A stretch of 64,000 bases of DNA from Paludibacteraceae bacterium (lineage in GTDB: Bacteria > Bacteroidota > Bacteroidia > Bacteroidales > Paludibacteraceae): positions 124,001 to 188,000 of the forward strand of contig JAFYQJ010000011.1 in assembly GCA_017547145.1 (NCBI GenBank). The letters run 5' to 3'. Below the pieces are notes generated by a model. The model worked only from the letters and a program-made list of their open reading frames with translations, did no database searches and was not told the origin of the DNA. A program made the translations under genes and the position numbers. This document shows positions 1-64,000 of this stretch, piece after piece; position 1 is the stretch's first letter, and every line of letters starts with the position of its first letter.

Positions 1-1093
1 AACTCCACTCACCATTTTCGTATTTATCAACATAGCCTACACGACCATAATCTTGCCAACGAGCACCAGATAAAACATACAAACAGCCGTCTACAACTTG
101 CATTTCATAATTAAAATTCGCAAATGGTCCATTAGGTTTATACGAAGATGTCCTTTTAGTCGTAAAATTATACTCACGCAAATCCGATGTTGTTGCCAAC
201 CAATAAGAATTTTTTTCTTTATCAAAAAGCATATCGTTTATACGAAAAGTACCTATCTCTTCTACAGCAAAAGAAGCATCTATTTTTTTTAACTTATTAT
301 GGCTAGACAACACCAAAAGAGAATTATTTGATATTCGAATTTTTCCTATGCGACCTAATGACTTACGAGGTTGCCAAACATTATTTGAATAACAATAAAG
401 CGTACTATCACTTTTTAGTAACCACACAGAATCAGCAAAAACAAAAACCGATTTTTTTTCTCCAGCACCAACTGCAACATCTTCTTTCCAGTTTTCATAA
501 TTGACTAATAACGAATTGGCATCAGCCTTGTATAAATTATCTTTGGTTATAGCAAAAAAGCTCCCATTCCAATAGCAACAAGAATTAACCGCGACAGCAC
601 TTCCTCCCGTACTAATATAATATGTTTCTGAAATTTCTTTTCGTTTCAAATCCAAAACCACAATACCAAAATCTGTACAAAGAAACGCATCATTATCTTT
701 AAAATAAATATAATTTACTTTTTTGCTATACGGCAAACTTTTCTTGCTAATGTCAGGTATATTTTCAATAGTACCATCGTCATAAAGTAAATCTATATTT
801 GCATTTTCATACAATATAATTAATGCTCTAATTTTTTCAGAATAAGCTATATAAGAGATTTTTATATCGTTCAATCCTGATATTTTACTATAAAAATCTA
901 AACTTTGATATTCTTTATTAACAGAAAAGAGTACACCCTTACTCAACGCATAAACATTTTCGGACGACGAAGCTATACAATCTACTTGCCCATACGAAAA
1001 ATGAGTTTTCCATTGTTCCATTGCAAGCTGAGCAGAAATATTACTTACTAACAATAGTAAAATTATAAATCCTATTAGTCGTTTATTTCTCAT
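1..1093 (-). CDS. porZ: PorZ-like type IX secretion system component (N-terminal part, runs off the window)
   Basis: The frame is open from an ATG at 1091-1093 to the window edge, giving the first 364 residues. A signal peptide (hydrophobic run, then SNISAQ) is followed by repeated short beta-strand segments such as WKTHFSYGQVDCIA, IRALIILYENANIDLL and NDAFLCTDFGIVVLDL. These match my memory of the beta-propeller half of PorZ, a surface protein of the Bacteroidota type IX secretion system that helps the attachment complex join A-LPS to cargo proteins. The C-terminal half, where the sorting domain would lie, is outside the window. The start overlaps the end of rdgB by 11 bases, so the two are probably cotranscribed. 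The family call rests on recalled similarity; a generic two-component-regulator propeller protein is the alternative. Confidence 0.7.
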   Translation of the reverse strand, partial: MRNKRLIGFIILLLLVSNISAQLAMEQWKTHFSYGQVDCIASSSENVYALSKGVLFSVNKEYQSLDFYSKISGLNDIKISYIAYSEKIRALIILYENANIDLLYDDGTIENIPDISKKSLPYSKKVNYIYFKDNDAFLCTDFGIVVLDLKRKEISETYYISTGGSAVAVNSCCYWNGSFFAITKDNLYKADANSLLVNYENWKEDVAVGAGEKKSVFVFADSVWLLKSDSTLYCYSNNVWQPRKSLGRIGKIRISNNSLLVLSSHNKLKKIDASFAVEEIGTFRINDMLFDKEKNSYWLATTSDLREYNFTTKRTSSYKPNGPFANFNYEMQVVDGCLYVLSGARWQDYGRVGYVDKYENGEWS

Positions 1094-1670
1094 TTTTACT
1101 CATTAAATATGCAACCAACTTTTTAGAAGCTATTGCTCGATGGCTGATGGTATTTTTTACTTCGGCAGGCAATTCAGCAAACGTTTTATCATAACCCTCT
1201 GGTATAAATACAGAATCATAACCAAAACCTCCTGTACCAAATCGCTCATTTGCTATACGACCTTTTATTATTCCCTCAAATAAAAATAATTCATTGTTTT
1301 CTATCAAAGCTATCACCGTGCGAAACTGTGCCAAACGATTTGATTCACCCTCCATAGCCAACAAAAGTTTATCTATATTCTTTTCAGAATTACAATCTTC
1401 TCCCGCATAACGTGCCGAAAAAACACCCGGAGCTCCTTGCAAGCATTCTACTTCTAAACCTGTATCGTCAGCAAAACAATTACAATGATACTTGTCCTCA
1501 ATATAACGTGCTTTTATTTCTGCATTTGCTTGAAGCGTATTTCCTGTTTCAGGAATTTCATCAAAACAATTCACTTCAGCCAATGAACGAATAATAAAAT
1601 CGCCATCTAATATTGCACGTATTTCCTGCAATTTATGAATATTGTTTGTCGCAAAAATTAACTCTTTCAT
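1083..1670 (-). CDS. rdgB: XTP/dITP diphosphatase (RdgB/HAM1 family)
   Basis: This enzyme hydrolyses non-canonical purine nucleoside triphosphates (dITP, XTP) to monophosphates and keeps them out of DNA. The start chosen is the ATG giving MKELIFATNNIHKLQEI, because the S/T-x-N-x-x-K substrate-binding motif normally lies about ten residues in; an upstream ATG would add eight atypical residues. Family landmarks seen are FADDTGLEVECL (metal and base site), GAPGVFSARYAG and the C-terminal GFGYDSVF and SHRAIA motifs. At 195 residues it has the usual length. It overlaps the porZ start, suggesting one minus-strand transcript. Confidence 0.95.
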   Translation of the reverse strand: MKELIFATNNIHKLQEIRAILDGDFIIRSLAEVNCFDEIPETGNTLQANAEIKARYIEDKYHCNCFADDTGLEVECLQGAPGVFSARYAGEDCNSEKNIDKLLLAMEGESNRLAQFRTVIALIENNELFLFEGIIKGRIANERFGTGGFGYDSVFIPEGYDKTFAELPAEVKNTISHRAIASKKLVAYLMSKNEK

Positions 1671-1820
1671 AATGAACATTTTCAAATATGACAAAAATAA
1701 TAAAAAATGAGATTACACGCGATACAATATCATTCCATACTAATCGTTTTAGTTTTTAAGTATATTTGCAGTAAAGAAGAGGTGTATAAATTGATAGGAC
1801 GCCTATTTGTGGAAGTTGAT

Positions 1821-3362
1821 TTATAGTTCCTCCATGTTAATATACTCCTTTTCTCGATTATATTCGCTACGAAGCAATTGATAAATATAATCCACCTCTT
1901 GGGTAGTTGGATTTGTGCTGAAGGCGTTAATCGCATCGTTAATTTTATTTTTTAGATTAGTGGAAACAGTAGAATTTTCTACTAAATTTCTAAAGTAATT
2001 TTGTAGAAATAGTTTTCTGTCTACATCATTTTTGACTGAATAAGCACCGCCTGTGATATATTCTAAATCATAGGCAACATAGATGTTGTCAAAACCATCA
2101 AAATTGTGAGTGCCTTCTCCCATTGGGAAGCTTGTTGTTACTGGATTTGGTCGAGTTCCCCAACTTGTCAAAGTTTCTTCGTAGATGAAACCTATCCTGT
2201 TGTCAGCTTGTAATTCTATTGAACTATAAGCAGAAACGGTGTTGCTAACTTGAAAAAATCCGTTCCAGTCGTTCGAAAAGTTTGATACCGAATTCATATC
2301 GGTAAAATCTGTCAATTCTTTATAGTAAATACCTACGTTAGTACGTGTACTTCCTGTAGGTAACGATTGTAATGCCAAATACATCTCCTTTTGGTCCGAA
2401 TTGCGTTTGACGGGAACAATCAAAATTTCGCCATTTGTTGCATTGTTGCCAGGAGTCAGACCAGAGCCAGCAAATGTACATTTGACTGAAGTTTCCCATT
2501 CTCCAATTCCTTCGAGCGTATTGGTATAAGTGTAAATGTTATATAGACGTCCTCCTCCTACTCGGCTCGAAATAATAACTCGTCCGTCGGGCATTTCTTC
2601 ACACTTTGGTTCGTCGCCACCAGGAACAGGGAGAGTAAACGTACCTCCGAGAGCATGCCAAGTTGCACCAAAATCGTCAGTATAAATTACTCTGTTTCCA
2701 TTAGGACGAGCTGCCAATGCTGCATATATGCGATAATATTTTCCTTTTTTTACAATGCGACTTTGGAAAACTTTTCCTCCTCCAACGAAGGCTGATTCCA
2801 TAGGATAGCCGCTATCGAAAAGGCTATAAACTTGTTCCGTAATGTTTTGAGGAGTTTCCCATGTTGCACCATTGTCTCTACTGCGAATAATAGCAACAAG
2901 ATTTGGGTTCTGACGAGTAGTGTTTGCACTTGGATAATAAGTACATCCAGCTACTGCAAGAATCATTACTTCATTGCTTGTGCGGTCAGCAACAATGGCA
3001 GGGTCGCCAAATGCTGTTTCAAAATAATTTTCCGTAGCGGAAGTAATTCCGTTGCCAACTGCAACTTCCTTAATGTCGCTCCAAGTCTCACCATTGTTAT
3101 CGCTTGTACGGCACACAATGTCCACTTGACCGAAGCCGGGGTCAGTGCCACAAACCAAACGAGCGGCAGAGACAATCAAACGTCCATTGCTAGCTTTTGT
3201 AATTCCAGGAATACGATATGGAGGAATAACTCCATCACCATTACTTGTGTTGAACAAATCTATTTTGATTGGTTGTAATGCAGAATCCTTTTTGATGCAA
3301 AATATTGGAATCAGTGTTGCGATGAGTAAAAAAACTATAAGTAAAGGAACGATTTTTTTCAT
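1821..3362 (-). CDS. Exo-alpha-sialidase (GH33 family), exported
   Basis: This enzyme releases terminal sialic acid from glycoconjugates. The N-terminus is a hydrophobic export signal; the Cys near residue 22 sits in a poor lipobox (IPIFC), so lipidation is doubtful. Residues 49-52 form the YRIP motif with the substrate-binding arginine. Three Asp-boxes follow: SDNNGETW (87-94), SRDNGATW (161-168) and TDDFGATW (228-235). The segment around EEMPDGRVIISSR holds candidate catalytic Glu and second Arg residues. After the propeller, residues from about 440 form a helical tail of unknown role. No type IX sorting domain is visible. No NanA, NanE or transporter genes lie nearby, so sialic acid use must be encoded elsewhere or the enzyme serves to unmask glycans. 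Confidence 0.9.
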   Translation of the reverse strand: MKKIVPLLIVFLLIATLIPIFCIKKDSALQPIKIDLFNTSNGDGVIPPYRIPGITKASNGRLIVSAARLVCGTDPGFGQVDIVCRTSDNNGETWSDIKEVAVGNGITSATENYFETAFGDPAIVADRTSNEVMILAVAGCTYYPSANTTRQNPNLVAIIRSRDNGATWETPQNITEQVYSLFDSGYPMESAFVGGGKVFQSRIVKKGKYYRIYAALAARPNGNRVIYTDDFGATWHALGGTFTLPVPGGDEPKCEEMPDGRVIISSRVGGGRLYNIYTYTNTLEGIGEWETSVKCTFAGSGLTPGNNATNGEILIVPVKRNSDQKEMYLALQSLPTGSTRTNVGIYYKELTDFTDMNSVSNFSNDWNGFFQVSNTVSAYSSIELQADNRIGFIYEETLTSWGTRPNPVTTSFPMGEGTHNFDGFDNIYVAYDLEYITGGAYSVKNDVDRKLFLQNYFRNLVENSTVSTNLKNKINDAINAFSTNPTTQEVDYIYQLLRSEYNREKEYINMEEL

Positions 3363-3438
3363 AGTTAGAAATGGTATTTTCTTTAAAACAATAAAAATCC
3401 TCGATAGATTTTTCTGCTTATCAAGGATTCTTTTTTTG

Positions 3439-3513
3439 TCGGGATGACTGGATTCGAACCAGCGACCACACGCCCCCCAGACGCGTACTCTAACCGGGCT
3501 GAGCTACATCCCG
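3439..3513 (-). tRNA. tRNA-Pro (anticodon GGG)
   Basis: The minus strand folds as a standard cloverleaf of 75 nt. The acceptor stem pairs CGGGATG with CATCCCG, the D arm is GCTC/GAGT, the anticodon stem is CGCGT/GCGTG around loop CTGGGGG, and the T arm is GCTGG-TTCGAAT-CCAGT. Anticodon positions 34-36 read GGG. The discriminator base is A and CCA is not encoded. It lies alone between the sialidase and cls genes. Confidence 0.95.
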
Positions 3514-3568
3514 TCTTTTTGCAAAAGTAATACTTATTCCGGAGATTTACCAAGAGACTACTAATATT

Positions 3569-5011
3569 TTATAATAAAGGGCTGAATAATCGAGCAAAAG
3601 AATCTTTTAATCGCTCCTTCTTTTTCCTACGAATCCAACCATTAAGTGTAATTTCACAACATTGCTCTAAATCTTTTTCAAATGCTTTTCGTAATGTTAT
3701 AGCAGTTGTTTTATCATAAATAAATGCATTTAACTCAAAGTTTTGCTCGTAGCTTCTAAAATCCATGTTCGACGTTCCCACTGTAGAAACTAAATCGTCT
3801 GAAACAATAGCCTTGCTATGCAGAAAAGCTTTTTTATAGAAAAAGACACGAACACCTGCTTCTAATACTTGACGTAAATAGGATTTTGTGGCCATTTGAG
3901 CAAGAGGCGTATCCGATTTTTCGGGCAACATCAATCGGACTTCTACTCCACAAAGACTCGCTATTTGCAAAGCAGACAAAATACTTTCTGTTGGCAAAAA
4001 ATAGGGCGTATGAATGTAAATATATTTTTGAGCAGAAGTAATCAAAGAAATAATTCCTTGCATTACATTTTCAAAATCGGTATCTGGACCCGAACAAACT
4101 ACTTGTACCAAATTTTGCAAATCAGTAAAAACTTTAGGTTTTGGATAGTATTTTGCATCAGTAATAAGTTTTTGCGAAACAAAATACCAGTCGATAAGAA
4201 ACGAATTTTGTAAACCATGAACAGCAGCTCCTTCTAAACGAACTTGCGTATCACGCCACAAGCCAAGCCTATTTCCCTTAATATATCTATCCGCCACATT
4301 TATTCCACCCGTATAACCGATTTTCCCATCTACAACAATTAATTTTCGGTGATTACGATAATTTACTTTGCTAAAACCTATGTAAGTTGCTGGCAAAAAG
4401 GCATGAGCAAAAACTCCTGCATCTTTTAATGGTTGCAAAAAACTTTTCTTCAAACCAAAGCTTCCTAAATGATCATAAATTAATCGTACACGGATACCTT
4501 CTTTCGATTTTTTTATCAACAAATCGCGAAAACGATAGCCAATTTCATCAGGTTCAATTATATAAAATTCTACATGAATATGTTCCATGGCCGATTCAAT
4601 ATCTGCAAAAATAGCTTCGAATGTTTCTCGACCAGAAGTAAAAATATCTATCTTATTCTGCCCATAAATAGGAGCCTCGGCATTTTTCTCTAACAAGTTA
4701 ATTGTTCGTTTAACTCCTATCGGCAAATCATTTTTTTCTTGTTCACGATTACGATAAAAATCTGTTTCTAAATGTAAATTTAATCGATGTAAACTCTTTT
4801 TTGAAATAATTTTTCTTCTTCGATAATCTTGACCAACAAAAGCATAAAAAATTACCCCAACTACAGGCAAAAAGATTAATACCAAGACCCATACCAATGA
4901 CTTTGCAGGATTCCTGTTCTCCAACAAAATAACCACAATTATCGAAAGGATAATGTAAGCATAAAGTATCCAAAAAATGTATGTTGGTAGATTTAAGAAA
5001 AATTCACGCAT
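3569..5011 (-). CDS. cls: Cardiolipin synthase (phospholipase D superfamily)
   Basis: This enzyme joins two phosphatidylglycerol molecules to make cardiolipin in the inner membrane. The N-terminus has two membrane segments (about residues 10-30 and 38-60), followed by two phospholipase D motifs, HRKLIVVDGKIGYTGG and HSKAIVSDDLVSTVGTSN, each of the HxK(x)4D form. The length of 480 residues is typical. It ends with RLFSPLL, the usual bacterial cls tail. The start overlaps the end of ribD by eight bases, so the two are translationally close though functionally unrelated. Confidence 0.93.
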   Translation of the reverse strand: MREFFLNLPTYIFWILYAYIILSIIVVILLENRNPAKSLVWVLVLIFLPVVGVIFYAFVGQDYRRRKIISKKSLHRLNLHLETDFYRNREQEKNDLPIGVKRTINLLEKNAEAPIYGQNKIDIFTSGRETFEAIFADIESAMEHIHVEFYIIEPDEIGYRFRDLLIKKSKEGIRVRLIYDHLGSFGLKKSFLQPLKDAGVFAHAFLPATYIGFSKVNYRNHRKLIVVDGKIGYTGGINVADRYIKGNRLGLWRDTQVRLEGAAVHGLQNSFLIDWYFVSQKLITDAKYYPKPKVFTDLQNLVQVVCSGPDTDFENVMQGIISLITSAQKYIYIHTPYFLPTESILSALQIASLCGVEVRLMLPEKSDTPLAQMATKSYLRQVLEAGVRVFFYKKAFLHSKAIVSDDLVSTVGTSNMDFRSYEQNFELNAFIYDKTTAITLRKAFEKDLEQCCEITLNGWIRRKKKERLKDSFARLFSPLL

Positions 5012-6047
5012 TCTTCTTTCGGTAAAAAATTATCGAATTATTATCAAAGTGCTCTATTATCTCTTCAGTGAAAACAAAATCCAACATTGGAGCACGAATA
5101 CCATCACCTAGCTTTATAGGCGAAACCTCTACTCGTAGCTCATCACAAAGCCCCTCATACAAAAAGCTATCGAGCAAAGTAGCACCACCTTCTACTATTA
5201 GCGACATTATTTTATTCTCATAGCAATATTGCATTATTTGATTAAGTATGTTTTTCGAAAAATCCAATCTTTGAAATTCGATATTTTTTGTGGATGGTAA
5301 TGGTTTTTCTGTAAAAATCACTGTTCGACAACTACCATCATACAAATGATGTGTGAATGGAATTCGCAAATTCCGATCGAGTACCAAACGAATAGGATTT
5401 TTTCCATCTACCAAACGACAGGTCAAAGAAGGATTATCTTCTATTGCTGTATTTGTTCCGACCAAAATAGCATCTTCATTGTGTCGCATCTGATGAACTA
5501 AAGACAATGTTTTTTGTGTAGAAAAAATAATGCGTTCTCCCTGTCTTCCCATAAATCCATCCGTAGATTGAGCCCATTTCAAAAAAATGTATGGTCGCTT
5601 TTTTTTATAAAAAGTAAAAAAACGTTTATTCAATTCATCACATTCCTTTCCGCAAACATTCGTTTCAACAAATACACCCGCCTCTCGTAATCGTTTTATT
5701 CCTCTTCCCGAAACTTCTGGAAAAGGGTCTAAACTACCTACTATAACATGTGGAATTTTTTTTTCGATAATTAAATCGGCACAAGGAGGAGTTTTCCCAT
5801 AATGCGAACAAGGTTCGAGATTGACAAACAATGTTGCCTGCTGCAAAAGATGTAAATCTTCCTTTTTTACCGATGCGATGGCATTAACCTCAGCATGAGG
5901 CTCTCCACAACAGCGATGATACCCCTCACCTATAATTCTTCCTTCGGCTACAATAACAGCACCTACCATCGGATTTGGCGAAGTATCTCCTATTGCCTTT
6001 TGAGCAAGCTCAATACAGCGATTCATATAATAAACCTTGTCAAGCAT
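5004..6047 (-). CDS. ribD: Bifunctional riboflavin biosynthesis deaminase/reductase
   Basis: RibD deaminates 2,5-diamino-6-ribosylamino-pyrimidinone phosphate and then reduces the ribosyl chain. The N-terminal deaminase domain shows HAEVNAI and PCSHYGKTPPC zinc ligands; the C-terminal reductase begins around RPYIFLKWAQSTDGFMG and ends with IVEGGATLL. I chose the ATG giving MLDKVYYMNRCIELAQ, matching family starts. ATGs 18 and 48 bases upstream also exist, but the furthest overlaps the T-run of the terminator behind the M16 gene. ribF lies about 39 kb away and no FMN riboswitch is apparent here. Confidence 0.93.
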   Translation of the reverse strand: MLDKVYYMNRCIELAQKAIGDTSPNPMVGAVIVAEGRIIGEGYHRCCGEPHAEVNAIASVKKEDLHLLQQATLFVNLEPCSHYGKTPPCADLIIEKKIPHVIVGSLDPFPEVSGRGIKRLREAGVFVETNVCGKECDELNKRFFTFYKKKRPYIFLKWAQSTDGFMGRQGERIIFSTQKTLSLVHQMRHNEDAILVGTNTAIEDNPSLTCRLVDGKNPIRLVLDRNLRIPFTHHLYDGSCRTVIFTEKPLPSTKNIEFQRLDFSKNILNQIMQYCYENKIMSLIVEGGATLLDSFLYEGLCDELRVEVSPIKLGDGIRAPMLDFVFTEEIIEHFDNNSIIFYRKKNA

Positions 6048-6092
6048 ACCTACAAAAATATTCATTTTACAACATTGTTTCAAATTCATTAA

Positions 6093-6124
6093 CAAAAAAA
6101 AGCGTTTCCTAATATAGAAAACGC
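6093..6124 (-). terminator. Intrinsic terminator after the M16 peptidase gene
   Basis: Read on the minus strand, GGCGTTTT pairs with AAACGC across an 11-base loop and is followed by a run of eight T. It lies just beyond the stop of the M16 gene and before ribD. Confidence 0.75.
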
Positions 6125-6147
6125 CTTCTTATTCTAAAAAATCAACC

Positions 6148-8952
6148 TTACGGAAGCATAACAACTTCTACAACATTACCTTGCGAAACAAGAGCTTTTA
6201 ATGTTTTTTGAATTGATTTTGCATTAACACTTTCAAGTGCCTTTTTGTATTCTTTTACATAATCTACACCATCAAGATAATAACGATCAAGAATAGTTTC
6301 CCACCAATCGTTGTCTTCCATATCTTCGGCAAGCGTATTCAAACGGTCTTCTTTTGACTTTTGGAGATCGTCAGCTCGTGGTCCGTTTTCAACAATCTCC
6401 ATCACTTCTTTGTGAATAATACTCATTAGCTTTTGTTGTTTTTCTGGATCGGTATCAAATTGCATAAGAAGAACAGCTTGTTCTATTGGTTCATCTGTTA
6501 TGTAACCTGCACATCCAACACCATACGAACCACCTTCTTTTTCGCGAATGCTTTCAAGGTAACGTGTGCCCAATATATCACCAATAATTTTCATATTAAG
6601 ATTATTAGCAAGTGTAGCTTTCATTTTACCCGAATAACCAATATGATTAGAAGCTGTTTTTGTTTCCATTTCTTTATTGAAATAGTTGTTTACTTTACCT
6701 TTTGGATAACGAATGCCATGATCGGTGTATTTTTCACGAGATTTAGAAGTTTTAAGACCTCCAAGCCATGTGCAGATTATTTGGCGTGTTTTTTCATCAT
6801 TAGGATTGATGTTTCCAACAAATGTTACAAAGAAATCAGCAGGATTTGCAAAACGTTCTTTATAGATTTCTATTGCACGTAGTTGATCTACTTTTTTAAG
6901 AAAATCTACATCCATAATAAGCGTACGTGGATGATGCGAAGAAAGTGTTTTTCTTATGCTATCAGAGAATGCTGTTTTTGGATTTTTATCGCGAGACGCC
7001 AACGAAGTTTCGAGCATTGCTATAAGCGATTTGAACGCTTCATCGTCTTGGCGTGGAGCTGTAAAATAAAGGTATGCAAGTTGCATCATCGTTTCAAAAT
7101 CTTTCACAGTTGATGTACCCGACATATTTTCTTCATAGTTGTCTATATTCGGAGCAAGCGAAACTTTTTTTCCTGTCAATGCTTTTTGCAAATCAAGGTA
7201 CGAAAATTCACCAATTCCATTATAAGCAACAACAGCAGTAGCAACATTTGCCGATGGCAAATCGTCGATAGCTACCTTACTAAGACCTCCTTCCGATTGC
7301 ATTTCCATTGATATTTGGTCTTTTTTGAATTCTGTAGGCTTAATTGCAATTTTAATTCCATTCGACAAAGTCCACTCGGTAGTTCCTAGTTTTTTATTGT
7401 ATTTCTCTTTTACTATTGTACCTGGTGCAGGAGCATTTTCTACCAACGGACGATCAAACGACTCTTCTACAGGAGCTTCTATATCTAATGTTTTTACTTT
7501 GTTAAAAATAGTAAGTACCTCTTCTTCTGTAGGAACACTTACTACGTCGCTATTCTCTTTACCAAGATAACTGATAATAACATTTTTGTCTGTAATGTAA
7601 GATTGCACCAACTGATTAACAAGAGCTACAGGAAGTTGAGGGAAAACCGATTTCGTATATTCATATTCGAACTCAATACCAGGAATAGGCTGACCATCAA
7701 GATAGTGGCGATAATATTGGTTCGCATAGAATTGATTTTTACGAGTAGTGCGTTCGTTGTATGCACGCTCAAGATTTGAAAGATAGTCAGTTTTTGCACG
7801 TTCAAGTTCCGACACTGTAAAACCATAACGTTTTATTTTTTCTACTTGTGTAAACATATCTTCCAACGAGGCTTTTTCTTTACCATCTTTTGGAATAACA
7901 ATAAATTCGAAAGCATCTGTTTCGCCCATATTATTGTCATAACGACCCATTGCTTGAACAAAATTAGCATTTGGGTTCATTGTAATTTCTTCGATACGAT
8001 ACGAAATCATTTGACGAATAAGACTATTGATAGCATAGATGAGCAAACCTTGTTCGCTAAGACGAACCTCACGAGGCATTGCTTCGTGGTTGAATTCAAT
8101 TGCCAATTGAGTAAATTGAGCTTCTTTGTCAGTATAGATTGCTACACGAGTTTCGTCGTTGCTAGGCAAGCTATAACGAGGGCGTTCGCCACGATTCGAA
8201 CGTGCTGGGATTGGAGAGAAAAGGTCAACGATTTTTTTCTCCATTTTGTCAACATCTATATCTCCAACTACCACAATACATTGCAAATCTGGTCCATACC
8301 ACAATTCATAATAATCGCGTAATGCTTGGTAAGTAAAATTATTAATAACAGCTGTATCGCCAATTACATCACGTTTAGCGTAGCGTGATCCCGGATATTT
8401 TAGTTTATTACCTTGGCTCCACATACGACGGTTTGCATTGTTACCCGTACGCCATTCTTCACGAATTACTCCACGTTCGTTATCAATTTCTTCTTCATTC
8501 AAAGAAATTGCACACGACCAATCATGCAACACAAGCAAAGCACTATCGAGAATCTCCTCACGTGTAGGTACATTAGAAAGACGATAAACGGTTTCATCAA
8601 GCGAAGTATAAGCATTTATATTTCCACCAAAATTAACCCCAACAGACTCAAAATAGTTGATAAGCAATTTTCCGGGGAAGTGTTTTGTTCCATTAAATGC
8701 CATATGTTCGAGGAAGTGAGCAAGACCATTTTGGTGGTCTTCTTCGAGAATAGCACCTACCGCCTGTGCGATATGAAATTCGCAACGCTCTTTTGGTTGC
8801 TCATTGTGGCTAATGTAGTAGGTAAGTCCATTGTCGAGCACACCATAACGGACATTTTTGTCCATTTGAAGTGGTTGTAGCGTTTGAGCTACCATAAAAT
8901 TAGCAGATGATAACAAAATTACTGCTACTAAAAATCTTAACTTAAGTCTCAT
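6148..8952 (-). CDS. M16 family zinc metallopeptidase, exported (PqqL-like)
   Basis: This is a 934-residue two-lobed insulinase-type protease. It has a signal peptide ending near ANFMVAQT and the inverted zinc motif HFLEH at about residues 80-84 (AHFLEHMAFNGTKHFPG), with the distal Glu expected in NNERGVIREEW. The second half repeats the M16 fold without a zinc motif, as in full-length family members. These periplasmic proteases degrade peptides; the exact substrate here is unknown. A hairpin terminator follows, and it is transcribed alone from the gap shared with the rubredoxin gene. Confidence 0.9.
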   Translation of the reverse strand: MRLKLRFLVAVILLSSANFMVAQTLQPLQMDKNVRYGVLDNGLTYYISHNEQPKERCEFHIAQAVGAILEEDHQNGLAHFLEHMAFNGTKHFPGKLLINYFESVGVNFGGNINAYTSLDETVYRLSNVPTREEILDSALLVLHDWSCAISLNEEEIDNERGVIREEWRTGNNANRRMWSQGNKLKYPGSRYAKRDVIGDTAVINNFTYQALRDYYELWYGPDLQCIVVVGDIDVDKMEKKIVDLFSPIPARSNRGERPRYSLPSNDETRVAIYTDKEAQFTQLAIEFNHEAMPREVRLSEQGLLIYAINSLIRQMISYRIEEITMNPNANFVQAMGRYDNNMGETDAFEFIVIPKDGKEKASLEDMFTQVEKIKRYGFTVSELERAKTDYLSNLERAYNERTTRKNQFYANQYYRHYLDGQPIPGIEFEYEYTKSVFPQLPVALVNQLVQSYITDKNVIISYLGKENSDVVSVPTEEEVLTIFNKVKTLDIEAPVEESFDRPLVENAPAPGTIVKEKYNKKLGTTEWTLSNGIKIAIKPTEFKKDQISMEMQSEGGLSKVAIDDLPSANVATAVVAYNGIGEFSYLDLQKALTGKKVSLAPNIDNYEENMSGTSTVKDFETMMQLAYLYFTAPRQDDEAFKSLIAMLETSLASRDKNPKTAFSDSIRKTLSSHHPRTLIMDVDFLKKVDQLRAIEIYKERFANPADFFVTFVGNINPNDEKTRQIICTWLGGLKTSKSREKYTDHGIRYPKGKVNNYFNKEMETKTASNHIGYSGKMKATLANNLNMKIIGDILGTRYLESIREKEGGSYGVGCAGYITDEPIEQAVLLMQFDTDPEKQQKLMSIIHKEVMEIVENGPRADDLQKSKEDRLNTLAEDMEDNDWWETILDRYYLDGVDYVKEYKKALESVNAKSIQKTLKALVSQGNVVEVVMLP

Positions 8953-9117
8953 AGTTTTTTATTTTTTTGATTTAAACGACTGCAAAAATAGGTATTTTTA
9001 ATTTTTAATTATTAATTTTTAATTTTTTTAAAAAAAATCATCTAAAATAGATGATATACAAATATTTAAAAATAAGTTAAAAAAAGATTTTTCAACAGAA
9101 AAATTAAACAAAATAAC

Positions 9118-9125
9118 TACATTTG
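9118..9125 (+). promoter_or_regulatory. Bacteroidota-type -7 element before the rubredoxin gene
   Basis: TACATTTG matches the TAnnTTTG -7 consensus of Bacteroidota sigma-ABfr promoters and lies 34 bases before the rubredoxin ATG. No clear TTTG -33 element is visible at the usual spacing, so the call rests on the -7 box and position. Confidence 0.5.
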
Positions 9126-9159
9126 GTGTTATTAATATAAACTTTAAAATCTTACTATT

Positions 9160-9324
9160 ATGAAAAAGTACATTTGCAATGTTTGTAGTTACATCTACGA
9201 TCCTGAAATTGGTGATACAGACAATGGTGTTGAAGCTGGAACAGCTTTCGAAGCTTTACCTACCGATTGGGTTTGCCCTTTGTGTGGTGTCGACGTAAGT
9301 CAATTTGACGAAGTAGATGAGTAA
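9160..9324 (+). CDS. Rubredoxin
   Basis: This is a 54-residue small iron protein that carries one electron, usually to peroxide- or superoxide-reducing enzymes in anaerobes. The sequence begins [19 protein letters not shown] and carries both Cys pairs that bind the single Fe: CNVC at residues 6-9 and CPLCG at 39-43. The conserved Tyr/Trp core (YIYDP, TDWVCP) is present. It is complete, has its own promoter-like element and is convergent with miaA, the stop codons being only four bases apart. A superoxide dismutase gene lies at the far end of the window. Confidence 0.95.
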
Positions 9325-9328
9325 CAAT

Positions 9329-10240
9329 CTATAGTAATAATTTTTTTACTATTTCAACTTTTTCTTCATTGGGTAGCATTGCGTCTATCCAATGAATTTT
9401 TATACCTCGGCGTTCCATTCCTCGCCACCAAGTCATTTGGCGTTTTGCAAATTGATGAATAGCAATTTCTAATTGTGCGTAAAGTTCGTCATAGGTTAAA
9501 TTGCCTAACAAATAGTTAGTTACAAACTTATATTCCAATCCATAGTAAATTAACGATTCGGGCGAAAGACCTTTATCGAGCAAATGCTGCACTTCGGCTA
9601 TCATACCCACTTCTAAACGACGACGCAATCGTTGAGAAATCCGTTGCCGACGCTCCTCACGAGAAATATCAATACCAACAACCAAACTATTTATTTGGGG
9701 ATAATCTATATTTGCCACTTCATTATTTCGGTAATAATCTGCTATTTCAATTGCACGAATTGCACGTCGCTTGGTTTCGATATCGCTTGTATTATGTAGA
9801 GGCTTATATTTTTTTAGAATTTCTGCTAACTCTTCTAGCGATTTATTTTCCAATTCGACACGCAAAACATCATTAACTGGCACTTCCAACATTTTATAAC
9901 CTTTCAAAGCTGCTTCTACGTAAAGTCCCGTTCCTCCACAAAGAATAGGAAGTTTACCTTTTTCAGAAATAGTTTTAAATGCCGATAAAAAATCTCGTTG
10001 AAATTCATAGACATTATATTGATAACCAGCCTCTACAATATCCACTAAATGATACGGAATTTGATTACCGTTTACTATATAATCCGCCAAATCTTTGCCT
10101 GTACCTATTGTCATATCACGATATACTTGACGCGAATCGGCACTAATTATTTCTGAATTTATAGCTGTGGCTAACTTTGCAGCAAAAGCTGTTTTGCCAG
10201 TAGCTGTAGGGCCTACTATGGTTATAAGGTTATACTCCAT
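9329..10240 (-). CDS. miaA: tRNA dimethylallyltransferase
   Basis: MiaA transfers a dimethylallyl group to the N6 of A37 in tRNAs reading UNN codons. The N-terminal P-loop GPTATGKT (residues 10-17) and ISADSRQVYRDMTIGT, which contains the catalytic Asp and prenyl-donor site, are present, together with CGGTGLYVEA and the C-terminal FAKRQMTWWRG. At 303 residues the length is standard. The dimethylallyl diphosphate donor is made by the pathway containing ispG, which is the divergent neighbour. Confidence 0.95.
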   Translation of the reverse strand: MEYNLITIVGPTATGKTAFAAKLATAINSEIISADSRQVYRDMTIGTGKDLADYIVNGNQIPYHLVDIVEAGYQYNVYEFQRDFLSAFKTISEKGKLPILCGGTGLYVEAALKGYKMLEVPVNDVLRVELENKSLEELAEILKKYKPLHNTSDIETKRRAIRAIEIADYYRNNEVANIDYPQINSLVVGIDISREERRQRISQRLRRRLEVGMIAEVQHLLDKGLSPESLIYYGLEYKFVTNYLLGNLTYDELYAQLEIAIHQFAKRQMTWWRGMERRGIKIHWIDAMLPNEEKVEIVKKLLL

Positions 10241-10382
10241 TTTTTTGATTATCTAAACAACAAAGATACACTTTTCGATAAAGAAATCCTAACTTATAAA
10301 AACTCCTAATAGAAAGGTTTTTAAATTTGAAAATAACTGAAAGCTTTTTTAACTTTGTATCTTAAATTATACCATTGATACA

Positions 10383-12206
10383 ATGAATTATACCGAATCT
10401 TTATTCAATTACAAACGCCGCGAAACATCGACTACAACTATTGGTAACATCACTATGGGTAGCCAAACCGTTATTCGTATTCAATCGATGGCAAACACCA
10501 ATACAAACGATATAAACACTAGTGTTGAACAATGTGTCCGAATAATAGAAGCAGGAGCCGACCTTGTACGATTTACAACTCAAGGCACACGCGAGGCCGA
10601 AAATTTAGGCGTAATAAACAAACAACTAAAGCAACAAAATAGGACTGCTCCTCTTGTGGCCGATGTCCACTTTAATCCAAACGTTGCCGATATAGCAGCA
10701 CAAAAGGTTGAAAAAGTTCGTATCAATCCGGGCAATTACGTCGACAACATACATACGTTTCAGCATTTTGAATATACCGACGAAGAATATGCTGCCGAAA
10801 TAGAAAAAATTCGCCAACGTTTTATTCCATTTCTAAATATTTGTAAAGCAAACAATACGGCTATACGCATTGGTGTTAACCATGGCTCTTTGTCGGATAG
10901 AATAATGAGCAGATATGGAGACACAGCACAAGGTATGGTAGAATCGTGCATGGAGTTTTTACGGATTTGCTGTGAAGAGGAATTTTATAATGTAGTAATT
11001 TCAATAAAATCGTCGAATACACTAGCAATGGTGCAAACTGTACGATTGTTGGTAGCTACTATGCAAAAGGAAAATATGAAATTCCCTTTGCACATAGGTG
11101 TTACCGAAGCAGGCGATGGCGAAGACGGACGAATAAAATCGGCTGTTGGAATTGGTACACTTTTGCTCGATGGTATTGGCGATACGCTACGCGTTTCGCT
11201 CACCGAAGCTCCCGAAAACGAAATTCCAGTAGCTAAAAAATTAGTAGCACTTCTTACTGAACGACAAGCAGAACCAAACATTGCTGAACAAGTAAACGAA
11301 AAATTCTCTCCCTACGAATATACACGTCGCATAACCAACAACGTAAACAATGTCGGTAGTGAAAATGTGCCTATTGTAGTGGCAGATTTTTCAAACAAAG
11401 CAAATTTAACTAACGTAGAAGCAGATTTTATTTATGCGGGGAACAAATTTTTTGAAACAAACAAACCACAAATTATCGATGAAGATGCTTTCGAAAATCA
11501 GCTAAACACTTTTGCTTTATACAAAAGTATAGAATCTTTGAAAAATGTGCGAACAGACAATGTTTACTTTTTAAAACTTAAATATTCGCAATTAACACAA
11601 AATATTGTAAATGAGTTAAAAACGCGTAAAAATTGCATCATTTGGCATCCATTTGAAAGTATTGCTGAAAGTAGAGCTTTTTTTCATCGACTTTTAAACG
11701 AAAAATGCAATAATCCTGTTGTTTTGGTTTATCAACGCAACGATACTGATAACGAAAACTTTCAACTTGCAGCAAGTATGTTTGCAGGATCGCTTTTTTT
11801 AGATGGCTTTGCCGATGGGTTGATGTTGCAAAACGAATATTTGACAACAGACGAATTAGTGAAAAATACTTTTGGCATACTGCAAGCCACTCGCACACGT
11901 TTTAGTAAAACGGAATATATTTCGTGCCCAGGCTGCGGACGTACTATGTTCGATTTGCAAAACACTTTAGCAAAAGTAAAAGCGGCAACTTCACATCTAA
12001 AAAATCTAAAAATAGCTGTTATGGGATGCATTGTAAATGGAACTGGCGAAATGGCCGATGCCGATTATGGTTACGTAGGAGCAGGCAAAGGCAAAGTAAG
12101 CCTTTACAAGCAAAAACAGTGTATCGAAAAAAACATACCTGAACAGGAAGCTATTGCCCGACTCGAAGCTCTGATTAGAGCAAATGGCGACTGGGAAACA
12201 AAATAA
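10383..12206 (+). CDS. ispG: 4-hydroxy-3-methylbut-2-enyl diphosphate synthase, long form
   Basis: IspG reduces methylerythritol cyclodiphosphate to HMBPP in the non-mevalonate isoprenoid pathway using a [4Fe-4S] cluster. At 607 residues it is the long three-domain type of Bacteroidota and plants, with an extra TIM-like domain (about 270-490) between the catalytic barrel and the iron-sulfur domain. The N-terminal barrel shows QSMANTNTND and HIGVTEAGDGEDG. Cluster ligands are in SCPGCGRT and GCIVNGTGE near the C-terminus. The gene diverges from miaA and is followed seven bases after its stop by the first lipoprotein gene, which may share its transcript. Confidence 0.95.
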   Translation: MNYTESLFNYKRRETSTTTIGNITMGSQTVIRIQSMANTNTNDINTSVEQCVRIIEAGADLVRFTTQGTREAENLGVINKQLKQQNRTAPLVADVHFNPNVADIAAQKVEKVRINPGNYVDNIHTFQHFEYTDEEYAAEIEKIRQRFIPFLNICKANNTAIRIGVNHGSLSDRIMSRYGDTAQGMVESCMEFLRICCEEEFYNVVISIKSSNTLAMVQTVRLLVATMQKENMKFPLHIGVTEAGDGEDGRIKSAVGIGTLLLDGIGDTLRVSLTEAPENEIPVAKKLVALLTERQAEPNIAEQVNEKFSPYEYTRRITNNVNNVGSENVPIVVADFSNKANLTNVEADFIYAGNKFFETNKPQIIDEDAFENQLNTFALYKSIESLKNVRTDNVYFLKLKYSQLTQNIVNELKTRKNCIIWHPFESIAESRAFFHRLLNEKCNNPVVLVYQRNDTDNENFQLAASMFAGSLFLDGFADGLMLQNEYLTTDELVKNTFGILQATRTRFSKTEYISCPGCGRTMFDLQNTLAKVKAATSHLKNLKIAVMGCIVNGTGEMADADYGYVGAGKGKVSLYKQKQCIEKNIPEQEAIARLEALIRANGDWETK

Positions 12207-12213
12207 CTTTTGT

Positions 12214-13002
12214 ATGAAGCATTTACAATTCATAGCCATTTTATTCATTCTTTTCGCACTTGCGAGTTGCGATAAGTACAACGACGAACTACTCACTGAT
12301 ATAGAAGTAGAAGATTATGGATATATTCTACCTGAAATGGAGGACGAATATGAAAACTACCCACTTTCCAACATGAATTATACTCATAGCCTAAATCTTT
12401 GCATTCCATTGGTTTATGAAGGAGAGACATACGATTGGAAATTCGTGCATATCAAAGGGCTGCAATACAATGATGTACTAACCAAAGAGTGGCAATCGAA
12501 ACGTATAAAAGTTACTTCGATAGAAAAAATGGAAAGTTTGCCATTCAAACGATTACCACCTATAGACTATTATCCTTTTATGGAGCAAGATACTTACAAA
12601 ATAATAAACCAACAAGCAGATGTTGATTCGCTTATAAATAAATTGGAACCTATAACCGATTATATGATTTTTCCTCAAAACATTACGGAATGGCAGAATA
12701 TCGATTTTGAAAAATACTATTTAATTGTTGTCAAATCCTTTGTTGATTTTTATAATAATAATATGACTAATGACAACGTTTACAATCGTATATATAATAA
12801 TCTTGTTTTTCCTTTTATCATAGATTCAAACAATCAAGTAGAATGTTTTATATTTACTCAAGAAATCATTTATTATGGTAATAAATGGATGGATGATTAT
12901 TTTTCTTTTCTTTTAGGCATATTAGTAGAGAAAGACATACAAGTGGATAAAGTAACTTTCAAGCATCTAAAGAATATTCATAAAAGTGTTCTCATTTACT
13001 AA
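12214..13002 (+). CDS. Lipoprotein of unknown function, tandem copy 1
   Basis: Not recognised by function. The start giving MKHLQFIAILFILF is chosen because it begins a clean lipoprotein signal with lipobox ALASC; an in-frame upstream ATG would add ten residues inside the ispG end. The mature part starts CDKYNDELLTDIEVEDYG. The central block (from about ITSIEKM-like residues through ITDYMIFPQNITEWQNID) is nearly the same in copies 2 and 3, while the N-terminal 30 and C-terminal 90 residues vary more. No membrane segment beyond the signal is seen. It is probably anchored to the outer or inner membrane; no domain family can be named. Confidence 0.85.
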   Translation: MKHLQFIAILFILFALASCDKYNDELLTDIEVEDYGYILPEMEDEYENYPLSNMNYTHSLNLCIPLVYEGETYDWKFVHIKGLQYNDVLTKEWQSKRIKVTSIEKMESLPFKRLPPIDYYPFMEQDTYKIINQQADVDSLINKLEPITDYMIFPQNITEWQNIDFEKYYLIVVKSFVDFYNNNMTNDNVYNRIYNNLVFPFIIDSNNQVECFIFTQEIIYYGNKWMDDYFSFLLGILVEKDIQVDKVTFKHLKNIHKSVLIY

Positions 13003-13007
13003 TTATT

Positions 13008-13823
13008 ATGATAATAATAAAATATTTTAAATGGATTGCATTCGTTATTCTTATTGGACTTGTAGGGTGCGATAAGTACAATGACGAACTACTCACCGAC
13101 GCAGAGGTAGAAGAGTACGGATATATTCGGTCTGAAATAAGGGATAAATATGACAACTGCTCTCTTTCCGATATGAATTACACTCATAGTCTAAATCTTC
13201 ACCTTCCATTAGTTTATGAAGGAGAGACATACGATTGGAAATTCGTACATATCAAAGGATTTTTATACAATGATGTACTAACTGAAAAGTGGCAATCGAA
13301 ACGTATAAAAGTTACTTCGATAGAAAAAATGGAAACTCTGCCTTTTAAGCAATTACCAGCTATAGACTACTACCCTTTTATGGAACAAGACAGCTACAAG
13401 ATAATCAACCACCAAGCAGATGTCGATTCGCTTATAAATAAATTGGAGCCTATAACCGACTATATGATTTTTCCTCAAAACATTACGGAATGGCAGAATA
13501 TCGATTTTGAAAAATACTACTTGATCGTCGTCCGTTCTTTCGTGGATTTTTATTTTAATGATTTAAACGGAAGTGATGAAAATAGTTATAAGAGAGTGTA
13601 TTATAACCGTGTAATCCCCTTTATTGTGGACTCCAATAATCAAATAGAATGTTTTGTATTTACTCCGGAAATTGTTGTATATGGTCCTACTGTTGGCAAT
13701 GAAAGAAGATTTTCTTGCCTTTTGGGTATCTTGGTAGAAAATGATATAAAAGTGGATAAAGTAACCATCAAGCACCTCAAAGGGTTTAATAGAACTGTTT
13801 ATATTTACCCTCCCATTTATTAA
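13008..13823 (+). CDS. Lipoprotein of unknown function, tandem copy 2
   Basis: This is a paralogue of the flanking genes. The signal MIIIKYFKWIAFVILIGLVG ends in lipobox GLVGC and the mature part again begins CDKYNDELLTD. The middle of the protein is almost identical to copy 3 (FLYNDVLTEKWQS, INHQADVDSLINKLEP), but the region FYFNDLNGSDENSYKRV is unique to this copy. It ends in YPPIY, which copy 3 matches with NPPIY and copy 1 lacks. It lies five bases after copy 1. Function unknown. Confidence 0.85.
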   Translation: MIIIKYFKWIAFVILIGLVGCDKYNDELLTDAEVEEYGYIRSEIRDKYDNCSLSDMNYTHSLNLHLPLVYEGETYDWKFVHIKGFLYNDVLTEKWQSKRIKVTSIEKMETLPFKQLPAIDYYPFMEQDSYKIINHQADVDSLINKLEPITDYMIFPQNITEWQNIDFEKYYLIVVRSFVDFYFNDLNGSDENSYKRVYYNRVIPFIVDSNNQIECFVFTPEIVVYGPTVGNERRFSCLLGILVENDIKVDKVTIKHLKGFNRTVYIYPPIY

Positions 13824-13843
13824 AACATATAAAGATAACGACA

Positions 13844-14641
13844 ATGAACAATACTAAATGGATAATTTTTACTATTCTTTTCGCACTCATCAGTTGCGAT
13901 AAGTACAACGACGAACTGCTTACCGATGTAGAGGTAGAAGAGTACGGATACATTCGCCCCATAATGAAAGATGACGACTATCCTCTTTCCGATATGACTC
14001 ACACCCACAGCCTAAATCTTTGCATTCCATTGGTTTATGAAGGAACTTATGAGGGGAAATTTGTACATATCAAAGGATTTTTATACAATGATGTACTAAC
14101 TGAAAAGTGGCAATCGGAACGCATAAGAGTAACTTCTATAGAGAAAATGGAAACTCTGCCTTTTAAGCAATTGCCACCCATAGACTACTACCCTTTAATG
14201 GGACAAGACAGCTACAAGATAATCAACCACCAAGCAGATGTAGATTCGCTTATAAATAAATTGGAGCCCATAACCGATTACATGCTCTTCCCACAAAACA
14301 TCACGGAATGGCAAAATATCGATTTTGAAAAATACTATTTAATTGTTGTCAAATCCTTCGTTGATTTTTTTGATAATAATAATAATATGACTAATGAAGG
14401 GGTTTATAATGGTATATACAATAATCATGTTTTCCCTTTTATCATCGATTCAAAAGATCAGATAGAATGTTTTGTATTTACTCAAGAAATTGTTTATTAT
14501 GGCATTACCGCTTGGACAGACAAATGTTTTTCTTTTCTTTTAGGTATATTAGTAGAAAAAGACATAAAAGTGGATAAAGTATCCATCAAGCACCTAAAAG
14601 GTATTCATAGAAGTGTTTATATTAACCCTCCCATTTATTAA
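13844..14641 (+). CDS. Lipoprotein of unknown function, tandem copy 3
   Basis: This is the third paralogue, starting MNNTKWIIFTILFALISC with lipobox ALISC and mature CDKYNDELLTDVEVEEYG. Compared with copies 1 and 2 it lacks a few residues around GTYEGKFVHIKGF. Its C-terminal third (NNMTNEGVYNGIYNN, FTQEIVYYG) follows copy 1, whereas its centre and final NPPIY follow copy 2. This mosaic suggests exchange between copies. Function unknown; probably cotranscribed with copies 1 and 2. Confidence 0.85.
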   Translation: MNNTKWIIFTILFALISCDKYNDELLTDVEVEEYGYIRPIMKDDDYPLSDMTHTHSLNLCIPLVYEGTYEGKFVHIKGFLYNDVLTEKWQSERIRVTSIEKMETLPFKQLPPIDYYPLMGQDSYKIINHQADVDSLINKLEPITDYMLFPQNITEWQNIDFEKYYLIVVKSFVDFFDNNNNMTNEGVYNGIYNNHVFPFIIDSKDQIECFVFTQEIVYYGITAWTDKCFSFLLGILVEKDIKVDKVSIKHLKGIHRSVYINPPIY

Positions 14642-14643
14642 TA

Positions 14644-14783
14644 ATGACAATGAACAATACTAAATGGATAGCATTATTTATTACCATTCTTTTAGGGCAA
14701 ACAACCATCTCCTTTTGTGAGAATATTGAAAATCAATGGGGATAAGTGCAACAATGAACTATTTATCAATTATATCCCTTGAT
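14644..14783 (+). pseudogene. Remnant of a fourth lipoprotein copy
   Basis: Beginning three bases after copy 3, a frame opens MTMNNTKWIALFITILLG, repeating the MNNTKWI start of copy 3, and stops at 14743-14745. In a different frame just downstream the bases read DKCNNELFINYIP, a degraded version of the CDKYNDELLTD mature start. The remainder of the gene is absent. A frameshift and a large deletion therefore destroyed a fourth copy. Confidence 0.7.
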
Positions 14784-14825
14784 ATTTACTATTTTTGATG
14801 AAATTTTTATTTAAAATACATTGTT

Positions 14826-15251
14826 ATGGAAACAAAAGAAAAAGAATTAATGCTTGACAAACGTTATATGCAAATGGCTCGCATTTGGGCAGAAAATTCG
14901 TATTGCGAACGCCGAAAAGTAGGTGCTTTGATTGTAAAAAACAAAATGATTATCTCCGACGGATTTAACGGAACACCTTCGGGATTCGAAAATGTTTGCG
15001 AAGACGAAAACAATGTTTCGAAACCATACGTTTTACATGCAGAAGCAAATGCCATAACAAAAGTGGCTCGCTCAAACAACAGCAGCGACGGAGCTACGCT
15101 CTACGTTACAGCATCGCCTTGCATCGAATGTGCAAAGTTGATTATACAAAGTGGCATTAAACGCGTGGTGTTTGGCGAACACTATCGCATAACCGACGGC
15201 ATCGATTTGCTAAAACGTGCAGGCATTGAAGTTATTTATCTTGAAGCATAA
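14826..15251 (+). CDS. dCMP deaminase family protein (ComEB-like)
   Basis: This is a zinc-dependent deaminase of 141 residues that likely converts dCMP to dUMP for thymidylate synthesis. The catalytic HAEAN motif (about residue 77) supplies the zinc His and proton-shuttle Glu, and SPCIECAK supplies two zinc Cys residues. GALIVKNKMIISDGFNGTPSG matches the dCMP-type substrate loop rather than cytidine deaminase; the latter is encoded separately at 62.8 kb. The S41 protease gene follows 13 bases after its stop. Confidence 0.88.
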   Translation: METKEKELMLDKRYMQMARIWAENSYCERRKVGALIVKNKMIISDGFNGTPSGFENVCEDENNVSKPYVLHAEANAITKVARSNNSSDGATLYVTASPCIECAKLIIQSGIKRVVFGEHYRITDGIDLLKRAGIEVIYLEA

Positions 15252-15264
15252 AAACCTTTTTTTG

Positions 15265-16905
15265 ATGAAAAAAATTTATTTACCTATTCTTGTTGGATTT
15301 TGCATTGCTTTAGGCATTGTTATCGGAGTTGTTTTTACCGAAAATAGTTACAAAAATTTTCTAGGACAAATATCTTTATCAACATTACAAAACACGAATT
15401 TATCAAAAACTGATGTTATTTTTAAGTTGATTGACGAGCAATATGTAGATTCTATTGATACGCAAAAGATAGAAGAAAGCATTATCCCCGAAATTTTTAA
15501 GCACCTCGATCCACACTCTTCGTACATCCCTGCCAAAGATATAGAAGAGGTAAATGCCGACTTGAGTGGCAGCTTTAGTGGCATTGGTGTTCAATTTAAT
15601 CTCCAAAACGACACTATATATATCGTAGACGTCATACGTGGCGGACCATCAGAGCGTGCCGGTCTTGTAGCTGGAGACCGCATTGTAGAAGTAAACGACA
15701 CCATTTTTGTAGGTAAAGAAATTAACAACGAAAAAATCGTAAAAAAGCTTCGTGGACCTAAAAATACAAAAGTAAAAATCGGTGTTAAACGTCGAGGCAC
15801 AAAAGAAATTTTACACTACACGATTGTTCGTGACGATATTCCTGTTAAAAGTGTTGAATCGGCATATATGATTGCACCAAACATCGGTTACATCTACGTT
15901 AGCAAATTTGGAGCTACTACTTACAACGAATTTTTAACCTCAATTGCAATGCTAAAAAAACAAGGTGCAAGCAAATTTATTATCGATTTACGAGGCAATT
16001 CGGGTGGCTATTTAGATGCCGCAACTCGTATGATAAATGAGTTCCTCTATCAAGGACAATTGATTGTTTATACACAAGGTAATCCAAATTTTTATCCACG
16101 TAGCGACATTTATGCTATTGGCACAGGCTCTTGCAAATCAAACGACATAGCCGTATTGGTAGACGAATTTTCGGGTTCGGCTAGCGAAATTTTTGCTGGT
16201 GCCATTCAAGACAACGATCGAGGAATTATTATAGGTCGACGCACCTTTGGGAAAGGACTCGTACAACAACAAATTCCACTCGAAGACAATTCGGCTTTAA
16301 GACTGACCGTAGCTCGCTACTACACGCCAAGCGGACGTTGCATTCAAAAACCATACGAATTAGGAAAAATTGACGAATACGAAAAGGATATTCTTAATCG
16401 TTACGAACATGGCGAATTTTATTCGCAAGATAGCATAAAACAAGACACCATAGCCTACAAAACACTTAACGGACGTACCGTTTACAGTGGTGGCGGCATA
16501 ATGCCCGACATTTTTGTACCAAGCGATACTTCGGACATTTCGCCATTTTTCACTAAACTTTTTAATAGTGGAGCAATGTATAAATTTGCCTTAAGGTACA
16601 CCGAAAGTAATAGAGAAACACTCAAAAAACAAGGCAATTGGATGCAATTGAGTGCCTACCTCGACACACAAAACATTTTAAAGCAAACACTTGATTTTGC
16701 CGAAAAACAAAATATAATAGGCAGCGAACGCGACAAAAAAATTTCGAACAATCGTATAAAAAAACAAGTTTACGCTTACATTGTGCGCGATGTGTTAGGC
16801 GACGATGGTTTTTACCCAATTTTGAACAAAGACGACAAATGCGTACAAATTGCCATTGAAAAAATTCAAAATCAAGACGAATTAAATAGAATTTTAAATA
16901 GATGA
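15265..16905 (+). CDS. C-terminal processing peptidase (S41 family, CtpA-type)
   Basis: This serine protease cleaves C-terminal segments of periplasmic or membrane proteins. The ATG giving MKKIYLPILVGFCIALGIVI is chosen: it opens a membrane anchor, while an upstream in-frame ATG lies inside the previous gene. A PDZ domain follows (GSFSGIGVQFNLQNDTIYIV to VNDTIFVGK), then the protease core with FIIDLRGNSGGYL, the catalytic Ser in FSGSASEIF and the catalytic Lys in GRRTFGKGLVQ. The C-terminal 150 residues are helical. The stop overlaps the next start (ATGA). Confidence 0.92.
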   Translation: MKKIYLPILVGFCIALGIVIGVVFTENSYKNFLGQISLSTLQNTNLSKTDVIFKLIDEQYVDSIDTQKIEESIIPEIFKHLDPHSSYIPAKDIEEVNADLSGSFSGIGVQFNLQNDTIYIVDVIRGGPSERAGLVAGDRIVEVNDTIFVGKEINNEKIVKKLRGPKNTKVKIGVKRRGTKEILHYTIVRDDIPVKSVESAYMIAPNIGYIYVSKFGATTYNEFLTSIAMLKKQGASKFIIDLRGNSGGYLDAATRMINEFLYQGQLIVYTQGNPNFYPRSDIYAIGTGSCKSNDIAVLVDEFSGSASEIFAGAIQDNDRGIIIGRRTFGKGLVQQQIPLEDNSALRLTVARYYTPSGRCIQKPYELGKIDEYEKDILNRYEHGEFYSQDSIKQDTIAYKTLNGRTVYSGGGIMPDIFVPSDTSDISPFFTKLFNSGAMYKFALRYTESNRETLKKQGNWMQLSAYLDTQNILKQTLDFAEKQNIIGSERDKKISNNRIKKQVYAYIVRDVLGDDGFYPILNKDDKCVQIAIEKIQNQDELNRILNR

Positions 16906-17966
16906 GTATCACCCCAAAAATAACGATTGTAAAAAAGCAAGGTAAAGATTTTTCTGTTTTAGCAGAAGAAGTTTTGGTTGCTCTACAAAAATCAAAACAA
17001 ACTATTATCCGCGTTTTGTTTTTTACCGATGTAGCGAATAATAATGATTTTTTACAAAAACAAGCTTTCGTTCTTACTCAAGCAAAACTGCTTTTTGTTG
17101 AAAAAATGCCTTTAATTAACATTATTTCGCAAGCTCCTTTCGGATACAATTTAATTGCCGAAATTCATTCTGTAGATGCCTCCGTAGCGTTTAAAAACGC
17201 TTTTGGAACAAACTATATTGTAGCAAAAAACAACGAAGAAAAAGCACTTTTTACAACTCTTGCACCCGAATACTCAACTATAAACGCCCCTATCGCACAA
17301 CAAGCGGAAAAAACCTTTGCAACATTAACTGCTATTTTTGAAAAAGAGGGAATGACTATTGATTGCATTCTACGCCAATGGAACTACGTAGAACGTATTA
17401 TCGACACCGATTCGTTAGGACAACGCTATCAACAATTCAACGATGCAAGGAGTAATTTTTATGCTCAATGTTATTGGCAAAATGGCTACCCTGCAGCAAC
17501 AGGCATTGGCACTAAAAAAGGAGGGTTGTCTATCGACATTGATGCTTATGCTGGTATTTCAACTAAAGCTATCGACAATCCTTTACAAATAGCGGCTCAT
17601 CGTTATTCAGAAAATGTACTCGAAGCAGGCAAACAACCACAACAAACTACACCAAAGTTTGAACGTGCAAGAGTTATCGACAATACGCTTTATATATCGG
17701 GTACGGCTGCCATTCGTGGCGAAGAAACCATTGCCGACAACGCCAAAGAACAAACACAAATAACGATAGAAAACATTCTAGCTCTAGTGCAACAAACTGA
17801 CAAAACAACACTCAATTATCTACGTGTTTATATCAAAAACAAAGCCGACTTTGCGGTTGTAAAAAATACCGTAAGTCAGCTATTGCCAAATATTGAAACA
17901 CTTTTTGTAGAAGCCGATATCTGCCGCTCCAACCTCTTGGTAGAAATAGAAGCTGTAGCAGAGTAG
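16902..17966 (+). CDS. Chorismatase-like protein (FkbO/Hyg5/XanB2 superfamily, YjgF-type fold)
   Basis: The C-terminal part shows a YjgF-related fold, with LYISGTAAIRGEE, a QTQITIENI helix and the final CRSNLLVEIEAVAE. The last matches the Cys-Arg-x-x-Leu-Leu-x-Glu-Ile-Glu end of chorismate-cleaving FkbO, Hyg5 and XanB2 enzymes as I remember them. NFYAQCYWQNGYPAATGIGT also resembles that group. A chorismate lyase activity giving a hydroxybenzoate-type product is possible but unproven; no pigment or siderophore cluster is nearby. It overlaps the protease gene by four bases and its TAG stop lies five bases from the end of the converging hsdR gene, marking the left border of the restriction island. 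Confidence 0.6.
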   Translation: MSITPKITIVKKQGKDFSVLAEEVLVALQKSKQTIIRVLFFTDVANNNDFLQKQAFVLTQAKLLFVEKMPLINIISQAPFGYNLIAEIHSVDASVAFKNAFGTNYIVAKNNEEKALFTTLAPEYSTINAPIAQQAEKTFATLTAIFEKEGMTIDCILRQWNYVERIIDTDSLGQRYQQFNDARSNFYAQCYWQNGYPAATGIGTKKGGLSIDIDAYAGISTKAIDNPLQIAAHRYSENVLEAGKQPQQTTPKFERARVIDNTLYISGTAAIRGEETIADNAKEQTQITIENILALVQQTDKTTLNYLRVYIKNKADFAVVKNTVSQLLPNIETLFVEADICRSNLLVEIEAVAE

Positions 17967-17971
17967 AAACT

Positions 17972-20900
17972 TTATGCGTATATAACCCCTGAACCCTGTG
18001 GAATAATCACATTGTGGATATTATCAATGTACTTTCCAAGAGGTATCATATAAGGTGTAAACAATACCAATCTCTCATCAAATGGTGCCTCATTAACCAC
18101 AATCTCCTTTGTGATGTCACCATTCTCACATACATACTGCACAATAGTATTCAAGAACTCCTCCTGCTCAGCATTAAGTTCATTATCTGACAAGAATTCA
18201 CTAAACTTATTCAATGCCTCCCTTCTATCCACACCTATTAATGAACGGATAAACGCTGCTACATTGCCTCCAAAGAGCATATTTTGAGTGTATTTAGCAT
18301 AGTCCTCCTTGCTTCCAAGTTCAGACCATAGAATACGCTCCAACTCATTAATATCCTCAGCAGACAACTGTTCAAGGTTGTATATTTTCTTCAATACAGG
18401 GAGGTTCCTATTGTTTGCAAGGAAGTCAATGATGCGCTGCTTATAGGATACCTTCATTGTGATTCCCTCTGCCTCTCCGTCATCAGTAACCACATCTTCA
18501 ATATCCACGATAAACCATCTGCCCTTATCACCCTTCAAGAACTGCATCAACTCACGCAAGTCATTACGCACCTTCTCCAACCACGGCATTGATACATTCT
18601 CCCAAGCAGCAACCGACAACACCTCTTTCAAGGTCGCCATCTTTGCCTGTACCTGTGGCAATGTTGCCTTCTTCTCAACTAAGAATTCAGCAACTTTCTG
18701 CACCTGTGCAATCTTCTTGTCTGCATTAACCTCACCACCTACATAACTCAACTCAATGAAGAGAATAATGGCATCAAACATCTTTGCAGTGGGTTCCATC
18801 GTGTTCTTGGGCAATAATGGAGCAATGTCATTTTTCAAGGTATGCACATCTACCTCTGACAATGACAACCAATTATCTTCCTTCTTGAAATGACTTACCT
18901 CCTCCCACTTAGAGCGCACAGATATATGACTATCAGACAACGTCATCACCTGTTCTTTCAAGATGCCTTTGAATTCATCGTGCAACTTACGGCAAAAGTC
19001 ATCCTCTTGATACTTTTGATGTTGTAGGTGAAACGCTACATCTGCTCTCAATCCGAAAATGCGCTCAGTGAGTGATATGCTTGATGGTGATGTTTTACCA
19101 TCCTCATACTTATCAAAATACTCAAAGTTCCTGCACCAATCAAAGATGTAGAAACACTCTTTGTCTTTGCCATTGCCAAAAATATCAGCAGATAGACGAG
19201 TGCCACGACCAATCATCTGCATAAATTTAATTTTACTTTTAACTATCTTAAAAAAGACAAGATTGAGAACATCTGGCACATCAATACCAGTATCGAGCAT
19301 ATCAACTGATACTGCAATTTGTGGATTATTATCTCTTACCTCAAACTTATCAATCAAGTCCTGAGAATAGGTCACATAGTTATCAATCAGCACACAGAAA
19401 TCAGAACCATATTCAGGGTAAAGTTTATGGAATCTCTCCACAATCAGCTCTGCGTGTCTATGGTTGTAGGCAAAAATGATGCTCTTGCCTATACGCTCCC
19501 CATACTGCACCTTCAGACCATTCTCCATCAGGTCTTGCAGCACGGCATCAATGGTCGCCTCGTTGAAAATATAGTTGAAAATCTCTTTATTCTCAATATC
19601 ACGAACAGGATAAGGATTGCGGTCGTCAAGCACCATTTTCATACCCTTAATGGCACTCTCATACTCCCAAACTGCCTCCATCTGTTTCTTCTCCTCATCA
19701 GTCAGATTAGCATATTTGATACCCTCTTTGAGAATCATTGAACCACGCTTAAATCCTCGATAGTTTACCAAGTAACCTTCTCCAACTGCATCTTCCAACT
19801 CATAAGCATAATTTGGCACTCCTTGTTCCATCTCAAAGATGTCGTATGTGCTTTTCTCTACCTCGTTTCTTGGTGTTGCAGTCAATCCCACAAGCATCGC
19901 ATCAAAATAGTTGAATATTGCTCCATATTTACCAAAGATTGAACGGTGTGCCTCATCAATGATTATCAGGTCAAATCTACCCACAGAGAAAGGTTTGTCC
20001 TCTGTGTCAATGTAGTTAATCATTGTCTGATATGTCGAGAATGTGATGCGGGCATTTAGGTCTTTCTCTCCATTCTCACTGAGTACACTTGTTGTGGTTG
20101 AAGGTAACAGCTTCACAAAATTCTTGTGTGCCTGACCTACAAGTGAGGTGCGGTCAGCAAGGAACAAAACATTCTTCACCCAACCATTTCTCATTAACAC
20201 ATCTACCAATGAAATGGATACTCTCGTTTTTCCTGTACCCGTTGCCATCACGAGCAGAGCTTTGCGATGCTTCTTGTTGAGGTGCTCACACACTGCCTTG
20301 ATTGCCATCTTTTGATATGCTCGGTCAGTAATATGGTCTTTCACAGAGAAGTCTGATATATCCTTTCTGCTTCTCTGCTGAATCATCAATTCCAAGTCAT
20401 TAGCAGAGTGGAATCCATATAATCTTCTTGGGGGATAACCCAATCCATCTATGATGTATGTTGCAAATCCGTTGGTGTAGTATATCACAGGGCGCACACC
20501 ATACTGCTTTCCCAAGCAATCAGCATATAACTCTGCCTGATGCTTACCCTTAATAGGTGATGCTGATGTACGCTTTGCCTCTACAACTGCAAGAGGTTTG
20601 CCATTGCCACCAAAGAGCACATAATCCACATAACCCATCTCGTGAGCATTTGGCATACCTTTTACCTCAACCTCTATGCACGCTTTGAGTGGTTCAATAG
20701 CACCTTCTGTTGGATTAATGTTCCATCCTGCCTCCTTCAGCATTAGGTCGATGTACATCTTGCGTGTCTCTGCCTCTGATATATCACAGGCAATCTCCAC
20801 AACAGGTTCAGTAGTATTTAGAACCTCTGTATCCACCTCTTTCAGTGCCTTATCGGTTGGTAATGCCTCAACCTTTGCAGGCACAATCACAGGTTTCTGA

Positions 20901-21328
20901 ATAGAGTCGGGGATTAGTGTCTTGTCAAAAGGTTTTACTTCATCAACTACTCGCAATTTTAGCAGGATTGAACCTACAACATTGTAAATATTGAGTAGTG
21001 AGAAAAACGCCTCCTTCTTGCTCACATTAATAGCATGAGCACCATTGTTACCCACCTTGCGGACATAGTGAACCGCCATCATCACTCTGTCATCACCAAT
21101 GAAAGTGCGGAAGGGTTCACCATCCACCAATTCAAAGAGTGATGTACGTTCCTTAATCTCAATACCCTTCATCTTGTATATCTCTCTGACGATATACTCC
21201 AATGCTCGACGACCATTGAAAGCAGATATTTCAGGGTCGCACACTTGATTCTCTTCTGCTGCCGAACAGAATCTATGTAGGGTGTCAAGTCCCAAATCCT
21301 TTATATAATCAAAGTTTCTCATACTCAT
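17972..21328 (-). CDS. hsdR: Type I restriction endonuclease, R subunit
   Basis: HsdR cuts DNA lacking the host methylation after ATP-driven translocation. Order of parts in 1118 residues: a DUF4145-like helical domain (1-130); the PD-(D/E)xK nuclease with D235 and E250-x-K252 (VVEAK); the SF2 helicase with Walker A GTGKT (about 364-368) and DEAH (458-461); further helicase motifs (ATPRNE, MIGRGTRL); and a C-terminal HsdR assembly region. All key residues are intact. Its base composition is richer in GC than the flanking genes, consistent with acquisition. It is the last gene of the restriction island operon. Confidence 0.95.
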   Translation of the reverse strand: MSMRNFDYIKDLGLDTLHRFCSAAEENQVCDPEISAFNGRRALEYIVREIYKMKGIEIKERTSLFELVDGEPFRTFIGDDRVMMAVHYVRKVGNNGAHAINVSKKEAFFSLLNIYNVVGSILLKLRVVDEVKPFDKTLIPDSIQKPVIVPAKVEALPTDKALKEVDTEVLNTTEPVVEIACDISEAETRKMYIDLMLKEAGWNINPTEGAIEPLKACIEVEVKGMPNAHEMGYVDYVLFGGNGKPLAVVEAKRTSASPIKGKHQAELYADCLGKQYGVRPVIYYTNGFATYIIDGLGYPPRRLYGFHSANDLELMIQQRSRKDISDFSVKDHITDRAYQKMAIKAVCEHLNKKHRKALLVMATGTGKTRVSISLVDVLMRNGWVKNVLFLADRTSLVGQAHKNFVKLLPSTTTSVLSENGEKDLNARITFSTYQTMINYIDTEDKPFSVGRFDLIIIDEAHRSIFGKYGAIFNYFDAMLVGLTATPRNEVEKSTYDIFEMEQGVPNYAYELEDAVGEGYLVNYRGFKRGSMILKEGIKYANLTDEEKKQMEAVWEYESAIKGMKMVLDDRNPYPVRDIENKEIFNYIFNEATIDAVLQDLMENGLKVQYGERIGKSIIFAYNHRHAELIVERFHKLYPEYGSDFCVLIDNYVTYSQDLIDKFEVRDNNPQIAVSVDMLDTGIDVPDVLNLVFFKIVKSKIKFMQMIGRGTRLSADIFGNGKDKECFYIFDWCRNFEYFDKYEDGKTSPSSISLTERIFGLRADVAFHLQHQKYQEDDFCRKLHDEFKGILKEQVMTLSDSHISVRSKWEEVSHFKKEDNWLSLSEVDVHTLKNDIAPLLPKNTMEPTAKMFDAIILFIELSYVGGEVNADKKIAQVQKVAEFLVEKKATLPQVQAKMATLKEVLSVAAWENVSMPWLEKVRNDLRELMQFLKGDKGRWFIVDIEDVVTDDGEAEGITMKVSYKQRIIDFLANNRNLPVLKKIYNLEQLSAEDINELERILWSELGSKEDYAKYTQNMLFGGNVAAFIRSLIGVDRREALNKFSEFLSDNELNAEQEEFLNTIVQYVCENGDITKEIVVNEAPFDERLVLFTPYMIPLGKYIDNIHNVIIPQGSGVIYA

Positions 21329-21346
21329 TTCAATTAGTAGAGAGTG

Positions 21347-21550
21347 TTAATAATCTGTATCATCTCGCTCTTCTCCCATCCATCCCATCCAACAGAGGAA
21401 TAGGTAAAATCCAAACACACCAAGCAATGCACTAATTACAATACCTTTCCAAGTAGGAACATTGGTTGCACTATTAATAATCAGTTTTACAATCCAACAA
21501 GCAAGAGCGATTAAACCGCCAAATATCAGTATATATAGTAGTGGTCCCAT
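21347..21550 (-). CDS. Small membrane protein in the type I restriction operon
   Basis: Not recognised. The 67 residues have two hydrophobic segments, roughly 4-24 and 36-56 (GIVISALLGVFGFYLFLCW), and an acidic tail (EERDDTDY). It lies between hsdS and hsdR with gaps of 12 and 18 bases, so it is very probably translated from the operon. Composition matches the island. Possible roles are a membrane anchor or an accessory defence protein; neither is shown. Confidence 0.6.
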   Translation of the reverse strand: MGPLLYILIFGGLIALACWIVKLIINSATNVPTWKGIVISALLGVFGFYLFLCWMGWMGEERDDTDY

Positions 21551-21562
21551 GAAATGTAGCGT

Positions 21563-22219
21563 TTAGTTAAAGTAGTAGTCCATTCGTGAGTTAAACAACT
21601 CTTCGGTTTCCTTGATTGATTGCTTAATCAACTCTTTTTGTTTCTCTATCGCTTCAATTTTTGATGCAAATTCTTGTTGAAGAGTGAGTGGTGGAACGCA
21701 AACTTTTAGTTCTCGTAATCCTTTTAAGATAACTCTCTTTATTGCAGTGCCCGTTAAAAGTTCTCGCTCTACAGTCTCGTATATTTCTTTTGTTGATAAA
21801 TACCCCACCAAATATTCTGAATTTAATATTTTTGTATCAGGGCGAGTGATGGCAATAGAGGATAGTAAAGCCTGTTCTTTTTCTTCTTTCAAAACAAAGA
21901 TGTATTTGAAATAACTACCATCTTTTGCTATCAATACATCTCCTTTATTTGGTTTGCATCCTGTTGATAATAATTTTTGATATTCAACTTCGCTAATCAT
22001 TTTGCAGTTCTCATATGAGAATCTATTTTGTTGCATATCTTTTACTGATAACATTGGTATTGTTCCATTTTCATCATCCTTTGGACTATAATGAGAACCA
22101 TCTGTTATATATTGGCATACCTCTCCTAATTTCTTTACCTCCCATCCCTTTTCATTCGTAATAGGGTCGCCAAACATAGTGTAGAAGATTGACTCGGCAA
22201 GGGCATCAAGTTCTTTCAA
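21563..22219 (-). CDS. hsdS: Type I specificity subunit, C-terminal half (split hsdS)
   Basis: This part carries the second target recognition domain and the second coiled spacer of an HsdS protein. It begins right after an in-frame TAG that separates it from the N-terminal half; the only initiator close to the break is a TTG. KELDALAESIFYTMFGDP is the usual centre of a complete HsdS, then KGWEVKKLGEVCQYITDG starts the recognition domain and LTLQQEFASKIEAIEKQK the spacer helix. The full protein would bind the second half of a bipartite DNA site. It is either a dead fragment or an independently translated half subunit. Confidence 0.8.
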   Translation of the reverse strand: MKELDALAESIFYTMFGDPITNEKGWEVKKLGEVCQYITDGSHYSPKDDENGTIPMLSVKDMQQNRFSYENCKMISEVEYQKLLSTGCKPNKGDVLIAKDGSYFKYIFVLKEEKEQALLSSIAITRPDTKILNSEYLVGYLSTKEIYETVERELLTGTAIKRVILKGLRELKVCVPPLTLQQEFASKIEAIEKQKELIKQSIKETEELFNSRMDYYFN

Positions 22220-22222
22220 CTG

Positions 22223-22711
22223 CTACTTTTTCTTCTCAATCACCCCACTCAAACAATCCAACTCCGCCACAATCTTTTCTTGCTCTGAAAGTGGAGGAAC
22301 GGGAATATATAATTCTTTTAATGCTTCCCTACCAATAGACTTAAAAGTAGAACCTGTTCCTTGTGCTATGAGTTTTTCTTTATTTGCAATTAAGGCGTGG
22401 TATATGTATGCACCAATAGTCGTATCAAGGTTTCTTATTGCTGCCAATCCTCGGCCTATACAACATCTGCAATCTGCTATGTTAATTGCGCCAATAGGAG
22501 CACGGACAGAAATAAGAATATCATTTTCTTCTGCTATTCTTATTGGAGCATTGCAAAAGACTCTTACTTTTGGATGAATCTTCCCAAAATCAGCATTACC
22601 TTGAAAAAAAGGAAGCCCATCAGAGTCATTATATGTATCAGAACTTGGAGATTGTCCCATAGTAATAGAACAAACCTCTCCCAATCTCTTTATTTTCCAC
22701 TCCTTTTTCAT
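22223..22711 (-). CDS. hsdS: Type I specificity subunit, N-terminal half (split hsdS)
   Basis: The start giving MKKEWKIKRLGEVCSITMGQ fits known HsdS proteins; a further upstream start would overlap the previous gene. The single target recognition domain runs to LYIPVPPLSEQEKIVAELDC, followed by the spacer helix ending VIEKKK and then TAG at 22223-22225. The reading frame continues past the TAG as QLKELDALAESIF, exactly what an intact HsdS has there, so one base change (for example CAG to TAG) explains the break. One-domain HsdS halves can pair in some systems, so function is not excluded. Confidence 0.85.
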   Translation of the reverse strand: MKKEWKIKRLGEVCSITMGQSPSSDTYNDSDGLPFFQGNADFGKIHPKVRVFCNAPIRIAEENDILISVRAPIGAINIADCRCCIGRGLAAIRNLDTTIGAYIYHALIANKEKLIAQGTGSTFKSIGREALKELYIPVPPLSEQEKIVAELDCLSGVIEKKK

Positions 22712-22715
22712 AGTC

Positions 22716-23420
22716 TTAATCAATCTTGCAGCGATTAGCAATTATACCTATAAAATCGTGCTTCAATATAATGTCTTTCTTCTCAAGAAAACCTTGAAGG
22801 TTATAGGTCATTGAAACTTTTCTCCCTTCGTGTGGAATATGCGATAGCAAGACCTCGACTCTTTGAGCATCGTCTCCAATTAGACAATCCAAGGATGTCT
22901 TCTCATCCAAAGTTATTGTTTGTCTTAGTTGTTTCTCTTGGGTTAGCATTGATTGAAACATCTTAAAAACGCCCACCATATCCATAAGCATTAGTTGATA
23001 ATTCTTAAGTATGACTTTCTCGTTGGGAAATTTCAACTCAAAATCCACTATATTCTGAGTGAATTCATCGAATAAGTCTGATGCATTATCAATATACTCC
23101 AGAAAGGGGTTGCTCTGCGAATCTCGTTCAGGTATATAAAATGTAAAAACCGTAAATATAAGATTCTCAATTTGTAAATTGATTTTATTGATTAGAATGT
23201 ATAACCTTTTATATACTTCATACTCCTGTGCTTTGGTTTGTCGTTCTTGAAGTTTTAGTTGTTGCTCCTGCAACTTATTCTGCCTTTTGCCCAAGACATA
23301 GGTAATCACCGCAGCAGCAACCGCAGCAAGCACCGTAGCGCCAACGCTCAACAAGTCGGGACTATTAAGACTCTCCACAGCATCAACGAGCTCTTGTAGT
23401 ATTTGGGTTTCAGTAGTCAT
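22716..23420 (-). CDS. Membrane-anchored coiled-coil protein in the restriction island
   Basis: Not recognised. It has one membrane segment at about residues 26-44 (VGATVLAAVAAAVITYVLG), then a strongly charged Gln/Glu/Lys coiled coil (QNKLQEQQLKLQERQTKAQ), then about 170 residues of mostly helical soluble domain. It sits between fic and hsdS, with its stop four bases before the hsdS start, and shares the island's composition. A palindrome like that before fic lies 90 bases upstream of its start. An anti-phage or accessory role is inferred only from position. Confidence 0.65.
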   Translation of the reverse strand: MTTETQILQELVDAVESLNSPDLLSVGATVLAAVAAAVITYVLGKRQNKLQEQQLKLQERQTKAQEYEVYKRLYILINKINLQIENLIFTVFTFYIPERDSQSNPFLEYIDNASDLFDEFTQNIVDFELKFPNEKVILKNYQLMLMDMVGVFKMFQSMLTQEKQLRQTITLDEKTSLDCLIGDDAQRVEVLLSHIPHEGRKVSMTYNLQGFLEKKDIILKHDFIGIIANRCKID

Positions 23421-23509
23421 CGGTTTCTATCTATTGTTGGGTAGTATGGTTGTTTCATACACCAAAGGATGATATGTGAAAATTGCGGGGTGTCAAAATG
23501 AAAAAAATA

Positions 23510-23532
23510 TGAAGATTTTTCAAAAACTTTCA
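23510..23532. promoter_or_regulatory. Palindromic operator-like site between fic and the membrane-protein gene
   Basis: The 23-base quasi-palindrome has half sites TGAAGA and CTTTCA around TTTTTCAAAAA. It lies ten bases beyond the fic stop and 90 bases before the next gene's start. It is nearly the reverse complement of the 23-base site at 24891-24913. Confidence 0.5.
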
Positions 23533-23542
23533 CATTTTTTCA

Positions 23543-24862
23543 TTATTGAAACTTGTCTTGAATTAACAATTCTTCAAATTTATTACCCCTGACAAATGTG
23601 CTTTTCTTCTTATTAACTCGCACACGCATCAAATAGCCTTTCTCCAAAAGTCCCTCAATATCCAATCGAGCCGTCGGATTACTGATGCCAAAGCGAGTTT
23701 GCAACTCTTTGACAGTGAGCACCACTTGTGGATTCTCTTTGATAAGAGCCAAAATATCCGCCTGGCGCTCATTGATACCCTCTTCGAAAAGGAAGTTAGA
23801 CACAAAGTGTCGCTGAGATGTTTTATGTCTAATATAGCGTTGCAACTCTCCAAAGGCAAGTTCCAAAACTCGAATGTTGTAGGTGATAAAGTAGCCTATA
23901 TCGTTGCCATCTTGCTCGGAAAACAAATAGGCCTTCTCATAACTCGGTTTGGACTTGTAGATAATTCGGGAAATTGACATATACTCCATCAACCAATAAC
24001 CATTTTTGAGCATATACCAATAGAATAACGCACGAGCAGTTCGCCCATTTCCATCGGTAAATGGGTGAACATAAGCAATCATAAAGTGAATAATGATGGC
24101 TTTAATGATAGGGTGTATAAAATCATCCTTGGTATCCGAATTGAAGAAAGTACACAAATCTTCTGCAAAGGACGGTATCTCCATAAATGATGGCGGCGTG
24201 TGCACCACCTCGTTTGTGAGCCCATTGGCAACCACTACATCGTCATTTGTACGGAAGCGTCCCTCATCCTCGCTGTTGTCAAGCGTCTTATTTGTCATAA
24301 GAGAGTGCACCTTCAAAAGCAGTTCGGGAGTTAAAGGTTCTGACTTGTTTTCTACAATAAAACGAATCGTTTGATAGTTGTTGAAAATCATCTGCTCCGA
24401 GCGACTTCGTGGAGAGTTGTTCTTTCGCAACATATCTTTGGCTATCTTGCGAGTCGTGGCAGCCCCCTCCATTTGGCTGGATGAGATTGCCTCCTCCATC
24501 AACGAAGAGATTAAATAGCGCTCTTTATTCGTATCTGGAATAATAGAACTATTGCCCCAAGAGCCACCAAAATTCATGTCAAAATAGTGGCACATACTCT
24601 GCATTTTGTTTGTGATGGCAAATGAAATATTGTATTTCGCCCAAACAACCTTGCGCTTCAACATCCTGTCAAACTTGACACAAGCCCACAAATCCTGAGG
24701 AGAGATGTCTAGTTTAGAATTTTTTTTGTACTTAACATCACTCCAATACAAATAAGAATCGTTTATCTCCTCCACAAAAGTCTTTAACTCTGGATGTTGA
24801 ACATACAAGCCTATGGCTTTATTGAAGAGTTTTCCGTTGATTGCTGGTGCTTTCTCTATCAT
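23543..24862 (-). CDS. Fic family protein with N-terminal inhibitory helix and winged-helix domain
   Basis: This is a probable AMP-transferase. The 439 residues contain a Fic N-terminal domain, the self-inhibition motif S-x-x-x-E-G (S128, E132, G133 in SSSQMEG), the catalytic loop HPFTDGNGR at 266-274 with all key residues, and a C-terminal winged helix (about 365-430, VKELQTRFGISNPTARLDI) that could bind DNA. Because the inhibitory helix precedes the Fic motif it is class II. It lies inside a type I restriction operon between hsdM and hsdS. The target is unknown; modification of the restriction proteins or self-regulation are both possible. A palindrome sits 28 bases before the start. Confidence 0.9.
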   Translation of the reverse strand: MIEKAPAINGKLFNKAIGLYVQHPELKTFVEEINDSYLYWSDVKYKKNSKLDISPQDLWACVKFDRMLKRKVVWAKYNISFAITNKMQSMCHYFDMNFGGSWGNSSIIPDTNKERYLISSLMEEAISSSQMEGAATTRKIAKDMLRKNNSPRSRSEQMIFNNYQTIRFIVENKSEPLTPELLLKVHSLMTNKTLDNSEDEGRFRTNDDVVVANGLTNEVVHTPPSFMEIPSFAEDLCTFFNSDTKDDFIHPIIKAIIIHFMIAYVHPFTDGNGRTARALFYWYMLKNGYWLMEYMSISRIIYKSKPSYEKAYLFSEQDGNDIGYFITYNIRVLELAFGELQRYIRHKTSQRHFVSNFLFEEGINERQADILALIKENPQVVLTVKELQTRFGISNPTARLDIEGLLEKGYLMRVRVNKKKSTFVRGNKFEELLIQDKFQ

Positions 24863-24890
24863 ATCTCATCATCTTTATCATACAAAAATA

Positions 24891-24913
24891 TGAAAGTTTT
24901 TCAAAAATCTTCA
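24891..24913. promoter_or_regulatory. Palindromic operator-like site before fic
   Basis: The 23-base quasi-palindrome TGAA-AG-TTTTT-C-AAAAA-TC-TTCA lies in the 75-base gap between hsdM and fic, 28 bases before the fic ATG. It matches the site at 23510-23532. A weaker version (AAGTTTTTTTCAAAAAT) occurs before hsdM at about 26445-26461. The winged helix of Fic is the obvious candidate binder. Confidence 0.5.
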
Positions 24914-24937
24914 CATTTTTACATATTTCTTTCGATT

Positions 24938-26431
24938 TTAATGCAGCATTTTATTCAATTCCCCTATCGCCAATCCAATCTCCTTTTCAAGGTTGGTAAT
25001 ACGCTCCAATATCACCTCTGGTGCATCATAGGTTACCACCTCACGATCAACCTCCTTGTACTTGTTGATTGAGAGGTCATAATCCTTCTCACGAATCTCC
25101 TCCACAGGCACCAAGAATGACTGCTCCTTACGGGTGCGCTGCTCCTCTGCTGCAAGGTTGTGGAAACGAGCAATAACATCAGGAATATCATTCTCTGTAA
25201 CCTCATTGCGCTTTTGGTCGAGAGAGAATCCATCTGCCTTCATATCGTAGAACCACACCTTATCAGTGCCTCCTGCATTGGTCTTGGTAAAAATCAAAAT
25301 AGCGGTGCTAACTCCTGAATATGGTTGGAACACACCACTTGGCATAGAGATAACTGCCTCCAAACGGTGGTTATCAATCAACTCCTTACGGATAGACTTG
25401 TGTCCTGTGCTGTTACCGAACAACACTCCATCAGGAACGATGCTTGCACAACGACCACCTATCTGCAACATACGCACAAACAAGGCAAGGAACAACAACT
25501 CTGTCTTCTTGGTCTTGGTGATAGCAAGAAGAGACTTGCTCACCGCCTCATTATCCAAACTGCCCGTAAATGGTGGATTGGCAAGGCAGAGAGAGTATTT
25601 GTTCTCATCTGTGTTGTCAGTTGAAAGACTATCACGGTAGGCAATATCAGGGTTATCCACACCGTGAAGCATAAGGTTCATAGCACCAATACGGAGCATA
25701 GTGGCATCTGTGTCAAAACCGTGCAACATACCACTCTTATAGTGGTCTGAATTCTCCTTTTTGAGCAACTCACTCTTGTAGTGCTGTTGGATATACTTTG
25801 CAGACTCCACAATAAATCCTGCTGAACCCATAGCAGGGTCACAGATGGTATCCTTCAAGGTAGGTTGCATAAGGTTCACCATCATCTGGATAATGTGGCG
25901 TGGAGTACGGAACTGACCATTATTACCCGATGCTGCCATCTTACCCAAGACATACTCATAGACATCACCCATAGTGTCACGGTTGTTCATATCAAGGGCA
26001 TTGATACCCTCCACAATCTTTGTCAAGGTGCGTGGAGACTGAATAAGGAAGGTGGCATTTGCCATAAAGCGACTATATGCTGACTCCTTACCCTCACCAA
26101 GAGTCTTAATGAAGACAAAGACATCTTTGCTGATGGTGCGGTACATTGCTTCTGCCTCCAAGTTACGGAATACACTCCAACGAAGTTGCTCATAAGGAAC
26201 ATCTTTGTCAGTCTCAGGGTTGTGCCACAAACCCTCTTTGAAGGTAGGGTCTTTCAAAGTGGTGCCCCAAGCGTTAGCATTTGCCTCCTTAGTGCGCTGA
26301 GCATCATCAAGCATCTTCATAAAGAAGAGATATGTCATCTGCTCCAAGATGGTGATGGAGTTGGTGATACCTCCTGTCCAAAAGGTATCCCAAATAGTAT
26401 CTATACGGTTTTTAATCTCACCTGTAATCAT
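24938..26431 (-). CDS. hsdM: Type I N6-adenine DNA methyltransferase, M subunit
   Basis: HsdM methylates adenine in the bipartite site chosen by HsdS. The 497-residue protein shows an N-terminal helical HsdM domain, the S-adenosylmethionine motif DPAMGSAGF (198-206) and the catalytic NPPF (285-288). The C-terminal EKDYDLSINKY is the usual family tail. It is the first gene of the island operon, with a Bacteroidota-type -7 element just before the start. GC content is clearly above that of the neighbouring dprA. Confidence 0.96.
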   Translation of the reverse strand: MITGEIKNRIDTIWDTFWTGGITNSITILEQMTYLFFMKMLDDAQRTKEANANAWGTTLKDPTFKEGLWHNPETDKDVPYEQLRWSVFRNLEAEAMYRTISKDVFVFIKTLGEGKESAYSRFMANATFLIQSPRTLTKIVEGINALDMNNRDTMGDVYEYVLGKMAASGNNGQFRTPRHIIQMMVNLMQPTLKDTICDPAMGSAGFIVESAKYIQQHYKSELLKKENSDHYKSGMLHGFDTDATMLRIGAMNLMLHGVDNPDIAYRDSLSTDNTDENKYSLCLANPPFTGSLDNEAVSKSLLAITKTKKTELLFLALFVRMLQIGGRCASIVPDGVLFGNSTGHKSIRKELIDNHRLEAVISMPSGVFQPYSGVSTAILIFTKTNAGGTDKVWFYDMKADGFSLDQKRNEVTENDIPDVIARFHNLAAEEQRTRKEQSFLVPVEEIREKDYDLSINKYKEVDREVVTYDAPEVILERITNLEKEIGLAIGELNKMLH

Positions 26432-26436
26432 ATTGT

Positions 26437-26444
26437 CAAATATA
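26437..26444 (-). promoter_or_regulatory. Bacteroidota-type -7 element before hsdM
   Basis: On the minus strand the bases read TATATTTG, matching TAnnTTTG, ending only five bases before the hsdM ATG. If used, the mRNA would be leaderless or nearly so. No convincing -33 element is seen, so the assignment is tentative. Confidence 0.4.
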
Positions 26445-26647
26445 AGTTTTTTTCAAAAATAAAATTCTTTCAAAAAATTAAAAGGATTTTTAAAAAGTAG
26501 TGCGTCTAAAAGAACCCAAGTTTTCAACGTGAAAATCAGCACTAGGCAACTAAACAAATACACCATATTTGTAATATAACAAAATTATAAAAAGCTTTGT
26601 AACGATATTTCAATATTAGAAATTTCATCGTTGTTTTTTTATCTATT

Positions 26648-27763
26648 TTACCTCAAACGATAATTATTTCCTGGAAGACATTTTATTATGTCTTTGAATT
26701 CCATTTCTATAAGAAGCGAAGCCATCGTAGAAATTGGTATACCCGTTTCGTTAGAAATAACATTGATATGAGCCTCGCGTTCTTTTGTAAGAAAAGTTAC
26801 TATTTTCTGTTCATTTTGATTTAAATCTTCGAACACAAAGGCTTGCTGCTGTTCTTTTTTAGTTTCTGCAACGTCCCAACCCATCATACGTTCCAAATCT
26901 TCCGACGATTGTATCAAAGCAGCTTTATTGTACATTATCAAATTATTACATCCCTGCGAATTTATATCACCAACTCGCCCCGGAAATGTAAACACATCTC
27001 TATTATACGAATTAGCAAATTCTGCAGTTATCAAAGCTCCACCTTTTTGTGCCGACTCTACAATCACAACTGCATCGCATAAGCCAGCTATTATTCTATT
27101 ACGCTGAACAAAATTAGGGGCATCGGGCGAAGTTCCACTCGTGTATTCCGATACTACAGCACCAGCCTCTAACATTTTGTCAGCAACAGCGTAATGCACC
27201 GAAGGATATATTTTATCCAACCCATGAGCAACAACTCCAATAGTAGGTATTTGTGCATTTAAAGCCGATTTGTGAGCACAAATATCAACTCCATAGGCAA
27301 GACCACTTACTATTGTTAAATCCTTATGCCGTTGGGCTAAATTTTGCACTAAATGCTGACACAAATCTTTTCCATAAGCAGACACCTTACGCGTACCAAC
27401 AACCGCTAAAAATTTTCCTGAATTCAAATCGGAATTTCCTTTTACATACAACATCAAAGGTGCATCTACACACTCTTTTAAACGGTATGGATAAGATTTA
27501 TCGGTAAAAAAAAGAGGACGAATAGCTCGTTTTTGTAAAAATTCTAGTTCACGATCGACCAGCACCAAAGCATTATTACGCTGCTCCACAATTTCATTTG
27601 CTAAAACAGTTCCAACACCTTGAACAGAAGAAAGCATTCGCACATTTTCTTCAAAAATTGGTAATACATCTCCAAAGTAAGCTAACAAATTTTTAGCTAA
27701 AATAGGACCGATTCCCTTCAATTTTGTTAATGCTATTTGATATTTTAAAATTGCTTCTTCCAT
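26648..27763 (-). CDS. dprA: DNA processing protein DprA
   Basis: DprA binds incoming single-stranded DNA and loads RecA during natural transformation. The chosen start gives MEEAILKYQIALTKLKGIG; a longer frame would overlap the upstream gene further. An N-terminal helix-hairpin-helix part (GIGPILAKNLL) precedes the Rossmann domain with VVGTRKVSAYG, SGLAYGVDICAHKSAL and RNRIIAGLCDAVVIVES. A winged-helix tail (ISNETGIPISTMASLLIEME) ends the protein. It overlaps the VanZ-like gene by 19 bases and is the last gene of the ftsK-lolA-trxB-vanZ-dprA series. Confidence 0.94.
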   Translation of the reverse strand: MEEAILKYQIALTKLKGIGPILAKNLLAYFGDVLPIFEENVRMLSSVQGVGTVLANEIVEQRNNALVLVDRELEFLQKRAIRPLFFTDKSYPYRLKECVDAPLMLYVKGNSDLNSGKFLAVVGTRKVSAYGKDLCQHLVQNLAQRHKDLTIVSGLAYGVDICAHKSALNAQIPTIGVVAHGLDKIYPSVHYAVADKMLEAGAVVSEYTSGTSPDAPNFVQRNRIIAGLCDAVVIVESAQKGGALITAEFANSYNRDVFTFPGRVGDINSQGCNNLIMYNKAALIQSSEDLERMMGWDVAETKKEQQQAFVFEDLNQNEQKIVTFLTKEREAHINVISNETGIPISTMASLLIEMEFKDIIKCLPGNNYRLR

Positions 27764-28113
27764 CGTTTTTGAAAAATTACATAACACAATATTCCAACAC
27801 AAGTGCCTAAAACATCAGCAAAAAAATCTATCCAGTCACCCGAACGATGTACGAAAAATTCTTGTATCAACTCTAACAATCCTCCCAAAGCAAACGGATA
27901 AAATACAACTAACATTTTAGAGAAAAATGTTGATATATGCGTTTCAAAACATAATACACCACCTAAAACTAAATACAAAAGAAAATGTATCCACTTGTCA
28001 ATGTGAGGTATAAACACAACCTCTACCTCTTTGACATCAAACTTAATAATAGAAAGGAGTATTATAACAATACTCCAAACTATCGTAAAGCAATATTTGC
28101 GTAAAAAAAGCAA
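27745..28113 (-). CDS. VanZ-like membrane protein
   Basis: This 122-residue protein has four hydrophobic segments and the VanZ signature order: an initial helix, DKWIHFLLYLVLGG with its His, a central Glu helix (LLELIQEFF) and SGDWIDFFADVLGTCVG. These small proteins are common in Bacteroidota; their role is not established beyond the teicoplanin-resistance namesake. It lies seven bases after trxB and overlaps dprA. Confidence 0.8.
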   Translation of the reverse strand: MLFLRKYCFTIVWSIVIILLSIIKFDVKEVEVVFIPHIDKWIHFLLYLVLGGVLCFETHISTFFSKMLVVFYPFALGGLLELIQEFFVHRSGDWIDFFADVLGTCVGILCYVIFQKRWKKQF

Positions 28114-28120
28114 TACTATT

Positions 28121-29053
28121 TTATTTCGATTTCAAATATCGCTCTGCCTCAATAGCTGCACGACAACCACTCGCAGCAGCCGTAATGGCTTGGCGATAAT
28201 GAGGATCTGCCACATCGCCCGCAGCAAATACTCCTTCTACATTTGTTTTTGGACTATCAGGTTGAGTTTTTATATATCCTAACTCGTCTGTTTCTACAAA
28301 TGCTTTAAAAACATCAGAATTTGGATGATGACCAATAGCCAAGAAAAATCCATCTATTGCAATGCTAACCTCTTCTTCATCTGCTTGTCCACGGCGTTTT
28401 ACTAAACGTGCTCCTTCTACTCCATCTTCTCCAAAAAGACCTAATGTTTCGTGTTCATAAAGCACTTCGATATTTTCTGTTGCCACAACACGCTCCTGCA
28501 TTATTTTAGAAGCACGCAAAAATGGTTTACGTACAATGAGATATACTTTCTTTGCTAACCCAGCCAAATAAATTGCCTCTTCGCAAGCTGTATCGCCACC
28601 ACCAACTACAGCCACCATCTTCCGACGATAGAAAAATCCATCGCATGTAGCACAAGCAGAAACTCCCATACCTGCGTATTTCTTTTCGTCCGCTAAACCA
28701 AGATATTTTGCCGAAGCACCTGTTGCTATAATTACAGTATCTGCCTCTATCGTCGTTTCGCCATCTATAGTTACCAATTTAGGTGTTACACCAAAATCTA
28801 CTGCAGACACCATACCGAAACGAATTTCGGCACCAAAACGTTCAGCTTGAGAACGCATTTTTTCCATCAATTCTGTTCCTGTAATACCATCAGGAAAACC
28901 CGGAAAATTTTCAATTTCGGTTGTAGTAGTAAGCTGTCCTCCGGGTTGAATACCTTCATATAACACAGGACTCAAATTTGCTCGAGATGCATAGATAGCT
29001 GCTGTATAACCTGCAGGGCCAGAACCTATAATCAAACATTTTACTCTTTCCAT
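28121..29053 (-). CDS. trxB: Thioredoxin reductase
   Basis: TrxB is an NADPH-dependent flavoenzyme that reduces thioredoxin. The sequence shows FAD-binding GSGPAGYTAAIYA near the start, the redox pair CATCDG (about residues 136-141), NADPH-binding VGGGDTACEEA and the C-terminal FAD motif GVFAAGDVADPHYRQA. At 310 residues it has the standard low-molecular-weight form. It is eight bases after lolA in a minus-strand series with ftsK. Confidence 0.96.
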   Translation of the reverse strand: MERVKCLIIGSGPAGYTAAIYASRANLSPVLYEGIQPGGQLTTTTEIENFPGFPDGITGTELMEKMRSQAERFGAEIRFGMVSAVDFGVTPKLVTIDGETTIEADTVIIATGASAKYLGLADEKKYAGMGVSACATCDGFFYRRKMVAVVGGGDTACEEAIYLAGLAKKVYLIVRKPFLRASKIMQERVVATENIEVLYEHETLGLFGEDGVEGARLVKRRGQADEEEVSIAIDGFFLAIGHHPNSDVFKAFVETDELGYIKTQPDSPKTNVEGVFAAGDVADPHYRQAITAAASGCRAAIEAERYLKSK

Positions 29054-29060
29054 ATCTTTT

Positions 29061-29705
29061 TTATCTTAAATCATTAATCATTACGTTAGGATATTTCGAT
29101 TTATCAAAAACAAAAACAGAATCGGCTATCGATTTTAATAATTGATAATTTTTTGTTGAAAACAAAGTTGAAGTACCATTTTTAAACGAAATTTTCATCG
29201 ATACAATCTGTTTATTACTTGCTTTTACTACCAACGAAACTTTAAAATGGTCGGCTGTTTTATCCAAAGGATATAAATTCAACAAACGATTAGGCGATGC
29301 TTCTACATCATCAGCATCAAATTGTACCATATGTGTTTTTCGAAATTCTTTTATCATTAAAATAGGATTTACATCGCTCAACTCTTTACCCGTAGGCTCA
29401 GATATAGACACTTCGTCAATATCTTTCATATACATCCATTGTGTTTTCCCATCGAAAAACAAAGTCATTCCGTCGAGCAAAAAATAAAACTTATTGCCTT
29501 TTAGTATCAGTTTTCCTTGTTTTATTTCGCTCTCGTTTGAGATTGCATTTTCGTAAGTTACCGAAAAATCTGTTTGCAACGGATTATTTTGCAATACTGC
29601 TATCGTTTTATCAAAAAATGTTTTTGCATGCTGATCGGTTTGTGCAGCAGCAATGAATGGCATACATACAATAAAAATTGCTACTATCTTTCTTATCTTT
29701 TTCAT
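29061..29705 (-). CDS. Outer-membrane lipoprotein carrier LolA-like protein
   Basis: It has a cleavable signal peptide (MKKIRKIVAIFIVCMPFIAAAQ) followed by about 190 residues of the LolA/LolB half-barrel type: QTDFSVTYENA, KGKLILKGNKFYF, DGKTQWMYMKDIDEVSIS, and the closing KYPNVMINDLR. LolA proteins ferry lipoproteins through the periplasm. It follows ftsK by five bases, an arrangement common in Bacteroidota. Confidence 0.85.
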   Translation of the reverse strand: MKKIRKIVAIFIVCMPFIAAAQTDQHAKTFFDKTIAVLQNNPLQTDFSVTYENAISNESEIKQGKLILKGNKFYFLLDGMTLFFDGKTQWMYMKDIDEVSISEPTGKELSDVNPILMIKEFRKTHMVQFDADDVEASPNRLLNLYPLDKTADHFKVSLVVKASNKQIVSMKISFKNGTSTLFSTKNYQLLKSIADSVFVFDKSKYPNVMINDLR

Positions 29706-29710
29706 AATTC

Positions 29711-32083
29711 TTAATTCATATTGTTAAGCATTTGATCTAATTCAAACTCTGATGCAACCAACACTTTTCGTGGTTTGCTTCCTTCTTGTGGACCAATAAT
29801 ACCAGCATGTTCCAACTGATCCATAATTCGTCCTGCACGATTAAATCCTACACTAAATTTTCGCTGAATATTTGAGGTAGAACCTTGTTGTGTGCTGACT
29901 ACCATACGAGCAGCTTCCTCAAAAAGCGGATCGCGTTGCGTCATATCTACACCACTTATATTGAGGTCGCCTCCCGATTCTGATATTTCACATTCAGGTA
30001 AAATATATGCCGAAGGATAGGCTTGTTGTTTGCTTACGTGTTCTACTATTTTTTCAACTTCTGGAGTGTCAACAAAGGCACATTGCACACGCACCAAGTC
30101 ATTGCCACCTCCCAAATAAAGCAAATCACCTTTCCCTACTAATTGATTGGCACCAGAAGCATCAAGAATAGTACGTGAATCTATCATTGACGACACACGG
30201 AATGCAATACGACCAGGTACGTTCGCCTTGATTACGCCAGTAATAATATTTACAGACGGACGTTGTGTTGCCAAAATCATATGCATACCTACAGCACGAG
30301 CCTTTTGAGCAATACGAGCAATAGGTGTTTCTACCTCTTTACCAGCAACCATTATAAAATCACCAAACTCGTCGATAACTATCACAATATAAGGCAAAAA
30401 TCGATGTCCTTTTTCAGGATTCAATTGTCTATTAACAAACTTCTCGTTATATTCTATTATATTTCTACAATGTGCAGCCATCAATAATTTATAACGATCT
30501 TCCATCTCAATAACTAGTGAATTGAGTGTTTGTATCACTTTTGTTGAATCTGTTATAATTACACTATCTTGGTCTGGCATTTTTGCCATATAATGTTTTT
30601 CGAGAGAAGCATAAATATTAAATTCCACCATTTTAGGGTCGATAAGCACAAACTTCAGCTCCGAAGGATGCTTTTTGTAAAGCAAAGACGTGATAATAGC
30701 ATTCAAACCAACCGATTTACCTTGACCAGTAGCTCCAGCAACTAAAAGATGTGGCGTTTTTGCCAAATCAAACATAAATACTTCGTTCGTTATAGTTCGC
30801 CCAAGTGCTACAGGTAAAACAAATTTTTCTTCTTCTTGAAATTTTTTCGAAGCTATTACCGAATGCATCGATACTATTTGTGGATTTTCGTTAGGAACTT
30901 CGATACCAATTGTACCTTTACCCGGAATAGGTGCAATAATACGAATACCCGTTGCTTTCAAACTCAACATAATATCACTCTCGAGATTTCGTATTTTGCT
31001 TATGCGTGTACCTGCTTGAGGCACTATTTCGTATAACGTAATTGTTGGACCAACTGTTGCTTTTACACTTTCTACTTCTATGCCATAGTTTCGTAAAGTA
31101 GTAACAATTTTGTCTTTGTTGGCATTTTGTTCCTGCATATCCACCACAGGCATATTTTCGTTAGGATATGTTTTTAAGAGCGAAAGCTGAGGAAATTTAT
31201 AATGCATCAAATCGAGACGAGGATCATATTTTCCGTATTTCTTCAAGATGTATTCAGGATCGTTAATTGCCATTTCGGTATCTAACGAATCTTGTATTTC
31301 TACTTCGATTTCGTTTTCATTATCTAAAATCTCTACTTCCGAACTATCTTCTATAGGAGTTTCCACCATAAAGTCATCTTTTTCTTCATCATTAGAAAAA
31401 GTTATCTCGTTGATTATTTCTTCTTGTTCTACAAGTTCTTCTACTACATCCTCTTCTAGTTTTTCATCTACTATTTCATCGCTTTGGATAGGTAAAGCCG
31501 TTTTTTTTCGTACAAACAAATTTTTTATCCAAAAAATTGATTGCGAAGAACAAAGCATAAGAATCATTACAAAAACAGCTATTATTATCAAAATAGTTCC
31601 CCAACCACAATTTTCAAACAAATATTCACTCATAAAATCGCCATGAGCTCCTCCGAAGCTTACAGCCCAGTTTTGATAAAATTTATAGAAAAAGAAGCTA
31701 AAAAAAACAGACCCCCAAACAAGAATAATAGCTGAAAGAATGAATGCTTTCCACAGTGGCATCAATTTTTTTCCTACCAAACGTAATGCTAATACAAAAG
31801 GAAAAAGTAATGCTGCAAAAGAAGCAACTCCAAATCCATTATTAATGATGTTATTGGCCATTTTTGCACCAATATATCCTGTCCAATTTGTTACATGTTT
31901 ATTTTTGGTAGCCACTAGTATCTGACTTTGGTCATCACTTGCTGTAAACAAAAATGAAAACATGGCAAAAAATAGGTATAAAACAAAAAATATCAGCAAC
32001 AAACTCAACAAATAGCGTGTACGTTCGTCAACAAAAAACTTTTTTATACGAGTAAATAGTCCTTCTTTTTGTTTTTTAGCCAT
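29711..32083 (-). CDS. ftsK: DNA translocase FtsK/SpoIIIE
   Basis: FtsK pumps chromosome ends across the closing septum. Residues 1-190 carry four or five membrane segments. A Glu-rich acidic linker (VDEKLEEDVVEELVEQEE) follows. The motor has the alpha domain (YGIEVESVKATVGPTIT), Walker A GATGQGKSVGLNAI, Walker B YIVIVIDEFGDF and ATQRPSVNIITGVIKANVP. The C-terminal gamma winged helix (IQRKFSVGFNRAGRIMDQLE) reads orientation sequences. At 790 residues the length is normal. Confidence 0.96.
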   Translation of the reverse strand: MAKKQKEGLFTRIKKFFVDERTRYLLSLLLIFFVLYLFFAMFSFLFTASDDQSQILVATKNKHVTNWTGYIGAKMANNIINNGFGVASFAALLFPFVLALRLVGKKLMPLWKAFILSAIILVWGSVFFSFFFYKFYQNWAVSFGGAHGDFMSEYLFENCGWGTILIIIAVFVMILMLCSSQSIFWIKNLFVRKKTALPIQSDEIVDEKLEEDVVEELVEQEEIINEITFSNDEEKDDFMVETPIEDSSEVEILDNENEIEVEIQDSLDTEMAINDPEYILKKYGKYDPRLDLMHYKFPQLSLLKTYPNENMPVVDMQEQNANKDKIVTTLRNYGIEVESVKATVGPTITLYEIVPQAGTRISKIRNLESDIMLSLKATGIRIIAPIPGKGTIGIEVPNENPQIVSMHSVIASKKFQEEEKFVLPVALGRTITNEVFMFDLAKTPHLLVAGATGQGKSVGLNAIITSLLYKKHPSELKFVLIDPKMVEFNIYASLEKHYMAKMPDQDSVIITDSTKVIQTLNSLVIEMEDRYKLLMAAHCRNIIEYNEKFVNRQLNPEKGHRFLPYIVIVIDEFGDFIMVAGKEVETPIARIAQKARAVGMHMILATQRPSVNIITGVIKANVPGRIAFRVSSMIDSRTILDASGANQLVGKGDLLYLGGGNDLVRVQCAFVDTPEVEKIVEHVSKQQAYPSAYILPECEISESGGDLNISGVDMTQRDPLFEEAARMVVSTQQGSTSNIQRKFSVGFNRAGRIMDQLEHAGIIGPQEGSKPRKVLVASEFELDQMLNNMN

Positions 32084-32184
32084 AGCAAAACCCTTTTAGT
32101 CTTGCAAAAATAATAAAATAGAAATGCAAAAAAAACTCTTAATTTTTCTAGAATATATTATTTTACTTTTTTAAAGATCCTATC

Positions 32185-32691
32185 CTAATCAATGAACATA
32201 TCTGTTTGAGTATCTTCAAATTTTTTCGAAGCTAATATAATAGTGCGTAAATGTTCATACTCTTTTACCATAGAATTGGGAATCATAAAGAAATGTATTT
32301 TTTTCTTTTTACATATTTCTTGCTTGTATTTATCTGATTGCTCTCGAAGTTTGTTACCAAAATGCTCTCCTCCATTTATTTCTATAACTATCTCAGGAAC
32401 AAGACGATTAAAAAATCGTGTTTTGCTATATAAAACACAATCAAACTCATGCTTATCTTTACTTAACTCTATATCATCTGCAAAGATTTTACTGAAAGGC
32501 ACATTCCGTTGAGCTTCAAAATAAGAATGAACAGAACAAAAATGAGCAATAGTTTTATAAAATTCATCTTCATTAAGACTTCCGTTTGATTTACCGATTT
32601 CTACTTTTGGACTAAGAGGAACATTTATACAACCATTGCTTTTTACATATTCTATTAAATCCACAAGGTCATTTTGTTCATTATTAGCCAA
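32185..32691 (-). CDS. DUF2726-like nuclease-fold protein (probably the C-terminal part of a frameshifted gene)
   Basis: The domain FDCVLYSKTRFFNRLVPEIVIEINGGEHF followed by KYKQEICKKKKIHFFMI has the Asp...Glu-x-x pattern and layout of DUF2726, a restriction-endonuclease-like fold; exact catalysis is unknown. There is no ATG before the domain: the nearest possible start is TTG. The same frame continues upstream to an A8 tract at the end of the preceding gene, where a one-base shift would join the two. It is therefore likely the second half of one protein. Confidence 0.6.
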   Translation of the reverse strand: MANNEQNDLVDLIEYVKSNGCINVPLSPKVEIGKSNGSLNEDEFYKTIAHFCSVHSYFEAQRNVPFSKIFADDIELSKDKHEFDCVLYSKTRFFNRLVPEIVIEINGGEHFGNKLREQSDKYKQEICKKKKIHFFMIPNSMVKEYEHLRTIILASKKFEDTQTDMFID

Positions 32692-32723
32692 CTTTTTAGT
32701 TATCTCATAATCGCTAGCAATTA

Positions 32724-33218
32724 TTAATCTTTTTTTTGCTCATCATTCAGATAATAACTCCCGTTTTTCGACAATGTATCAATATCAATCCCTCTTATCA
32801 AACCATAATCTTTTCGATAAGGATCTTCATCAAAATAATAGCAAGATTTATAATAATCAAGCAATGATTTTACTTCTGTATCATATTGCAACCAACTTAA
32901 ATGTCCAGTATATTCTTCAATTTTGTTTTTACAAGACAGAGGAACATCGTAATGAGAAAATTCTATTATTTCAGCCGACTTTATTTTATCAAGATAAAGT
33001 TTAGGAACATCTTTACATTCGTTGATATTTAGAGATGGATTATAAATTTTCCCTTTTATGATAGGAGCTTCCTCGTTAAAGATAATATCAAATATTGCAA
33101 GCCAAAATTTTACAACTTCACCATTGCTATTGAGATAATTTACATGAAGTAATTTTTCTTTATAAATAGCTTGTTGTATCAGTTTTCCAATTTTTTCTCG
33201 TTTCTTATTTTTTGACAT
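32724..33218 (-). CDS. WYL-like domain protein (probably the N-terminal part of a frameshifted gene)
   Basis: Not firmly recognised. The first 100 residues (IQQAIYKEKLLHVNYLNSNG, FWLAIFDI) resemble the small beta-barrel WYL-like modules found at the N-terminus of some large Bacteroidota helicase/nuclease proteins. The stop lies six bases after the run of eight A (minus strand; 32730-32737). Reading across that run in the alternative frame leads directly into the DUF2726-like part, so this may be the front of a roughly 340-residue protein. The gene diverges from nth. Confidence 0.5.
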   Translation of the reverse strand: MSKNKKREKIGKLIQQAIYKEKLLHVNYLNSNGEVVKFWLAIFDIIFNEEAPIIKGKIYNPSLNINECKDVPKLYLDKIKSAEIIEFSHYDVPLSCKNKIEEYTGHLSWLQYDTEVKSLLDYYKSCYYFDEDPYRKDYGLIRGIDIDTLSKNGSYYLNDEQKKD

Positions 33219-33302
33219 AAAAAAAATCTCCTAACAACGAATCACACAAAGGTAACATTTTTAGTACTTTTGTAAGAACATTATTATAAATAGCTTTTTT
33301 AG

Positions 33303-33944
33303 ATGACAAAAAAAGAGCGTTACTCGGCTGTGATTGCTTGGTTTGAGGAGAATATGCCTGTGGCAGAAACTGAGTTACATTATTCAAATCCTTTCGAATT
33401 GCTTGTGGCGGTAATTCTTTCGGCTCAATGCACCGACAAACGAGTAAATATGATTACTCCGCGTCTCTTTCACGACTACCCAACACCCGAAGCAATGGCA
33501 GCTACCACACCCGAAGTGATTTTTGAATACATCAGTAGCGTATCGTACCCCAACAACAAAGCCAAGCATTTGGCAGGTATGGCAAAAATGCTTGTAAGCC
33601 AATTCGGGAGCGAAGTACCCGATAATACCGACGATTTGCAAAAACTACCCGGAGTAGGCCGAAAAACTGCCAACGTGATTGCCTCCGTGGTATTCAATCA
33701 ACCAAAAATGGCGGTAGATACGCACGTTTTCCGTGTGGCAGAACGCATAGGACTAACCACCAATAGCAAAAATCCTCTGCAAACCGAAAAAGAATTGGTA
33801 AAACATATCCCCGAAAATCTTATACCCAAAGCACACCACTGGCTTATTCTGCACGGCAGATACGTATGCATAGCACGCAAACCAAAATGCTCCACTTGCG
33901 GATTGCAAAATGTGTGTAGGTATATAAAAAAAGAAAGAGCATAA
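33303..33944 (+). CDS. nth: Endonuclease III (DNA glycosylase/AP lyase)
   Basis: Nth removes oxidised pyrimidines in base excision repair. The helix-hairpin-helix LPGVGRKTANV with catalytic Lys and VDTHVFRVAERIG with catalytic Asp are intact. The C-terminal [4Fe-4S] ligands have the correct C-x6-C-x2-C-x5-C spacing (CIARKPKCSTCGLQNVC). At 213 residues it has the usual length. A terminator overlaps its end. Confidence 0.96.
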   Translation: MTKKERYSAVIAWFEENMPVAETELHYSNPFELLVAVILSAQCTDKRVNMITPRLFHDYPTPEAMAATTPEVIFEYISSVSYPNNKAKHLAGMAKMLVSQFGSEVPDNTDDLQKLPGVGRKTANVIASVVFNQPKMAVDTHVFRVAERIGLTTNSKNPLQTEKELVKHIPENLIPKAHHWLILHGRYVCIARKPKCSTCGLQNVCRYIKKERA

Positions 33945-33957
33945 GCTCTTTCCTTTT
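33933..33957 (+). terminator. Intrinsic terminator after nth
   Basis: GAAAGAGC, loop ATAA (including the nth stop), GCTCTTTC, then CTTTTT. The stem begins inside the last codons of nth; the facing gene converges immediately after, so it may serve both strands. Confidence 0.75.
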
Positions 33958-33959
33958 TA

Positions 33960-34526
33960 TCATTTTATAAACTTCATCAGTTCTTCTTTTCGTTTATTAT
34001 ATTCTTCTTCAGAAATCAATTCCATTTCTAATTTCTCTTTTTCTTTCTTCAATTGTTCCATTGCAGCATCAGATGTCATTCCTAAACCTTTAATTTCTCC
34101 ATTCTGTAAAGCATTTTCAAACTGAATAAGAACACCTCCTAATCCTTGTAAATAAGCACGAATTTCAATTGACGCTCCTTTCTTTTTAGAACCATTTACA
34201 GAAATCTTTTTAATTTTCATCTTTGTTCCTGCATATTCTGCACTAAGTCCAGGTGCTGTTCCTATTAAAATAGCACCAGCTTGACCTAGTTCTGACTGCA
34301 AAAATGTAAATCTTTTTCCATTAAAAGGAACTCCAACCGTAATATCGTCTCCTATACGATAAGCGTGATTATCCGAAGCTACATAGATTTCATAAGTTTT
34401 TTCCAATTCTTTTTGTGGATTAACACACTTTTCTATCATCTCATAAGTTACTGTTTGTTGAGCAAAAGCTGTCATTGAAAAACTTACTATTGCTATCAAT
34501 AATGCAATTTTTTTATTCATATTCAT
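33960..34526 (-). CDS. Exported protein with C-terminal SHOCT-like segment
   Basis: Function not recognised. A signal peptide (KKIALLIAIVSFSMTAFAQQ) precedes about 110 residues of beta-rich sequence. The C-terminus, LISEEEYNKRKEELMKFIK after a charged helix (KKEKEKLEMELI), has the pattern of the SHOCT oligomerisation motif. A second ATG two codons downstream is equally possible as start. It converges on nth and is flanked upstream by the structured element at 34.6 kb. Confidence 0.65.
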   Translation of the reverse strand: MNMNKKIALLIAIVSFSMTAFAQQTVTYEMIEKCVNPQKELEKTYEIYVASDNHAYRIGDDITVGVPFNGKRFTFLQSELGQAGAILIGTAPGLSAEYAGTKMKIKKISVNGSKKKGASIEIRAYLQGLGGVLIQFENALQNGEIKGLGMTSDAAMEQLKKEKEKLEMELISEEEYNKRKEELMKFIK

Positions 34527-34602
34527 ATAAATTTGTTTTTAAAATTTTCCTACTCACTTTACGGCTTTTCGGGTTACTCCGTAGCACCAGAAAAATCTAA
34601 AC

Positions 34603-34843
34603 TTACGCACATAAAAATAGCGTGGTGCTAAAATTTGTTTTCTTTGGGTCTTGAGGATTTCTGGACTACCTTTCTTACCAAATAAACGAACAAAGCCCAC
34701 GCTTCTTGCGTGTTCATTTTAGGCTTATTCTTGGTAAGAAATCTTAAAAGTGTCCAGTTTTCAAGACCCAAGAGCGACTTAAAACGCTATTTCCAATATT
34801 TTCAAGATGTGCGTAAAAATTACGCTAATTTATTTCATAGGCA
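34603..34843 (+). repeat. Structured element A: nested hairpin with switch-like outer stem
   Basis: Within a 400-base gene-free gap, successive arms pair inward: TTACGCACAT (34603-34612) with ATGTGCGTAA (34807-34816); AAATAGCGT (34615-34623) with ACGCTATTT (34784-34792); TCTTTGGGTCTTGA (34641-34654) with TCAAGACCCAAGA (34761-34773); CTGGAC with GTCCAG; and TTTCTTACCA (34671-34680) with TGGTAAGAAA (34732-34741), enclosing a GC hairpin ACGC-TTCTT-GCGT. The arm GCGTAA can instead pair with TTACGC at 34820-34825. The end TTTATTTCATAGGCAAAA is shared with element B at 46.5 kb. No coding potential is seen. It could be a regulatory RNA leader for the U32 peptidase gene or a mobile repeat. Confidence 0.7.
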
Positions 34844-34926
34844 AAACTATTTTCAAAATTCGCTCAAAGATAAGCATTTTTAAAACTCACACATTAAATT
34901 TTTATCTTTGCAAAAAGAATAAATAT

Positions 34927-36180
34927 ATGGTTACAGATTATGAAATAATGGCTCCCGTAGGATCGTGGGAAAGTTTGAGTGCCGCTATTCAAGCAGGAGC
35001 CAATTCTGTTTATTTTGGAATAGAGAAACTAAACATGCGTAGTAGGTCATCAAACAATTTCACTACCGACGATTTGCACAAAATAGTTGCTCTTTGCAAA
35101 GAAAATAACATAAAAACCTATCTCACCATAAACACAGTAATTTATGGCGAAGATTTAGATTTGATGCGCGAAATTGTGGACGAGGCCAAAAAAGCTGACG
35201 TTTCGGCTATCATCGCTGCCGATGTTGCTGTTATGACTTATGCTTGCTCGCAAGGAGTAGAAGTTCACCTTAGCACCCAACTCAACATTGCTAACGTAGA
35301 AGCTCTTAAATTCTATGCTCAATTTGCCGATGTAGTGGTTTTAGCACGTGAGCTTAATCTCGAACAAGTAGCAGAAATTTACCAACATATTGTAGAAGAA
35401 AACATTTGCGGAAGAAACGGAAAACTCGTTCGTATAGAAATGTTCTGCCATGGAGCTTTATGCATGGCGGTTTCGGGTAAATGTTATTTGAGTCTGCATC
35501 ATCACAACGCATCGGCTAATCGTGGTGCTTGCATGCAGATTTGCCGACGTGGCTACACCGTAAAAGACAAAGACAGCGATATAGAACTTGATATTGAAAA
35601 CCAATACATCATGTCGCCAAAAGATTTGAAAACCATCCATTTTATCAATAAAATGCTCGATGCAGGCGTGAGAGTTTTCAAAATAGAAGGACGAGCAAGA
35701 AGTGCCGAATATGTAAAAACAGTGGTTGAGTGCTACAAAGAAGCCATCGAAGCATATAACTCCAACTCTTTTACCGACGAAAAAATTGCTCTTTGGGATG
35801 AACGATTGATGACTGTTTTCAACCGCGGATTTTGGAATGGTTATTACCTAGGTCAGCGACTTGGCGAATGGACAAAAAACTATGGTTCGTCAGCTACAAA
35901 ACGCAAAATTTACATTGGTCGCTGCACCAATTATTTTTCCAAAATAGGTGTTGCTGAATTTCTGCTCGAAGCACAAGACCTCTGCGTAGGCGACGAGATT
36001 TTAGTCACAGGCGAAACCACCGGTGCCTACGAGGACGTTGCAAAGGAAATTCGCGTAGATCTAAAGCCCGTTGAAAAGGCAGAAAAAGGAGTTTATTTTT
36101 CAATAAAAACCAACGCTATTATCCGTCGCAACGACAAACTTTTCAAAGTAGTAAAAGCTGAAGAAAAACACTTTCAATAA
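34927..36180 (+). CDS. U32 family peptidase/hydroxylase-like protein
   Basis: The start giving MVTDYEIMAPVGSWESL is chosen, since U32 proteins begin with the E-x-M/L-A-P-A/V-G motif; a longer frame would run into the structured element. Landmarks are GANSVYFGIEKLNMR, HLSTQLNIANVEAL, EMFCHGALCMAVSGKCYLS, and NRGACMQICRRGY with conserved Cys residues, then DLKTIHFI and FKIEGRARSAEYV. The family includes collagenase-like proteases and the RlhA, TrhP and UbiU type hydroxylation factors; which activity applies here cannot be told. The terminator after it is shared with nadA. Confidence 0.88.
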   Translation: MVTDYEIMAPVGSWESLSAAIQAGANSVYFGIEKLNMRSRSSNNFTTDDLHKIVALCKENNIKTYLTINTVIYGEDLDLMREIVDEAKKADVSAIIAADVAVMTYACSQGVEVHLSTQLNIANVEALKFYAQFADVVVLARELNLEQVAEIYQHIVEENICGRNGKLVRIEMFCHGALCMAVSGKCYLSLHHHNASANRGACMQICRRGYTVKDKDSDIELDIENQYIMSPKDLKTIHFINKMLDAGVRVFKIEGRARSAEYVKTVVECYKEAIEAYNSNSFTDEKIALWDERLMTVFNRGFWNGYYLGQRLGEWTKNYGSSATKRKIYIGRCTNYFSKIGVAEFLLEAQDLCVGDEILVTGETTGAYEDVAKEIRVDLKPVEKAEKGVYFSIKTNAIIRRNDKLFKVVKAEEKHFQ

Positions 36181-36182
36181 TA

Positions 36183-36210
36183 AAAAAAAGCAGTTTTCAC
36201 TGCTTTTTTT
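36183..36210. terminator. Bidirectional terminator between the U32 gene and nadA
   Basis: AAAAAAAGCAG, loop TTTTCA, CTGCTTTTTTT: the A and T runs on either side make it usable in both directions between convergent genes. Confidence 0.85.
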
Positions 36211-37141
36211 ATTTACTCATTTCGAGCATACGAACAATTGGTTTTAATGCTTTTTCTGAAATTTCTTTGTCCACTACTATTTCATTTATTTCATCTCGCA
36301 AACAGATGTAAAGTTTTTCGAGCGTATTGAGTCGCATAAAATTACACTCGTTGCAAGCACAAGTGCTATCAGCTGGAGGAACTGGTATAAATTCCTTTTC
36401 AGGATTTTGTTTTTGCATTTCGTGCAAAATTCCACTTTCAGTAGCTACCAAAAATTGCTTTTCATCACTTTTAGTAGCATAATCAAGCAAGGCTTGTGTA
36501 CTTCCTACCACATCTGCCAATTGTAATAGAACATTTTTACATTCTGGATGTGCTAATACTTTTGCTGATGGATACTGTTTTTTTAATTCAACAAGTTTTT
36601 CAACAGAAAACTGCTCATGAACATGGCAAGCTCCATTCCAAAGCAACATATTTCTTCCAGTTACATTGTTAATATAATTTCCAAGATTTCTATCCGGACC
36701 GAAAATTATTTTTTCATCTTTTGGAAAACTTTCTACAATTTGCTTTGCATTAGTAGATGTTACCACAACATCGGTTACTGCTTTTACTGCAGCTGTTGTA
36801 TTTACATACGATATAACCGTATAATCGGGATGCTCTTTTACAAACTTTTCAAATTCTTCGGCAGCACAACTATCTGCCAAGGAGCAACCAGCTTCCATAT
36901 CAGGAACTAGCACTTTTTTGTCTGGACAAATAATTTTTGCTGTTTCACCCATAAAATGAACACCACACAAAACTATAATATCGGCTTCGGTTTGTGCTGC
37001 TTTTTGCGCCAAAGCCAAACTATCGCCTATTACATCTGCTATATCTTGAATATCGCTATTCTGATAATAATGTGCCATTATAACGGCATTTTTTTCTTTT
37101 CGTAATTTATTTATAGCTTCTACAAGTTCTTTTTTATTCAT
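36209..37141 (-). CDS. nadA: Quinolinate synthase
   Basis: NadA condenses iminoaspartate with dihydroxyacetone phosphate to quinolinate for NAD synthesis. The 310 residues show MAHYYQNSDIQDIADVIGDS, CGVHFMGETAKI (first cluster Cys), PDMEAGCSLADSC, HPECKNVLLQLAD and CACNECNFMRLN, which contain the [4Fe-4S] ligands. nadB and nadC are not in the window. It starts at the left edge of the AT-rich gap that looks like a replication origin. Confidence 0.95.
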   Translation of the reverse strand: MNKKELVEAINKLRKEKNAVIMAHYYQNSDIQDIADVIGDSLALAQKAAQTEADIIVLCGVHFMGETAKIICPDKKVLVPDMEAGCSLADSCAAEEFEKFVKEHPDYTVISYVNTTAAVKAVTDVVVTSTNAKQIVESFPKDEKIIFGPDRNLGNYINNVTGRNMLLWNGACHVHEQFSVEKLVELKKQYPSAKVLAHPECKNVLLQLADVVGSTQALLDYATKSDEKQFLVATESGILHEMQKQNPEKEFIPVPPADSTCACNECNFMRLNTLEKLYICLRDEINEIVVDKEISEKALKPIVRMLEMSK

Positions 37142-37595
37142 CTTTCAAAATCTATATTATTATTAATAATTTTTTTAATTAAAGTTTTTAATAATGATTA
37201 TTGCTTGTTGAAAGTGATAATAACTTTTCTTCTTAAAATTTGCTTTTAATGTTATAAGTCATAGAAAATAAAGTTATCAACTTTTTTTATTTTTATAAAT
37301 ATCTTATTTTTATGTGATTAATTATAGTTTTTAACAATATGTTAATAATGTACAAAGTTAATAACTTTTTATTTTTGATATTTAAATTAGGTGTATAAAA
37401 AGGGTTTATTTCTTTTTTTAAAAAAGGTTAGTTATTTTTCTTTATTATTAGTAAATAATTTTACAGGAATAACATTTGTAAAATGCAAATTTTAATTTTC
37501 ACTTTTTTTATAAGTATTTTAATAAGTTTTCAACATAGTTTTGTTAATAAAGTATTCTCTATTAAAAAACATTTAACTTTGTAAAAATTATAATA
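37142..37595. other. Candidate replication origin: AT-rich gap at a strand-bias switch
   Basis: This 454-base gap between divergent nadA and dtd has no plausible gene and is extremely AT-rich. It carries repeated related motifs: GTTATCAACTT (37273-37283), GTTAATAATG, AAAGTTAATAACTTT (37354-37368), GTTTTCAACAT (37526-37536) and GTTAATAAAG, some only two changes from the DnaA box TTATCCACA. To its left the plus strand has more C than G in genes of both directions; to its right more G than C. mnmG (gidA), often near origins, is 13 kb to the right. Alternatively it is simply a double promoter region. Confidence 0.5.
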
Positions 37596-38048
37596 ATGAG
37601 ACTTGTTATTCAGCGTGTTAAAGAGGCTTCTGTTACAGTAAATAAAGAATTAATATCAAAAGTTCAAAAAGGTTTATTGATTTTAATAGGAATAGAAGAT
37701 AATGATGCAGACGAAGATATTGATTGGTTAGCTAATAAAGTTGTAAATCTTCGTATTTTTGATGATGAGAATGGTGTTATGAACAAGTCTATAAAAGATG
37801 CATATGGGGATATATTGGTTGTTAGTCAATTTACTTTATTTGCTTCTACAAAAAAAGGTAATAGACCATCGTATATAAAAGCTTCTCGTCCTGATTTTGC
37901 TATACCTATGTATGAAAAATTTTGTGATAAACTAAAAATTTTGCTTGATAAGGATATTAAAAAAGGAATTTTTGGGGCTGATATGCAGGTTTTTTTAATA
38001 AATGATGGTCCTGTAACTATTTTAATTGATTCTAAAAATAGAGAATAA
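37596..38048 (+). CDS. dtd: D-aminoacyl-tRNA deacylase
   Basis: Dtd removes D-amino acids (and glycine from tRNA-Ala) mischarged on tRNA. It begins MRLVIQRVKEASVTV and contains the two catalytic signatures SQFTLFASTKKGNRPS and, near the end, NDGPVTILIDS (Gly-Pro loop). At 150 residues the length is standard. It opens a three-gene plus-strand operon, overlapping the next gene by one base. Confidence 0.96.
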   Translation: MRLVIQRVKEASVTVNKELISKVQKGLLILIGIEDNDADEDIDWLANKVVNLRIFDDENGVMNKSIKDAYGDILVVSQFTLFASTKKGNRPSYIKASRPDFAIPMYEKFCDKLKILLDKDIKKGIFGADMQVFLINDGPVTILIDSKNRE

Positions 38049-38389
38049 TGAGTGATTTAACAATTAAAAAAGCACAGTTGTTAGTTGATGAATGGATAAA
38101 AACTTATGGAGTTCGTTATTTCAACGAATTAACAAATATGACAATTCTTACAGAAGAAGTTGGAGAATTGGCACGAATAGTAGCTCGAACTTATGGAGAA
38201 CAATCTTTTAAAGATTCAGATAAAGGAAAAAATATAGCTGATGAAATGGCAGATATTTTATGGGTGTTAATTTGTATGGCTAACCAAATGGATATTGATT
38301 TATCAACTGCTTTTACAAAAAATATAGAAAAGAAGACTAAAAGAGATAACAAACGACATAAAGAAAACGAAAAATTAAAATTATTATGA
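38048..38389 (+). CDS. MazG-like nucleotide pyrophosphohydrolase
   Basis: This is a 113-residue single-domain all-alpha NTP pyrophosphohydrolase. It shows the metal-binding pattern EEVGELARIVART followed by DEMADILWVLICMANQMDID, i.e. E-x-x-E and E/D-x-x-D pairs. These enzymes remove damaged nucleotides. Its start overlaps the dtd stop by one base and its end overlaps deoC by four bases. Confidence 0.9.
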   Translation: MSDLTIKKAQLLVDEWIKTYGVRYFNELTNMTILTEEVGELARIVARTYGEQSFKDSDKGKNIADEMADILWVLICMANQMDIDLSTAFTKNIEKKTKRDNKRHKENEKLKLL

Positions 38390-39273
38390 GAAATTTTGAA
38401 GAACTTTTTGCAGAATTTGAATGTGAAAAAATGAACAATGAATTTGTAAAAGAAAACGTTCAAAATATTATAAACAAACATTATAATGAAAATAATAATG
38501 TTGAGGTTTATAAACAATGTTTAAATCAAATAGATTTAACTACTTTAAATGGCGATGATACATGTGCAAAAGTTGAAACTATGGTAGAGAAGGTAAATAA
38601 TTTTAAATCAAAATTTGAAAATATTCCAAATGTTGCAGCTTTGTGTGTATATCCTGCTATGGTTCCTGTTGTAAATGAATGTTTAGATAGTAATTTAGGT
38701 TTAGGTATTGCTGCTGTTTCAGCTGGTTTTCCTGCTTCTCAAACTTTTATAGAAGTAAAGGTAGCAGAGACAGCTTTGACCGTTGCTGCAGGTGCTACAG
38801 AAATAGATATTGTTATATCAATAGGTAAATTTTTAGAAGGCAATTATCAGGAAGTTTTTGATGAAATAGAAGAAATAAAAGCAGCTTGCCATGGAGCACA
38901 TCTAAAAGTTATTTTGGAAACAGGTGCTTTAACATCTGCGGAAAATATTAAAAAAGCAGCTGTTTTAGCTATGGAGGCAGGAGCAGATTTTATAAAAACA
39001 TCAACAGGAAAAATAGCAGTTTCTGCAACTTTGGAAGCTACTTATGTGATGTGTCAAGCAATAAAAGAATGGCATGAAAAAACGGGACGTATGGTAGGTT
39101 ATAAACCAGCTGGTGGTATTTCTACAACTAAAGAGGCTGTTGAACATTATACAATAGTAAAAACTATTTTAGGAGAAAAATGGCTTAATAATAAATATTT
39201 CAGATTTGGGGCGAGTCGCTTAGCTAACAATTTATTAACAAGTATTTGCGGTGAAGAAGTGAAATATTTTTAA
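38386..39273 (+). CDS. deoC: Deoxyribose-phosphate aldolase
   Basis: DeoC splits 2-deoxyribose-5-phosphate to glyceraldehyde-3-phosphate and acetaldehyde. LKVILETGAL, GADFIKTSTGK (Schiff-base Lys) and VGYKPAGGISTTKEA (second active-site Lys) are all present. The 295-residue form is the longer Bacteroidota type with about 50 extra N-terminal residues. It overlaps the MazG-like gene by four bases; a terminator follows. Confidence 0.95.
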   Translation: MRNFEELFAEFECEKMNNEFVKENVQNIINKHYNENNNVEVYKQCLNQIDLTTLNGDDTCAKVETMVEKVNNFKSKFENIPNVAALCVYPAMVPVVNECLDSNLGLGIAAVSAGFPASQTFIEVKVAETALTVAAGATEIDIVISIGKFLEGNYQEVFDEIEEIKAACHGAHLKVILETGALTSAENIKKAAVLAMEAGADFIKTSTGKIAVSATLEATYVMCQAIKEWHEKTGRMVGYKPAGGISTTKEAVEHYTIVKTILGEKWLNNKYFRFGASRLANNLLTSICGEEVKYF

Positions 39274-39295
39274 TATAAAGATATATGTAAAAATG

Positions 39296-39320
39296 AACCA
39301 ACCTTATGGTTGGTTTTTTT
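39296..39320. terminator. Terminator after deoC
   Basis: AACCAACC, loop TTAT, GGTTGGTT then more T. It lies between convergent deoC and the DedA-like gene. Confidence 0.85.
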
Positions 39321-39756
39321 ATAAAAAAAATCCGTTTAAATACATCCAAATGATGTAGCGAACAAATTTTCCGAATAACATAGAAAAAGCTACAATCCAA
39401 AAGTTACATCGTAAGAATCCAGAAGCAACTGCTATAATATCGCCAATGCCCGGAAGAAATGAGAAAAAGGCAAACCAATCGCCGTATTTATGGAATTTTT
39501 GTTCGAAACGAATTATTTTTTCGTGGCTTATTTTAAACCATTTTTCAATCCAATCTAAATTTCCTAAATGTCCAATCCAAAAACAAGTTAAACCTCCTAA
39601 CCAATTGCCTAATGTTGCACAAAAAACACAAATCCAAGGATTGAAATCTGAAAAAATCAATGCAGAAAAAACTATTTCAGAACTGAAAGGTACTATCGTT
39701 GCTGCTAAAAATGCTGCAATAAATAAACCAAAATATCCTAAACTGATAAAAAACAT
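39319..39756 (-). CDS. YqaA/DedA-type membrane protein
   Basis: It has four hydrophobic segments in 145 residues and the SNARE-associated (VTT) pattern: an N-terminal FLAATIVPFSSEIVF, the re-entrant ATLGNWLGGLTCFWIGHLG and FLPGIGDIIAVASGFLRCN. The start giving MFFISLGYFG is chosen as it lies just after the upstream stop; an ATG 33 bases earlier would overlap that gene. Related proteins are thought to move lipids or maintain membrane potential; the role here is unproven. Confidence 0.8.
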   Translation of the reverse strand: MFFISLGYFGLFIAAFLAATIVPFSSEIVFSALIFSDFNPWICVFCATLGNWLGGLTCFWIGHLGNLDWIEKWFKISHEKIIRFEQKFHKYGDWFAFFSFLPGIGDIIAVASGFLRCNFWIVAFSMLFGKFVRYIIWMYLNGFFL

Positions 39757-39758
39757 TT

Positions 39759-40742
39759 TTATACGAATAAGTTTACTAATCGATAGCAAACACCTAACAA
39801 AACAAAAATTGAAAGAAGAATATTTGAAAATTTAGTTTGTTTAGAATTATAGTAAAATGTCGAAAAAAATGCTATTAATGATAATAATGGCATCCATATT
39901 TCTTTATAAAAATTACTATTTATGAAATAGATAAATACTAAGAAAATGGTGAAAAAAATAAAAAATGAATAATAGATATACAAAATATTATTTTGTTCAT
40001 ATCTATTTATAAAACAGATAATTATATAGAAAATAAGAAATACAAAAAAGTATATATATTCAAAAAATTCTATATAATTAATGCTAAAATATTTAAAATT
40101 TAAGAAATCTATTTTTTTCCCTATTGCAAAATAATTTTCAATAACATACCAATCATTAATAAGATATACTATGGAAAGTAGGGCTATTATAAAAGTTAAT
40201 AGACCAAAAACAGAAGCTAAGAATGTATTTTTTGTAAATGCTTTAAGTAGGATAAATCCAACCCAAAAAAACGGAATAAACCAGATGAATTCAATATTGA
40301 AAAGAGTTGCTATACATAAAAAAAACATACAATTAAAAGCCTTAAAAACAGCTTCTGATTGAAACATTGTTAATAGATAATAAAGTGCTAACAACAAAAT
40401 AAAAAATGAAATACTAGTGGTATTAAAATATTGTGCTTGAGGTGTAATTGAAAAAATAAAAATAAAGCAACAATAAAAAAATAGATTATTTAAGGGTATT
40501 ATTTGTAAAGATTTAAGTATATTATTGATAATAAACCCAATAGTAGAAATAAAAAAATATTGAATAAATGCCGCTGTTAAAGGAGAATATTGAAATATTG
40601 TATTTCCTAAAAATGAAATAGAAAAAGAAGTTTGAGGTTCTTTATTTAAAACAAAAGGTAAAAACCAAAAAATAGTACAAATAAGTTGTATTAAAACAAT
40701 GGTACTATTATTAAACCCTAATAATTTTTGTTGAAAGTTCAT
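39759..40742 (-). CDS. Polytopic membrane protein (DUF6427-like)
   Basis: No function recognised. The 327 residues are almost entirely hydrophobic with about nine or ten membrane segments and few charged residues, beginning MNFQQKLLGFNNSTIVLIQL. Size and pattern resemble the DUF6427 family of Bacteroidota, recalled rather than tested. It overlaps the 120-residue gene before it by four bases and leads into the DedA-like gene. Confidence 0.6.
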   Translation of the reverse strand: MNFQQKLLGFNNSTIVLIQLICTIFWFLPFVLNKEPQTSFSISFLGNTIFQYSPLTAAFIQYFFISTIGFIINNILKSLQIIPLNNLFFYCCFIFIFSITPQAQYFNTTSISFFILLLALYYLLTMFQSEAVFKAFNCMFFLCIATLFNIEFIWFIPFFWVGFILLKAFTKNTFLASVFGLLTFIIALLSIVYLINDWYVIENYFAIGKKIDFLNFKYFSINYIEFFEYIYFFVFLIFYIIICFINRYEQNNILYIYYSFFIFFTIFLVFIYFINSNFYKEIWMPLLSLIAFFSTFYYNSKQTKFSNILLSIFVLLGVCYRLVNLFV

Positions 40743-41101
40743 TTTGTTTTGTTAAATGATTTATACTCTTTTGACAATTCTTGATGCAAATCAATAGAAT
40801 TCCAGTAGCAATTTGTAGGTGTTAAAACAGCTTTTAATGAAATTTTTATATTCATATTTCTCATTTGTTGTAAAAAAAGATCTAAAAATTTATTTTCAAA
40901 GTAGCAGAAAACAATCATTTCATCAGCAAAAATATTTGTGTTAAAATCTTTTTTGAGAAGTTTGTTTTCTAAAATTGAATTTATAGTAAAAGACTGTTCT
41001 TCTGGGAGAATATTTCGAATAACAACATTAAAATTGGCACAAAGCAATTCAAAACTAAGTTGCTTTATGCCAAGATTATAGGTTAAAATTGTTGGTTGCA
41101 T
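40739..41101 (-). CDS. Conserved small protein of unknown function (possibly DUF3783-like)
   Basis: This is a 120-residue soluble protein, starting MQPTILTYNLGIKQ. The central DEMIVFCYFENKFLDLFLQ and the closing VLTPTNCYWNSIDLHQELSKE suggest a small alpha/beta fold resembling DUF3783 by recollection. It is translated between dcp and the membrane protein, with a four-base overlap with the latter. Confidence 0.55.
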   Translation of the reverse strand: MQPTILTYNLGIKQLSFELLCANFNVVIRNILPEEQSFTINSILENKLLKKDFNTNIFADEMIVFCYFENKFLDLFLQQMRNMNIKISLKAVLTPTNCYWNSIDLHQELSKEYKSFNKTK

Positions 41102-41107
41102 TGTTTT

Positions 41108-43198
41108 TTATTTCAAACCACGACCTTTTAGCATTGCTTCTGGGTTTGGTTCTGCACCGCGAAATTGTTTGTAAAGTTTCATTGGTTCATCACTTCCCCC
41201 TTTTTCAAGTATATTTTGTCTAAAAGATTTTGCTGTTTGAGCGTCAAAAATACCTTTTTCTTTGAATAAATCAAACGCATCTTTGTCAAGAACTTCGGCC
41301 CATAAGTAACTATAATACCCAGCACTGTATCCGCTATTAAAAATATGATTGAAGTTTGTAGTACAATAGCGTGGAGCTATTTCTGGAATTAAACCTAATT
41401 CTGTCATTTTTTGTTTTTCAAATTGTTGTACATCAACACCTTCAACAGATTTCAAATCGTGCCAATTCATATCCAAGATAGAAGCTGCAACCAATTCTGT
41501 TGTCATAAAGCCTTGGTTGAAGTTGATGGCATTTTGAATTTTTTCAACTAATTCGTTTGGTATTACTTCTCCTGTTTTATAGTGTTTTGCATAAAGTTGT
41601 AAAACTTCAGGTTCGAAAGCCCAATTTTCTAATATTTGAGAAGGTAATTCTACAAAGTCACGAGCAACGTTTGTTCCGCTTAAACTTACATAATTACATT
41701 GGGAAAGTAGCCCATGCAAAGCGTGTCCAAATTCATGGAACATTGTTTCTACTTCATCAAGAGTCAACAATGACGGAGTTTCTGATGTTGGTTTTGTAAA
41801 ATTTCCTACGTTTACTACAATTGGACGGATTTGTTTGCCATTTACTATTCTTTGATCACGGAAATTGCTCATCCAAGCACCACCTCGTTTGCTTGCTCGT
41901 GGATAATAGTCTGTATAGAAAAGTCCTATAAGAGAATCGTTAGAATCAGTTATTTTAAATACTTCTACATCAGAATGATAAATAGGCATTTTTTCTAGCT
42001 TTTCGAACTTTAATCCGAAGAGTTTATTGGCAACAGCAAACACTCCAGCACGAACATTTTCCATTTGGAAATAAGGTTTGATTTCGTCTTCGTTAAGTGC
42101 ATATTTTTCTTGACGAAGCTTTTCTGTATAAAAATCCCAATCCCATGCTTGAAGCTGAAATCCACCATTTTCATTGTCGATAAGTTTTTGTAATTCAGCA
42201 CGTTCTTCTTTTGCTTTTGTTATAGCAGATTCAAATATTTTTGCTAAAAACTCATTAACTGTAGTCGAATTTTTTGCCATTGTTTCGTTCAATATGAAAT
42301 TAGAAGGCGTATCAAAGCCAAGAATGTTAGCTTTTTCTATACGTAATTTCATAATGTCAAGAACTATTTGATTGTTGTCATTATCGTTTCCATTATTACC
42401 ACGATTAACGTAAGCAGTGTACATTTTTTCGCGTAAATCACGGCGACAACTATATTGTAAAAAAGGTATTCTACTTGGACTTTGTAAGCCAAAAAGCCAT
42501 TTTCCTTCATATCCTGCTGTAGTAGCGGCTTCGGCAGCTGAAGTACGTACTGCCTCTGGCAAACCAGTCAAATCTTCTTCATTTAAAATAAGTTGAAACC
42601 CATTGTTTTCTGCTAAAAGATTATTACCAAATTTTTGTTCTAAAGCAGATATTTGTTTATTAATTTCTCTTAAACGTGTTTGTTTTTCGGTATCAAGAGC
42701 AATACCATTACGAACAAAGCTGCGATTCATTTTTTCTAGTAACATTGATTGTTCAATAGTGAGGTTTAATTGCTCTTTTTTATTGTAAACAGCAGCTACA
42801 CGTTTATAGAAATTTGTATTCATAAAAATATTGTCATTGTGTTCAGAAAGCAATGGTAATGCTTTTTCTACAATGGCATTAATGCTGTCGTTTGAGTCTG
42901 ATTCTGATAAATTAAATAAAACGCCTATTACTTTAGATAACAAAGCTCCAGAGTGATCGTATGCTTCTATGGTATTTTCAAAAGTAGGTGCTTCGAGACT
43001 ATTTATGATAGCAGAAACTTCTGCTTGTTGTTGTTTTATACCTTCTTCTATTGCAGGAAGGAAGTGTTTTTCTTCTATTTGTTCAAAAGGTGGTAGTCCA
43101 TGTGGAGTTTCCCATTCAACAAAAAAAGGGTTTTCAATTTTTTTACAACATGCTGTTATCATAATCATTGTAGCTAAAAATAAAATTGATTTTTTCAT
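41108..43198 (-). CDS. dcp: Peptidyl-dipeptidase/oligopeptidase (M3 family), lipoprotein
   Basis: This zinc peptidase removes dipeptides from peptide C-termini. The 696 residues include the zinc motif HEFGH (MFHEFGHALHG) and the C-terminal FNHIFNSGYSAGYYSYLWAEV substrate loop that marks Dcp-type members. The N-terminus (FLATMIMITACC) looks like a lipoprotein signal, placing the enzyme at a membrane. It starts the minus-strand series ending in the DedA-like gene. Confidence 0.92.
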   Translation of the reverse strand: MKKSILFLATMIMITACCKKIENPFFVEWETPHGLPPFEQIEEKHFLPAIEEGIKQQQAEVSAIINSLEAPTFENTIEAYDHSGALLSKVIGVLFNLSESDSNDSINAIVEKALPLLSEHNDNIFMNTNFYKRVAAVYNKKEQLNLTIEQSMLLEKMNRSFVRNGIALDTEKQTRLREINKQISALEQKFGNNLLAENNGFQLILNEEDLTGLPEAVRTSAAEAATTAGYEGKWLFGLQSPSRIPFLQYSCRRDLREKMYTAYVNRGNNGNDNDNNQIVLDIMKLRIEKANILGFDTPSNFILNETMAKNSTTVNEFLAKIFESAITKAKEERAELQKLIDNENGGFQLQAWDWDFYTEKLRQEKYALNEDEIKPYFQMENVRAGVFAVANKLFGLKFEKLEKMPIYHSDVEVFKITDSNDSLIGLFYTDYYPRASKRGGAWMSNFRDQRIVNGKQIRPIVVNVGNFTKPTSETPSLLTLDEVETMFHEFGHALHGLLSQCNYVSLSGTNVARDFVELPSQILENWAFEPEVLQLYAKHYKTGEVIPNELVEKIQNAINFNQGFMTTELVAASILDMNWHDLKSVEGVDVQQFEKQKMTELGLIPEIAPRYCTTNFNHIFNSGYSAGYYSYLWAEVLDKDAFDLFKEKGIFDAQTAKSFRQNILEKGGSDEPMKLYKQFRGAEPNPEAMLKGRGLK

Positions 43199-43334
43199 TT
43201 GTTTAGTATTTAATGTGTTTCTGCTACAAAATTAAGAAAATACTCTGATTGTTAGAAACAATAATCTTTGAAGAACAAAAAATGCATTTACGTTGTTTTT
43301 ATTTTACAGTTTAATATTTTTAAATTTTTAGATT

Positions 43335-43859
43335 ATGAAAAAAATGTTTTTGTTAGTTACTTTCTTTTCGTTGGGAATAACAGCTTGCTCAAATGAGCAG
43401 TTTGACAATTCGACAGTATCAGAATTAGATTTAAATCGTTATGTCGGTAAATGGTATGAAATAGCACGTTACGATCACATTTTCGAGCGAGGTTTGGTTG
43501 GCTGTACGGCTAATTATACACTTCAAGATAACGGTTACATTAAAGTAGTAAATGCAGGATATAAAAAAACGTTAGATGGAAAATACGATGAATCGATAGG
43601 GAAGGCTCGGCGACCAAATGAAAATGAACAAGGAAAACTTGAGGTTGCATTTTTTGCAAATTTTTATGCCGACTATTATGTGTTAGAATTAGCTCCTGAT
43701 TATCGTTATGTGTTGGTTGGTAGCAAAACGGACAAGTATTTGTGGATTTTAAGTCGTACTCCACAAATGGAACAAGTAGATATTGATTTTTTGCTCAAGC
43801 GTGTTAAAGAACGAGGTTATAACATAAATAAATTAATTTGGGTAGAACACAAATTATAA
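43335..43859 (+). CDS. blc: Outer-membrane lipocalin (Blc-like lipoprotein)
   Basis: It has signal MKKMFLLVTFFSLGITAC with lipobox GITAC, then the lipocalin signature RYVGKWYEIARYDH. Further landmarks are CTANYTLQDNGYIKVVN, YYVLELAPDYRYVLVG and LWILSRTP. At 174 residues the length is normal. Bacterial lipocalins bind lysophospholipids or fatty acids at the outer membrane. Single gene with a terminator directly after it. Confidence 0.93.
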   Translation: MKKMFLLVTFFSLGITACSNEQFDNSTVSELDLNRYVGKWYEIARYDHIFERGLVGCTANYTLQDNGYIKVVNAGYKKTLDGKYDESIGKARRPNENEQGKLEVAFFANFYADYYVLELAPDYRYVLVGSKTDKYLWILSRTPQMEQVDIDFLLKRVKERGYNINKLIWVEHKL

Positions 43860-43862
43860 ACT

Positions 43863-43886
43863 AAAACCACTCTAGAGTGGTTTTTT
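43863..43886. terminator. Terminator between blc and ribF
   Basis: The perfect palindrome AAAACCACTC-TAGA-GAGTGGTTTT (overlapping centre) is followed by T; it separates convergent genes. Confidence 0.8.
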
Positions 43887-44790
43887 ACATTGAATATAAG
43901 AGTTTTCTGTCTATTTCTATTTGTTGTTGAAGTTCTGTTATCGAAGAAAATTTTATTTCGTCTCGAAGCCTTTTTTTTATGTGTAAGGTTATTTTTTCAT
44001 CGTAAATATCCTTGTTGAAATCAATTAAATGTGTTTCTATTGTTTGGTTGTTGCCATCGATTGTTGGGCGAGTTCCTATGTTAAGTAATCCTTTATAGCT
44101 TTGGTTATTTATACAAGTTTCTATAATGTAGACCCCATTTTTTGGTATTAATTTTTCACTATCTATCTTAAGGTTTGCTGTGGGAAAACCTATCGTTCTA
44201 CCGATTTTATTTCCGTGAATAACTTTTCCGGTAATTGAATAGGTGTAATCCAATAACTGATTAGCAAGTTTTATATCGCCATTAGATATTAAAAGCCTTA
44301 TTATTGAAGAACTTACTTGCCTTCCGTTGTCTTCAAATTTACTGCATTGGGTTATTTCTATATTTAGTTTTTCTCCTAATTTTTGGTACGTTTCAAATGT
44401 TGAAATCTTATCCTTTCCAAAACGATGGTCATGGCCAATAAGTAATATTTTTACGCCATACATTTCTTTTAGCCACATCAAAAAAGTTTCAGCATTTTGT
44501 TGAGCAATTTTTGTATTAAAATCAAGCATTAAACAATTTGATATACCAAGGTCAGCAAAAAGTTGTGTTTTTTCTGATGGGGTAGAGAGGTATTTTATGT
44601 TTTTTTCGGGATGTAAAGTTTTTTGTGGTGAATTGTTAAATGAAATTACTAGAGATTCAAAACCTGTTTTTTGAGCCATTGTTTTCAATTCTGACAATAA
44701 AAAACGATGTCCTATATGCACACCATCAAAAAAACCAATGGTAGCAACTGTTTGAACATTAAGCTTTTGTTTATCAGAAAGAATATTCAC
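43885..44790 (-). CDS. ribF: Bifunctional riboflavin kinase/FMN adenylyltransferase
   Basis: RibF makes FMN and FAD from riboflavin. The N-terminal adenylyltransferase has TIGFFDGVHIGHRFLL (nucleotide-binding), LLIGHDHRFGKD and the SSSIIRLLI segment. The C-terminal kinase shows GRTIGFPTANL, NGVYI and IGTRPTIDG. The 301-residue length is typical. It pairs functionally with ribD at 5 kb. Confidence 0.95.
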   Translation of the reverse strand: MNILSDKQKLNVQTVATIGFFDGVHIGHRFLLSELKTMAQKTGFESLVISFNNSPQKTLHPEKNIKYLSTPSEKTQLFADLGISNCLMLDFNTKIAQQNAETFLMWLKEMYGVKILLIGHDHRFGKDKISTFETYQKLGEKLNIEITQCSKFEDNGRQVSSSIIRLLISNGDIKLANQLLDYTYSITGKVIHGNKIGRTIGFPTANLKIDSEKLIPKNGVYIIETCINNQSYKGLLNIGTRPTIDGNNQTIETHLIDFNKDIYDEKITLHIKKRLRDEIKFSSITELQQQIEIDRKLLYSM

Positions 44791-44873
44791 TTTTTTGTTT
44801 TAATAAAGGCAATGCAAAGGTAATGTTTTTTAATGGCAAAAAGGTAAAAATGCCTATTTCGAATAGCTTAAAC

Positions 44874-44913
44874 AAAAAAAGAAGTAAAGATGATTTTTTA
44901 TCTTTACTTCTTT
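44874..44913 (-). terminator. Terminator after the three-gene membrane/PH-like operon
   Basis: AAAGAAGTAAAGAT pairs with ATCTTTACTTCTTT; on the minus strand it is followed by a run of T. It lies between the operon and ribF. Confidence 0.8.
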
Positions 44914-44933
44914 CAGAAAATAATAATTGAGTT

Positions 44934-45581
44934 TTATGAATTTTCACCAAAAACAATGCCGTTGTTACTATTTTCCATCCATTGTTTTTTTACTGCAAAA
45001 GCCCAAATTAAAATTACAATATTTATAATAAAAGCAATAATGAGAATAATGATTTCGACGATTCTGGTAGCTTTAAATATAGAAACTTGTGATTTTTCCT
45101 TTAACGAAATAAAGATGTTATGTAAAGTAAATGGCGTATTAGTTGCCTCAAATTCATTTAGATAGAGGTCGATATTCTCGCAAAAACTTTCTATGTAGGA
45201 TATATAAGCATTTATACCAATAGTTCTAACAATGAAATTGACTTCGTCGTTATCGTCTAGGTAAGAGCGAATTTTTTTACTGTCGGAAATAAGATTTTTG
45301 ATAGTTTCGGCATTTAAATCTTGATGTGTGTATTCTGGTGAAATTTGATTTATCTGATTCTCTATTTGAGCAATTTCAAAATCAATAAATTGATTTATCT
45401 TTTTTGGAATAAATGCACTTGCAATGAATAGTGTTAGTAAAAGTAAAGTAGTGAGTATCGTAATTGCAATAAGAACATTTTTTTCGGTAGATTTTTTTAA
45501 TGGTATAATAAGGAACCGAACTATTGCAGTTGGAATTGCAAGAAGCAGTATTGCAAAAATAACAACGTAGAAAGTATTCAT
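44934..45581 (-). CDS. Membrane protein of unknown function
   Basis: Not recognised. The 215 residues have two N-terminal membrane segments (about 3-25 and 37-59), a roughly 110-residue helical extramembrane part rich in Asp/Asn/Glu (KKIRSYLDDNDEVNFIV) and a C-terminal membrane segment (IVEIIILIIAFIINIVILIW). It is the last gene of a three-gene set with spacings of two and five bases. Confidence 0.65.
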   Translation of the reverse strand: MNTFYVVIFAILLLAIPTAIVRFLIIPLKKSTEKNVLIAITILTTLLLLTLFIASAFIPKKINQFIDFEIAQIENQINQISPEYTHQDLNAETIKNLISDSKKIRSYLDDNDEVNFIVRTIGINAYISYIESFCENIDLYLNEFEATNTPFTLHNIFISLKEKSQVSIFKATRIVEIIILIIAFIINIVILIWAFAVKKQWMENSNNGIVFGENS

Positions 45582-45583
45582 AA

Positions 45584-46018
45584 TTAGTTTTTGTTAGAGT
45601 TAGTATAAATTACGGTTTTTTGTGTTTTACAACTATTTTTTAGAACAGTAAAAAATGGTTGTTTCATTTTTTTTAGGTTACTATATTTGCTCGAAATATT
45701 TAAATCCTTAAGTACAATTTTTACTAAAAGACGTCCACAAGGAGCTTGCATATATTCGTAAAAAGTATCGGGTCTAAAATTATCGCTGTTGCGTTGGATT
45801 AGAATATTATACTTTCGTTTTTTGTCGTTCCAAGAATGAAAAATACGCCAGGAGTTTTTCAAACAAATAAGAGCAATGATTATTTGTGGTACAAAAAGCC
45901 ACTTATAAATTTGATAAAAAGGAAACAATACAATGCCTATCCCCCCAACAAGTAGGAGGAAGGCATAAGTATTTAAATACAAAAATCGCGGAAAAGTTAC
46001 GATTGTTTGTTTATTCAT
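45584..46018 (-). CDS. Small membrane protein of unknown function
   Basis: Not recognised. It has two adjacent membrane segments (about residues 14-32 and 38-56) followed by a basic cytoplasmic tail (WNDKKRKYNILIQRNSD, PCGRLLVKIVLKDLN). Its stop lies two bases before the preceding membrane protein's start in gene order, so the two products may work together. Confidence 0.65.
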   Translation of the reverse strand: MNKQTIVTFPRFLYLNTYAFLLLVGGIGIVLFPFYQIYKWLFVPQIIIALICLKNSWRIFHSWNDKKRKYNILIQRNSDNFRPDTFYEYMQAPCGRLLVKIVLKDLNISSKYSNLKKMKQPFFTVLKNSCKTQKTVIYTNSNKN

Positions 46019-46023
46019 TTTAT

Positions 46024-46461
46024 TTATTGAGCATTAGAAATTGCTTGATAGAACGAATCTACAACTTTTTGTGCTTCAGCTTCATTATCACTTGGCAATA
46101 AGATAGATGTACGTTGTGTAAATGCATCGTAGTACAATGTGTACGATTGGCAGAAGCAACCAAGACAAGTACCTTCTTTTACATAACCAACTTCTTTAAC
46201 ACTGCTAGGCAATAAATATTTTACATTTTTACCAGCATTTAAAACCCACAATGCTTTGAATTGAATTACTTCAACAACACGTTTGTTTGTGATAACCACA
46301 AAACCTTGACGCTTGTTACCCAATAAAAGATTTAAAAATTTTATAATTGATCCATAAAGTTTTGCGAGAGGATTTGCACTAGTTGCCCAAAGTTCAGCTT
46401 CAAGTTCCATTACTAAGTTTTCGCCTTCTCTTAAAATAAGGCCTGATTTTAATTTTGTCAT
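46024..46461 (-). CDS. Bacterial PH-like domain protein
   Basis: The 145-residue protein has KRQGFVVITNKRVVEVIQ, a strand pair typical of bacterial PH-like (bPH) modules, preceded by LREGENLVMELEAELWATS. A short CLGCFC cluster and a closing helix follow. No signal is seen. PH-like modules act in protein or membrane contacts; the partner here is probably the two membrane proteins that follow in the operon. Confidence 0.6.
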   Translation of the reverse strand: MTKLKSGLILREGENLVMELEAELWATSANPLAKLYGSIIKFLNLLLGNKRQGFVVITNKRVVEVIQFKALWVLNAGKNVKYLLPSSVKEVGYVKEGTCLGCFCQSYTLYYDAFTQRTSILLPSDNEAEAQKVVDSFYQAISNAQ

Positions 46462-46526
46462 AATAAATTCAGTTTAAAAAAGTTAAAAAATTTCTTTTGT
46501 TTCTGTCGCAGGAGAAGGGTTAGAAA

Positions 46527-46756
46527 TGCACACAAAAAAGCGTGGACAGAAATTTATCCACGCCCCAAGGTCCTGAGAAATACCTACACACGAACAGAAA
46601 AACTTTGTCCACGTTCAAATCGCAAACAGTTCGTGTGTTTGATTTCTTTTTATGCAGGGAAATTTCTCAGGTTTCGGGGCATTAAAATAAAGCAAACGCT
46701 TTTTCAATATTTCAAGGTGTGCAAATCACACACAAAAAATTTTATTTCATAGGCAA
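46527..46756 (+). repeat. Structured element B: homologue of element A
   Basis: It occupies most of a 396-base gap. Arms pair inward: TGCACAC (46527-46533) with GTGTGCA (46717-46723); AAAAAGCGT (46535-46543) with ACGCTTTTT (46696-46704); GCCCC with GGGGC (46676-46680); CCTGAGAAAT (46572-46581) with ATTTCTCAGG (46662-46671); ACACACGAAC (46586-46595) with GTTCGTGTGT (46629-46638). GTGTG can instead pair with CACAC at 46727-46731. The block AACGCTTTTTCAATATTTC to TTATTTCATAGGCAAAA aligns with element A. A local hairpin GCGTGGA/TCCACGC competes with the second stem. Confidence 0.7.
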
Positions 46757-46857
46757 AAAAATTTTTAAATTTTGTATATCCAAAAATACAAAAAAAAAGA
46801 GTTATTAGCTTTTAAAAATCAATGAAAGTATCAAGGTTTTTGTTTTTTATTTAAATC

Positions 46858-48666
46858 TCATGGCATCAAATTTTGGTTAAAATAATCGTAAATAATTGAT
46901 GCTCTTGATGTTCCAACTATTTTTTCTAAATCGTTTTTTGATGCATTTTTTATCTGTTTTAGACTTTTAAAATGCTTTAAAAGCTCGAATTTAGTTTTTT
47001 CTCCTATTCCTTTAATCAAATCTAGCTCAGATGAAGTTTGAGATTTGCTTCTTTTTTTTATGTGAAACGAAATAGCAAATCGGTGAACTTCGTCTTGAAC
47101 AGAAGCCAAAAATTTAAAGGTGAAGTCGGTTGGTTTCAATCCGATTGTTTGTGGAGGGGTTCCAAATAGTATTTCGTTTGTTTTGTGTTGATTGTTTTTT
47201 GCCAAACCAATGATTGGTATTTGTAGTTGTAATTCATCTTCGATTACTTGGCGTACAACTTCCATTTGTCCTTTTCCGCCATCGGTTATAATAAGGTCGG
47301 GTAGTGGTTGCTGTTCGTCTTGCAATCGTGTGTAGCGTCTATGAACAACTTCTTTCATCGATGCATAATCGTCGGCACCAACCACTGTTTTTATATTGTA
47401 TGTGCGGTAATCTTTTTTCGAAGGTTTGCATTTTTTGAATACTACGCAAGCAGCTACTGCATTTGTTCCGCTGATATTCGAATTGTCAAAACATTCGATT
47501 GTTTCTGGTATTTTTGGTAAATGTAGCGTATTTTGAATTTCTTTCATCAATCGCATTGCTCGTTGGTCGGGGTTTAGTTTTTCGCTTTGTTTGTATTTGT
47601 CTATTTTGTATTGAGCAACATTTTTACAAGCTAAATCGAGTAATTTCTTTTTGTTACCTCGTTGAGGAATAATAAATTCTAAATTTTCGTCTATTCCATC
47701 GGGAATAAATGGAACAATAAGTGTTTTGTTTGTACTTTTTAGTCGTTCGCGTAATTCTAAAATTGCTAATGCAAAAATTTCTGTTTTTTCTTCGTCAACT
47801 CTTTTTTGATATTCTATTGTAAGTCCTTGAATAATAGAGCCTTTTGAAATTCTAAGAATATTTATATAGGCAGAATTTTCGTCTTCGTCGTATGCAAATA
47901 CATCTAAATTGTCGTCACTAGGAGTAGTTATAATTGTTTTTGTTTGATACTTCAGTAACGCTTCGTATTTTAGTTTTAGTTTTTGAGCTTCTTCAAATTT
48001 CTCTTCGTTAGCCAAATGTTGCATTTGATCGAGCAGATAATCTATTATTAGATGTGAGTTTCCTTGTGCAATTTGTTTGATTTCATCAATGTTTTTCTGA
48101 TAATCGTTTTCTGCATGCAACCCAACGCAAACACCCATACAGTTTTTTATGTGATACTCAAGGCAAACTTTGAATTTATTTGATAAAATGTTTTCGTTGT
48201 TGAGTTGTAAATTGCAAGTACGTATAGGGTAGAGCTCATGTATTAGATCTAGAAGCATGTCAAGTGTACGAACGGATGAATAAGGACCGAAAAAATCAGC
48301 GTTTTTTGTTAAAGTACGTGTTTTAAATACGCGAGGAAAATTTTCGCGTGTAATACAAAGCCATGGATACGATTTTCCGTCTTTTAAAAGTATATTGTAG
48401 TGAGGTTGATAGCGTTTTATTAGATTGTTTTCGAGTAGAAGTGCTTCGTTTTCCGAATTTACAACGATATATTCTATCTCGGCTATTTGTTGTACAAGTT
48501 TTTTTGTTTTTAGCGATTCATGTGTTTTGTTGAAGTACGACGAAACTCTTCGTTTTAAATTTTTAGCCTTTCCAACGTAAATAATTGTTCCATCTACGTT
48601 AAGGTATTTGTAAACACCGGGGGTTTCGGGTAATGCGTTTATTTTATGTTTTAGCAGTTCATCCAT
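46858..48666 (-). CDS. uvrC: Excinuclease ABC subunit C
   Basis: UvrC makes both incisions in nucleotide excision repair. The 602 residues show the GIY-YIG domain (PGVYKYLNVDGTIIYVGKAK), a UvrB-binding UVR motif (LANEEKFEEAQKLKLKYEAL), the RNase H-like endonuclease with ECFDNSNISG and IITDGGKGQM, and a closing helix-hairpin-helix (LIKGIGEKTKFELLKHF). All expected catalytic segments are present. Confidence 0.96.
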   Translation of the reverse strand: MDELLKHKINALPETPGVYKYLNVDGTIIYVGKAKNLKRRVSSYFNKTHESLKTKKLVQQIAEIEYIVVNSENEALLLENNLIKRYQPHYNILLKDGKSYPWLCITRENFPRVFKTRTLTKNADFFGPYSSVRTLDMLLDLIHELYPIRTCNLQLNNENILSNKFKVCLEYHIKNCMGVCVGLHAENDYQKNIDEIKQIAQGNSHLIIDYLLDQMQHLANEEKFEEAQKLKLKYEALLKYQTKTIITTPSDDNLDVFAYDEDENSAYINILRISKGSIIQGLTIEYQKRVDEEKTEIFALAILELRERLKSTNKTLIVPFIPDGIDENLEFIIPQRGNKKKLLDLACKNVAQYKIDKYKQSEKLNPDQRAMRLMKEIQNTLHLPKIPETIECFDNSNISGTNAVAACVVFKKCKPSKKDYRTYNIKTVVGADDYASMKEVVHRRYTRLQDEQQPLPDLIITDGGKGQMEVVRQVIEDELQLQIPIIGLAKNNQHKTNEILFGTPPQTIGLKPTDFTFKFLASVQDEVHRFAISFHIKKRSKSQTSSELDLIKGIGEKTKFELLKHFKSLKQIKNASKNDLEKIVGTSRASIIYDYFNQNLMP

Positions 48667-48727
48667 ACTACAAAGTTATAATTTTTGAGAAAAATATATT
48701 TCTATTACATCAAATTATTAAAAATTG

Positions 48728-48735
48728 TATATTTG
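48728..48735 (+). promoter_or_regulatory. Bacteroidota-type -7 element before the structured transcript
   Basis: TATATTTG matches TAnnTTTG and lies at the left edge of the hairpin-rich region, so transcription would begin near 48742. No obvious -33 element is seen. Confidence 0.5.
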
Positions 48736-48741
48736 CTACGC

Positions 48742-49033
48742 ATTTTGCTCACGCTGGGGAGGTTTTGCCTTTTATGTGGGTGGGCAAGAGGCAGACATAA
48801 ATAAAAGGCGTCTTTTTGTCGCTTTGTGCTTGGCTATCTAGAATCTGGTAAATTCAAAGAAGTATCCAACGCATTGCAACGAAGATGTCTGCGTGGTATG
48901 ATTCTGTAAAGTTGTGCTTTTCGAGCGTAACTTTTTTCATATCGGCGTGGGCTTCGGTGTTGCTTGTTCGGATACAGTGGCAATACCAGAGCCTTAGATA
49001 GCGGAACAGCAACAATGTAGCTCCGCTTTTTTT
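48742..49033 (+). ncRNA. Candidate structured non-coding RNA (element C)
   Basis: This gap has no credible reading frame and is visibly richer in G and C than its surroundings, as expected of a structured RNA in an AT-rich genome. A first hairpin pairs GCCTTTTATGT (48767-48777) with ACATAAATAAAAGGC (48795-48809). A long second arm pairs GCTATCTA (48833) with TAGATAGC (48995), TCTGGTA with TACCAGA, GTATCC with GGATAC and GCAACGAAG with CTTCGGTGTTGC. It ends with AGCGGA/TCCGCT and seven T, an intrinsic terminator at 49000-49033. The long arm recalls 6S RNA, but identity is not established; tmRNA, RNase P and SRP signatures were not found. Confidence 0.55.
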
Positions 49034-49093
49034 ATGTCCGTCAGTAATAGATTTTTATTAGTTATATATTGTTTAATTTTAAATTTTATTATT

Positions 49094-49525
49094 ATGAAAA
49101 AATTAATTTTATTGTTAGTGCTTATTAGCACTTTTGGATTAGCAAGTGCAGAAAAGATTTTTTGCGAGGTTTGCTTTTTAAAAAGATACGAAAATGTTTC
49201 TAATGTTGTATATATGGATATAGATATGGGAGATTATATAAGTTATTCTGAAAGAAATAATGCTTTTCTCAACCATTTTATAGGTAAGCAAGGGGCGACA
49301 GAAGAATTATTGGAACGTATACCAGAAACACGAGCAGTTGATAGCAATGGCAAAGAATTGACTTTTTATGGCGTAATTGATGCTCTTAATTATATATCAA
49401 AGTTAGGTTGGGAATTAGAATTTGTAAGAAACGGACAATTTTATTTATTTTCAAAAGAAAAAGATTCATTAAGAGATGATGATTTATGTCCTTATGTCAG
49501 ATGGAAGAATAAAAATAAAAAATAA
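49094..49525 (+). CDS. Exported small protein of unknown function
   Basis: Not recognised. I chose the ATG giving MKKLILLLVLISTFGLASAE, a good signal peptide; a longer frame runs back into the terminator of the RNA candidate. The mature part of about 125 residues has three Cys and mixed charge (CEVCFLKRYENVSNVVYM) and ends KNKNKK. It follows the structured RNA by 60 bases and is closed by its own terminator. Confidence 0.65.
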   Translation: MKKLILLLVLISTFGLASAEKIFCEVCFLKRYENVSNVVYMDIDMGDYISYSERNNAFLNHFIGKQGATEELLERIPETRAVDSNGKELTFYGVIDALNYISKLGWELEFVRNGQFYLFSKEKDSLRDDDLCPYVRWKNKNKK

Positions 49526-49530
49526 CCATA

Positions 49531-49566
49531 AAAAAGAGTGCCAAAAAGCACTCTTTTATTTTTTTA
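49531..49566 (+). terminator. Terminator after the exported small protein gene
   Basis: AAAAGAGTGC, short A-rich loop, GCACTCTTTT, then ATT and a T run. Confidence 0.85.
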
Positions 49567-49607
49567 TCTTTGCCGATTCCATTTTCCATTTTTGCTTTCG
49601 CTATTTT

Positions 49608-50132
49608 TTAATAATGTATCAACGAATCAATCTGTATGTCGCTCTCGAAAACTTCTCGGCCTTTCAAGAAGTCGAGTTCTACCAAAAAGTTTACATAGAT
49701 TTTTTTTACACCAAATTTACGCACAAGTTCGCATGCGGCTTTCATGGTTCCGCCTGTGGCTAGTAGGTCGTCGTGCAGTAACACTACGTCGTTTTCATTA
49801 AGTGCATCTTTATGGAGTTGTATAGTGTCTACGCCGTACTCTTTAGCGTAACTTACCTCTATAGTTTCAGCAGGAAGCTTTCCTTTTTTGCGTATAGGCA
49901 CAAATCCCACACCCAGTTTATTTCCTAAAATAGGAGCCATAATAAATCCGCGCGATTCTATTCCTACTACTTTTGTTATACCTTTATCTTTATAGAGTTT
50001 ATACATTTCGTTTTCGAAGAACTTCATACACTCAGTATTTTTGAATGCGGTGGTTAAGTCTTTAAAAACAATCCCTTTTATAGGAAAATCAATAACATCT
50101 CTAATTTCTTTCTTAACTTCTTCTATCGTCAT
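49608..50132 (-). CDS. apt: Adenine phosphoribosyltransferase
   Basis: Apt salvages adenine to AMP using PRPP. The 174 residues show DFPIKGIVFKDLT, VGIESRGFIMAPIL and the PRPP-binding loop VVLLHDDLLATGGTMKAA. The start MTIEEVKKEIRDVID is typical. It follows mnmG on the minus strand with a 40-base gap. Confidence 0.95.
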   Translation of the reverse strand: MTIEEVKKEIRDVIDFPIKGIVFKDLTTAFKNTECMKFFENEMYKLYKDKGITKVVGIESRGFIMAPILGNKLGVGFVPIRKKGKLPAETIEVSYAKEYGVDTIQLHKDALNENDVVLLHDDLLATGGTMKAACELVRKFGVKKIYVNFLVELDFLKGREVFESDIQIDSLIHY

Positions 50133-50172
50133 TTTATTTATGTTTTTTATTGTTCCACGTGGAACAATTTTT

Positions 50173-52047
50173 TTATCTACCTAATAAAACTAATAATACA
50201 TTTATGTCGTTTGGTGAAACTCCTGGAATTCTACTTGCTTGTCCTATATTTTTAGGATTTATTTTTGTTAACTTTTGTCTTGCTTCGGTAGAAAGCGATT
50301 GAATTGTTGAGTAGTCAAACTTATTTTCTATAGATATATTTTCTAATCTTTGAAGTTTGTCTGCAATTAATTTTTCGCGATCTATATAACCGGAATATTT
50401 TATTTTAATTTCCGCTGCTTCAATTATTTCTTCTTTACGATTTTCTTCGATGTCATCAAAAAGTTGTTTTATGCTTGGAATTACATCTGCTAGTTCGAAA
50501 AGTGTAACTTGTGGACGCAAAACTAAATCGTAAAGTTTAACGGATTGTTTTAGAGTAGCAGTGTTTTTGGTTTCTAAAAATGCATTTACTTCTGTTGCTT
50601 TTACCGAATATTCTTTACAGAAATTGATAATTGCTTCTATTTTGTTTTGTTTGCTTTTTAGTAAATCGAGTCTATGTTTATCTGCCAAGCCAATATTGAA
50701 TGATTTTTCGGTCAATCGCATATCGGCATCATCTTGGCGAAGAAGAATTCTGTATTCTGCACGCGAAGTAAACATTCTATAGGGCTCATCAACTCCTTTT
50801 GTTACTAAATCGTCGATTAAAACGCCAATATATGCTTCGTCGCGTTTTAAAACGAACTCTTTGTTACTATGACAACGTAGGTGTGCATTTATACCAGCCA
50901 TTAAACCTTGTCCTGCAGCTTCTTCGTAACCTGTAGTTCCGTTTATTTGTCCAGCAAAAAAGAGGTTTTTTATAAGTTTTGTTTCTAGCGTATGATTCAA
51001 TTGAGTTGGATCAAAAAAGTCGTATTCAATGGCATATCCAGGTCTATATGCTTGTGCATTTTCTAGTCCGGGTATGGTTTTTAGTGCGGCAAATTGTGTC
51101 TCTATTGGTAGGGAAGACGAAAAACCATTCAAATAAAATTCTTGTGTAGAAGCACCTTCGGGCTCTACAAAAAGTTGATGTTGTGGTTTGTCTTCGAATG
51201 TTACAATTTTGGTTTCGATGCTAGGACAGTAGCGAGGCCCTATACTTTGTATTTGTCCGTTGTAAAGAGGAGAATCTTTTAATCCTTTTCGTAATACTTT
51301 ATGTGTTTGCTCGTTGGTATATGTGATCCAGCAACTTCGTTGAGGTAGAGGACGTGGTTTATAGTCGAGAAAAGAGAATTTGTGAAAATCGTTTTCGCCG
51401 ATTTGTTCGTTCATTTTAGAGAAGTCAATTGTATTCCCATTTATGCGAACAGGTGTTCCTGTTTTCATTCGAGAAGCGACAAATCCCATCTCTTTTAGTT
51501 GTTCGGTAATTCCATACGATGCAGGTTCAGCAATACGTCCGCCTACCATTTGTGTTTTTCCAATATGCATCAATCCATTAAGGAAAGTACCATTTGTAAG
51601 CACAATACTTTTTGCATAGAAAGTACTTGTTTGTGTTTTAACTCCTTTTACGCAATTGTTGTCAAACAATAGTTCGGTTACGGTGTCTTGCCAAATGTGC
51701 AGATTTTTTGTGTTGTCTAATATTTCACGCCATTTTATGATAAATTGCATTCTATCGCTTTGTGAGCGTGGACTCCACATGGCTGGACCTTTTGATCGGT
51801 TGAGCATTCGAAATTGGATAGCAGTAGCATCTGTAACAATGCCTGTGAATCCACCCAAAGCATCAATTTCTCGTACAATTTGACCCTTCGCAATACCACC
51901 AATCGCTGGATTGCAACTCATTTGGGCAATTTTGTTCATATCCATTGTGATGAGCAATGTTTTTGAACCCATATTTGCTGCAGCACAAGCTGCTTCGCAA
52001 CCAGCATGCCCAGCCCCAACAACAATAACATCGTAGGTTTGAATCAT
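50173..52047 (-). CDS. mnmG: tRNA uridine 5-carboxymethylaminomethyl modification enzyme MnmG
   Basis: MnmG (GidA), with MnmE, modifies the wobble uridine of several tRNAs. FAD-binding [12 protein letters not shown] is at the start, followed by [31 protein letters not shown], and the C-terminal [21 protein letters not shown] and [13 protein letters not shown]. At 624 residues the length is full. The gene often lies near the replication origin, consistent with the strand-bias switch 13 kb to the left. Confidence 0.97.
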
Positions 52048-52062
52048 TTTGTAGATTAGTTT

Positions 52063-52956
52063 TTATAGTTTTGTATTTAGTTGATTTAATACAAATCGAA
52101 TTTTTTCAAAGGTGTTGATGGTTGTTGGCACAAGCGGTAAGCGTAATTCGTTTTCGATAAATCCCATTACAGAAAGCATGCTTTTTACACCAGCAGGATT
52201 TCCATCAACAAACAATAATTCAATTAATTCAGAAAATCTATAATGAATTTCTCTTGCTCCGTTGTAATCTCCATTGAGTGCTAAACGAACCATTCTTGAA
52301 AATTCTTTTGGGAACGCATTTCCAATTACAGAAATAACACCAACAGCACCTAATGTTATAAGTGGGAATGTGATGCCATCATCACCAGAAATCACCATAA
52401 AGTCTTTTGGTTTGTTTTTTATTATTTCATCAATTTGTGAGAAATTACCAGAAGCTTCTTTTATAGCGATAATATTTTTAAAATCATTTGAGAGTCTTAA
52501 AATAGTTGATGCTGAGATGTTTACACCAGTTCTACCTGGCACATTGTAAAGAATAATAGGAACTTTTGATGCTTCTGAAATCTTCTTGTAGTGTTGATAG
52601 ATCCCTTCTTGAGATGGTTTGTTGTAGTATGGAGCAACGGATAAAATGGCATCAACATTGCTCAAATCGGTTTCTTTTATTTTTTCTACAACAGCTTGAG
52701 TGCAATTACCTCCTATGCCTAAAACAATTGGTTTACGTCCGTTTATTTGTGCAAGAATAAAGTCGAAGAGTATTTTCTTTTCGTTTTCTGTTAGAGTAGG
52801 AGTTTCTGCCGTAGTCCCAAAAATAACAAAATAGTCAGTTCCGTTTTGAACCTGATATTCAATCAATCTTCTTAAAGCATCGTAATCAACTGTTCCATCT
52901 TTTTTAAATGGAGTTATTAATGCGACACCCATTCCTGCTAATTTATTTCTTTGCAT
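52063..52956 (-). CDS. dapA: 4-hydroxy-tetrahydrodipicolinate synthase
   Basis: DapA condenses pyruvate with aspartate semialdehyde for lysine and peptidoglycan synthesis. The start giving MQRNKLAGMGVALITPF is chosen; a further ATG 27 bases upstream is less like relatives. Landmarks are GTTAETPTL, YYNKPSQEGIYQHY, YNVPGRTG with the catalytic Tyr, and IIAIKEASGN with the Schiff-base Lys. It is 15 bases before mnmG in the transcript. Confidence 0.95.
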   Translation of the reverse strand: MQRNKLAGMGVALITPFKKDGTVDYDALRRLIEYQVQNGTDYFVIFGTTAETPTLTENEKKILFDFILAQINGRKPIVLGIGGNCTQAVVEKIKETDLSNVDAILSVAPYYNKPSQEGIYQHYKKISEASKVPIILYNVPGRTGVNISASTILRLSNDFKNIIAIKEASGNFSQIDEIIKNKPKDFMVISGDDGITFPLITLGAVGVISVIGNAFPKEFSRMVRLALNGDYNGAREIHYRFSELIELLFVDGNPAGVKSMLSVMGFIENELRLPLVPTTINTFEKIRFVLNQLNTKL

Positions 52957-52993
52957 AAGAGTTTGTACAAAAGTGTTTTGCAAAAATACTATT

Positions 52994-53515
52994 TTAATTT
53001 TTTACTTGTATAGTGTTTAAGTAAAATAGTATTTGCTCTAATAAAATATCTTTTTCTTTTTCAGAAGTTATGTTAATAATTAAGTCGAAAATGTTGTAAT
53101 ATTTTGATTTACAGCCACATTTAATTTTTGAAGAAGAAGTTGCAGTCAAAATATTTAATACATTAGAAGATGTTAAATCAAGGTTTATAAGAATATCTGA
53201 GTTCTGTGAAAAACACCATTCTATATCTTTCTTTTTGGGATTGTTCCAAAAGTTTAAATCTTTTTTTGTGATAAGCTTTTCAAACTGAATAGTATCAAGA
53301 TTTTCTTTTTTTGATAATTTTTTTATAAATCCTAATATAACTATCTCTTTATCAGTGATTTTTTCTTTTATATTAAACGATGTTTTATTTAATTCTTGCA
53401 AACTTTCTCCTTGAATGAATATAAGAATTTTTTTAGCATCAGCAAAGTTTACAAATTGTTTATTACGCAGAAGTTGATACTTTTTTAAAACTCTATGTAG
53501 TTTGTATTTAGACAT
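52994..53515 (-). CDS. Conserved Bacteroidota protein (DUF6913-like)
   Basis: No function is known. This 173-residue soluble protein begins MSKYKLHRVLKKYQLLRNKQ with a very basic helix, followed by KKILIFIQGES and ILINLDLTSSNVLNILTATSS. It resembles DUF6913, a family I associate with this position next to ligA and dapA. Spacing to ligA is three bases. Confidence 0.65.
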   Translation of the reverse strand: MSKYKLHRVLKKYQLLRNKQFVNFADAKKILIFIQGESLQELNKTSFNIKEKITDKEIVILGFIKKLSKKENLDTIQFEKLITKKDLNFWNNPKKKDIEWCFSQNSDILINLDLTSSNVLNILTATSSSKIKCGCKSKYYNIFDLIINITSEKEKDILLEQILFYLNTIQVKN

Positions 53516-53518
53516 ATT

Positions 53519-55546
<2,028 letters not shown>

Positions 55547-55689
55547 TTAAGATATTTTTTAAAAACACATTTCTAGATAAAAATATAAAGAATATTGTTG
55601 TTTTAGTTTTTTTAAAAAAAACGACATTTTGCTTTAATAAAGTATTATTTTTGCACTAATAAAAACAGATAAAAGCTCTTTAAAAAATT

Positions 55690-56631
55690 ATGATGACTTA
55701 TAGAACTCTTCTTCGAATAAAAGTTATGCAATTGTTGTATGCTTTTGAGAGTAAAAACGACAAAATGTTAAGTGTCTCTGAAAATGAACTTATAAAAAGT
55801 ATTCAAAAAACCACAGATCTTTATTTTCACCTACTAAATCTTTCTGTTTTTATTACGAAATATGCCGAAGATTGCATAGAAATTGCAAAAAACAAATTTC
55901 GTCCAACTCAAGAGGAATTAAATCCGAACATGAAGTTTGTTAACAATTTGTTTGTTAAGCGGTTGTTGGCAAATAATGAATTCTTGGAAAATATAAAATC
56001 TTTGTCTGCTTCATGGAATGACAATCCAGAAGTAATAAAATCTATTTATTCGGAAATACAGCAAAGTGATTTTTATATTGAATATATGTCTTCTTCCGAA
56101 AATGATTTTAAAGAAGATAAAATACTTTGGAGAAACATTTTTGAGAAAATAATTGCAAATAACGTGTTGTTGGATGAAGCTCTTGAAGATCAATGTATTT
56201 ATTGGAATGATGATTTAGAATTGGCACTTAGTTTTGTGGTAAAAACTACAAAACAGATGCAAGAAGAAACTATTTCAGAATCTTTATTACCAAAAATATC
56301 TCGTGAGGAAGATATTGTTTTTGCTAAAGAACTCTTCGCTGATGTTATTCTAAACAAAAATGATTATCGTGATTTAATTAGTCGCTTGTCGCAACATTGG
56401 GATCCAGAGCGTATTGCTTTTATGGATATTCTTATTATGTTAATAGCTATTTCTGAATTAGTGAAATTTCCTACAATTCCTATAAACGTAACTATAAACG
56501 AATACATCGAAATTTCTAAAATGTATAGTACAGAAAAAAGTCATATGTTTATAAATGGAATTTTAGATAAGGCAGTAGCAATTTTAAAATCGGAGAAAAA
56601 GATTTTAAAGGTAGAATCAGTAAAAATTTAG
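55690..56631 (+). CDS. nusB: Transcription antitermination factor NusB, long form
   Basis: NusB works with NusE in antitermination of ribosomal RNA operons. At 313 residues it is roughly twice the E. coli size, as usual in Bacteroidota: the N-terminus MMTYRTLLRIKVMQLLYAFES begins the fold, and the conserved C-terminal core is DILIMLIAISELVKFPTIPINVTINEYIEISKMY. It ends in TAG; read-through would run into yajC in another frame. It heads the nusB-yajC-ybbR-coaE operon. Confidence 0.92.
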   Translation: MMTYRTLLRIKVMQLLYAFESKNDKMLSVSENELIKSIQKTTDLYFHLLNLSVFITKYAEDCIEIAKNKFRPTQEELNPNMKFVNNLFVKRLLANNEFLENIKSLSASWNDNPEVIKSIYSEIQQSDFYIEYMSSSENDFKEDKILWRNIFEKIIANNVLLDEALEDQCIYWNDDLELALSFVVKTTKQMQEETISESLLPKISREEDIVFAKELFADVILNKNDYRDLISRLSQHWDPERIAFMDILIMLIAISELVKFPTIPINVTINEYIEISKMYSTEKSHMFINGILDKAVAILKSEKKILKVESVKI

Positions 56632-56671
56632 ATTTTTAATATTTGTTTAATTTTTATAAAAAAGTAGAATT

Positions 56672-56998
56672 ATGTTAACAGTTTTATTACAAGCAGCCGC
56701 AGAACCGCAACAAAACGGTTGGACAAGTATGATAATGATTGTATTGATTTTTGTTGTTTTTTATTTCTTTATGATTCGTCCACAAAGCAAACGACAAAAA
56801 GAAATTCGTAAATTTCAAGAATCGTTAGAATCGGGAAGTAGAGTTATTACTTCTGGAGGTATTTATGGAAAAGTAAAAGAGGTAAAAGACAATGTTGTAA
56901 TAGTAGAAGTTGCTGACAACGTGCGTATAAAAGTCGCAAAATCGATGGTTTTTGCTTCGTCAGAAGAGGCTACTCAAGCACAAGAACCACAAAAATAA
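56672..56998 (+). CDS. yajC: Preprotein translocase subunit YajC
   Basis: YajC is a small Sec accessory protein that associates with SecDF. It has one membrane helix (TSMIMIVLIFVVFYFFMI) directly followed by the signature RPQSKRQKEI and a compact beta domain (GSRVITSGGIYGKVKEV). The 108-residue length is typical. It lies 40 bases after nusB. Confidence 0.95.
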   Translation: MLTVLLQAAAEPQQNGWTSMIMIVLIFVVFYFFMIRPQSKRQKEIRKFQESLESGSRVITSGGIYGKVKEVKDNVVIVEVADNVRIKVAKSMVFASSEEATQAQEPQK

Positions 56999-57010
56999 AA
57001 TCGTACGAGT

Positions 57011-57988
57011 ATGACCTCTTTGAAAGTCATATTATTAAATTTTTTTAGGAAGATTAGAACTTTTGTTTTTACAAAAGATTTTCTAATCTTTCTTGTTTTT
57101 GTATTTATCTCTGCAGCTTTTTGGTTTGTAAATATGTCGGGCAAGAAGCGTTCTTTGGATATAAAAGTACTTGTAGAATATAGAAACATTCCCGATAATA
57201 TTCAATTTTTAACCACATTACCGAAAGAAATAAAAATAGAAGTAAAAGATTTTGGATTAAAAATTTTACAATATGTTTTTCAAAAAAAACATCCAATAGT
57301 AATTAGTTATGATGATTTTTTGAAAACAGACACCACTCTTCAATATCCGTTATATAAATTAGAAAATTTACTAAAGGCTAACTTTGAAAGTTCAGCAGAA
57401 ATAATTGGTGGATTAAAAAAAATAAATCTAAAATATCAAAAATTGGAGAAGAAAAGGTTGGATACACGACTTTTAGGAGGCATTTCGTTACAATCGCAGT
57501 ATGTTTTGTCGGATTCTATTCGTATAACTCCTAAAAGTGTCGATGTGTTCGGACCAAAAGAGGTAATTGATACTTTGCGATATGCCTATATAGAACCTCT
57601 ATCTTTATCAAAAATAGATAAAACAAATTCATTTAACCAATCTTTTTTGAAGCAAAAGGGAGTTTCGTATGAGCAAGAAAAAGCAACTATAGATATAGTT
57701 GTAGAAATGTTGACGGAGAAGCGTTTACAAATTCCAATTAAATGTATAAACAAACCGATGGGAGTTTATGTTCATTTGTTTCCTTCTACGGTGGAGATCA
57801 GTTTTTCTGTTGGGTTAAGCAAATTCAATACTGTAACTGAAGATGATTTTCAAGTAATACTTGATTATAATCTTCTTGAAAAAAACACTTCTGGTAGAGA
57901 GCGAGTAGTTGTCTCCTCAACAAAGGATTATATTTATTATCTAAAAACTCAACCTGCAGAGATAGAGTTCCTTTTAGAAGAAAACTAA
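57011..57988 (+). CDS. YbbR-like domain protein
   Basis: The 325 residues start with one membrane helix (FLIFLVFVFISAAFWFVN) followed by beta-rich YbbR-type repeats, for example SLDIKVLVEYRNIPDNIQFL and QIPIKCINKPMGVYVHLFPS. Outside Bacteroidota the family includes CdaR, a regulator of c-di-AMP synthesis, but no cdaA gene lies in this window. It is six bases before coaE. Confidence 0.8.
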   Translation: MTSLKVILLNFFRKIRTFVFTKDFLIFLVFVFISAAFWFVNMSGKKRSLDIKVLVEYRNIPDNIQFLTTLPKEIKIEVKDFGLKILQYVFQKKHPIVISYDDFLKTDTTLQYPLYKLENLLKANFESSAEIIGGLKKINLKYQKLEKKRLDTRLLGGISLQSQYVLSDSIRITPKSVDVFGPKEVIDTLRYAYIEPLSLSKIDKTNSFNQSFLKQKGVSYEQEKATIDIVVEMLTEKRLQIPIKCINKPMGVYVHLFPSTVEISFSVGLSKFNTVTEDDFQVILDYNLLEKNTSGRERVVVSSTKDYIYYLKTQPAEIEFLLEEN

Positions 57989-57994
57989 TTATTT

Positions 57995-58576
57995 ATGATT
58001 GTTGGAATCACAGGTGGAATAGGTTGTGGTAAATCTGTTGTTTCAAAAATAATAGATTTAATGGGTTATCCTATTTATGATTCGGATAAAAATGCAAAAA
58101 AACTTACCGACGAATCTAATAAAATTAGGCAAGGGCTTATAATTCGTTTTGGGCAAAAAATTTATGAAGGTGAGCGATTAAATCGTAAACTTTTAGCAAA
58201 AGAAATTTTTACAGATGAAGAAAATAGAGCTTATGTAAATGAGTTGATTCACCCTGTTGTTTTAGATGATTTTTTGCAATGGAGTAAATCTCAATTAAAA
58301 AATAATCGCATTGTTTTTATAGAATCAGCCATACTCTTTGAGAGTGGATTTTATAAGTATGTAGATAAAATTTTGCTAGTAACTTCTTCTCAAGATTTAC
58401 GGATAGAACGTATAAAAAAAAGAGATAACCTTCCGGTTGAAGATATAATGAGTCGATTGAATTCTCAATTGTCTCAAGAATATTTATTAGAAAGAGCAGA
58501 TTTTATCGTACAAAATGATGAGAAAAAATCTTTGCTAAAACAAATTATAATGTTGTTTGATAGTTTGAATGTATAG
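57995..58576 (+). CDS. coaE: Dephospho-CoA kinase
   Basis: CoaE performs the last step of coenzyme A synthesis. P-loop GITGGIGCGKSVV is at residues 4-16; YDSDKNAK carries the catalytic Asp; ELIHPVV, FIESAILFESG and RIERIKKRDN follow. At 193 residues the length is normal. It ends in TAG, after which the decayed region begins. Confidence 0.94.
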   Translation: MIVGITGGIGCGKSVVSKIIDLMGYPIYDSDKNAKKLTDESNKIRQGLIIRFGQKIYEGERLNRKLLAKEIFTDEENRAYVNELIHPVVLDDFLQWSKSQLKNNRIVFIESAILFESGFYKYVDKILLVTSSQDLRIERIKKRDNLPVEDIMSRLNSQLSQEYLLERADFIVQNDEKKSLLKQIIMLFDSLNV

Positions 58577-58588
58577 GCACTATTTAAT

Positions 58589-58767
58589 AATTATAAATAT
58601 TATGTAGGAAGATATGGCAACAATCAACCGCAGATAAATGGAAAAAATGGGAAATATATTATTTGGCAATATTCGGAAAAAGGTAATATAAACGGTATTC
58701 CTAAATATGTTGATTTATGTCGATTTGCTGAAGGATTTCTATTGACGATATTGCTTTAAAGAAATAA
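58589..58767 (+). pseudogene. GH25 lysozyme, C-terminal fragment
   Basis: The bases encode YYVGRYGNNQPQING and then IIWQYSEKGNINGIPKYVD, the last strand region of GH25 (Cpl-1 type) muramidases, where the WQYS-x-x-G and V-D motifs close the active barrel. The upstream part is missing and stops precede it. After FAEGF the frame is lost; adding one T in the TTT run at about 58738 restores SIDDIALKK and a stop, a natural GH25 end. A truncated, frameshifted relic of a cell-wall-cutting enzyme. Confidence 0.7.
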
Positions 58768-58777
58768 TATAGAATAG

Positions 58778-59191
58778 TTGAAGAATTACTTAAAAACAAA
58801 AAATGTAGATGTAGAATAGTTTTCAAATGGAGAATTAAATACAATGTTAGCTCATAGAAAACGTTTACTTAGAGAAACTGCTCCTAAAGTGTATAATATT
58901 GTGCATCCAAATAAAGATATGTTTACAGTGGTGGGTTATAATAGAAATTGGGACCCAAAAAATTATATTGGATCTATTGTATTGAAAAATAATCTTCGGA
59001 ATATAGATGATAAGTTTCATGTAAAAAGTATTTATAATATTACTCAAGAATACCCTGATAAAGTTCCTTTAAAAGGTGTGTCAGAACAATTATACAATGC
59101 GGCAATAATTGCGGATAAACAAATGTAGAATAAAGGTATCATTACAGGTGAATTTTTAAAATAGCCTGAAAAAAACCACAAAAGTTTTAAA
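58778..59191 (+). pseudogene. Decayed gene of unknown type, interrupted only by TAG codons
   Basis: One frame from 58760 to 59191 contains TAG at 58775, 58817, 59126 and 59162 but no TAA or TGA. The longest clean piece, 58844-59128, encodes 94 residues beginning MLAHRKRLLRETAPKVYNIV, with DMFTVVGYNRNWDPKNYIG and KFHVKSIYNITQEYP. The flanking codons read naturally if TAG is Gln (VE-Q-FSNGELNT). The pattern DVHKV-like strand at FHVKSIYN recalls phage- or toxin-type nuclease domains, weakly. Most likely a broken effector gene; a recoded element is the alternative. Confidence 0.45.
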
Positions 59192-59254
59192 TAAATTTGC
59201 AGATAAAAAATTAATTTCAAATAATGGAAATCAGGAATTACAGAAAACAACCCT

Positions 59255-59377
59255 ATGTATTTATTTGTTAATCCCACATATCAAACTCCAGTAAAATCAA
59301 TATTATTTGATCCAAAGACCATTAACAGAAAAGGTAAGATGAAAATAGATTGGAATAATATAAATATTTATAAATAA
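59255..59377 (+). pseudogene. C-terminal tail of a polymorphic toxin-like protein
   Basis: The 40-residue frame reads YLFVNPTYQTPVKSILFD and ends MKIDWNNINIYK, one base before the next gene. Upstream, 59172-59254, another frame gives KVLNKFADKKLISNNGNQEL, so a frameshift separates pieces of one protein. Endings with a short Asn/Asp-rich N-I-Y-K motif directly followed by a small gene are typical of exchangeable toxin tips. No catalytic site can be identified. Confidence 0.45.
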
Positions 59378-59378
59378 A

Positions 59379-59657
59379 ATGACATTCGCAGAAACAAGAA
59401 AAGAGATAAATAATATAGGTTTATTCTTTATGAAATTGAAAGAAATAAAATCTAACGCAGATTTTGAAAAAGAAATACCTGAAATTCAGAGTGTTATGAC
59501 AACTTTATTTTATTATGGTTGCAAAGAATTAGTAACGGAGGCACGAACTTATTTTCTTTCAGTTGGAATCGATAAAGAGTTAGTCGATACTTATATAGAT
59601 GAACGAGAAGTTGATTCAAATTTAAAACTACTGCAAGAAGAAAGTGGATTATTGTAA
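59379..59657 (+). CDS. Small protein, possible immunity protein
   Basis: Not recognised. This 92-residue acidic helical protein (MTFAETRKEINNIGLFFMKL, ending VDSNLKLLQEESGLL) begins one base after the stop of a toxin-tail fragment, the placement expected for an immunity gene. It has no stops or frameshifts. Immunity function is inferred from context only. Confidence 0.45.
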   Translation: MTFAETRKEINNIGLFFMKLKEIKSNADFEKEIPEIQSVMTTLFYYGCKELVTEARTYFLSVGIDKELVDTYIDEREVDSNLKLLQEESGLL

Positions 59658-59660
59658 GTT

Positions 59661-59813
59661 TTTTCATGGAACAGGTACATCAAACAATACAATAACTTTA
59701 CCAGAAAATCCATAGTCGGAAATAATGGAAATTTTGATTTAAATGATAAAAATATTTATAAAACAATTTTGTTCCCAATTGTTGGAGCGAGTGCGTATAA
59801 TGCAACACAATAG
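59661..59813 (+). pseudogene. Second toxin-tail fragment
   Basis: The first frame gives FHGTGTSNNTITLPENP and stops; the next frame continues GNNGNFDLNDKNIYK and TILFPIVGASAYNATQ before TAG at 59811-59813. NIYK followed by a hydrophobic stretch is shared in style with the fragment at 59.3 kb. The end overlaps the start of the following small gene. A frameshifted relic. Confidence 0.45.
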
Positions 59814-60249
59814 AAAAATAAAACAATTGAAGAAAAAATTAAATGATAAAGAACTAGAAGATCTGATTAAAACAATTAAATTTAATTTTTTTCATAAAGA
59901 AGTTTCAGCTAAAACTGTATCTCAATTGCTTGTAAAGAAAAGCAAATCTGAATTTGTAAAATATAGTGAAATTTTAACAATTCTTGTAAATAGTAAACAT
60001 TATACTATTGTTACAATTTGTTTACCTTCCGATTTCCCTTATATTGAAAATCATTCTAGATTAATAGGACACTATGAAGAATCTATTGAGAATTGTTTCA
60101 AAATAATCTGGTGGAATAAAAATAAAGAAGTTATTGAAGAAAAAATATTTTCCGATTTCAAAGATTATTTAATATGTAGATTGCAATTAGAAGAAAAAGT
60201 TCACAAACATTCGTGTAAAGAAATATTTAATGAGATATTCGAGATTTGA
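59800..60249 (+). CDS. Small protein overlapping a toxin-tail fragment, possible immunity protein
   Basis: The start giving MQHNRKIKQLKKKLNDKELE is chosen because it overlaps the end of the preceding fragment by 14 bases, as toxin-immunity pairs do; an ATG 57 bases upstream lies within that fragment. The 149 residues are Lys- and Glu-rich, with YTIVTICLPSDFPYIENHS as the central strand region. Intact frame. Function inferred from position. Confidence 0.45.
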   Translation: MQHNRKIKQLKKKLNDKELEDLIKTIKFNFFHKEVSAKTVSQLLVKKSKSEFVKYSEILTILVNSKHYTIVTICLPSDFPYIENHSRLIGHYEESIENCFKIIWWNKNKEVIEEKIFSDFKDYLICRLQLEEKVHKHSCKEIFNEIFEI

Positions 60250-60269
60250 AAAATAAAACTTTTTAACTA

Positions 60270-60402
60270 ATGACCATAAAAGAAAAAATAGGAATCCCAA
60301 AAGGGGAAAGGAATAATACACTTCGTTACAAAGAATTAGGAACTACCGCTATAAAACATCAATAACTCTTCAATTTTAGGTGAGGAAGTGCATAAGAAAT
60401 AA
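60270..60402 (+). pseudogene. Short degraded frame at the end of the toxin-immunity remnants
   Basis: ATG at 60270 opens 31 residues (MTIKEKIGIPKGERNN... TAIKHQ) to TAA; another frame continues SSILGEEVHKK and a stop at 60400-60402. It looks like the two ends of a lost gene. A strong terminator follows. Confidence 0.3.
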
Positions 60403-60408
60403 GTTTTT

Positions 60409-60450
60409 AAATCCTAATTATTGTTTAGCTACAGTAATTGGGATTTTTTT
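60409..60450 (+). terminator. Terminator closing the remnant region
   Basis: AATCCTAATTATTG (60410-60423) pairs with CAGTAATTGGGATT (60432-60445) with G-U pairs, then seven T. Confidence 0.8.
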
Positions 60451-60557
60451 AGATGTGGAGATATGCTTTATAACATATAGATTTTTTTAGCTAGCAGAAA
60501 AAATAACGTTAAATTGGCAAACATTAAAAATGTCTGTTTAATTAAAAAATAAAGGCT

Positions 60558-62720
60558 ATGAAAATTTATCAATCGAATGAAATTAAGAACATTTCTTTAT
60601 TAGGAAGTTCTGGTTCGGGCAAAACAACACTTGCCGAGGCAATGCTTTACGAAAGCGGGGTGATTAAACGTATTGGAACGGTTGCCGCAAAAAATACGGT
60701 TTCCGATTATTTCCCTGTAGAACAAGAATATGGGTACTCTGTTTTCCCGTCTGTAATTCATGCAGAATGGTTGGGTAAGAAGTTGAATTTTATTGATTGT
60801 CCGGGGTCTGATGATTTTGTTGGTGGTGTAATTACATCGTTGTCTGTTACAGATACAGCCTTAATTCTTTTAAACTCTCAATATGGTGTAGAGGTAGGTA
60901 CTCAAAACCATTTTAGACATACCGAACAATTAAAAAAACCGGTAATTTTTGCAGCAAATCAATTGGATCAAGACAAGGTTGATTTTGAGCAATTGGTAGC
61001 GCAGATAAAAGACAACTTTGGGCCAAAGGTTGTTTTGGTGCAATATCCAATAACAGTAGGTTCGGCTTTTAATGCAGTGATAGACGTGTTGTTGATGAAA
61101 ATGTATAAATGGAAACCCGAAGGAGGGGCTCCCGAAATTTCAGAAATTCCAGTCGATCAACTTGAAAAGGCAAAAGAGTTGCATAATATTCTTGTTGAAG
61201 CAGCAGCGGAAAACGATGAGACGTTAATGGATAAATATTTTGAAAAAGGCTCTCTTACCGAAGACGAAATGCGCGAAGGTATTCGCAAGGGGTTGATAGA
61301 TAGAAGTATATTCCCATTGTTCTGCGTTTGTGCAGGTCGTGATATGGGTGTTCGTCGTTTGATGGAGTTTTTGGGAAATGTAGTGCCTTTTGTTGACGAA
61401 ATGCCTAAACCAAAAACAATTACAGGAGAAGAAGTTGCTGTTGATTCAAATGGTCCTACTTCGTTATTTGTATTTAAAACTAGTGTAGAACCACACATTG
61501 GTGAGGTTTCTTATTTTAAAGTGATGTCGGGTAGAGTTCACGAAGGTGATGACTTAATAAATGTTAGTCGCTCGTTGTCAAAAGAACGAGTTAATCAAAT
61601 TTATTGTGTAGCAGGTCAAAATCGTATTGCTTTGAGCGAGTTAGTAGCAGGAGATATAGGTGCTACAGTGAAAATGAAAAATGTGCGTACAGGAAATACG
61701 TTAAACGGAAAAGATTGCGATTTAGAATTTCCAACAATTAGTTATCCTGAACCTAAATATCGCAGAGCTATAAAAGCACAAAAAGAGGCAGAGGATGAAA
61801 AGCTTAGTGAAATTTTGACTCGTATGCACGAAGAAGATCCTACGTGGATTGTAGAACAATCAAAAGAGTTGAAGCAACAAATTGTTTATGGACAAGGAGA
61901 GTTTCATTTGAGAACATTGAAATGGAGAATTGAAAATAACGATAAAGTTATGATTGACTTTATTGAACCAAGAATACCTTATCGTGAAACAATTACAAAA
62001 GCATCTCGTGCCGATTATCGTCACAAAAAACAATCAGGAGGTGCAGGTCAATTTGGCGAAGTGCATATGATAGTTGAACCTTATTTTGAAGGAATGCCAG
62101 AACCTACTACTTATAAATTTAACGGACAAGAGTATAAAATAAGTGTACGCGATAAACAAGAAGTGGCTTTGGATTGGGGTGGAAAATTGGTGTTTGTAAA
62201 TAGTATTGTTGGTGGAGCTATTGATGCTCGATTCTTACCTGCAATATTGAAAGGGGTGATGGATAGAATGGAACAAGGGCCTTTGACAGGTTCTTATGCT
62301 CGCGATGTACGCGTAATTGTTTATGATGGAAAAATGCATCCGGTAGATTCTAACGAAATCTCATTCCGATTAGCTGGAAGAAATGCGTTTAGTCAAGCAT
62401 TTAAGGAAGCAAGCCCAAAACTATTGGAACCTGTGTATGATGTTGAGGTGGTAGTTCCTTCAGATAGACTTGGTGATGTTATGAGCGATTTGCAAAGCCG
62501 CAGAGCTATTGTTCTTGGTATGAATAGCGAAAAAGGTTTTGAACATTTACATGCAAAAGTACCTTTAAAAGAGATGTCTAATTATTCAACGAGTTTAAGT
62601 TCTATCTCGGGAGGACGAGCTTCTTTCACAATGCATTTTGCATCTTATGAATTATGCCAAGCAGATGTTCAAGAAAAATTGTTGAAAGAATATGAAGCTT
62701 CTCAACAAGATAAGGATTAA
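60558..62720 (+). CDS. Elongation factor G2-like translation factor
   Basis: This is a second, divergent EF-G. The 720 residues keep the EF-G order: G domain, domains II and III, IV (KQSGGAGQFGEVHMIVEP) and V (GVMDRMEQGPLTGSYARDV upstream of the end). The GTPase motifs are altered: P-loop GSSGSGKTT instead of AHIDAGKTT, and DCPGSDDF where canonical EF-G has DTPGHVDF, so the catalytic His is replaced by Ser. NQLD takes the place of NKMD. Bacteroides EF-G2, as I recall, translocates without GTP hydrolysis during starvation; a similar role is likely here. The canonical EF-G gene is not in the window. Confidence 0.85.
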   Translation: MKIYQSNEIKNISLLGSSGSGKTTLAEAMLYESGVIKRIGTVAAKNTVSDYFPVEQEYGYSVFPSVIHAEWLGKKLNFIDCPGSDDFVGGVITSLSVTDTALILLNSQYGVEVGTQNHFRHTEQLKKPVIFAANQLDQDKVDFEQLVAQIKDNFGPKVVLVQYPITVGSAFNAVIDVLLMKMYKWKPEGGAPEISEIPVDQLEKAKELHNILVEAAAENDETLMDKYFEKGSLTEDEMREGIRKGLIDRSIFPLFCVCAGRDMGVRRLMEFLGNVVPFVDEMPKPKTITGEEVAVDSNGPTSLFVFKTSVEPHIGEVSYFKVMSGRVHEGDDLINVSRSLSKERVNQIYCVAGQNRIALSELVAGDIGATVKMKNVRTGNTLNGKDCDLEFPTISYPEPKYRRAIKAQKEAEDEKLSEILTRMHEEDPTWIVEQSKELKQQIVYGQGEFHLRTLKWRIENNDKVMIDFIEPRIPYRETITKASRADYRHKKQSGGAGQFGEVHMIVEPYFEGMPEPTTYKFNGQEYKISVRDKQEVALDWGGKLVFVNSIVGGAIDARFLPAILKGVMDRMEQGPLTGSYARDVRVIVYDGKMHPVDSNEISFRLAGRNAFSQAFKEASPKLLEPVYDVEVVVPSDRLGDVMSDLQSRRAIVLGMNSEKGFEHLHAKVPLKEMSNYSTSLSSISGGRASFTMHFASYELCQADVQEKLLKEYEASQQDKD

Positions 62721-62740
62721 AATTGTTAGTTTATTTAAAG

Positions 62741-62768
62741 AAGCCTATCTTAAACGATGGGCTTTTTT
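62741..62768 (+). terminator. Terminator after the EF-G2-like gene
   Basis: AAGCCTATC, short loop, GATGGGCTT then T run, with one G-U pair. Confidence 0.85.
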
Positions 62769-62828
62769 GTTTATATATTGTTTTTATAGAAAAAATAAAT
62801 ATATTTGTGTTTAATAGAGTTGAAAGTT

Positions 62829-63311
62829 ATGAATTCTAAAAAAATTGAAATAGAAGTTCTTGAGTATACTTTTACTGAATTGAATAGTGTTTCTCAACAC
62901 CTGATAGAGGTAGCTAAAGAGAATACCAAGAAATCTTACGCTCCTTATTCTAATTATTCTGTTGGAGCCGCTGTTCTGTTGGAAAATGGAGAAATAATTT
63001 CTGGAAGCAATCAGGAGAATGCAGCGTATCCTTCTGGTTTGTGTGCGGAAAGGACAGCTATTTTCTATGCAAATGCAATGTATCCAGATGTTGCACCAAA
63101 GATCTTGGCTATAGCAGCTTTTTATAATGGTAATTTTGTTGACGAACCTATTTCACCTTGTGGAAGTTGTCGGCAAGTATTACTTGAGACAGAAACTCGA
63201 TATAAAAAGGATATGCAAATTTTACTTTATGGTGAAAATAGAATTTATTTAATATCAAGTGTAAAAAAACTTTTACCTTTAGCGTTTAACGAACAAAATT
63301 TGAAAAAATGA
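62829..63311 (+). CDS. cdd: Cytidine deaminase
   Basis: Cdd converts cytidine and deoxycytidine to uridine forms. The start giving MNSKKIEIEVLEYTF is chosen over an ATG 24 bases upstream. YAPYSNYSVGAAVLLENG, the catalytic CAERTAI (zinc Cys and Glu) and the second zinc pair PCGSCRQVL are present. It overlaps the START-like gene by four bases. The 160-residue length suits the homotetrameric type. Confidence 0.93.
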   Translation: MNSKKIEIEVLEYTFTELNSVSQHLIEVAKENTKKSYAPYSNYSVGAAVLLENGEIISGSNQENAAYPSGLCAERTAIFYANAMYPDVAPKILAIAAFYNGNFVDEPISPCGSCRQVLLETETRYKKDMQILLYGENRIYLISSVKKLLPLAFNEQNLKK

Positions 63312-63685
63312 TGCAACAATTTAAAATAGAATACGTATTCAAAAATATATCAACATCTATTTTGTGGAATTTGATTTCTTCGACACAAGGTTTAGAAAAA
63401 TGGTATGCAGAATCATGTAGAGAAGAAAATGGTAAGTTTGTTTTTGAATGGGGAAATTCTGAAGAAGTAGCTCAATTGCTAAAGAAAAAAGAAGGTGAAT
63501 ACATTCGATTTCATCGAGAAGATAGCGAAAAAAATACTTTTTTTGAATTCCAAATAAATACAAATCCGTTAACTAAAGATGTAACTCTTACAATAATAGA
63601 TTTTGCTGAGGAAGATGAAATTGAGGATGCTGAAATGTTGTGGAATAAACAAATTGAAGAGTTAAGAAAAAGTTCTGGTATTTAA
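63308..63685 (+). CDS. START-like domain protein of Bacteroidota
   Basis: The 125-residue protein begins MMQQFKIEYVFKNISTSILW, followed by LEKWYAESCREENGKFVFEW and an acidic end (DFAEEDEIEDAEMLW). This is the helix-grip (SRPBCC/START-like) pattern of a small family in Bacteroidota whose ligand is not known. Its start overlaps cdd. Confidence 0.8.
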   Translation: MMQQFKIEYVFKNISTSILWNLISSTQGLEKWYAESCREENGKFVFEWGNSEEVAQLLKKKEGEYIRFHREDSEKNTFFEFQINTNPLTKDVTLTIIDFAEEDEIEDAEMLWNKQIEELRKSSGI

Positions 63686-63769
63686 ACTTTTTTAGTCATA
63701 CAATTGTTATTAATAATAAAGAAAAATTTTATGTCAACTTTATTATTAACAACTTTAATTTCTTTTGTT

Positions 63770-64000
63770 ATGACTTACGAAATGCCAAAACTTCCTTATG
63801 CATCTAATGCATTGGAACCTGTTATTAGTCAGGAAACAATCTCTTTTCATTATGGAAAACATCTACAAACTTATGTAAACAATTTAAATAAATTGGTTTT
63901 GAATACAGAGTTTGAGGGTAAGACTTTGGAGCAAATAGTAGCAACTGCACCAGATGGTGTTCTTTTTAATAATGCAGGTCAAGTGCTGAATCACACATTA
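63770..64000 (+). CDS. sodB: Superoxide dismutase [Fe/Mn], N-terminal part
   Basis: The frame runs off the window after 77 residues. MTYEMPKLPYASNALEPVIS, FHYGKHLQTYVNNLNKL with the metal His, and GQVLNHTL with the second His match Fe/Mn superoxide dismutases of Bacteroidales. An in-frame ATG at 63731 would add 13 hydrophobic residues; the chosen start agrees with relatives, but the longer form cannot be excluded. Two of the four metal ligands fall inside the window. Confidence 0.93.
   Translation, partial: MTYEMPKLPYASNALEPVISQETISFHYGKHLQTYVNNLNKLVLNTEFEGKTLEQIVATAPDGVLFNNAGQVLNHTL

Follow-up and report, generated by a model that had tools for sequence, protein, structure and literature searches.

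A type I operon with an interrupted hsdS gene

The DNA analysed here is a stretch of 64,000 nucleotides (the window; positions 124,001 to 188,000 of contig JAFYQJ010000011.1, assembly GCA_017547145.1) from an uncultured, gut-type Paludibacteraceae bacterium. It carries an operon with the gene order hsdM, a Fic-HTH gene, the gene of a 234-aa orphan protein, hsdS, a 67-aa ORF and hsdR. The presence of hsdM, hsdR and hsdS at one locus, as identified by Pfam with Methylase_S found twice, corresponds to a type I restriction-modification gene set. The features are listed below, with HsdS residues numbered along the read-through frame and the two recognition domains designated TRD1 and TRD2.

24938 to 26431, minus strand: hsdM, 497 aa, uninterrupted (Pfam HsdM_N and N6_Mtase)
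23543 to 24862, minus strand: Fic-HTH protein encoded within the operon (SoFic model of PADLOC, E 1.6e-44)
22716 to 23420, minus strand: 234-aa helical orphan inside the operon, without a Pfam or PADLOC family
22223 to 22711, minus strand: N-half of hsdS, 162 aa, ATG at 22711, predicted TRD1 and 22 of the 40 central-helix residues (PF01420 and structural model)
22223 to 22225, minus strand: in-frame TAG, residue 163, in the middle of the first predicted dimerisation helix
22217 to 22219, minus strand: TTG, residue 165, 3 nt past the TAG, the nearest possible re-initiation codon (putative start)
22175 to 22177, minus strand: ATG, residue 179 (MFGDP), the first in-frame ATG past the stop (putative start)
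21563 to 22222, minus strand: C-half of hsdS, 219 open codons after the TAG, predicted TRD2 and an entire distal helix (342-381 in the model; PF01420 and structural model)
21347 to 21550, minus strand: 67-aa hydrophobic ORF between hsdS and hsdR
17972 to 21328, minus strand: hsdR, 1118 aa, uninterrupted (Pfam ResIII, EcoEI_R_C and HSDR_N)

A single hsdS frame, with its ATG at 22711, its terminal stop at 21563 and no other interruption, is cut by the TAG at 22225-22223 into 162 and 219 codons. The minus-strand letters at the junction are ...ATT GAG AAG AAA AAG TAG CAG TTG AAA GAA..., in which the TAG sits between AAG (Lys162) and CAG. Pfam Methylase_S (PF01420) matches both the N-half (E 1.3e-24) and the C-half (E 7.8e-16). 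As proposed in the initial annotation, no base is inserted or deleted here, and relatives align on both sides of the junction with exactly one codon between. The two frames are adjacent pieces of one two-domain protein, the homologues of which are single ORFs, rather than a chance ORF pattern. No further lesion was found in either hsdS half or in the other operon genes.

The claim that hsdM and hsdR are intact was also borne out, as both genes are uninterrupted and strongly constrained (dN/dS about 0.06). The dN/dS was 0.063-0.075 for hsdM (versus the related loci L037, L038 and L039), 0.064 for hsdR (versus L038) and, over N-half residues 1-94, 0.093 (versus L037). These values average across the periods preceding and following the stop and are uninformative on constraint since then. 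For the C-half, the silent sites were saturated against L041 and L062, giving no ratio.

To place the operon in its genomic context, the site was compared with that in a sister species (G001). There, dprA and a 354-aa gene lie 397 bp apart, the operon is absent, and the flanking genes follow the same order (ftsK, lolA, trxB, vanZ-like, dprA, 354-aa gene, ctpA-like protease, deaminase); these names are our own labels, only order and similarity having been computed. A close HsdM was not found in three other genomes of the genus, in which the best match was 33% identical in G001 and no match was obtained in G002 or in G003 (66% complete). Because the operon is absent from the G001 site and a close HsdM is missing from the other genomes of the genus, the type I operon (window 17967-26647) is an accessory insert relative to G001. 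Promoter and terminator patterns across the operon did not rise above those in shuffled sequences.

Two of the additional genes have counterparts elsewhere. Fic relatives occur in or beside the operon in nine of 80 loci selected by their HsdM (L040, L070, L071, L079, L080, L097, L099, L106 and L112), and a literature search on Fic genes between hsdM and hsdS returned nothing to the point. The orphan belongs to a family of all-helical proteins of about 220-235 aa, in which a Gln-rich coil follows a hydrophobic N-terminal segment. Their genes lie between hsdM and hsdS in the window and in four of the same 80 loci (L038:13125-13787, L039:2401-3078, where the contig ends before hsdS is complete, L071:5349-6053 and L083:12911-13573). 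These five sequences were aligned, and an AlphaFold2 model reached a pLDDT of 81.

Distribution and age of the stop codon

The relatives used for comparison were anchored on HsdM (80 loci, HsdM 71-95% identical), so that their selection was independent of the state of hsdS. This comparison showed a sense codon at the TAG position in all 73 alignable HsdS genes (from 72 of the 80 loci), mostly encoding Ala, Glu or Gln; not all 73 are independent, since L115 and L116 are equal in the results and L100 is 100% identical to L101 apart from a frameshift. The loci without an alignable junction were L037, L039, L056, L067, L080, L088, L098 and L102, several of them cut off by a contig end. Among the relatives compared, the TAG is thus private to this one genome. 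A 39-residue junction probe against 393 genomes of the order matched seven other genomes, none of them with the stop, although so short a probe is a weak one. The C-half found no relatives and the junction pattern no matches in viral contigs, and plasmids gave only one 77-base match.

The locus with the closest HsdM (L037, 95%) reaches its contig end before the junction, and the nearest operon with a readable junction is that of L038 (HsdM 93% and HsdR 90% identical). It encodes Gln at the TAG position with a one-base difference, in agreement with the single point change that had been postulated. Around the junction, 154 of 160 bases (96%) are identical between L038 and the window, and residues 140-191, without 163, show three silent differences in 30.0 silent sites (pS 0.10), versus a pS of 0.52 for hsdM and 0.545 for hsdR. 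These values suggest an exchange of the central hsdS block at a later date than the divergence of the remaining operon, an estimate based on only three differences, and a stop younger than the last such exchange. Given a pS of 0.10 in this block against 0.52-0.55 in hsdM and hsdR, the stop would be recent relative to the operon.

A question raised by so isolated a codon is whether it is fixed at all. It may instead belong to a minority strain, or reflect an erroneous consensus call in an assembly of metagenome type, a reading that we consider quite improbable. The genome is a 90%-complete draft of 1.86 Mb in 17 contigs, and the L100 HsdS, identical to that of L101 apart from its frameshift, illustrates how a single hsdS lesion can separate neighbouring records. 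Against this, the contig is 212 kb long, contamination is 0.18%, and a consensus with good coverage is unlikely to contain lone base substitutions. Moreover, the window has five same-frame breaks between open stretches of at least 120 codons, of which the four besides this one are TAAs ending listed ORFs.

The position of the stop was also set against broken hsdS genes elsewhere, which are not rare. The 196 fetched loci contained 177 intact two-TRD ORFs in 173 loci and, besides the window, six broken hsdS genes. Three of these were found among the 80 HsdM-anchored loci, with the break in TRD2 (L070) or in TRD1 (L100 and L103). The other three were HsdS-anchored and came from a group (L170-L175) fetched because the frames looked short or contained a stop: a frameshift breaks L171:3875-4944 (plus strand) where the central helix begins, a frameshift and a TAG break L175:4150-5395 (minus strand) at the same place, and L170 holds only an hsdS remnant. 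Left out of this count were loci at contig ends (L029, L037, L039, L056, L173 and L174, as well as L033 and L172, which are one place near a contig end), L260, in which an intact gene is accompanied by additional C-half-like copies, ORFs of more than 560 aa with HsdS-like parts (L192, L199, L237, L252 and L258) and short stop-to-stop pieces, mostly overlapping the hsdM end. Recurrent selection for an inter-domain break was rejected, as central breaks made up two of six overall and none of the three in the set chosen independently of hsdS state, with no evidence of clustering. If nonsense mutations were random, 23 of the 211 one-step routes (11%) would fall within the inter-domain stretch (residues 139-183), so the position of the stop is by itself unremarkable.

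Structural position of the stop and decoding of the TAG

AlphaFold2 modelling of the read-through HsdS with 65 relatives gave a mean pLDDT of 92.3 and two 40-residue helices (141-180 and 342-381). Foldseek groups this model with the HsdS structures 7vs4/7vru, 1yf2, 1ydx, 2y7c, 5ybb and 7bst (TMq 0.78 versus 7vs4_C and 0.75 versus 1yf2_A); its fold of two TRDs and two antiparallel helices matches theirs, with the single chain interrupted by the TAG. The initial annotation had placed the codon exactly between the first helix, ending in VIEKKK, and the second domain. The break does lie between the TRDs, but residue 163 falls in the middle of the modelled spacer helix 141-180 and cuts it nearly in half, leaving the N-half with 22 of the 40 zipper residues and removing 18.

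This position is expected to affect the two halves differently. The helices of S subunits have been described as an antiparallel zipper (PMC3874165), in which residue i faces the far end of the partner, so the overlap of two N-halves would be limited to about four residues. The N-half would therefore have almost no surface for self-pairing, although it could lie against the end of the distal helix of the C-half. With the stop at residue 163 of 141-180, it lacks the combination of TRD1 and a whole central helix that characterises the half subunits of NgoAV and EcoDXXI delta-C. By contrast, TRD2 plus a helix in an open frame, as in EcoDXXI delta-N, is predicted for the C-half (219 open codons, helix 342-381). 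Because it retains a whole helix, the C-half is probably the better half-HsdS candidate of the two, provided that it is translated.

It is very improbable that read-through of the TAG yields enough full-length HsdS to be functional. A stop followed by C, as in the CAG past this TAG, is a weak termination context, which would favour such decoding. However, none of the 43 tRNAs found in the genome by a tRNA family search (anticodons from ARAGORN on the 30 loci and 13 further stretches covering them) has the anticodon CUA, although the missing tenth of the genome could hide one. In addition, two RF-1-family proteins are encoded, and TAG terminates six of the 50 listed ORFs in the window, the hsdS N-half among them (five of the 49 others), as an ordinary terminator. 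On these grounds an amber suppressor or a code change was rejected, and suppressor-mediated read-through is unlikely.

Two other ways of rejoining or switching the gene were rejected. Both alternative frames around the stop run into stops within about 10 codons (by eye), so that frameshifting could not bring the halves back together. Against phase variation through slippage or through shuffling of hsdS stand the lack of any tract beyond A5 at the site and of a second hsdS in the genome (PF01420 search of the 90%-complete assembly; a copy could still hide in the missing tenth).

Consequences for HsdS and relation to known split systems

Taken with some reserve, the probable explanation is a recently arisen nonsense hsdS allele in an accessory type I operon, whose system is inactivated or strongly weakened. 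Translation would halt in the middle of the helix joining the two recognition domains; the N-half, with TRD1 but 22 of 40 zipper residues, would dimerise poorly; and the C-half would be made only through re-initiation at the TTG or ATG, which is presumably weak. As no other hsdS was found, HsdM and HsdR would be left without an efficient specificity subunit, and modification and restriction would be lost or strongly reduced together. The cell would come to no harm from such a joint loss, since no self-target lacking methylation would be cleaved. Counting against loss are the absence of any other lesion in the operon and the open TRD2 with a full distal helix in the C-half. If inactive, the locus would be an ordinary snapshot of a laterally gained restriction system switched off via loss of its specificity subunit.

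Alternatively, HsdS may consist of two chains, with ribosomes that stop at the TAG re-initiating at the TTG (165) or the ATG (179) and both halves functioning, a reading that we find doubtful but credible. The short helix of the N-half might dock on the far end of the C-half distal helix, giving a nicked HsdS with the original specificity; or the C-half might pair with itself, making the enzyme recognise a palindromic form of the second half-site. A TTG start is indeed available, as had been pointed out, two codons past the stop, and its use would leave out residues 163-164 alone; the ATG at 179 would yield a complete TRD2-plus-helix module. The constraint on hsdM and hsdR likewise accords with a working system. 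On the other side, TTG starts are uncommon in this phylum, the N-half is without 18 of its 40 helix residues and would overlap little in an antiparallel N-N pair, and the D1 and D2 helices have 12 of 43 residues in common. Furthermore, the split occurs in one genome only, and nothing shows selection for it. A naturally nicked HsdS, reassembled from the N-half and a re-initiated C-half across the break in the zipper helix and able to exchange its recognition halves as individual chains, or alternatively a palindrome-reading dimer of the C-half, is unlikely. If the halves do work, this Bacteroidales-type gut bacterium would harbour a type I system with a specificity subunit broken inside the zipper helix, and would offer a direct test of the helix length that two half-HsdS proteins need.

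A split hsdS is a kind of gene already known, extended by this case to a stop within the helix that differs by a single base; our literature search found no publications on this locus. EcoR124I and EcoDXXI are reported to form half-HsdS homodimers, those of the EcoDXXI C-half being active, and the N- and C-halves of EcoDXXI, made separately and co-expressed, restored wild-type activity (PMC3874165), so the system can survive an inter-domain break. The EcoDXXI delta-C and delta-N and EcoR124I delta-50 truncations resemble our halves in having one TRD and one helix each, and they can work alone or together; however, they are reported for type IC and keep a dimerisation helix (PMC3874165), whereas any activity of the present halves is putative. 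NgoAV, described as a natural half-HsdS case (PMC3874165), has in Neisseria gonorrhoeae FA1090 an hsdS (HsdS1/HsdS2) broken between the recognition domains, with hsdM and hsdR kept and the N-half made alone (PMC9577141). Unlike our single-base stop without a repeat tract, that split lies at a slippage-prone polyG tract that switches, and its active HsdS1 retains 208 of 410 residues, whereas our N-half has 162 aa and lacks 18 of 40 helix residues (PMC9577141).

The reports on Helicobacter pylori bear on both outcomes. Single-TRD S proteins are described there, which add to the precedents for two chains, but a TRD1-only variant was inactive, and its authors suggest that the helix is unable to homodimerise (PMC3936762). 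Engineered half-S proteins are a further such precedent. In HP0848-HP0849, beside HP0850, a lesion likewise splits the S gene next to its own hsdM and the whole S is judged not to be translated; that lesion is a frameshift and ours a point stop, and the MTase there was proposed to be served by a different S subunit from elsewhere (PMC3936762), whereas none was found here. A system with a short and a long hsdS (PMC10030836) and truncated hsdS copies in mycoplasma (PMC11062135) have also been described.

Prevotella intermedia is of the same phylum as the source organism. In strain ATCC 25611F its hsdS is fragmented into small ORFs (hsdS1-5), a further possible precedent for short chains, but the fragments there arise from inversion and frameshifts in a multi-hsdS locus, whereas here there is one hsdS (PMC5608340). 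Among solved structures, a literature search returned nothing relevant on the role of 'Esub1' (PDB 8vsr and 8vsq), a single-TRD-sized protein, crystallised with Prx, that matches half of HsdS by both sequence and fold.

Follow-up and report, generated by a model that had tools for sequence, protein, structure and literature searches.

The Bacteroidales are a major order of gut bacteria, and we know of few regulatory RNAs in them. One of these is the tetQ leader, reportedly described by Wang et al. in 2005. Its leader ORF has 3 codons, and its hairpins are simpler than those of the element reported here. The tetQ leader of Bacteroides CTnDOT controls translation through an ermC-type attenuator, in which a ribosome on the leader ORF picks the fold (review PMC5418344). 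Like our element, it is a Bacteroidales leader that combines a short leader ORF with alternative folds, a likeness drawn from description only; unlike our element, it serves a single antibiotic-resistance gene. In the toiL uORF leader of E. coli topAI, ribosome position changes leader structure and downstream expression (PMC12121999). This leader shares the short uORF but differs in its toxin-antitoxin target, its phylum, and its reliance on a ribosome-binding site and Rho-dependent termination (PMC12121999). DUF805 and DUF805b (RF03081 and RF02914, clan CL00115) are likewise Bacteroidales cis-regulatory RNAs that lie just before start codons, and they stand directly 3' of many copies of the element. 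However, they are only 35-68 nt long, have another structure, and are also found without the element, while B and many other copies lack DUF805b.

The window, the whole 64,000-nucleotide stretch of DNA analyzed here, holds two copies of the element, A and B. The first-pass annotation had placed B at 46527 to 46756. Element B is real, but its RNA is on the minus strand and extends past both of these limits, to 46500-46507 on one side and 46781-46788 on the other. The earlier observation is correct but understates what is present: it had not recognized that the RNA comes from the minus strand, that it includes a mini-ORF and a pseudoknot, or that it sits as a leader before a regulon of exported-protein genes. 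Element B is laid out as follows.

46781-46788, minus strand: promoter -7 box TATTTTTG (consensus TAnnTTTG), from sequence
46742-46758, minus strand: conserved box TTTTGCCTATGAAATAA, enclosing the mini-ORF
46742-46750, minus strand: mini-ORF ATG-AAA-TAA (Met-Lys-stop)
46717-46733, minus strand: 5' hairpin H0, GTGTGTG..GCACAC, rival of P1 for one arm (swap test and pair count)
46717-46725, minus strand: 5' arm of P1, TTTGCACAC, containing TGCACAC (swap test)
46692-46717, minus strand: conserved core CCTTGAAATATTGAAAAAGCGTTTGC
46697-46704, minus strand: 5' strand of P2, AAAAAGCG, within the conserved core and able to pair with CGCTTTTTT
46562-46680, minus strand: long rod, GCCCCGAAACCTGAGAAAT (46662-46680) with ATTTCTCAGGACCTTGGGGC (46562-46581)
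46629-46639 with 46586-46595, minus strand: inner hairpin of the rod
46534-46563, minus strand: hub and terminator-like hairpin, GCGTGGATAAATTTCTGTCCACGC-TTTTTT (local fold -13.3 kcal/mol)
46545-46552, minus strand: 5' strand of the pseudoknot, TTTCTGTC (swap test)
46527-46533, minus strand: 3' arm of P1, GTGTGCA (swap test)
46500-46507, minus strand: 3' strand of the pseudoknot, GACAGAAA
46024-46461, minus strand: gene led by B, encoding a 145-aa protein

Element A has the corresponding parts.

34583-34846, minus strand: element A as a whole
34865-34872, minus strand: promoter -7 box
34830-34838, minus strand: mini-ORF
34811-34825, minus strand: H0, GCGTAA..TTACGC
34807-34816 with 34603-34612, minus strand: P1 arms TTACGCACAT and ATGTGCGTAA
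34761-34772 with 34642-34654, minus strand: rod
34695-34712, minus strand: apical hairpin
34613-34625, minus strand: hub
34624-34629 with 34583-34588, minus strand: pseudoknot
34547-34582, minus strand: DUF805b motif (RF02914), directly 3' of A, at 35.6 bits, exactly the gathering score
33960-34526, minus strand: gene led by A, encoding a 188-aa protein with a signal peptide

As had been noted, the P1 arms differ between the copies while their pairing is retained (TGCACAC/GTGTGCA in B, TTACGCACAT/ATGTGCGTAA in A), and the alternative partner changes in step (TTACGC in A, CACAC in B); on the minus strand this partner is part of a competing 5' hairpin. The minus-strand fold of B beats 200/200 dinucleotide shuffles (z = -5.8) and its plus strand gives z = -3.2. 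A plus-strand RNA for B was rejected on this poorer fold and on the G-U pairs, which indicate the minus strand. For A, fold energy alone leaves the strand undecided (z = -5.5 on the minus strand versus -6.7 on the plus strand), and we place both RNAs on the minus strand because of their downstream genes, promoter box, and many G-U pairs.

Pairs were tested on up to 97 copies in all. We used an anchored, alignment-free swap test in which the arm of one copy is paired with the partner region of another, with 5000 permutations. The outer arms of P1 (z = 11.2, 96 copies), the H0 hairpin (z = 9.3, 76 copies), and the 3' pseudoknot (z = 12.7, 96 copies) were each matched by 0/5000 permutations, and the negative controls gave z of 0.2 and -0.4. 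In the larger subtype (37 copies), 78 pairs were 93.5% standard and 28 of them showed two-sided changes, a result reached by none of 500 shuffles and by no slid control; the copies are related and shuffle or permutation counts are not strict probabilities, so the weight rests on the slid controls and on swap tests between clearly different arms. On MAFFT columns alone, H0 was 85.6% paired and a +2 slide was nearly equal in covariation score. H0 is weaker there because copies differ by one-base shifts, and the alignment-free test was therefore preferred. A global mutual-information ranking of column pairs was noisy at the available depth, its top matches including rod, apical, pseudoknot, and hub pairs but also unrelated ones, and the evidence used for the fold is the swap tests and pair counts. 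These comparisons support a predicted closing helix P1, a competing H0, a 3' pseudoknot, and a long rod. The earlier argument from three-way covariation, that selection acts on RNA structure, is borne out by the swap tests on the arms and the alternative partner.

Element B, a paralog (L047), and the sister-species ortholog (L200) fall in a small subtype that has a distinct rod; in that ortholog, one G-U pair of B is G-C. Elsewhere, L010 and L050, which precede one gene in sister species, keep the ends of the element but have quite different rod sequences, as would result from an exchange of rods among copies or from fast drift with compensation.

A and B have only one long stretch of sequence in common, a block that ends in ATTTCATAGGCAAAA. 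The first-pass annotation read this block as conserved sequence, which was confirmed, but it is not merely a sequence motif: it comprises the mini-ORF and the structured core. The conserved box reads TTTTGCCT-ATG-AAA, and an in-frame stop follows the ATG by 2-6 codons in 102/102 distinct copies, compared to a mean of 36 and a maximum of 52 in shuffles. The predicted peptides are MK, MKH, MKHSV, ME, MKK, and others, and the stop falls at, or just past or within, the 5' strand of H0. Copies without the early stop have an in-frame stop past the H0 strand in 23/25 cases (one codon later in L123), compared to 13/48 copies with the early stop (P = 7e-8, related copies not being fully independent). 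All three stop codons (TAA, TAG, and TGA) are used there, which speaks for selection on the stop as such. On these sequence comparisons, the conserved block is a mini-ORF under selection, and it is presumably translated. In one genome, ACG replaces the ATG of the mini-ORF in two copies (L045 and L046), with the in-frame stop still present. A conserved second ORF from the P1 3' arm was rejected, as frame 0 had early stops no more often than other frames.

The Bacteroidetes -7 box consensus is TAnnTTTG (PMC7366714). This motif lies 25-65 nt upstream of the mini-ORF ATG in 69/106 copies versus 3.7 expected from shuffles, and it is not enriched between the element and the gene (4/90 versus 4.7 expected), which implies that the element is a 5' leader. 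In nearly all copies, the element is on the same strand as the downstream ORF and at a similar distance from it, with the gene start ~270-330 nt past the box in most of 96 copies. The downstream proteins carry an export signal in 80/96 cases versus 79/311 other ORFs of the same loci (odds ratio 14.7, P = 2e-24), as called by a home-made heuristic with a strict rule. The strict rule was adopted because a lax signal-peptide rule flagged 52% of background genes. Target functions are otherwise diverse or without assignment, and ten downstream proteins searched against Pfam mostly matched no family. For the 145-aa protein downstream of B, we found no Pfam match and saw no export signal. Taken together, the genomic context supports the element as a putative cis-acting 5' leader, mostly of genes for exported proteins.

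The 5' arm of P1 has two mutually exclusive partners, the H0 strand and the P1 3' arm, and both covary. The hub strand (GNNCC-CGC-U6-7) has three alternative partners: P2, the apical GYGCGG (GCGTGG-type) strand, with which it is 96.8% paired with covariation, and the strand of the pseudoknot further downstream. A normal terminator-like hairpin arises in B, where the hub can pair with a second GCGTGG nearby. Such a hairpin is clear in B and two other copies, and elsewhere there is a long-range alternative helix. In most copies this helix would span ~70 nt and compete with an apical hairpin that forms locally, which makes termination questionable for copies not of B's subtype. In ViennaRNA, H0 was dominant when the transcript was cut at the U-run (median 0.89), P1 was dominant in the full-length transcript (0.80), and masking the mini-ORF footprint removed H0 and raised P1 to 0.98; in B itself, masking raised P1 from 0.50 to 0.74. 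This modeling fits a translation-operated switch. Two features of the attenuator class were found, namely a short ORF near the transcript 5' end (102/102 copies, with stop retention and a promoter box upstream) and mutually exclusive structures of which one overlaps that ORF (H0 and P1 share an arm). By analogy, the element looks like leader-ORF control of the tetQ or toiL kind.

A mini-gene of 2-6 codons with alternative folds thus looks like a translation-operated switch for a surface-gene set. We consider it fairly probable that B is the 5' leader of the 46461-46024 mRNA on the minus strand, that it belongs to a large cis-acting family of the Bacteroidales, and that a ribosome on the mini-ORF shifts the fold and sets expression. 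In this model, transcription would begin ~20 nt upstream of the mini-ORF, and before polymerase passes the U-run, H0 would form and hold the 5' arm of P1. A ribosome on the mini-ORF would mask the 5' strand of H0 and free that arm, which would favor the closed fold, with P1, P2 over the U-run, and the 3' pseudoknot. Read-through into the downstream gene, or its translation, would then depend on the fold chosen by the hub; that gene usually encodes an exported protein. The leader position, strand, folds, mini-ORF selection, and exported-protein bias find support in the comparisons above; the order of events, termination or translation as the output, the direction of control, and the signal are what we infer. 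Against the switch model, TTGCCT 5' of the ATG is conserved more than an initiation site needs, the downstream protein of B does not look exported, termination by the long-range helix is questionable in copies not of B's subtype, and the two ACG variants have no mini-ORF ATG.

An unlikely alternative, though the best of those considered, is a ligand- or protein-sensing, riboswitch-like leader, in which the internal loops would be the binding site and the mini-ORF would do no more than set the basal level of translation or the stability of the RNA. A large fold with a pseudoknot and almost invariant loop segments would suit such a leader, as would the cis position and the many copies with one target type. 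However, a plain riboswitch would not be expected to show selection on the mini-ORF stop or an overlap of the mini-ORF with a switching hairpin, and the targets are functionally diverse. We give a still lower probability to stand-alone genes for trans-acting small RNAs that end at the U-run and lie upstream of genes by chance. Their own promoter box, the U-run, and the terminator-like hairpin of B would be accounted for, but orientation and spacing to the gene are fixed in nearly all copies, the pseudoknot strand past the U-run covaries, no promoter is enriched before the gene, and the exported-protein bias is left over.

The search for further copies, which the first-pass annotation had named as a check, found them, with arm changes that keep pairing. 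A fuzzy search gave 12 clear copies of the shared block on several contigs of the same genome, and models of the 5' core raised this to 15 copies, including A and B. The sister species had 17 matches, and other scoring Bacteroidales genomes had 1-9. In 84,980 named genomes, scanning by pattern found 95 stretches. Among the 80 of 95 listed, all but two are in Bacteroidales or in records labelled only Bacteroidetes; the matches listed come from Alistipes, Rikenellaceae, Paludibacteraceae, Bacteroidaceae, Muribaculaceae, and Dysgonomonas, and mainly from ruminant, deer, and termite gut assemblies. One copy (L118) is in Dysgonomonas sp. 511, a cultured strain. The other two matches (L135 and L163) were set aside as due to chance, as they use the longest allowed gap, and L163 lacks the rest of the element. 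No relatives outside Bacteroidales were found in the scans of named genomes, and among 395 genomes sampled from the phylum, none but the one holding the window scored. A viral origin was rejected on zero exact-pattern matches in viral contigs. A mobile or repeat element (REP-like, MITE-like, or an attachment site) whose structure is kept for mobility is very improbable: many dispersed copies per genome, a patchy distribution, and orthologs of the B gene without the element in G021 and G023 would fit it, but the copies keep one orientation relative to genes, unlike position-independent REPs, the mini-ORF is under apparent selection, the arms are deeply diverged with compensation, the element is kept before orthologous genes in the sister species, and viral contigs hold no exact-pattern match.

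Other leader sequences were seen near the element. Before the G023 ortholog of the B gene (L201, about 1080-1500), a recurrent leader, GGAGTGAAACTGCA..CAACACTT..AAAACGGGCA, stands in for the element; in other loci (L065, L070, and L166) it comes after the element. This sequence is possibly another Bacteroidales leader family. In four loci, mostly of termite-gut genomes (L056, L125, L158, and L165), the stretch from the element to the gene contains a GTCTG..CAGAC hairpin and, after it, GTTAAAC or GTAAAAC.

The first reading knew of no named family for the motif, and indeed no Rfam 15 model reached its gathering threshold on the element body, either in the window or in 20 related loci. Below threshold, B had no credible Rfam match, the best being trpB at 23 bits versus a cut-off of 59. 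DUF805b (RF02914) and DUF805 (RF03081) matched neither B nor any element body; a DUF805-type tail reached gathering only as a separate 3' tail, in A (35.6 bits), L087, and L092, and this optional DUF805b tail is absent from B. DUF805b without the element (L075-L084) occurs just before start codons, where 6/9 readable downstream proteins look exported, and this motif may serve the same set of genes as a second leader. The element is a new RNA family; we found no named one for it, and an earlier description in the wider literature is possible.

More tentatively, and as a possibility rather than an expectation, the element could be a gene-control RNA of a new class: a switch of ~270 nt with a pseudoknot, run by a mini-ORF of 2-6 codons, present in more than a dozen copies per genome, and used as the common leader of exported-protein genes of the Bacteroidales, so that the making of surface and secreted proteins would be tied to translation status. 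The family is large, highly structured, and outside Rfam, with up to ~17 copies per genome, and it marks a set of genes for exported proteins; it therefore may reveal shared control of cell-surface composition. The putative sensor ORF can be as short as two codons and overlaps the switching hairpin, which would make it a clean example of the lower size limit of a translated regulator.
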